From a virus, in IMG/VR virus record IMGVR_UViG_3300028392_000292, positions 1 through 23,437 of that record: DNA of 23,437 nucleotides, one strand, 5' to 3'. The notes below the pieces were generated by a model. That model saw only the letters and a program-made list of their open reading frames with translations. It was not told where the DNA came from and made no database searches. Positions 1-23,437 of the stretch are shown piece after piece (position 1 is the first letter of the stretch; each line of letters begins with the position of its first letter). The position numbers and the translations under genes are program-made.

Positions 1-48
1 ATGGTTAAGACCTTCGGTGTTTTTTCGCGTAAAATCACTAAACGTTGA
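1..48 (+). CDS. Possible 3' end of an upstream gene (partial)
   Basis: Frame 1 is open from the window edge to a TGA at 46-48 and encodes a short basic tail (VKTFGVFSRKITKR). It could be the end of a gene running in from the left, or a 15-codon reading frame starting at the first ATG of the window. The stop is embedded in TTGACT, the same arrangement seen at 10434 and 17229, where a gene's stop codon lies inside the TTGACA element of the next gene. Too short to assign a function. Confidence 0.25.
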   Translation: MVKTFGVFSRKITKR

Positions 49-56
49 CTGACGCT

Positions 57-548
57 ATGGGACGCCGACCAAACACCGCAATCCTTGCCCAAATCGCCGC
101 TACCGGAGTGAGTAACCGACAAGCGCGACGACAGCTAGAAAAAGCCACCGGCCCAGCGGTCACCAAGGCGATCAAGGTGGTGGAGGGGATCGGTCTGGAC
201 GGAGAGATCGATCGGCTCGAGTCGTTGGCGGCGACCTTAGGTGAGGCCGCGAAGCAAGCGGTGGGGCCGGAGCGGTCGTCACTGATCGGCGACTACACCC
301 GAGTCGTTGAATCGTTGCGCAAGATGAAGGGCGACCGCCCAGACATTAACGAAGCGGAGGGCAAAATGGTGCCGATAGACGAGGCGGACAAGATTCTAGC
401 CGCCCGAGATAACGCCCTCATCCCACTACTCAAGGGCATGGCCAAGAGGCTGGCGCCGATCTGCGCCAACCGGCCGGCGTCCGAAGTGCAGACAGAGGTC
501 GAAAATGAGGTGGGGCAGATCATGCGACAGGTAGAGGCGGCGCTGTGA
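57..548 (+). CDS. Terminase small subunit (probable)
   Basis: Protein of 163 residues placed directly before the large terminase, as is usual for the DNA-recognition subunit of the packaging motor. The N-terminal third contains a short helix-turn-helix-like stretch (ILAQIAATGVSNRQARRQLE) that fits a Nu1/small-terminase DNA-binding domain; the rest is mostly helical and charged, as expected for an oligomerising region. A TTG at 45 would add four residues; ATG at 57 is preferred because it is the stronger codon, but neither has a clear Shine-Dalgarno. The stop overlaps the GTG start of the next gene (GTGA, 545-548), implying translational coupling. The assignment rests on position and the HTH-like motif, not on strong sequence recognition. 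Confidence 0.6.
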   Translation: MGRRPNTAILAQIAATGVSNRQARRQLEKATGPAVTKAIKVVEGIGLDGEIDRLESLAATLGEAAKQAVGPERSSLIGDYTRVVESLRKMKGDRPDINEAEGKMVPIDEADKILAARDNALIPLLKGMAKRLAPICANRPASEVQTEVENEVGQIMRQVEAAL

Positions 549-2296
549 CCAAGGCGCAAACAAAACTCCGCAAAAACGAGAGGGCAAGGTGGCACTACGA
601 AACACCGCCGAGCGTTATCGATTGGGCTGAGAAGCATATCCAATTAGACGCTAGGATCACCGCCCGCCCAGGGCTTTACTCAACCTCATATACGCCGTAC
701 GTGAGGGGCGTGCTCGAGGCGCTGGCCGATCCCGGCGTGCACACCGTGGCGCTGTGTTGGGGGTCGCAAACGGGTAAGACGCTTACCCTGGCGGTGTGGC
801 TTGCGTACAGGATTGCGAACGATCCAGCGCCCGCCCTTCTGGTTATGCCTAACGCGGATCTAGCCCGCTCCTATTCCAAAACTCGGCTAGTGCCAATCTT
901 TGAAAAGTGTAAGCCAGTAAAAGCGCTTTTTCCTTACGACAGCGACGACTTCGCCAATCTTGAAATGCAGTTCAGCACCTGCACTTTGAGTCTTACTGGC
1001 AGTAACAGTCCGGCCAATATTAGCAGCCGTCCTGTGTGCATTGCCGTTTTGGATGAATTGGATAAATTTGCACCGCCAACCGAGCGCGAGTCGTCGGCCG
1101 CGTCCCTTTGCCTTGAGCGTACGAAAGCTTTTCCCGCCCGTAAGCACGTCCTTACCAGTACGCCTACTTTAAGCACGGGCGATATCTGGCAGAACTATAT
1201 GGCGGGGAGTCAGGAACTATTTCACGTCCCTTGCGCTAAGTGCGGAGAGTTTCAAGCGATGGAGTTTGGACGGGTGAAGTGGTCGGACGAAGCGAGGCAA
1301 GAGGACGGCAAGTGGGATCTAAAGAAAGTATCAGACACCGCCCACTACCACTGCACAAAGTGCGACTACGCATGGACCGAAGGGGATAGGCGTGCATCGA
1401 TTGAAAAGGGTAAGTGGGTGGCGGGGAACGAGGGAGCGGAGCCAGGGCGAAGGTCGTTTCGATTGCCGTCTTGGATGTCGCCCACCGTAACCATCGCCGA
1501 CTGTGCTAAGAAATTCCTAACCGAAAAACATTATCTGCACGGGTTGCAAGGATTCGTCAACGGATGGAGCGCAATGCCATGGGAAGACCAGTTCGACGAC
1601 GACAAGAGCGTCGACGTGCCGGCGGGTGCCTTTGCCAAAAAGCAGGCATGGGAAGTGGAACATTTAAAATTGGCGGCCATAGACAGACAGATCGACGGCT
1701 ACTGGTTTGTCGTGCGTGCCTTTGCAAGGGACGGATCGAGCCGCCTGATCGAGGAAGGGCACTGCCGAACCATCGAGGACATCGCCCACACGCTCACAGA
1801 GCTGGGCGTACAGCCAAAGTTTACCGCGATGGATAGCGGATATGAAACGCAGGACTCATATAGAATCTGCGCGAGGTACGGATTCAAAGCACTGAAGGGC
1901 GAGGACCGGCCGTGCTACTGGATTGAAACTCCAAAGGGCCGCATGAAGTCGGTGCATAGCGCAGAGCAGCCGACCGACGCCGGGTGCATGTTGTTACTTG
2001 TGAGCTCGCCGGCCTGCCAAGATCTCCTGGCATGGTTAAGGCGAGGGCAGGGGCCGCGGTGGGAAGTGGCACACGACGTAAGCCCAAACTACAAAGAGCA
2101 TTTATCCAGCCACAAAAAGATCCACCGAGTTAATCGTAAGACAGGACGCGATCTTTACGAATGGGTGCGAATCAAAAGCAGGGCAGACCATTTATACGAT
2201 TGTGAAACCTACCTCTCCGGCTTTGCCGTGTTTGGTAAAATTATTAAGCCCACAGGGTCAATGGATGTAGATTCGTTGACACCTTCAGTGGCTTAA
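545..2296 (+). CDS. Terminase large subunit, GpA family
   Basis: ATP-driven DNA translocase and headful or cos-cutting nuclease that fills the prohead. The 583-residue length suits the lambda GpA family. Visible motifs are Walker A GSQTGKT at residues 73-79, Walker B VCIAVLDE at 164-171, and a zinc ribbon with CxxC pairs at C230/C233 and C270/C273. The C-terminal RNase H-like nuclease begins near LAAIDRQIDG with acidic candidates D380 and D430 (MDSGY). The start is GTG at 545, overlapping the previous stop. The last 20 bases carry TTGACA (2276-2281), which lies 14 bases before the start of the next gene. TAATG joins it to that gene (stop 2294-2296, ATG 2296). Confident family call; cos versus pac packaging cannot be decided here. 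Confidence 0.93.
   Translation: MTKAQTKLRKNERARWHYETPPSVIDWAEKHIQLDARITARPGLYSTSYTPYVRGVLEALADPGVHTVALCWGSQTGKTLTLAVWLAYRIANDPAPALLVMPNADLARSYSKTRLVPIFEKCKPVKALFPYDSDDFANLEMQFSTCTLSLTGSNSPANISSRPVCIAVLDELDKFAPPTERESSAASLCLERTKAFPARKHVLTSTPTLSTGDIWQNYMAGSQELFHVPCAKCGEFQAMEFGRVKWSDEARQEDGKWDLKKVSDTAHYHCTKCDYAWTEGDRRASIEKGKWVAGNEGAEPGRRSFRLPSWMSPTVTIADCAKKFLTEKHYLHGLQGFVNGWSAMPWEDQFDDDKSVDVPAGAFAKKQAWEVEHLKLAAIDRQIDGYWFVVRAFARDGSSRLIEEGHCRTIEDIAHTLTELGVQPKFTAMDSGYETQDSYRICARYGFKALKGEDRPCYWIETPKGRMKSVHSAEQPTDAGCMLLLVSSPACQDLLAWLRRGQGPRWEVAHDVSPNYKEHLSSHKKIHRVNRKTGRDLYEWVRIKSRADHLYDCETYLSGFAVFGKIIKPTGSMDVDSLTPSVA
2276..2295 (+). promoter_or_regulatory. TTGACA start-proximal element before the gpW-like gene
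   Basis: TTGACA at 2276-2281 lies inside the last codons of the terminase gene, with 14 bases between it and the ATG at 2296. No Shine-Dalgarno is seen in that spacer. The spacing is the same as at 4945 and 5386. Confidence 0.5.
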
Positions 2297-2592
2297 TGGC
2301 CGCCCTTTCCCGTCGTCTGATCCGGGCAGTCGCTACCGATTATTTGGCACAGGCCAGCGGGGTGACTGCGTCCGCCCTAGTGTCGCTCGCAGCGGACCGC
2401 AACACCGCCATGACGGGCGCCGCGTCCGGCCGAGCGCTTGTGGGATCTTCAGCCGGTGGCCAATCCGCCTCCTTTCAAATCGATCTCAAGCCCACCGACC
2501 GCGTCGAACTCTTCCAAAGCGCCATCGATTACCTCGGCGGCCGCACCCTCACTCGTACCGCAGCGGACTTCACGTTCGTGATTGATAGCTAA
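2296..2592 (+). CDS. Head-tail joining protein, gpW-like
   Basis: Small protein of 98 residues between large terminase and portal, the place of lambda gpW, which plugs the portal after packaging and forms the surface for tail joining. The C-terminal half has the gpW pattern of a small residue-rich helix, a beta hairpin (GQSASFQIDLKPTDRVELFQ) and a final helix (FQSAIDYLGG). It is longer than lambda gpW by about 30 residues because of an Ala/Gly-rich N-terminal region. The start ATG overlaps the terminase stop (TAATG). Assigned on position and pattern; moderately sure. Confidence 0.65.
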   Translation: MAALSRRLIRAVATDYLAQASGVTASALVSLAADRNTAMTGAASGRALVGSSAGGQSASFQIDLKPTDRVELFQSAIDYLGGRTLTRTAADFTFVIDS

Positions 2593-2593
2593 T

Positions 2594-4393
2594 ATGGCCA
2601 ACGTCTCCCTAGTTCGTCGGTTAGGCGCAGGCATCAAAAGCTTCAGCGCAGGATTCGGCTCTGGCATCAGTACGTTTCAGCCTTACGAAGCGGCAGGATT
2701 CTCCCGCAAACGCCCAGTCATTTACGGTGCGCATGCGAGAGATTCGTCACTGGATTTAAGCGAATGGACAAGAACGGAACTTCTTAAACTTGCCCGCCAC
2801 ATGTACCGAAACGTCGGACTGATTAAAGGCGCCGTCGATTCAATCGCCGCCTACTCCATCGGCCCCGGCTTGCGCCCCCAGTATCGCGGGACAGATACAG
2901 AGTTTGGAAAGTTGGCCGAGCAGTACTGGCGGGACGTAGTGGCGCCTAACCCAGAAGTGACGGGACGGATGACCTGGACCGATCTCCTCTTGGCACTCAG
3001 CCGATCGATCGACGTGGACGGCGACGTGTTCGTAATAATGACCGACAAAGGAAAATTACAAGTCGTTGAAGGTCACAGAGTTTGCGAGGGTGATAACTAC
3101 GAATCTACCGACGGCGTTTTCCTTGGCAAGATGGGTGAGCCCACCGCCTACCTTTTAGAACTCGGCGACACGTACCGAAAAATAAATTCCGATCTCGTAA
3201 TTCATCTCATGGAAATGGAACGGCCAGACCAGATCCGTGGCGGATCTAATCTAGCCCGCGCACTCAATCACGTACGTGACCTAAAACTTTTGGGCGAGTT
3301 TGAAAAAGACGCGCTTAAGTTGCAGGGGTCGATCGCTGCCGTCATCACGTCCAGCGAAGGCGACGCCCTCGCTAGCAGTGGCGGATTCTTTGGAAACATT
3401 CAAGCCGCCGACACCGGCGATACCAGCATCGCCCGCGAACAGATCACCAGCTCCGCCACCATCCCGCGTCTCGCCCCTGGGGAAAAGATTGAGATGGTCG
3501 CACCTAACCGGCCCAACAACGGATTCGAGCCTTTCGCAAAATATCTAATCCGCGACGTCGCCATGGGCCTTGGTCTACCGATCGAGTTTGTTTACGATCC
3601 CGCCAGCGTCGGCGGGGCAGGGATGCGATTCATCGTGGCCAAGGCACAGCGCCGTTTTGAACAACGCCAACGCCTTTTAGTTGATCGATTCTGTAATCGT
3701 TCATGGGCCTACTTTATAGGCCGGGCGATCGCTAACGGGGATTTACCGCCCACAGAAGACTATCGGAAAGTAAGCTGGCAGACTCCGAAGTCATTAACCG
3801 TGGACGCAGGTCGCGAGGAAATGCAGGCACGGGAATCTTATAAGGCGGGCCTGATAAGCCTACAAACCTACCACGGAGAATTAGGGGAGGACTGGGTCGA
3901 GCAAGTGAATCAGATTAAAATGGAGCAAACATACATGAGCGGAGGCGTGGAAGTCGCAGCCGAACCTCTCATCACAAAAATTGGAGTGGGTGGCGCTCAG
4001 TCTCTTACCGCAATTCTACAATCACTCGGAAGCGGACAAATTACAGCAGGCCAAGCTGAGGTTATTTTGGTCACCGTCTTTGGCTTAAACAAAGAAGACG
4101 CCGCGAAAATAGCCCAAGGAACTCCATTTGCATCACTTGCTCCTACAGAGACCCCGATCGAATCTGCCCCAGACGAAGCGCCGATCCCAGAGGAACCACA
4201 GGCCGACGCCACTGCCACCGATATCACCACACGAACTGACGCAATTACCGACGCACCCGAGCAGCTCGCCGCCCCATCATTTATTATGGCCGACGATGCA
4301 CCCGATTTTAACCTTAGCGCTAAAGAGCTAAACATGATCGTCCGCGCCCTTGGCATAGGCCAAGCCAAGACCAAAACTAAAAAGCGAAAGTAG
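2594..4393 (+). CDS. Portal protein, lambda family
   Basis: Forms the dodecameric ring at one capsid vertex through which DNA enters and leaves. The length (599 residues) and composition match lambda-type portals. Typical stretches include RHMYRNVGLIKGAVDSIAAY near the N-terminus, a core with VDGDVFVIM, and LGLPIEFVYDP followed by RFIVAKAQRRFEQRQRLLVD. The C-terminal 90 residues are Pro/Ala/Glu/Thr rich and end in a strongly basic tail (KTKTKKRK), probably disordered. ATG at 2594 lies one base after the previous stop; an in-frame TTG at 2582 would add four residues and overlap the upstream gene. Strong family assignment. Confidence 0.92.
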   Translation: MANVSLVRRLGAGIKSFSAGFGSGISTFQPYEAAGFSRKRPVIYGAHARDSSLDLSEWTRTELLKLARHMYRNVGLIKGAVDSIAAYSIGPGLRPQYRGTDTEFGKLAEQYWRDVVAPNPEVTGRMTWTDLLLALSRSIDVDGDVFVIMTDKGKLQVVEGHRVCEGDNYESTDGVFLGKMGEPTAYLLELGDTYRKINSDLVIHLMEMERPDQIRGGSNLARALNHVRDLKLLGEFEKDALKLQGSIAAVITSSEGDALASSGGFFGNIQAADTGDTSIAREQITSSATIPRLAPGEKIEMVAPNRPNNGFEPFAKYLIRDVAMGLGLPIEFVYDPASVGGAGMRFIVAKAQRRFEQRQRLLVDRFCNRSWAYFIGRAIANGDLPPTEDYRKVSWQTPKSLTVDAGREEMQARESYKAGLISLQTYHGELGEDWVEQVNQIKMEQTYMSGGVEVAAEPLITKIGVGGAQSLTAILQSLGSGQITAGQAEVILVTVFGLNKEDAAKIAQGTPFASLAPTETPIESAPDEAPIPEEPQADATATDITTRTDAITDAPEQLAAPSFIMADDAPDFNLSAKELNMIVRALGIGQAKTKTKKRK

Positions 4394-4427
4394 TTGCTAC
4401 CGCCTAGACCAGGCGCAGGCTTAAAGG

Positions 4428-4943
4428 GTGAGCCGGATATCCTTTGATCCTATTGATGCCGAGCCACAGCAAGTAGCTACCGAATACTATAACGACGGCG
4501 TGGTCACGGTTACTCGTCAGCTTGTTATTCTGGGGCCGCCCTACAACCAAACCTACCCAATCGCAAACCTGCAGGGCGTCCGTTACGCTGAAGATACTAC
4601 CGGCATATTTGGTCGCGTGTTATGGATGTTCCTTAGCGGATTCGGAATCCTTTTTGGATTTGTTCTAATGCTCCAAGTGCATAGCCCGGTTATGGGTGGA
4701 TTTTTTATCTGCGCCTCAATCGCCATCCTTTACAAATGCATTCGCGCTTTTGATAAATGGTACGTTGAGCTGATGCTAGGCGGTTTAAATAATCAAACAC
4801 TTGCCATGAAGAAAAAAGAGGGCGCTGAATATTTAACCTACTGCATTACACGCGCCATGCAAGATCTACACACCCCGCCAGATTCTGGCCAACCAGTTGC
4901 TTACTCTCCAGTGTTTCCAGACCCCGTCCTCACCCGAAACTAA
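4428..4943 (+). CDS. DUF6232-like two-helix membrane protein, possible moron
   Basis: Protein of 171 residues. Residues 18-55 form a beta-rich domain (EYYNDGVVTVTRQLVIL, then YPIANLQGVRY) resembling the DUF6232 pattern, where a short PH-like sheet precedes membrane helices. Two hydrophobic helices follow at about 63-83 and 87-104, then a soluble tail. No known virion role fits, and the gene breaks the usual portal-protease order, so it may be an accessory gene acting in the host inner membrane. The start is GTG at 4428; the purines just before it (AAAGG) touch the start codon and are not a well-placed Shine-Dalgarno. Family resemblance is from memory and function is unknown. Confidence 0.6.
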   Translation: MSRISFDPIDAEPQQVATEYYNDGVVTVTRQLVILGPPYNQTYPIANLQGVRYAEDTTGIFGRVLWMFLSGFGILFGFVLMLQVHSPVMGGFFICASIAILYKCIRAFDKWYVELMLGGLNNQTLAMKKKEGAEYLTYCITRAMQDLHTPPDSGQPVAYSPVFPDPVLTRN

Positions 4944-4944
4944 T

Positions 4945-4964
4945 TTGACACGCCATGCGCGGGC
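4945..4964 (+). promoter_or_regulatory. TTGACA start-proximal element before protease-scaffold gene
   Basis: TTGACA at 4945-4950 begins two bases after the TAA of the previous gene; 14 bases separate it from the ATG at 4965. The start-proximal spacer contains no Shine-Dalgarno and no TATAAT lies 17 bases downstream. Confidence 0.55.
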
Positions 4965-5855
4965 ATGGCCAACAAACTCCCGTCCGTTTCCATTCTCACC
5001 GTAGGCGAGGCTAAAGGCCACGACCTACTCATCGACCAAACCTCCCTCGAACAAGCGCTGGCCGTAGCGCAAACCATGAAGCGGATAAAGGTGACCATGG
5101 GCCACGGCGCCCAGGTCGACGGTATCCTCGGCTACATCGACAGCTTTGTGATTAAAGGCGACCGCCTCATGGGCGATCTTACTTTGTTCAGCACCACCCA
5201 AGCCCAGTTCGTCCAACACCTAGCTCAGGTACTGCCCGAAGGATTTGGCCTGTCCCTCACGTTCAGCGGCGTACCCGCCGAAGTCGGAGCTTATCGCTAC
5301 GCCCGCGTCTCGGAAATCTACGACATCAGCGTCGTTTCCACGCCCGCCGCTAACCCCGCCGGGATGTTTTCTGCCTTCACCGCAGTTGACATCAAAAATC
5401 TACAAATGGAAACATCGCCAGTAGTCGAAAAAATTGAAGCGGCCCCCGTGGTCGAAGTTGTCGTCACCCCCGAAGTCGCGCCCGTTGTGGCTTTGGCCGA
5501 AGCGCCTGTTGTCACGCCTACCGCACCCGTCGAAGTCAAAGCCGCTGAGCCCACCTTGGCCGATGTTGTCGCCATGCTCACCGAACTGCTCGTCCTCGCC
5601 AAAGCGGATAACGCCGCTGAAGGCGTTGCAGAGCCCGCCATGGATATGGCCAAAAAAGAAGGCTACGCCATGAGCGCCGTCATCGACGAAAAAACTGTCA
5701 TCACTCTAGAAAAAGCGAAGACCGATTCTGCAGGTGCGGAACCGATCCCAGCTGAATCCGCCCAGCCGGTTGGCCGCGGTGAGATCCTAAACCAATTCAA
5801 CCAGGAGAAAGACGATTCCAAACGAATCAAGCTTCTCCGCAAATTAGGTCTGTAA
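4965..5855 (+). CDS. Prohead protease fused to scaffold domain
   Basis: Protein of 296 residues with two parts. Residues 1-147 look like a herpes/HK97-type capsid protease: conserved-looking GHGA with H47, GFGLSLTFSG with S97 (or S101) as likely nucleophile, and the closing VVSTPAANPAGMF that such proteases often carry. Residues 148-296 are low-complexity Val/Ala/Pro/Glu followed by charged helices, ending in a basic tail (KRIKLLRKLGL). That is typical of a scaffold whose C-terminus binds the capsid protein. It lies directly before the major capsid gene. An internal ATG at residue 148 may express the scaffold alone. The fold assignment is fairly firm; the catalytic residues are inferred. Confidence 0.75.
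   Translation: MANKLPSVSILTVGEAKGHDLLIDQTSLEQALAVAQTMKRIKVTMGHGAQVDGILGYIDSFVIKGDRLMGDLTLFSTTQAQFVQHLAQVLPEGFGLSLTFSGVPAEVGAYRYARVSEIYDISVVSTPAANPAGMFSAFTAVDIKNLQMETSPVVEKIEAAPVVEVVVTPEVAPVVALAEAPVVTPTAPVEVKAAEPTLADVVAMLTELLVLAKADNAAEGVAEPAMDMAKKEGYAMSAVIDEKTVITLEKAKTDSAGAEPIPAESAQPVGRGEILNQFNQEKDDSKRIKLLRKLGL
5386..5405 (+). promoter_or_regulatory. Internal TTGACA element before scaffold ATG
   Basis: TTGACA at 5386-5391 is inside the protease-scaffold reading frame and is followed, after exactly 14 bases, by the in-frame ATG at 5406. The spacing equals that at 2276 and 4945. The spacer is A-rich, which should leave the site accessible in RNA. Confidence 0.45.
5406..5855 (+). CDS. Predicted separately initiated scaffold protein (nested, in frame)
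   Basis: In-frame ATG at residue 148 of the protease gene gives a 149-residue product starting METSPVVEKIEAAP. It lies just after the end of the protease domain and contains all of the scaffold-like region. The TTGACA-N14-ATGG element before it is the same as that before the full-length gene. In lambda and many relatives a scaffold (Nu3) is made from an internal start inside the protease gene C, giving excess scaffold over protease. That precedent and the motif are the basis; expression is not shown. Confidence 0.5.
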   Translation: METSPVVEKIEAAPVVEVVVTPEVAPVVALAEAPVVTPTAPVEVKAAEPTLADVVAMLTELLVLAKADNAAEGVAEPAMDMAKKEGYAMSAVIDEKTVITLEKAKTDSAGAEPIPAESAQPVGRGEILNQFNQEKDDSKRIKLLRKLGL

Positions 5856-5883
5856 GACCTAAAGAAAACAGGAACCAAACACC

Positions 5884-6774
5884 ATGGCAAATACACTCGG
5901 CACAACCAATGCAAACGTAATCGCGCAGAGGGCGTTAGAAATCCTCGTAGCCGATTATTCGTTTTTGCGAAGCGGAGTTTCTAATTTTTCCAGCGATGCT
6001 GCGAAATACGGAGCTTCAATCTATACGTCCCGCCTCTCTGCTCTCACGGCTGCTGATTATAGCCAGAGCACTGGTTACGCGGGATCAGCGATCACCCAGA
6101 CGGATGTCGCGATCACGCTAAATAAGTTCAAACACGTCACCTACTCGGTGGACGATCAAGAACGTACCAGCTCAAACATCAATTTGATCGAGCGTTTCGC
6201 AGGTGCGGCCGCTCATGCGATCGGGTTGCAGATGGTGGGCGACTTGCTCACCCTCGTAACTTCTTCGACGTTCACCAACGCGATCACCGTTGCTTCCACC
6301 GCGTTTAACTATCGCTCGGTAGTGTCTGCAGGTGCAGTGCTCAACTCGCTAAACTCGCCCGTCAACGGCCGCTACTGCGTGTTGGCGCCTTTGTTCTACG
6401 GTGCACTGATGAATGATACCACGGTCGTGGCGAATCCTCAGATCACTGGGGACATCGTTCGTGGCGGCGGAATCGGCAAAGTGGCCGGATTCGACGTGAA
6501 CCAGTATAGCGCAATTCCTAGCAACGGAATCACCTTAGGTGGTTTTTTCGGGCAACAGGAATCACTGCTCATTGCGGCCCGCGTCCCTGAAGTGCCAACT
6601 ACTGTGATGATTCCTGGCGACATCTCGGTGGTTACCGAACCCCGCACAGGACTGAGTTTACAGGTGCGAGAGGCATATAACATGTCCCTCGGAACGCTCA
6701 GCAGAACCTACGCCTTGATCTACGGCGTGAAAGCTGGGGAGCCCAACAGTCTCGTACGTATCAACGGAGCCTAA
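5884..6774 (+). CDS. Major capsid protein
   Basis: Protein of 296 residues after the protease-scaffold gene, the standard place for the capsid subunit. HK97-fold features are suggested by the long amphipathic region (NLIERFAGAAAHAIGLQMVG), then an Ala/Ser/Thr-rich A-domain with VANPQITGDIVRGGGIGKVA and GFDVNQYSAIP, and the closing PRTGLSLQVREAYN. AGGA at 5870-5873 lies 10 bases before the ATG, in an A/C-rich unstructured leader that favours strong translation. The leader shares ACCTAAAGAAA with 6820-6830 and AGGAACCAAA with 17721-17730. A strong hairpin follows the stop. Position and motifs make this a firm call. Confidence 0.88.
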   Translation: MANTLGTTNANVIAQRALEILVADYSFLRSGVSNFSSDAAKYGASIYTSRLSALTAADYSQSTGYAGSAITQTDVAITLNKFKHVTYSVDDQERTSSNINLIERFAGAAAHAIGLQMVGDLLTLVTSSTFTNAITVASTAFNYRSVVSAGAVLNSLNSPVNGRYCVLAPLFYGALMNDTTVVANPQITGDIVRGGGIGKVAGFDVNQYSAIPSNGITLGGFFGQQESLLIAARVPEVPTTVMIPGDISVVTEPRTGLSLQVREAYNMSLGTLSRTYALIYGVKAGEPNSLVRINGA

Positions 6775-6786
6775 GTCACTCGGAAC

Positions 6787-6814
6787 GGGCGGTGGTCCAC
6801 TCGGATCACCGCCC
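6787..6814 (+). terminator. Hairpin after the capsid gene
   Basis: GGGCGGTG (6787-6794) pairs perfectly with CACCGCCC (6807-6814) around a 12-base loop. Only a weak C/T run follows, so it may attenuate rather than stop transcription, or protect the 3' end of capsid mRNA. Confidence 0.6.
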
Positions 6815-6840
6815 CTTCCACCTAAAGAAATCCTCATTCA

Positions 6841-7140
6841 ATGTCTGAATTTACCGACGCCCTCAAAGAATCGCTCGCCGTTTTGCACGGGCAAACAGGC
6901 ACCACCGTCACCATTGGATCTACCGCCGTCACCGGCATCCTTTCTACCATCACCCGCAAGGAGAACGTTGAGCTAGGCGGATTCGATCTCGATCTCAATA
7001 CCACCTTCACCATCGACGTCTCCTTACTAGCCAACGCCCCCACCATCGGCTCTGTCTTGGTGGCGAATTCTGTCTCTTATCGGATCGTCACCGTCGATAC
7101 CTCGATCGGCTCCTACCTCCTCGGACTTAGAGAAAAGTAA
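6841..7140 (+). CDS. Head-tail adaptor or head completion protein (probable)
   Basis: Protein of 99 residues just after the capsid gene. It has an N-terminal helix (SEFTDALKESLAVLHG) and then a largely beta pattern ending in a short strand (GSYLLGLREK). This resembles gpFII-like or other small head-tail joining proteins that close the portal vertex. The ATG follows a GAAATCCTC leader (6827-6835) that recurs before 10843. No Shine-Dalgarno is visible. Assigned by position and size; the family is not recognised with certainty. Confidence 0.55.
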   Translation: MSEFTDALKESLAVLHGQTGTTVTIGSTAVTGILSTITRKENVELGGFDLDLNTTFTIDVSLLANAPTIGSVLVANSVSYRIVTVDTSIGSYLLGLREK

Positions 7141-7149
7141 CCCCCAGCC

Positions 7150-8841
7150 ATGGCACCCCGAAATCCTCCTAAAATATCGGTCTACTTTATCGCAGGCCAT
7201 GAGGCCCAGTTCATCGGTCGTGCCATGGCCGCCTTCCGTCCTTTCTGTAGCGAGATCATCGTGGCACTCGCCCAGGGTAACCGGCCGGACGACGGCACCC
7301 GCGAGATTGCTGAGAAAGCAGGCGCCACCGTCATCACCTACCACAACTCAGGCACCGCCGCAGATTGGCCTCACGTCGATAACTTTGCCCACGCACGTAA
7401 CTGCGCATTAAATGCGTGCACTGGGGACTACGCCGTCTGGTTCGATTGCGATGATCTACCCGCCACAGACCTCGATAAATGCTTCACAAGGGCCGTGGAA
7501 GCGTTTGAAAAAGATTCAGCCCTGGGGATCTATGCAGGCGTGTACGCCGTTTTAAACGCCAAACTCAACCCAGTACGCGAGAGGATGGTCCGAAGATTGC
7601 CGGGTGGCGGTTGGTCCGGCACTTGGCACTACGCCGTCCATGAAGCACTCCTGCCGATCGCTGGGCTGAAATCCGTAGGGGAGCAGAACGTCTGGTGCGA
7701 ACACCACTGCGGCGGATACAAGCCCAACAGCGCAGACCGCAACCTCCGCATCCTAGGCGGCGAACTCAGCCAGGCGGGCAAGTACGCTTACTACTACCAG
7801 CAGGAACTATTCTTAGGTAACAAGCGCAACGAGAGCGGCGTCTGGTCCCGCGTTGCCGCCTACTGGCCTAAGCAGGAACCCACCCTGCAATACGAAGCCA
7901 TGTGCAACTATGCGGCCGCCCACCCCGATCGTGATACCCGGATGAAACTTTACGGCGAGGCGCACCAGCTCCAGCCCGGCCGGAGGGAAGCACTTTACTA
8001 CATTGCCCGCGAGGAAGCGTCCGTGGGCAGGTGGGGCGCCGTGTACTACATGTTAAAGGCGGCCATGGTCCAGCCCGATCCTGGCATCTCGATTTGGAAC
8101 TGCCAGCGCTCGATCTACGACTTCGAGTGCATCGACCTTTATATCTGCGCCGCCCGCATGACCGGCGACACGGCAGAAGTAGCCAAGATCGAAACCGCCT
8201 GGCGCAAGCAGTGCCCCGTTAAAATTTCCATCCTTCACGCCACCCGCGGCCGTCCGCAGGAGGCGATTAACGCCCGCGTCCTCTGGATGAAGAAAGCGTC
8301 TGCCCCGCAAAACATAGAATGGCTTTTTGCTTGTGATAACGACGACCCAACCGCCGCCGTCCTCAAACCGTGGAACCCCGTCATGGGCGAGGGAAGCTGC
8401 GTAGCCGCATGGAACAGGGCGGCCGCCAAAGCCCAGGGCGATATCCTTATCCAAGCTAGCGACGATTGGGACCCACCGCTGTATTGGGACACCATTGTGA
8501 CCGAACGCCTAGGCGATCTCAGTAAGCCCAAAGTCCTAGCAATCTCCGACGGGCACCGCACCGACGAACTCCTTTGCATGGCCATTTTAACAAAAGCTCG
8601 GCTTATCCAGCAGAGCTCACTTTTTGCGAATGAATACGACGCCTGCTCGGGCATCTTTAGCGATAACGAATTTAGCCACCGGGCAATCAAAGACGGCGTC
8701 ATCGTCCAGGCGAAAGACGTCGTCTTTACTCACAACAATCCGCTTTTCACGGGTGCAGTGCAGGATGCGGAATTTAAAAAGCATAACGCACAAGAAAACT
8801 ACGTCCTGGGCGAAAAGATATTTAAGGAGCGCAACCCGTGA
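7150..8841 (+). CDS. Double-domain GT2-type glycosyltransferase
   Basis: Protein of 563 residues. Residues 8-115 form a GT-A family 2 domain, starting KISVYFIAGHEAQFI with a DxD-like DCDD at 99-102. A middle part around 245-330 is rich in Tyr and Ala helices and resembles TPR repeats. A second GT2-like domain starts near residue 358 (KISILHATRGRP) with DNDD at 396-399 and SDDWDPP near 437-443, the acidic sites that would bind Mn and the nucleotide sugar. No membrane helix or signal peptide is seen, so it should be cytoplasmic. It lies between head and tail genes with a methyltransferase and another glycosyltransferase. The substrate is unknown; a virion protein is plausible. AAGGAG near its end serves the next gene. 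Confidence 0.85.
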   Translation: MAPRNPPKISVYFIAGHEAQFIGRAMAAFRPFCSEIIVALAQGNRPDDGTREIAEKAGATVITYHNSGTAADWPHVDNFAHARNCALNACTGDYAVWFDCDDLPATDLDKCFTRAVEAFEKDSALGIYAGVYAVLNAKLNPVRERMVRRLPGGGWSGTWHYAVHEALLPIAGLKSVGEQNVWCEHHCGGYKPNSADRNLRILGGELSQAGKYAYYYQQELFLGNKRNESGVWSRVAAYWPKQEPTLQYEAMCNYAAAHPDRDTRMKLYGEAHQLQPGRREALYYIAREEASVGRWGAVYYMLKAAMVQPDPGISIWNCQRSIYDFECIDLYICAARMTGDTAEVAKIETAWRKQCPVKISILHATRGRPQEAINARVLWMKKASAPQNIEWLFACDNDDPTAAVLKPWNPVMGEGSCVAAWNRAAAKAQGDILIQASDDWDPPLYWDTIVTERLGDLSKPKVLAISDGHRTDELLCMAILTKARLIQQSSLFANEYDACSGIFSDNEFSHRAIKDGVIVQAKDVVFTHNNPLFTGAVQDAEFKKHNAQENYVLGEKIFKERNP

Positions 8842-9323
8842 TCTTTGAATACAAAGGCCAACTCTATCCAGATTACATTAGAAACGGCAACGCCTGCTCG
8901 CACGTTTTGCCTTTTGCCCAGCAGTTTTGCCATGGCGATGGCCTAGACATCGGAGGGACAAAGGATTGGTCTTTGCCAGGAGCAAAAATAATTAACATCG
9001 ATCAGGCCAACGGATATGACGCTCTCAATTTACCCGACGAAAAATATGATTTTGTCTTCTCATCTCACACCCTTGAACACGTTGAAAAATACGTTCAAGC
9101 CCTAGAACACTGGAAGACAAGGCTAAAGCCCGGCGGAGTCTTGTTTATGTATTTGCCTCATCCAGACATGGAATACTGGCGGCCACAAAATAATCGCAAG
9201 CATGCTCACCTATTCCACCCAGAGGACATGACCAAGACGCTGGCGGATCTGGGATTTGAAAACATTCTATGTAGCGGCCGCGATCTTTATTGGAGTTTTG
9301 CCATCGTAGGATTCAACCATTAA
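8838..9323 (+). CDS. SAM-dependent methyltransferase (class I)
   Basis: Protein of 161 residues with Rossmann-type methyltransferase signs: motif I GLDIGG near residues 35-40, acidic end of strand 2 (INIDQ), then YDFVFSSHTLEHV, typical of Methyltransf_11, and LKPGGVLFMYLPH. The set of motifs is complete but the protein is short, so a substrate domain is minimal. The start is GTG at 8838, overlapping the previous stop (GTGA) with a good AAGGAG at 8823-8828. Its place between two glycosyltransferases suggests it methylates a sugar or glycan. The target is unknown. Confidence 0.85.
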   Translation: MIFEYKGQLYPDYIRNGNACSHVLPFAQQFCHGDGLDIGGTKDWSLPGAKIINIDQANGYDALNLPDEKYDFVFSSHTLEHVEKYVQALEHWKTRLKPGGVLFMYLPHPDMEYWRPQNNRKHAHLFHPEDMTKTLADLGFENILCSGRDLYWSFAIVGFNH

Positions 9324-9987
9324 AACAATCGTCTATCATCAGCGCCTTGGGGATATTATTAACTGCTTTCCGGCGGCTCTACACTTTGCCAAGCAGGGGG
9401 AGGAAGTGTTTGTTGAATGTTTGCCGCAGTATTCGTCAGCGCTAAATCTTATCAGCTACGCAAAATGGGTCGCACCTGGGGAAGGGGAGGGGGAGATCTT
9501 AGACTTTCAGATATGGCCAAAACGTTACAATGAATATCGGAACAGCGGGAAACCCTACGTGGATTTTCTCTACGACCATCCCGCACTGCACGGGGTAGAT
9601 AGGCAGATCCTACTTGATTGCGTGCCAGACGAGCCGCCGCCTGGTTTACCTGATCAGTACAACCTCCTAGCGCCTATGGGTATCAGCCTAGCGTGGAATT
9701 ACCCCACCTTAGATATCCAAATTAAGGCGGAAGAGCTGATGCGCGATTACATCATAATGTGCGAAAAACAGTACTACTTCCACAGGCGTCATTGGACAGC
9801 GGACAACGTAGTCCAAATGGCTCAGGCGATTAAACACGCGGATAAGTTTATGACGATTAACTCGGCTCCGGCCGTACTGGCCTCCGCCTTGCGTCAGAAT
9901 CGCCCAACATTCTTCCTTCCTCAAAAACAACAGTGGGCACAAGACAACATCGCACCGTGGCCTGGGCGCGTTGACGTGGAGCTATAA
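9319..9987 (+). CDS. Glycosyltransferase-like protein, probable ATT start
   Basis: The ATG/GTG-based frame starts at 9406, but the same frame is open and protein-like upstream from 9319: KTIVYHQRLGDIINCFPAAL, a normal N-terminus for heptosyltransferase/GT-B-like proteins that begin with a beta strand and a GD-containing loop. The codon before it is ATT (9319-9321), overlapping the previous stop as ATTAA, with AGGA at 9308-9311 seven bases upstream. The predicted length is 222 residues. No ATG, GTG or TTG lies between the in-frame stop at 9307-9309 and the GTG at 9406. The C-terminus ends in a region with NSAPAVLASALRQNRPTFF, like the donor-side loop of GT-B enzymes that recover a glycan chain. 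Specific function unknown. Confidence 0.65.
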   Translation: MKTIVYHQRLGDIINCFPAALHFAKQGEEVFVECLPQYSSALNLISYAKWVAPGEGEGEILDFQIWPKRYNEYRNSGKPYVDFLYDHPALHGVDRQILLDCVPDEPPPGLPDQYNLLAPMGISLAWNYPTLDIQIKAEELMRDYIIMCEKQYYFHRRHWTADNVVQMAQAIKHADKFMTINSAPAVLASALRQNRPTFFLPQKQQWAQDNIAPWPGRVDVEL

Positions 9988-9990
9988 CCT
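9971..9990 (+). promoter_or_regulatory. TTGACG start-proximal element, one mismatch
   Basis: TTGACG at 9971-9976 is 14 bases before the ATG at 9991. It overlaps the end of the glycosyltransferase gene and carries one base change from TTGACA. Confidence 0.35.
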
Positions 9991-10437
9991 ATGGCCGCCG
10001 TCACCATGCTTGATCGTTTAATCGAAGCCGCTTTTAAAGAGCTGATCTCGCCCGTAGTTACCGCACCTACCTACCACCTTTCCCACGATGCCACAGAGAA
10101 TGTCCCGCCTTCCATAGTCATTAAGGCGACAATGGGCTCAGAGGAGCCCGTCAGAGGCAGTGGCGTATTTAGCCTGCCCGTAGAAATTATCTTCACAGAG
10201 AGGCAAGACGACGTCACCACCTCTTCCCACAGCGCTCAGTGTAGCCAGATCCTGCAGTGCTTCTATGACGCGACTAATCTCTCAGCTAGGCTTAATGCCA
10301 CCACTGCCATCGGCTTAGCCCGCACATACAGCGCCAAGCTAGAATCCAGCGAGGCAAACGCAGAAAACGAGGAGCGTACTATCGGCCAAACCTACAAGCT
10401 CACCGTCATTGCCTATCCCGGTTCCATTGCGAGTTGA
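9991..10437 (+). CDS. Tail completion or minor tail protein (probable)
   Basis: Protein of 148 residues placed just before the tail tube gene, where lambda-like phages encode gpZ/gpU-type tail completion proteins. The N-terminal helix (MLDRLIEAAFKEL) is followed by a beta-rich domain including SLPVEIIFTERQDD and a closing strand (YKLTVIAYPG). This is the overall pattern of tail terminators that cap the tail tube. The final TGA (10435-10437) lies within the TTGACA of the next gene. No close motif is known to me, so the call rests on order and size. Confidence 0.5.
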   Translation: MAAVTMLDRLIEAAFKELISPVVTAPTYHLSHDATENVPPSIVIKATMGSEEPVRGSGVFSLPVEIIFTERQDDVTTSSHSAQCSQILQCFYDATNLSARLNATTAIGLARTYSAKLESSEANAENEERTIGQTYKLTVIAYPGSIAS

Positions 10438-10455
10438 CACGTACTTTAGGGCAAT
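10434..10455 (+). promoter_or_regulatory. TTGACA start-proximal element before the tail tube gene
   Basis: TTGACA at 10434-10439 contains the TGA stop of the upstream gene and lies 16 bases before the ATG at 10456. A stop embedded in the element could allow a terminating ribosome to restart. Confidence 0.5.
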
Positions 10456-10806
10456 ATGGCAAACGCAGTTACCATCGGGCAAACTGGCCTTTCTTTCGGC
10501 GCTACGGCGGAGTCTGGCCTACTCATCTCGAGTTATTCTGAAACCCGCAACATCGAACACGCAGAAGTAAGAGACGCGACCGGAAATGTGGTCGGCATCG
10601 CCCTCTATAACCAAACCGATTCTATCTCCTTCTCTGGTTCCATCACCGGCTCCTATGCGACAACTGCTGGCGCCGTTCTCACCACCCTCGCCAACGCAAC
10701 CAGCACAGGTGGAAAAATCGTGGTTCAATCTGTGGCATTCTCCAAGAGCCCAGACGCTTTCGTCACTGTAGACGTGAGTGCCACCCGCTATCCAAACATG
10801 AGCTAA
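10456..10806 (+). CDS. Major tail tube protein (probable)
   Basis: Protein of 116 residues, Ser/Thr/Ala/Gly rich, with alternating hydrophobic strands (GLLISSYSETRNIEHAEVRD, SISFSGSITGSYATT), consistent with a tail tube beta barrel. The hydrophilic N-terminus and Ala-rich central helix (AGAVLTTLANATS) match other small tube proteins. It is followed by a perfect 8-bp hairpin, as is the capsid gene, which suggests a highly expressed mRNA. It sits just before the chaperone pair, the place of the tube gene in siphoviruses. Homology not verified. Confidence 0.6.
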   Translation: MANAVTIGQTGLSFGATAESGLLISSYSETRNIEHAEVRDATGNVVGIALYNQTDSISFSGSITGSYATTAGAVLTTLANATSTGGKIVVQSVAFSKSPDAFVTVDVSATRYPNMS

Positions 10807-10823
10807 ACCGCTACTGCGGTTTA
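10804..10823 (+). terminator. Hairpin after the tail tube gene
   Basis: TAAACCGC (10804-10811) pairs perfectly with GCGGTTTA (10816-10823) around a four-base TACT loop. The stop codon is in the 5' arm. No T-run follows, so attenuation or 3'-end protection is as likely as termination. Confidence 0.55.
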
Positions 10824-10842
10824 CTGAAATCCTCTCATAACA

Positions 10843-11220
10843 ATGGAAAGCTTCTGGGGTACAACTAACTTGAAAGTAGCGGCCGCCGCTACCGCCTTCG
10901 GCGCCACCCTACGCCAGCTCGATCCCGTCACTTGTATTGTAAAGGAGGGCGGCCAACGTCAGGTCACCTTCTGGTTCAGCTCCTCCGGCCCCGACGGCGA
11001 CGAGGCCCGTGCCGAAATGGAACGCACCTGGGGCGAAATGAAGTCTGACAAAGAATCCGCCATCCGCTTTGTTCGCGCCGCGCTTGAGAATCGCGAAACC
11101 CTCTTAGGATTGGTTAAACGAGCCGAGCCTATTCTTTCCATCCAACGGGGTGGGCAAACACTGCTAGTGCCAGAAAAAGCCCGTCCTGAGCTTAAGCGTG
11201 CCCTTTTAAACAAACTATGA
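10843..11220 (+). CDS. Small tail-region protein resembling DUF5659
   Basis: Protein of 125 residues before the G/G-T chaperone genes. The N-terminal half resembles DUF5659-type phage proteins: a helix with AAATAFGATLRQL, then RQVTFWFSSSGPDG, where the last strand is the usual close of that small domain. The second half is helical and charged (RAEMERTWGEMKS). The role is unknown, but position suggests tail assembly. It shares the GAAATCCTC leader (10826-10834) with the gene at 6841. It overlaps the next gene by four bases (ATGA, 11217-11220). Confidence 0.5.
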   Translation: MESFWGTTNLKVAAAATAFGATLRQLDPVTCIVKEGGQRQVTFWFSSSGPDGDEARAEMERTWGEMKSDKESAIRFVRAALENRETLLGLVKRAEPILSIQRGGQTLLVPEKARPELKRALLNKL

Positions 11221-11600
11221 GCGACAACCTCGAGCAAGATCTGGACGAGGCGTTTATCGCCCCAGACACATTCTTTAAAGGGGAGAAACTGGCGCCATAT
11301 ACCGAAGGCAGCCGCCTGCTCATGCTTCAGGTAAGGGACGAGGCGGACAGCGCCATCTACTTCGTCTGGTCATTCGTCTACATCCACATCCTGCTCGCCC
11401 AGGATAGGCGGGCCGCCATTAAGCTGGCGTGGGATCGGGACGCCTTTCGCGAAAAGCTTCTGGATTGGTCGGAGAATATGACAGAGGAGGATCGGACGAC
11501 AGCCTCTCTAGTCTGCTCCTCCGTGCTTGGGGTCGCCAACAAAGCCCGCGTGAACGTTATCCCCGGCGCCTTGGCCGAGGCCGCACCCCCAAACGCCTAG
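11217..11600 (+). CDS. Tail assembly chaperone, G-like
   Basis: Protein of 127 residues just before the tape measure region. The acidic N-terminus (LEQDLDEAFIAPDTFF) and helical core fit tail assembly chaperones that hold the tape measure. The reading frame stops at TAG 11598-11600, just after the slippery heptamer C_CCA_AAC. The -1 frame continues to 11803, giving a longer G-T fusion. The start is ATG at 11217, overlapping the previous stop. A two-gene frameshift arrangement at this place is characteristic of lambda-like phages, which supports the assignment. Confidence 0.72.
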   Translation: MSDNLEQDLDEAFIAPDTFFKGEKLAPYTEGSRLLMLQVRDEADSAIYFVWSFVYIHILLAQDRRAAIKLAWDRDAFREKLLDWSENMTEEDRTTASLVCSSVLGVANKARVNVIPGALAEAAPPNA

Positions 11601-11803
11601 CGCCAGGGGGGAGCGCCGCGTGCGTCTTCGTCCTGGCTAAGGAAACTGGATGGTCCATTGAAAAAATCTTATGGGAAATACCTCTCAGCCAAGTTCACCA
11701 GGCGGAACACGTCTTCTTGTATATGAACGGCGCCAAGCTCAGGCGGGCAAATTATATCGGTGGCTCAGATATTCGTGACATGGAAAGGTTGTTAGGATTA
11801 TGA
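11217..11803 (+). CDS. G-T tail assembly chaperone fusion by -1 frameshift
   Basis: If ribosomes slip at 11588-11594, reading continues from 11594 in the -1 frame to TGA 11801-11803. The product is about 195 residues: 126 from the G frame plus 69 from the T frame. The T part (ETGWSIEKILWEIPLSQVHQ then NGAKLRRANYIGG) has no start codon of its own with a sensible leader; an ATG at 11429 opens a frame whose first part is out-of-frame shadow of G. Lambda-like phages use exactly this G/G-T ratio to guide tail assembly. The T stop overlaps the next ATG (11800). Confidence 0.65.
11588..11637 (+). other. Predicted -1 programmed frameshift site with downstream stem
   Basis: Heptamer C_CCA_AAC at 11588-11594 in the zero frame fits X_XXY_YYZ (CCC, AAA, C) and lies one codon before the TAG. 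Seven bases later GCCAGG (11602-11607) pairs with CCTGGC (11632-11637). Both features and the spacing match a -1 slippery site with a stimulatory stem-loop. The long loop may hold an inner GC-rich pairing. Confidence 0.6.
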
Positions 11804-12663
11804 GCGCAACATTTACCGTAGATGCCACCAAACTAGAAAGAGCGCTTAAAGCTTTCATCGGAAATACTAAACTGGAAGCAGGTAAGGAGATGAAGGTGCA
11901 GGCTCGCAACCTTTGCCTAAGTCTAGCAAAAGGCACCCAACCGTTTGGCCTTGATTCGGGAGCAAAGAAACAAGGGGAACAGGCAGTGGCCCGCGATATC
12001 GGGCGAGTCTACAAATCAGTCGCCGGCGCCAGCGTGGGTATATCTAAACTAGCTACAGGCGGTGGTAAGACCGCATCTCAAAACGCCGCACAAGCAGGCC
12101 GCGCTTTTGCCGCTTTGGTAAATTCTAAATTTACAGGTAAAGGGAAAAAGAAGCGCACCATGGCTGCCCGCAGCCAAGCGCAGGAACTGCTTAACCGCAT
12201 TAACTCCGCGCCCTTTATCCACACCCAGCTAGGCCCGTTTGACGGTGGCAAAGCTCACACCGCCGCCAGATTTGGTAAACGCAAAAGCGTGCCAAAAAAT
12301 CAGTTTGTTGGTCTTGTCGTAGACAAATCCAGCGATCTTAAAAAATACTATAAAGAAAAGACGAGTCATGTCGGCATAATGAAAAGCGGCTGGTCTTCCT
12401 GCGCCAAGCTTTTGGGTGGCCTAAAGGGATTCCCCGCGTGGGTTACCCGCCATGGCGGGGGAGGAACGGTAGACGATCAGAGCTCTAAGGCCGTCGGCGC
12501 CTTCTCAAAGCCCTACGTTAAAATAACAAACAAGATCCCCGGCATCGGTAACGCCATCAGCGATAGAACGATCCAACATTCCATTGACATCCAACTCGTA
12601 AAGATGATGAAGCGCCTAGGGATTATTGCAGACTACGAGCGCAAAAAAGCAGGCTTTGCCTAA
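11800..12663 (+). CDS. Unknown tail-region protein before tape measure
   Basis: Protein of 287 residues, basic and Lys/Ala rich, lying between the chaperones and the tape measure. It starts with a short charged helix region (TKLERALKAFIGNTKLEAGK), has a central KGKKKRTMAARSQAQELLNR, and ends with helical IDIQLVKMMKRLGIIADY. I do not recognise a family. Position would suit a minor tail or virion assembly protein. The ATG overlaps the T-frame stop (ATGA). A TTGACA lies near its 3' end (12584), 14 bases before an in-frame ATGATG, but this seems unlikely to make a useful product. Confidence 0.6.
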   Translation: MSATFTVDATKLERALKAFIGNTKLEAGKEMKVQARNLCLSLAKGTQPFGLDSGAKKQGEQAVARDIGRVYKSVAGASVGISKLATGGGKTASQNAAQAGRAFAALVNSKFTGKGKKKRTMAARSQAQELLNRINSAPFIHTQLGPFDGGKAHTAARFGKRKSVPKNQFVGLVVDKSSDLKKYYKEKTSHVGIMKSGWSSCAKLLGGLKGFPAWVTRHGGGGTVDDQSSKAVGAFSKPYVKITNKIPGIGNAISDRTIQHSIDIQLVKMMKRLGIIADYERKKAGFA

Positions 12664-12665
12664 AG

Positions 12666-14135
12666 ATGGACGCCGTCGCAACTGCCAAACTAGCCCTCGA
12701 CGCATCCGGCATGGATCGCGGCCTGCAGAGCGCCAGCGCTAGCTTAGATAAATTCGCTAAGCAGGCGGGATCTGCCCTGGTCGGCGCTTTTGCCATGGAT
12801 AAAATCATCGGCGGATTTAGCACCGCCATTGAGAAGGGCGATCAGTTGCAAGATCTAGCCAATCGTTTTGGCGTGTCCGCCGTTTCCATTCAAGAGATAG
12901 GAAATGCAGCTAGCCTAAGTGGCGCAGGGGTAGAGGACGTGGCGGCGGCTATGAACAAGCTTTCCAAAAACGCAGGGGAGGCCATCGGCGGCAACGAAAC
13001 CATGGCCGAATCGTTTGCGAAAATTGGCCTTAGTGTGGACGACCTAAAGACAATGAGCCCAGAGGATCTCTTTATGTCGCTGAGTAAGGCTATGGCCAGC
13101 GGTACAATCCCAGAGACAGAACAGCTCGCAGTCGCTTCAGATATTGCAGGCAAAAGCATAGGAGCCTTAATGGAAACTCTGCGCATGGGGCCAGAGGCCA
13201 TCTCCGCCAACGGGCAAGCGATGGGAGTGTGGTCTGCGGAAACAATTTCGTCACTTTCCGATGCAAGTGACGCCATAAAAACTTTTCAGAACGAAATGAC
13301 CAAAGGATTTGGTTATGTTGCACAGGCGGCTACGCCATTACTTACCGCATTTAAAGCCATCACCGAGGAGATAACCGTCATGGGCATGGCTGCCTTAGAG
13401 TTTATGAAGGGGAACTTTCAAATAGCAAAAGACCTAGTGAAGCTTGCTGGTAATAGTTCGTACAGCGGGGAAGCGACTTCTGTTGAGAAAAAAAACTCTG
13501 AGAAAAGGGCAGCAGCGGCGAAGGCTAGCGATGCAGGCAACGTTTCCAAAACTGATGCCAAGAGCATCGCCACCGCAGAAAAAGACGCCATCAAAGATCG
13601 TACTGATGAGGCCATGCGCATCCTCAAAAACGAGGAGAGCGAAAAGAAGCTGGCTAACGATAGCTACGAACGGGATCGCGCCCGTGCCACCGAACGCCTG
13701 CTCGAGGCCGCCAACATTGAAGTGCAGGCGGCTATGGAGAAACAGAAGCAAAGCAAAGGCGAGGGCGCAGTTGGCCCAGGCGGAACGTCTCGCCAGTACG
13801 ACCAAGCAAAAGGCACAGCCGCAGGCGAAACCCTTAACTTTGCCAGCGGCCTAGGGGACAGCGGAATTTCAAACACAGTTGCCAGAGAACGCGCCAAGGC
13901 CGCCAAAGACCAGCAGGAGATAAATAAAAAAGAGTTTGATGCTAAGGTAATGGAAAGTACCTCAGCCACGGCCGGTGGCGGTCCGCGCACTATGGCCAGC
14001 CGTCGTCAGGAGTTTATTAAGTCAGAAGCAGGCAAAGAAGCTAAAGGCCAAAAGACCCTATCAGACGTCTACACCGTGCTGGATGAAGCGCTACGAACCC
14101 TACTAAAAGCGCCCATTGTAGGTTCAGGAGCTTAA
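12666..14135 (+). CDS. Tape measure protein
   Basis: Protein of 489 residues, Ala/Ser/Lys rich and largely helical, placed after the chaperones. It starts with AKLALDASGMDRGLQSAS, typical of tape measure N-termini that pack as coiled coils, and has a hydrophobic region around residues 210-250 (FGYVAQAATPLLTAFKAITE, VMGMAALEF). The charged repeats that follow (AEKDAIKDRTDEAMRILKNE) are coiled-coil-like. At 1.5 angstrom per residue it predicts a tail of about 70 nm, short for a siphovirus. There is no muramidase or peptidase domain that I can see. Confidence 0.82.
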   Translation: MDAVATAKLALDASGMDRGLQSASASLDKFAKQAGSALVGAFAMDKIIGGFSTAIEKGDQLQDLANRFGVSAVSIQEIGNAASLSGAGVEDVAAAMNKLSKNAGEAIGGNETMAESFAKIGLSVDDLKTMSPEDLFMSLSKAMASGTIPETEQLAVASDIAGKSIGALMETLRMGPEAISANGQAMGVWSAETISSLSDASDAIKTFQNEMTKGFGYVAQAATPLLTAFKAITEEITVMGMAALEFMKGNFQIAKDLVKLAGNSSYSGEATSVEKKNSEKRAAAAKASDAGNVSKTDAKSIATAEKDAIKDRTDEAMRILKNEESEKKLANDSYERDRARATERLLEAANIEVQAAMEKQKQSKGEGAVGPGGTSRQYDQAKGTAAGETLNFASGLGDSGISNTVARERAKAAKDQQEINKKEFDAKVMESTSATAGGGPRTMASRRQEFIKSEAGKEAKGQKTLSDVYTVLDEALRTLLKAPIVGSGA

Positions 14136-14136
14136 T

Positions 14137-14733
14137 ATGCCCTCCGCCACCATCATCGGCTCTCCGTCCTCAGGAGCTAAAACTCTGCGCCGTGTAGACT
14201 ATGGTACCGAGCGCAACGGCCTAGAAACCCTTACGGAAACCTACACCATCCGCACCTCCGATCGTGCCAGCATCCAGCCGGCTTTCCTTACTACTCATCG
14301 CAACTTCAGCGCCAGCTCTACCAAATACGATCGCATGGCCATAGAAAACTTTTCTTTTCGTGCGCAAGATGGCGACATCTCGGAACTCAGCGTCACCTAC
14401 GTCGGCCTTACCTCAGCCGCGGGCTTGCCCGGAGCCTTGGTAAGAATTGTTCCTACGCCAGGCGCAGGGATTAGAGGGCCAAACGCCGTTATCCAGGCGG
14501 AATATCTTTCTACTCAAACCGAGAGCGAGCTGGTTTTGCAAACTACCGGCACCACCGTCATGCCCACATCAATAAATGGAACGCTCATGCCAGCAAATTT
14601 TCCCTTCAGCACAAACCAAAACAACAGCTACACCTACTACGGCTACACCTTTGCCAGCATAGAATCCGTCCGTCGTGGTCAGTTTCTCGTTCTTACCGCC
14701 GTGTTTAAAGAATACTCAATTTCCATAGGCTGA
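14137..14733 (+). CDS. Tail protein, unknown (distal tail position)
   Basis: Protein of 198 residues, beta-rich and Ser/Thr rich, directly after the tape measure. Distal tail and baseplate proteins usually lie here. Stretches such as ETYTIRTSDRASIQPAFL and NFSFRAQDGDISELSVTYVG suggest beta sandwich modules. No specific family is recognised. It starts at ATG 14137 one base after the previous stop. Confidence 0.5.
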   Translation: MPSATIIGSPSSGAKTLRRVDYGTERNGLETLTETYTIRTSDRASIQPAFLTTHRNFSASSTKYDRMAIENFSFRAQDGDISELSVTYVGLTSAAGLPGALVRIVPTPGAGIRGPNAVIQAEYLSTQTESELVLQTTGTTVMPTSINGTLMPANFPFSTNQNNSYTYYGYTFASIESVRRGQFLVLTAVFKEYSISIG

Positions 14734-14735
14734 TC

Positions 14736-14990
14736 ATGGCTTTTGTACCAAAACTCAAGCTACTAGAAGGAAAATCCCGCCTTGCCTTGGGCTTTTTCAA
14801 CAGCCTAATCAATCGCATTGAGTGCACTAAGCCTATCGAGGGTGATGGCATTTTAATCACCGAGGAGCCCGACGGGTCCGGCTTTACGATAATGCTAGAC
14901 GCTAACAACATCGTCACCCTCAACGTTTGCAGTAACGGCGTACCCGACACCATAGACGTCTACGTCTCGCCTCCAGCTCCGCCCGCCTAG
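14736..14990 (+). CDS. Small tail-tip protein, unknown
   Basis: Protein of 84 residues with helix LALGFFNSLINRIECTK then a beta hairpin (GILITEEPDGSGFTIML), ending in Pro-rich VSPPAPPA. It lies between the distal tail gene and a 343-residue tail protein. Function unknown; small neck or hub components are often of this kind. Its stop TAG (14988-14990) is followed by the TTGACA at 14994. Confidence 0.5.
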   Translation: MAFVPKLKLLEGKSRLALGFFNSLINRIECTKPIEGDGILITEEPDGSGFTIMLDANNIVTLNVCSNGVPDTIDVYVSPPAPPA

Positions 14991-14993
14991 CCT

Positions 14994-15019
14994 TTGACAA
15001 TGAGCACCCAGAAACAACC
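14994..15019 (+). promoter_or_regulatory. TTGACA start-proximal element with 20-base spacer and mini-ORF
   Basis: TTGACA at 14994-14999 is 20 bases before the ATG at 15020, longer than in the other cases. An ATG at 15000 opens a seven-codon frame (MSTQKQP) that ends in TGA at 15021-15023, overlapping the ATG of the main gene. A leader peptide coupled to the gene is possible. Confidence 0.35.
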
Positions 15020-16051
15020 ATGAGCCTAGACATCCTCATCGACAGCAAAGCGGGCACACTTATCGCGGGAGGATCAGCTCCTTTTGGCACGCTTCCTACA
15101 CTCACTCGGAACGACACCTATACCATTCGCGTCCGGCCCCAAGAGAAGGTGGCCAACCTATATCGCGACACCACCTTTACCTCTCCAAGCTTTAAATTTG
15201 GCCTAGGCTTTTTAGATCTCGAACCTACTGCAGGCAGCTTTAAGCTTAGCACCACCACCGGCACCTCTGGCGACATCGCCTACAATGCCAGTACGGCCGC
15301 CATCCTCACCGCCGTCTCAGGGATCGCGGGCAACGTCACCGTGGCCACCTTTGGCGGCGACGGCTCCGCCTGGCTGATCACCGCCGCCACTGCCAATACC
15401 GCCCTCAGCTTTAGCGGATCTAGCTTTACCCTGTTCCCACCCTGCGACGTCCTAATCGGTACCCGCCTAAACTACGCGTCGGGCGTCTGCGCTCAGGTCA
15501 CGGTGGCCTTGCATCGTTCGCCCGCCGTCTATTCGGACAGCTTTGCCGTCAGCTCTACCGCTGGACAGATGGCGCTAAGCCTAGTCAATAACGGGTCGGT
15601 CACTTTTAACGAAACCTACCAGCTCGCAGTTGGCCCAGATGTAGATTCAGGCACATTTGTTTTGAAGTACGGCGTTACTGCTACCACCGCTATTTTAATC
15701 GGCACAGGCGTAGCCAGCTTTACGTCTGCCCTCGAGGGCATCACCGCTATCTCCACGGGTAACATTGCCGTGTCCGTGGCGGCAGATCGCTCCACCTATA
15801 ACATCAGCTTCGTCGGCGCCCTTGGGTACACCAACATCACCACCGTACTTACCCTGGACGCCACCAACGTGGTTTATGGTAAGTACTATCAAAGTGTAGT
15901 GACCATGGCGACGGCCTCCATCGACCAGCTCTTCACCGAAACGACCGAGAATTTTATCGAACCACTTTTAGAAATTCAGATTGTCGATAGTGGCACCACC
16001 TACACCGCCCTTCAAAGCTCCTGCAGGCTGCGTCGCGATTTAATCGTTTAA
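15020..16051 (+). CDS. Tail protein with duplicated beta module
   Basis: Protein of 343 residues, Ser/Thr/Ala rich. A similar module seems to occur twice: residues about 75-140 (GSFKLSTTTGTSGDIAYNAS, then AAILTAVSGI) and about 210-280 (GTFVLKYGVTATTAILIGTG, then ALEGITA). Both open with G-x-F-x-L and continue with a Thr-rich loop, a helix with AxSGI/EGI, and strands. This looks like a repeated carbohydrate-binding or structural sandwich, as in tail tip and fibre proteins. The C-terminus is shorter and beta-rich. The ATG at 15020 overlaps a mini-ORF stop. Function is not known. Confidence 0.6.
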   Translation: MSLDILIDSKAGTLIAGGSAPFGTLPTLTRNDTYTIRVRPQEKVANLYRDTTFTSPSFKFGLGFLDLEPTAGSFKLSTTTGTSGDIAYNASTAAILTAVSGIAGNVTVATFGGDGSAWLITAATANTALSFSGSSFTLFPPCDVLIGTRLNYASGVCAQVTVALHRSPAVYSDSFAVSSTAGQMALSLVNNGSVTFNETYQLAVGPDVDSGTFVLKYGVTATTAILIGTGVASFTSALEGITAISTGNIAVSVAADRSTYNISFVGALGYTNITTVLTLDATNVVYGKYYQSVVTMATASIDQLFTETTENFIEPLLEIQIVDSGTTYTALQSSCRLRRDLIV

Positions 16052-16079
16052 CTCTGGGCAGTAGCCCAAGCAAGATCCT

Positions 16080-16736
16080 ATGGCTTTTCTCTTTGCAAAA
16101 TCGTTTCCTTTTTGCGTTGCAGAAAGTGCTTTGGCAACTGGGAGCGGCACCAAGTACCCATTCGCAATGTCCCTTAAGGACGTAATGAGCTTATTTTGGA
16201 AGTTTGAATCATTTTCTTTGACTGGAAATTATTCACTCTCTTTTGAGTGGGGGACACCTGCATCAACAAAAACAGTTAACGACTCATATAGCGCTACCAT
16301 TAGCACGGAATTTATTTCATTTTGGCCTCATAAAATGAGCGACATGATTTGTCCCGTCGATTATGTTGGATATCCATTATTTTATGGATTCTGTAATGGA
16401 TTTGGGACTAGCTACGGAACGGGCGGACCGTATTCAACCAACACACTTCTGGATCTTAATATATTTAGGCAAGACCCATATCCAGTAATTAAAAAGGGTG
16501 AGCTTTTTTACCCGAATATTTACATAGGGATAAGCACGGATCTTGAGTACAGCGCTGAATACAGCTCAATCTTTCCAAACGGAAGTTATATAGCCGCACC
16601 CAATATGTTTAAGATAACTATTAATGGAAACGATTATTTAAGTGACTTTTACGCTACTGCAGACAGTCCCGCTTCATTCAACTCATTTAGCGGACAGCTC
16701 GCGTTTTCTGTGCAAAATGAAAAACTTGCTGAATGA
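16080..16736 (+). CDS. Unknown aromatic-rich protein in AT-rich island
   Basis: Protein of 218 residues, unusually rich in Phe, Tyr, Ser and Trp (AFLFAKSFPFCV, FWKFESFSLTGNYSLSFEWG). No domain recognised and no clear lipobox; the N-terminus has a hydrophobic start but no obvious cleavage site. The DNA is AT-rich compared with its neighbours: 60-base samples at 16201 and 16321 have 23 G+C each, versus 41 at 15301. That suggests recent transfer. It overlaps the next gene by 20 bases and they may work as a pair. It could be a fibre or surface protein or an accessory gene. Weak hairpin TGGGC/GCCCA (16055-16068) lies before it. Confidence 0.5.
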   Translation: MAFLFAKSFPFCVAESALATGSGTKYPFAMSLKDVMSLFWKFESFSLTGNYSLSFEWGTPASTKTVNDSYSATISTEFISFWPHKMSDMICPVDYVGYPLFYGFCNGFGTSYGTGGPYSTNTLLDLNIFRQDPYPVIKKGELFYPNIYIGISTDLEYSAEYSSIFPNGSYIAAPNMFKITINGNDYLSDFYATADSPASFNSFSGQLAFSVQNEKLAE

Positions 16737-17232
16737 AATAGTGCAATCGGGTGGGATATTGTGTGGCGGCTTTGTGCGTGATTACTTGATTCGAGGAGGA
16801 CAATTTAACGACATAGATTTTTTTTTCAAAAAAGATTGGCCAGAACCATTTCAATCGTGGGAACGAATCCGGACTGTTAAGGGAAACGAAACAGCTCAAA
16901 AAATATTTAATGGTGTTAAGTATCATTGCTTAATAGTTGAAAGCACCGACCTTAGCTCGAATGTATTTTGTTTTGACGGAATAAAACTATATCCTCGCCC
17001 CTTGGTTGCCCCCATAGACTATGTGCAATCATTCCGTTTTATTTTTGAAAATAAGTACACACTGCAAGTTCCATCATTAAAGAATCTACGCCTAGAGGCC
17101 AAGCTTAAGAAAAAAGGATGGGAAAGGGCAGGCATTGTATATGTTTCGTCTGATATTGCAACACCCCCTACCGTCGGCCCTTGGTCAGATTTTACCCTGG
17201 CAAAGGAAAGGTTTGATGCTGTAGCCCTTTGA
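16717..17232 (+). CDS. Nucleotidyltransferase-fold protein (poly(A)-polymerase-like)
   Basis: Protein of 171 residues from ATG 16717; earlier in-frame starts such as 16642 are less likely because they overlap the upstream gene more deeply. Residues 17-24 read GGFVRDYL, then about ten residues later NDIDFFF (D32, D34): the GG-x-VRD...DxD pattern of the tRNA nucleotidyltransferase/poly(A) polymerase head domain, where the aspartates bind metal and ATP or CTP. The remaining protein is short, without the usual RNA-binding arms, so it may modify a protein, a tRNA or a small molecule. It is AT-rich like its partner. Its TGA (17230-17232) is in the next TTGACA. Unusual among tail genes. Confidence 0.65.
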   Translation: MKNLLNEIVQSGGILCGGFVRDYLIRGGQFNDIDFFFKKDWPEPFQSWERIRTVKGNETAQKIFNGVKYHCLIVESTDLSSNVFCFDGIKLYPRPLVAPIDYVQSFRFIFENKYTLQVPSLKNLRLEAKLKKKGWERAGIVYVSSDIATPPTVGPWSDFTLAKERFDAVAL

Positions 17233-17247
17233 CACCCACCGCCCAGA
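17229..17247 (+). promoter_or_regulatory. TTGACA start-proximal element before BppU-like gene
   Basis: TTGACA at 17229-17234 includes the TGA stop of the previous gene and is 13 bases before the ATG at 17248. The spacer (CCCACCGCCCAGA) has no Shine-Dalgarno core. Confidence 0.5.
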
Positions 17248-17583
17248 ATGGCCGCTGGCGTCTATAATTTAACCATCGAGCAGGGCGTGGATCTCGCCCT
17301 CGAAGTTGCAGTTAAAGATAGCACCGCCGCCACCTACTCACTCACCGGCGCTACTGCAGCCGCTCAGATCCGTGACACCTACAACGGCTCCCTCCTAGCC
17401 ACCTTCGCCTCTGTTACTGCCACCGGCACCACTGGCTCTCTTACCCTGGCATTAAGCGCCGCCACCGCCTCCGCCTTGCCCTTGTCTGGCGGGTACTGGG
17501 ATCTTCTCCTCACTACGTCGGCCGCCACAAAAGTCCGCCTGCTTCAAGGATCAGTATCCATCGCAGGTGAGGTGACAGCTTAA
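17248..17583 (+). CDS. BppU-like tail or baseplate protein
   Basis: Protein of 111 residues with a pattern common in phage tails: an opening YNLTIEQGVDLALEVAV, then GATAAAQIRDT, and closing RLLQGSVSIAGEVTA. That immunoglobulin-like arrangement (strand, R-D-x, repeat of alternating strands, final VSIAGEVT) resembles the BppU N-terminal domain of upper baseplate proteins that hold receptor-binding proteins. It precedes two likely fibre proteins, which fits. The stop TAA overlaps the next ATG (TAATG). Assignment from memory of the pattern, not tested. Confidence 0.6.
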   Translation: MAAGVYNLTIEQGVDLALEVAVKDSTAATYSLTGATAAAQIRDTYNGSLLATFASVTATGTTGSLTLALSAATASALPLSGGYWDLLLTTSAATKVRLLQGSVSIAGEVTA

Positions 17584-17717
17584 TGGCCCTCACCGCCACC
17601 GTCTGCGGTCCGGCCAGCATCTCCGTAGCCGTCGGCACACCCATCGTTACCGGCTCAGCTGGGGCAGGGGGCGTGACCACTGGCACGGCCGTGGCCTTGG
17701 CCGTTGCCTTGGGATGA
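17583..17717 (+). CDS. Small Ala/Val/Gly/Thr-rich protein (44 residues)
   Basis: Coupled to the previous gene by TAATG. The product is almost entirely A, V, G, T, S and L, with no charged residue, and reads MALTATVCGP, then a repetitive stretch ending GTAVALAVALG. A one-helix membrane segment is possible at the C-terminus, or a small tail accessory protein. It has a proper start and stop and sits in a tight gene series, so it is probably real, but its function is unknown. Confidence 0.4.
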   Translation: MALTATVCGPASISVAVGTPIVTGSAGAGGVTTGTAVALAVALG

Positions 17718-17734
17718 CATAGGAACCAAAGAAA

Positions 17735-18709
17735 ATGAAACAAGTCTGGCCAAATTACTCATACTCGCCCACGACCAACGTCCTTACCCTCACGGGCCTT
17801 AACATAGACCGCGACCAGCTTCTGCTCGTCACGGCCGCCGATCGCGGGCGGATCATGTACAACTTTGCCGATAGCACCGTCACGGCGTCCGCCTTCACCG
17901 CTGGGGCCAATACTGGCCTCACCCTGGTGGCGTCTACTGCGGGCCTCACCACCACGGCCTCGCTTGTTATCTACTACGATGATCAAGTGGCTGGGATCTC
18001 TGGCACGGTCACCATCGGCTCTGCCCTCCCCGCAGGCACAAACAGCATCGGCGTAGTGTCAGTCGCCAACAGCGTCACCGTCTCCGCTCTGCCCGTCTCA
18101 CTTTCCACCACTACCATCGGCGGGACGGCTCGGCTGAATGTTACTCTATCCTCTGCCGCCACCCCCGGCTCTACTGCACCCAGCTACGCAAACCTATACG
18201 GAGGGACAGACGGCACGCTTATCCGCGCCATCAGTGTAGACACCAGCGGCCGCACTGTCGTCACGGGGTCGGTTTCGCTTACTTCACTCCCGGCCCTTGT
18301 CGCTGGCACGGCACAGATTGGAAGCGTCACGGCCAGCATTTCTAACACGGTTCCCATCAGCATCTCCTCCGTCACGGTTGGAAACAGCGTCACCATCGGC
18401 TCGCTCCCTGCAATTAGTGGCACGGTCACGGCTAACATTGCAATTTCATCCAGTGCCATCACCTCGGGCAGTTTTAGCTCACTCACCTCAGCCACCCTCG
18501 TCCCTGCCAACACAGCTCGCAAAATGGCCACCGTCTACAATCTCGGAGCAGGGCAACTATTCGTGAACGCTGGGGCAAGTGCTACCACGCTAGGGGGTGG
18601 ATTTATGGTGGCTTTATCTAGCGGGGATTTCTACGAGTGCGACTACACCACCACTACACTCTCTGCCATCTTCGCCACGGCTGGAACGGCTAGCTGGGTC
18701 AGTCATTAA
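17735..18709 (+). CDS. Repeat-rich tail fibre-like protein
   Basis: Protein of 324 residues, dominated by Ser, Thr, Val, Ala and Gly. Short repeats appear in the middle (SVTVSALPVS, SVSLTSLPAL, SVTIGSLPAI) and DNA copies include GTCACCATCGGCTC at 18008-18021 and 18389-18402, indicating repeat expansion. The beta-strand-turn pattern resembles a trimeric beta-helix fibre or collar shaft. The C-terminus is globular (TARKMATVYNLGAGQLFVNA). It follows a BppU-like gene and precedes the SGNH fibre. AGGAACCAAA (17721-17730) lies before it, shared with the capsid leader. Function inferred from position and composition. Confidence 0.65.
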   Translation: MKQVWPNYSYSPTTNVLTLTGLNIDRDQLLLVTAADRGRIMYNFADSTVTASAFTAGANTGLTLVASTAGLTTTASLVIYYDDQVAGISGTVTIGSALPAGTNSIGVVSVANSVTVSALPVSLSTTTIGGTARLNVTLSSAATPGSTAPSYANLYGGTDGTLIRAISVDTSGRTVVTGSVSLTSLPALVAGTAQIGSVTASISNTVPISISSVTVGNSVTIGSLPAISGTVTANIAISSSAITSGSFSSLTSATLVPANTARKMATVYNLGAGQLFVNAGASATTLGGGFMVALSSGDFYECDYTTTTLSAIFATAGTASWVSH

Positions 18710-18719
18710 GGATTAGGCA

Positions 18720-20246
18720 ATGGCACTCTATCGTTCTTTTTCTCCGATAAATTCATTCGGATACAATGACAACGATTTTGCTGATTTTGTGCAACGTGGC
18801 GGTGGCGCAAGTATTTTTACGTCAGCGGAATTAGAAGCAGGCCACAATCTTGTCGTTCGACTAAAAGCATCAGGTCTATGGGCAAAAATGATTGGATTCT
18901 ACCCATTCTTAGGAAGGGCTGAAACGCCGTGCAGACAAAACCTAAAAGGCTCTGCGTATCCATTAACTTTTGGAAAAGACAATAACTCGCTGACATTCGG
19001 CTGGTCTTTTGCTTCTTGGGGGGCAAGAGGCGACGGCTGGGGTGCTTATGCCGACACAGGCTTTTCTCCTCTTACTGGTTGGCCGGAATACGCCTCTGGA
19101 TTCAGAAGCGGTTCGTTCGGATTGGATATTTTACAAGACGGAAAGAACGCCGCTTTTACAGATGTATTTACCAGCGGAACTGGAAGAGCCGGATCGAGCG
19201 GCGCGGCTTTATTGTTGCGCCCTACAACATCCTACTACGCGCTTCCCGGCTGGATTGGTAGTGGATCTGGTCAAGTATCTTTCACGACTCCTGCAAATGT
19301 TGTTGGGACGTGGTTAGTTACGCAAAGTAGTGATCCATCGACAAACTCAGCCGCATTAACTCACCCAGACGTGACTAGGGTTGTCTACAAGGATGCTGCT
19401 GTAGTGGCTAGTGCCTCGACTCAGTGGTATCCACCCGCTGATGGCGGCGGCGCTTATACTTTAAATGGAAATCTTCGTTTTGCTGGAAATGGGGATGGAA
19501 CCAGAATGAGCAACTCTCAGTCTTCTGATAGGCCAATGTCATGCTGCTTTTTTGGGTTAGGTCTTACAGCGGCAGAAGCCACAGCTCTTTCCTCAATTAT
19601 CACTAAATTTAAGACTGATCGCCAGGGAGCAATACCCGACATGAAAATCATAGGTGATGGAGATTCAATTATGGCCGCATACCTTACTTATCCTGGCGGA
19701 GTTGTCGGCGGCGGATCTGGAAACATTCGCGGATCTTTAAATTTCTTAGTTACTAAGTCAGGTGTTTTTTCAAATCTTACCGATTCTAATTTAAACAACT
19801 ATGCGGTGGGTGGGTATACCGCGGCGTCTGTTCTTTCCGGATACGCTTCCAACGCCCACAGCCTTAGCGGTACAGCGAGCAAGTACATCCTATGGATAGG
19901 GACAAACGATATTAACAACTCTGTTTCCAACGCAACGATCCAATCTAACATGCGATCAATTTGGGCTAAGGCCAAGCAAGACGGCTACTACACCGTGGCC
20001 TTTACGGTTCTAAAAAGATCATCTTTCACTCAAGGTGGCGCGATGGACACCCAACGCATCGCACTTAACGCGCTTATTAAAGCGGACGAGGGAACATATG
20101 TAGATCAAGTGGTAGATGTGGATTCAGTAATTTCTTACAGCATGCTCAACGCCACTTACTTTGGAGATACTGACGGCACATTCCTTCACCCCAACGATGT
20201 AGGCCATAACTTAATTTGGACTTATGTAGCCTCTGTCTTAAAATAA
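18720..20246 (+). CDS. Tail fibre with SGNH-hydrolase domain
   Basis: Protein of 508 residues. The N-terminal 300 residues look like a tail attachment and beta-sandwich (LamG-like) part (YPLTFGKDNNSLTFGWSFAS, SNSQSSDRPMSCCFFGLGL). The C-terminal 200 form an SGNH/GDSL esterase: GDS at 314-316 with S316 nucleophile, IGTND at 393-397, and DGTFLHPNDVGH with D485 and H490. These enzymes commonly deacetylate capsular or cell-wall sugars, giving the virion access to the host surface. An AAGGA 7 bases before ATG 18720 is a good Shine-Dalgarno. GC is lower than in tail genes upstream (16 of 60 at 19741), consistent with exchange of a host-range module. Confidence 0.85.
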   Translation: MALYRSFSPINSFGYNDNDFADFVQRGGGASIFTSAELEAGHNLVVRLKASGLWAKMIGFYPFLGRAETPCRQNLKGSAYPLTFGKDNNSLTFGWSFASWGARGDGWGAYADTGFSPLTGWPEYASGFRSGSFGLDILQDGKNAAFTDVFTSGTGRAGSSGAALLLRPTTSYYALPGWIGSGSGQVSFTTPANVVGTWLVTQSSDPSTNSAALTHPDVTRVVYKDAAVVASASTQWYPPADGGGAYTLNGNLRFAGNGDGTRMSNSQSSDRPMSCCFFGLGLTAAEATALSSIITKFKTDRQGAIPDMKIIGDGDSIMAAYLTYPGGVVGGGSGNIRGSLNFLVTKSGVFSNLTDSNLNNYAVGGYTAASVLSGYASNAHSLSGTASKYILWIGTNDINNSVSNATIQSNMRSIWAKAKQDGYYTVAFTVLKRSSFTQGGAMDTQRIALNALIKADEGTYVDQVVDVDSVISYSMLNATYFGDTDGTFLHPNDVGHNLIWTYVASVLK

Positions 20247-20374
20247 TGCCCCTCCTCCTGCTCGCCCTCTTCCTCTGCTCATGCAGTCCTAAGCACACGG
20301 AAAACAATGCCCTTCCGAATTACGAGATGATGCAAGCCGCCGAGGACGCAGGCCGCACCCCATCCACCAAATGA
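20246..20374 (+). CDS. Tiny lipoprotein (42 residues)
   Basis: The start ATG overlaps the fibre stop (TAATG). It encodes MPLLLLALFLCSCSPKHTEN, with a hydrophobic core and lipobox-like LCSC: the second Cys (C13) would be lipidated after signal peptidase II, leaving about 30 polar residues. That matches an outer-membrane-anchored small lipoprotein such as a superinfection-exclusion factor or spanin component. It lies before a basic 51-residue gene and the lysis block. Small genes of this kind are easily missed; confidence is moderate because the motif is short. Confidence 0.55.
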   Translation: MPLLLLALFLCSCSPKHTENNALPNYEMMQAAEDAGRTPSTK

Positions 20375-20526
20375 AAACCTCTAAGGCGCAAAAGAAGCGC
20401 ATACATATACGAAAACACGTTTCCTTAGTCACGTTTAAGCCATCGTGCAAAGAGAAGGCAAGATGTCTGACATTCCCAGACAATCTGATGGCCATCTTTG
20501 GCTATCGCAGGGCGAAGGCTGAATAA
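20371..20526 (+). CDS. Small basic protein (51 residues)
   Basis: Starts with ATGA overlapping the previous stop. It is highly Lys/Arg rich (KTSKAQKKRIHIRKHVSL) with a cysteine pair (C26 and C32). It has no membrane helix. No function recognised; the charge suggests nucleic-acid contact. Placed in the chain of small genes before the lysis block. Supported by start/stop coupling only. Confidence 0.4.
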   Translation: MKTSKAQKKRIHIRKHVSLVTFKPSCKEKARCLTFPDNLMAIFGYRRAKAE

Positions 20527-20547
20527 GGCACGCCGTTATTAAAGTGT

Positions 20548-20709
20548 ATGACTGTCGCCAACGATAGAGAGGACAACGGCCCCGGCTGGCGCGAGTTTTG
20601 GCAAAGCCTAAAATGGCTAGAGGCAGAGGGGTACATCGAGCTTTTTTACGATAAGAACGGGGAAGAAACCGTCCGCATCGCGGAAGGCGCTGAGAACGCT
20701 AAAATATGA
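20548..20709 (+). CDS. Small acidic protein (53 residues)
   Basis: The ATG at 20548 starts an acidic product (DREDNGPGWREFWQSLKWLE) with aromatic-rich helix and a C-terminal strand region (YIELFYDKNGEETVRI). Its stop overlaps the next ATG (ATATGA, 20706). Unknown function. The acidic charge next to a basic small protein (20371) may mean they pair, but that is speculation. Confidence 0.4.
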   Translation: MTVANDREDNGPGWREFWQSLKWLEAEGYIELFYDKNGEETVRIAEGAENAKI

Positions 20710-20966
20710 GTTCCGATCAAGTGGCCGACCTTTCCGAACGCCTATCAGAGGTAAGAATTTCTGTGGCTAGGATTGAGACCCGCCAATCCGTTATCCTAGA
20801 CGTGCTAGAACGCTCCCAAGCCAGCTTGGGCGAGTACCACGGACGCCTCCGCGAGATGGAAAACTCCGCGCACTCCCTCCGCACTAAAATCTGGCTTATC
20901 TCCGTCTGCGCTGGGGCCATCTGCTCAATGGTGTGGGAGCTGGTCAAGCGCCGCATCGGCCTTTGA
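20706..20966 (+). CDS. Coiled-coil membrane protein, XhlA-like holin candidate
   Basis: Protein of 86 residues: residues 1-58 are a coiled coil rich in Glu, Arg, Ser and Leu (DLSERLSEVRISVARIETRQ), then a single hydrophobic helix at about 63-80 (IWLISVCAGAICSMVWELV) and a basic end (KRRIGL). This is the XhlA-like plan of small holin-associated proteins. The final TTTGA lies just before TTGACA at 20971. It is a good partner for the endolysin downstream, possibly as holin or lysis regulator. Confidence 0.6.
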   Translation: MSSDQVADLSERLSEVRISVARIETRQSVILDVLERSQASLGEYHGRLREMENSAHSLRTKIWLISVCAGAICSMVWELVKRRIGL

Positions 20967-20970
20967 TCCT

Positions 20971-20989
20971 TTGACACCCCGCTAGGGGT
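20971..20989 (+). promoter_or_regulatory. TTGACA start-proximal element before the 57-residue membrane gene
   Basis: TTGACA at 20971-20976 is 13 bases before ATG 20990. The preceding CTTTGATC (20961-20968) repeats part of the element ten bases earlier and holds the TGA stop of the upstream gene. Confidence 0.5.
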
Positions 20990-21163
20990 ATGCAACCCAT
21001 AATCACCACCCTGTTACAAATCGACTGGCTCGGCGCCCTTGGCGCATTAACCGCACTTCTTGCAGCCGTGGCCGCAGTAGCCGCCTTTATCCCTGGGGAT
21101 GAGCCGGAGGCGACCTTGCACAAGATCGTAGACTTCCTGAGTCAGTTTAGTAAGAAGCCCTAA
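20990..21163 (+). CDS. Small membrane protein, holin candidate (57 residues)
   Basis: Reads MQPIITTLLQIDWLGALGAL followed by a long Ala/Leu/Val helix (about residues 10-34) and then an acidic, amphipathic tail (GDEPEATLHKIVDF, SQFSKKP). A single membrane helix with short loops is the design of class III holins or pinholins. It lies four genes before the endolysin. Start codon preferred because of TTGACA 13 bases upstream. Assigned by topology and context. Confidence 0.55.
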   Translation: MQPIITTLLQIDWLGALGALTALLAAVAAVAAFIPGDEPEATLHKIVDFLSQFSKKP

Positions 21164-21168
21164 AAAAT

Positions 21169-21336
21169 ATGATCACCGGCATCCTGGCGTTGCTGGGGAC
21201 GGTAGCGGGGATTGTCTTGTGGATCATGAAGCGGCGTACCCCGCTCCAACGCGACTACGAACAGATCGAGATCGATCGATTAAAGAGGAACCGTGATATT
21301 GATTCGTGGTGGTCTTCTCGTCCTCCTAGCGCTTAG
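21169..21336 (+). CDS. Single-helix membrane protein overlapping a lipoprotein gene
   Basis: Protein of 55 residues with an N-terminal helix (MITGILALLGTVAGIVLWIM), a positive KRR just after it, then a charged helix (LQRDYEQIEIDRLKRNRDID). The last 44 bases overlap the lipoprotein gene in another frame. That overlap recalls i-spanin/o-spanin (Rz/Rz1) arrangements, but the KRR after the helix favours a cytoplasmic C-terminus, opposite to a spanin, and the protein is short. It may instead be a second small holin component. Confidence 0.5.
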   Translation: MITGILALLGTVAGIVLWIMKRRTPLQRDYEQIEIDRLKRNRDIDSWWSSRPPSA

Positions 21337-21547
21337 TGCCCTATCCTCCTGTGCAACGCTCCCGCGCACAGAAGGCCCGCCACCGACGCCGGACACGATC
21401 ACAGACCTCATCATGCGGTGGGACGCAATCGAGCGCCGTGTCGGTCATTGTGATCCAGCCTACCGCAACCAGTACGTCCAAGCGCTTAAAGCGCTTTCTG
21501 ATAGCTTGGCAGAAACAGCAAAATCCAACGCCCGCGAGGGACGATGA
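21293..21547 (+). CDS. Lipoprotein, o-spanin-like candidate
   Basis: Protein of 84 residues starting at GTG 21293 with AAGAGGA just upstream. Signal sequence: MILIRGGLLVLLALSALSSC, lipobox LSSC with C20 lipidated; then Pro-rich TEGPPPTPD and a helical region with one Cys. A Pro-rich outer-membrane lipoprotein overlapped by a membrane-protein gene and followed by the endolysin fits Rz1-type outer spanins. Its stop overlaps the endolysin start (ATGA, 21544). Length is above most Rz1 proteins, so the role is a good guess, not certain. Confidence 0.6.
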   Translation: MILIRGGLLVLLALSALSSCATLPRTEGPPPTPDTITDLIMRWDAIERRVGHCDPAYRNQYVQALKALSDSLAETAKSNAREGR

Positions 21548-22050
21548 CCACCCTAGCTGAGAGTAACGCCCGCACCCTAGCGGCGATCGATACTCTCGCG
21601 CCTGCGTTCCAGAAGCGCGTAAGGGGATGGGCGATGGAGATGGTCAACAGCAAAATCCCACCGCTCATCTACTGCGGCCGACGTACTATGGAGGAGCAAA
21701 CCGCACTTTTTGCGATCGGGCGATCCGCCCCTGGCAAAGTGGTGACCAAGGCCAGAGCAGGCGAGTCGTTTCATAACTATGGCCTAGCTTTTGATTGGGT
21801 GCCGTTAAAGCCAGCGCCTAAGGATCCTACAATGCTCGTAGTCGACTGGGAGGACGATACTGCGTTTCGTATTGGCGAGCATATCGGCCAATCGTTTGAG
21901 CTGGCGGCAATTAGTTTTGAGACTGGCCACCTACAGGCGGCCGAATATCAAAGCTGGCGTGACATTCCACGTCAAGATGTGGAGAAACCCACTCAGCAAA
22001 TTGTTGCAAAACCTGTCACCACCCGTCGCGTAAAAACAAGGAAGCCATGA
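21544..22050 (+). CDS. Endolysin, M15-type peptidase
   Basis: Protein of 168 residues. The zinc peptidase motif is SFHNYGLAFDW with H77 and D84 and a late H129 in ETGHLQ; these are the M15C (T5 endolysin, CwlK) ligands. RRTMEEQTALFAIGR earlier is usual in this family. Such enzymes cut the L-Ala-D-Glu bond of peptidoglycan stems in the last step of lysis. There is no signal peptide, so it needs a holin for export, consistent with small membrane proteins upstream. The basic C-terminus (TTRRVKTRKP) could help membrane contact. ATGA overlap at both ends. Confidence 0.85.
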   Translation: MTTLAESNARTLAAIDTLAPAFQKRVRGWAMEMVNSKIPPLIYCGRRTMEEQTALFAIGRSAPGKVVTKARAGESFHNYGLAFDWVPLKPAPKDPTMLVVDWEDDTAFRIGEHIGQSFELAAISFETGHLQAAEYQSWRDIPRQDVEKPTQQIVAKPVTTRRVKTRKP

Positions 22051-22391
22051 CCGATTCTCCCGCCATCCATAGCCCTATGTCTGAGGAGCATGAGAAGCAC
22101 CTAGCCGGGATCCTTGTCGACCTAACGAGAGACGTTTCTAAAAAATACCGCAAGGGACAAGAAGAGCACGGTGGCGCCCTTTGGCGCAGGCCCGTGTGGA
22201 AGGATGCCTGGGACGAAGTGCTAGATCTGTGCACCTACGTTCACACCCTCCGGCTACAGCTCTCCGTCATTGCCGAGCTTGCCCTGCAAGGCGCGGCCGA
22301 TAGTTCGGTCGCCGCCTCTCAATCCCGTGAAAATTGTCGACAAATTTTGGCAGTCCTACAGGGCTTCCCAAGCGCACACGACAAAAAGTGA
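22047..22391 (+). CDS. MazG/NTP-pyrophosphohydrolase-like protein (probable)
   Basis: Protein of 114 residues, all-alpha. The centre reads KYRKGQEEHGGALW, then WDEVLDLCTYVHTLRL: the EE...DE..D arrangement of MazG-like enzymes that hydrolyse nucleoside triphosphates, with Mg-binding acids at E39, E40, E57 and D60. Phages often carry short versions. GGAAG lies four to six bases before ATG 22047, which overlaps the endolysin stop (ATGA). Its own stop overlaps the next GTG. The role might be pool cleaning or (p)ppGpp removal, but evidence is limited to the motif. Confidence 0.55.
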   Translation: MTDSPAIHSPMSEEHEKHLAGILVDLTRDVSKKYRKGQEEHGGALWRRPVWKDAWDEVLDLCTYVHTLRLQLSVIAELALQGAADSSVAASQSRENCRQILAVLQGFPSAHDKK

Positions 22392-23131
22392 AAGTCATAA
22401 AAAAGTGGAAACGGTGGCTGGCAGTGTCCTGCTCCCACGGTCACCTCGCTAACCCGGCCGCCCTAAAGGCCGCATTAGAAATAAAAAAGCGGTGGAAGCC
22501 GGACGTGACGATGCACCTAGGCGACTTTGTCGATCTCTCCGGCCTTATGGGCAGTGCCCGTAAAGATCCAGATTCACCCGAAAGAAGCACCTCTATACGT
22601 GAGGACTTCGATGCTGGCCTTAATTTCCTCCGAGAACTAGGCGCCAACTGGATTTTCCAAGGGAATCACGAACATAGACTCACCGCCCTACAATACTCTC
22701 CCAGCGCCATCGTAGCGCACTGTTGCACGTCGGCACTAAGCGAGATTCACAACACCTGCAAAGACCTACGGGCGACCTACATTCCCTACGACATCGAGCA
22801 AGGTTGGCGCGATCTGGGCGGAACGCTGTTTGGTCATGGCTACATGTTTAACGAGTCATCGGTGAGGGATCACGTGGAGATGTTGCGCAAGCCTGTGGTG
22901 TTTGGGCATCTGCACCGGGTCGATCGATCGGCGGGGAGAAGCATCGGCGCCCCGGTGGGTTGGACGATCGGATGCTTGGCAGACATAGGCAGCATGCACT
23001 ACGCCAGGCGGCAGAGATCCGTGACTAGATGGCAACACGGAGTCGCCTGGGGCGAGTACGTAGACGGAGGGCAGGGGTGCACGGTGCAAGTACTCAGTCC
23101 AGTAGAGGGTCAATGGCGCTTCCCAATCTAA
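22388..23131 (+). CDS. Metallophosphatase-family protein
   Basis: Start chosen as GTG 22388, overlapping the previous TGA (GTGA); this gives 247 residues beginning MKVIKKWKRWLAV. Calcineurin-like motifs follow: SCSHGH at 14-19, HLGDFVD with D46, GNHE at 92-95, LFGHG with H150, and GHLHR at 173-177. The first motif has Cys (C15) where the family normally has Asp (D-x-H). The rest of the site seems complete, so the enzyme may still act with an altered metal site. Substrate unknown: phosphoesters, nucleotides or RNA ends. It overlaps the next gene by 19 bases. Confidence 0.82.
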   Translation: MKVIKKWKRWLAVSCSHGHLANPAALKAALEIKKRWKPDVTMHLGDFVDLSGLMGSARKDPDSPERSTSIREDFDAGLNFLRELGANWIFQGNHEHRLTALQYSPSAIVAHCCTSALSEIHNTCKDLRATYIPYDIEQGWRDLGGTLFGHGYMFNESSVRDHVEMLRKPVVFGHLHRVDRSAGRSIGAPVGWTIGCLADIGSMHYARRQRSVTRWQHGVAWGEYVDGGQGCTVQVLSPVEGQWRFPI

Positions 23132-23430
23132 CGCGTGATTGGGCACTGGCCCTGCAGGATCATGTTTCTCAACGAGTAGATCGCCCAGCGCCACCGGGTT
23201 GGCTAACCACAAAGGGTATTGCAGATCTTTTAAAAATTACTCCTCCGCATGCGAGTCGCGTTTTGTCTTCCATGGTAAAGGCAGGAAAAGCGGAGATGAA
23301 AAAGTTTTCTGCTCCCGTTAAAGTACGTCACACAAATGCTCTCACCGCCTTTGGCCCTCGCCGTGCTTACACTCGGCTAACGCCTTTTTTTCGTTTAATA
23401 AAAACAAATCAATCGAGTAAGAAACCTTAG
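23113..23430 (+). CDS. Winged-helix DNA-binding protein (probable)
   Basis: ATG 23113 gives 105 residues starting MALPNLTRDWALAL. The middle has a wing-helix pattern: LTTKGIADLLKITPPHASRV and LSSMVKAGKAEMKKF, which matches a MarR/IclR-like helix-turn-helix with the recognition helix around PHASRVLSSM. The C-terminal part is basic (FGPRRAYTRLTPFFR). It overlaps the metallophosphatase end by 19 bases. It could be a late regulator of phage genes. Earlier starts exist in frame (23029) but would overlap the upstream gene by over 100 bases. Stop is seven bases from the window end. Confidence 0.55.
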   Translation: MALPNLTRDWALALQDHVSQRVDRPAPPGWLTTKGIADLLKITPPHASRVLSSMVKAGKAEMKKFSAPVKVRHTNALTAFGPRRAYTRLTPFFRLIKTNQSSKKP

Positions 23431-23437
23431 TCTACCC

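Follow-up and report, generated by a model that had tools for sequence, protein, structure and literature searches.

In phage Mu and in the herpesviruses (UL26/UL26.5) the capsid scaffold is nested within the protease gene, and herpesvirus UL26.5 has a transcript of its own. Phages lambda and P2 likewise encode protease and scaffold in one gene (PMC8508860), the lambda scaffold being Nu3 (PMC3224144). Sequences repeated in one orientation at gene starts have been described in the Cluster K mycobacteriophages as start-associated sequences (SAS and ESAS; PMC3203893).

The locus described here belongs to a freshwater phage, IMG/VR record IMGVR_UViG_3300028392_000292, of which we analysed a stretch of 23,437 nt (the window). 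As in lambda C/Nu3, the predicted protease and scaffold share a gene and a reading frame, the inner start falls where the protease domain ends, and the capsid gene comes next, giving lambda's gene order of protease, scaffold and capsid. It differs from lambda in that each start bears the hexamer TTGACA and in that the protease is not of the lambda C type. The likeness to Nu3 drawn in an earlier note on this DNA holds for the arrangement and not for the signal. The nested arrangement is already known; the TTGACA signal is the new part, no account of a TTGACA at about −20 having turned up in a literature search of limited extent that covered open papers.

Like TTGACA, the SAS of Cluster K is short and non-palindromic, occurs in many copies, nearly all in one orientation, and lies upstream of mostly ATG starts; both are conserved gene by gene, and the role of both is unproven. 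The SAS is a 13-bp sequence (GGGATAGGAGCCC) with a Shine-Dalgarno core, located 3–7 bp from the start of non-structural genes, whereas TTGACA spans 6 bp, contains no Shine-Dalgarno core, stands 13–16 bp from the start of structural and late genes, and does not match the SAS sequence.

Results

Two starts in the protease-scaffold gene

The gene that immediately precedes the major capsid gene probably encodes two in-frame products, each from a start with its own TTGACA element (Table 1). ATG 4965 would give the full protease-scaffold fusion, and ATG 5406 (M148) a shorter protein in the same frame that consists of scaffold only. Both elements lie where the earlier note had placed them, each followed by 14 bases (N14) and an ATG, and the inner ATG is indeed codon 148 of the full gene ((5406−4965)/3 = 147 codons in). 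We infer the use of M148, as well as the mode of action of the element, from comparative evidence; a nested scaffold start arranged as in lambda C/Nu3 is very likely.

Table 1. Predicted features of the protease-scaffold locus and TTGACA-type elements in the window (Nx, x bases between the hexamer and the ATG)
Feature	Position	Strand	Remarks
TTGACA, small gene after terminase (2296-2592)	2276..2281	+	TTGACA in 53/53 orthologues
TTGACA of full protease-scaffold gene	4945..4950	+	N14 to ATG 4965
Protease-scaffold gene, 296 aa	4965..5855	+	Directly upstream of major capsid gene
Capsid-maturation protease domain (modelled), residues 1-147	4965..5405	+	Fold class herpes assemblin/T4 gp21/HK97
Internal TTGACA	5386..5391	+	N14 to ATG 5406 (M148)
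Putative nested scaffold ORF, 149 aa, from M148	5406..5855	+	In frame with ORF 4965-5855
Major capsid protein	5884..6774	+	PHROG 283, E 4e-27; no TTGACA (0/42 orthologues)
TTGACG variant	9971..9976	+	N14 to ATG 9991; orthologues TTGACG 19, GTGACA 21, TTGACA 1
TTGACA	10434..10439	+	N16 to ATG 10456, probable major tail protein; 40/40 orthologues
TTGACA near end of gene 11800	12584..12589	+	N14 to in-frame ATG 12604
TTGACA	14994..14999	+	N20 to ATG 15020; 17/18 orthologues, mostly N13-15
TTGACA	17229..17234	+	N13 to ATG 17248; 3/3 orthologues
TTGACA	20971..20976	+	N13 to ATG 20990 (57 aa ORF to 21163); 3/3 orthologues

The earlier note had judged this pattern hard to see as an accident, and the counts bear this out. 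The window contains four copies of TTGACA-N14-ATG, where 0.15 are expected from dinucleotide shuffles; none of 100 shuffles reached four. All eight copies of TTGACA in the window lie on the + strand, and seven have an ATG at N13-16 (background 5%, P = 6e-9); by the fraction of copies linked to a start, TTGACA ranks first among the 1,781 hexamers tested in the window. The shuffles and the hexamer ranking together rule out a chance origin of the link between TTGACA and ATG.

For the protein encoded by this gene, Pfam gave no match and PHROG gave marginal ones only, and its protease part matched none of the sequences of solved structures. An AlphaFold2 model built from 11 homologues, of moderate quality (mean pLDDT 58), shows a folded first part, with pLDDT falling below 50 from residue 149, right past M148, which agrees with the domain boundary proposed in the note. 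Beyond M148 lie a low-complexity, disordered linker and then helices at residues 198–215, 271–280 and 284–293. Foldseek matched the modelled protease to T4 gp21 (probability 1.00), to the KSHV protease and to numerous prohead proteases of viruses, with weak E-values against the PDB (best 0.005) and good ones against a viral library (5e-7). H47 and S97 are invariant among the homologues, which fits a capsid-maturation protease, and may be its catalytic residues. The N-terminal part is thus modelled as a capsid-maturation protease of the herpes/T4/HK97-type fold, the fold class of herpes assemblin and T4 gp21; with no Pfam match and an assemblin-like fold, it is not a protease of the lambda C (ClpP/S49-like) type. 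A membrane-like, 171-aa protein is encoded at 4428–4943, inserted between the portal and protease genes; its match to DUF6232 falls below threshold.

Conservation of the nested start

The earlier note had asked for the inner ATG and its motif to be sought in homologues, the lack of both counting against the nested start; both are kept, so that this check does not refute it. Among 80 homologues from IMG/VR (60–92% identity) and the window itself, TTGACA-N14-ATG is present inside the gene in 81/81 sequences. Every homologue with upstream DNA also retains TTGACA or TTGACG before the full gene, and in the 62 unique orthologous upstream regions TTGAC[AG] stands at N13-15 in all 62 (TTGACA in 55, TTGACG in 7). 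Across 74 unique sequences GTT is the only codon used for V141 and GAC the only one for D142, although the codons of both residues vary elsewhere in the gene; Q147 and M148 are invariant among the homologues. Among the 95 conserved, degenerate columns of the protease part, codon invariance is confined to two (A2 and K4). A second cluster of invariant codons lies near the 3' end of the gene (247–279), so that codon invariance is not by itself unique to the TTGACA site; its combination with the motif is. The divergent homologue L024 reads V-D-T-F-S-K-P-Q-M, with TTGACA at N17.

In all relatives the start of the protease gene itself lies within a perfect or near-perfect dyad (window 4945–4985; L084, L092, L098, L053), which differs in sequence, being GCCATGC/GCATGGC in the window and GTTGGCC/GGCCAAC elsewhere.

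The element at other late genes

Beyond the protease-scaffold pair, the two copies named in the earlier note, the element marks the starts at 2296, 9991 (as TTGACG), 10456, 12604, 15020, 17248 and 20990. With TTGACA linked to starts across some nine late genes, the signal is not specific to the protease-scaffold pair. This was assessed by a census of orthologues, which replaced raw k-mer enrichment over the clade because the latter was inflated by homologous copies; in the census TTGACA was practically absent at the terminase, portal, capsid and other starts. Sixteen longer records (23–35 kb) each carry 6–10 copies of TTGACA-N12-16-ATG on one strand and none on the other. The half-genome L269 contains integrase, exonuclease and primase genes, and no start-linked TTGACA was found in its early part.

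The element at 12584 lies 76 nt before ATG 12666 of the probable tape measure gene. TTGACA is kept upstream of this gene in 42/42 cases, with an ATG at N14 in 29 and none in 13 divergent versions. The divergent version of gene 11800 (25–36% identical) has TTGACA in the same place, with the codons CTT-GAC-AT kept and no N14 ATG; in such versions the hexamer stands 70–76 nt upstream of the next gene. In most relatives the ATG at N14 of this element opens a minigene, about 19 codons long, that runs up to the start of the tape measure gene. ORFs 11217–11600 and 11429–11803, located two genes before the probable tape measure gene, overlap in different frames (window 11217–11803), which is the arrangement of a G/GT-like programmed frameshift.

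Properties of the element

TTGACA is the −35 hexamer of sigma-70 promoters. In the window clade (window, L003-L134), no −10 hexamer was found 16–18 bp downstream of it and upstream of the start codon, nor any AT-rich box there, and no second conserved box upstream of TTGACA. With only 13–16 bp to the ATG and no −10, a sigma-70 promoter of normal geometry could not start transcription at or before the ATG, and such a promoter was rejected. In sigma-54 (−24/−12) elements the GG is not known to vary; this candidate was dropped on inspection, since GA stands where GG is expected and there is no GC box. The early-gene proteins that were scanned revealed neither a phage RNA polymerase nor a sigma factor.

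Starts with TTGACA pair more weakly with the Shine-Dalgarno partner than other starts (−2.2 vs −4.5 kcal/mol, P = 0.008). Over the 4–12 bases before it, the scaffold start pairs with CCUCC at −0.7 kcal/mol and does not qualify as a Shine-Dalgarno start, while the major capsid start has a Shine-Dalgarno-like site (−6.7 kcal/mol). Stray copies of TTGACA are avoided on both strands, with 11 sense copies lacking an ATG against 59 expected and 5 antisense copies against 39, and TGTCA is the third most depleted 5-mer, after GGWCC. This avoidance is partly present in the unrelated L168 type of phages (see below) and absent in phages with spacers of N28-35. In coding regions of the window clade, GGWCC, CAATTG, AGGCCT, TTCGAA and CATATG are depleted 5–20 fold, as if host restriction were being avoided.

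TTGACA and nested scaffolds in other phages

A second, unrelated phage group (the L168 type, 34 contigs) shows a sharp TTGACA-ATG peak at N13-15, and part of the family resembling Verrucomicrobia phage P8625 shows a peak at N13-20. The capsid protein of P8625 is distantly related (30%), and the protease gene of that phage is of the Clp type; in two P8625-like relatives (L157 and L158) the protease is CLP_protease by Pfam (E 7e-26). TTGACA followed by an in-frame ATG stands at the end of the Clp domain in L152-L156 and L157/L312 (N29), L158/L165 (N17) and L159/L160 (N20), and the ATG opens a coiled-coil scaffold of 149–175 codons. L317 encodes its scaffold in a separate gene, which carries TTGACA-N15-ATG. 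At the corresponding internal boundary TTGACA is absent in P8625, L142, L145 and L162, so the nested signal is not universal in the P8625-like family; TTGACG-N14-ATG also arises within the ClpP domain of several relatives as a look-alike from coding sequence. By their predicted gene products, these relatives show that the nested scaffold recurs with two unrelated capsid-protease folds. The spacers of the nested sites are all N = 2 modulo 3 (14, 17, 20, 29), so that the hexamer is read xTT-GAC-Axx.

In other P8625-like phages TTGACA lies 28–35 bases upstream of the ATG with an AT-rich box at about −13 to −9, for example TTGACA-N14-TATAAT-N8-ATG in L162 and TTGACA-N17-TATCAT-N8-ATG in L368. Such spacing is that of a sigma-70 promoter whose transcripts begin with the ATG, so that the mRNA would be leaderless. 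Some of these sites precede orthologues of genes that have short spacers in sister phages; the gene whose product starts MRA[FL]... has N30 in P8625, N33 in L321 and N16 in L318, L332 and L333. Shortening of N28-35 to about N14 by an mRNA hairpin holds for a few sites and is not general (mean z −0.38). These putative leaderless promoters share with the window the hexamer, its occurrence once per late gene and some of the genes that it precedes (for example the nested scaffold and the small gene that follows the terminase); they differ in that TTGACA lies about 35 bases upstream with an AT-rich −10, against about 20 bases and no −10 in the window. A dyad, GTATCC-N7-GGATAC, is repeated between TTGACA and ATG at several late genes of P8625-like phages (L002 5412–5450 and 10736–10774; L321 4528–4569 and 9929–9967), with CTAAC/GTTAG instead in L157; these dyads are possibly operators of a late regulator.

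Host and lineage

Distant matches of the capsid and portal proteins to P8625, and of the portal protein to Akkermansia phage Moulinsart, suggest a verrucomicrobial kinship. No relatives of the capsid protein were found among genome contigs, and a search of plasmids with the integrase gave no match. A terminase profile search returned distant prophages only, plus one phage contig (L168) binned with a betaproteobacterium, whose genome contains 40 copies of TTGACA-N14-ATG in 3.6 Mb, about the chance expectation. L168 also encodes, after its portal gene, a 764-aa protein (14074–16368) that combines a zeta-toxin-like kinase domain with a weak PARP-like match.

In L269 a tyrosine integrase gene (8578–9720) adjoins a sequence resembling a tRNA 3' end (GTGGGTTCAAATCCCACCCCGTCCGA) at 9750–9795, which is a probable attP. 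The integrase and this attP-like site indicate that the window clade is temperate, and a match to the site might reveal the host.

Discussion

Our tentative reading is that TTGACA, standing by itself some 20 bases ahead of the ATG, is a novel start signal of late genes in tailed phages, sufficient alone, read by a host or phage factor, present in at least three lineages, and able to cut a scaffold from protease genes of two folds. A hexamer that is sufficient alone would be purged elsewhere on both strands. With its own late-gene element at each start, the scaffold would be made independently of the protease and presumably in excess over it. Whether the element is read in DNA or in mRNA is where the observations pull in different directions: avoidance on both strands and the tape measure site favour a reading in DNA, while the absence of a −10 and the narrow range of distances to the ATG favour a reading in mRNA. 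The element may, somewhat short of an even chance, be a late promoter at which transcription starts at or just before the ATG, yielding leaderless or very-short-leader mRNAs and giving the scaffold a transcript of its own, as for herpesvirus UL26.5. The avoidance of antisense as well as sense copies, the persistence of the tail-gene site in versions that lack the N14 ATG, the Shine-Dalgarno-poor starts and the putative −35/−10 leaderless promoters of related phages, some of them before the same genes, all speak for it. It is weighed slightly above a signal to the ribosome mainly because the hexamer is the −35 consensus and precedes genes that in related phages have putative leaderless promoters. 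The ribosome signal, a rather doubtful account, would have UUGACA at −20 to −15 of the mRNA recruit the ribosome in place of a Shine-Dalgarno sequence at late starts, the scaffold included, through a factor of the host or of the phage, or by base pairing to an extended 16S rRNA tail. It would explain the fixed distance to the ATG (N13-16, rarely to N20), the orientation in gene sense only, the poor Shine-Dalgarno pairing and the missing −10; some Verrucomicrobia are reported to be Shine-Dalgarno-scarce (PMC10783764), and a 16S tail longer than CCUCCUU would, geometrically, overlie these bases. Equally strong avoidance in antisense is not expected from ribosomes, however, the tape measure element is kept where there is no ATG at N14, and the element is confined to late genes. 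Moreover, no GTCAA follows CCTCC in 200 Pseudomonadota genomes, a group that may not be the host's. Pattern matches in viral contigs to an extended 16S tail complementary to TTGACA proved on inspection to be chance and not rRNA.

The remaining explanations deny the internal hexamer a role at M148. It is improbable that it serves as a promoter or protein-binding site for the downstream capsid gene, with the scaffold released by cleavage of the fusion. The tape measure element, 70–76 nt upstream of its gene and able to dispense with the ATG at N14, offers a precedent, and the capsid gene begins at most 30 nt past the scaffold stop and has its own Shine-Dalgarno-like site; but M148 is invariant and coincides with the domain boundary, unrelated proteases again have an in-frame ATG at the usual distance, and the standalone scaffold gene of L317 has TTGACA as well. 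Far less credible still is a site mainly for restriction or methylation, kept in one orientation and otherwise avoided. Phage T7 keeps type III sites in one orientation, and such a site would match both the depletion on both strands with the remaining copies in one orientation and the depletion of GGWCC and several palindromes, but it leaves the fixed distance to the ATG and the gene-by-gene conservation unexplained. The least probable account is that the internal TTGACA and M148 simply follow from conservation of the protein (A-V-D-[IM]-K-x-L-Q-M) and do not act as a signal. Near the site the residues V, D, L, Q and M are indeed conserved, and look-alikes can arise in coding regions, yet GTT and GAC are used in every unique sequence, the F-D, L-D and V-D contexts of other phages all spell TTGACA, and TTGACA is the top start-linked hexamer genome-wide.

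The proposed start signal gives a testable rule, namely that TTGACA-N13-16-ATG predicts true late starts in these phages without a Shine-Dalgarno sequence, including starts hidden within other genes. If the element is a promoter, it breaks the usual −35/−10 geometry; if it acts in mRNA, it would be a ribosome signal outside the known kinds. The predicted nested scaffold is also seen with two unrelated capsid-protease folds.
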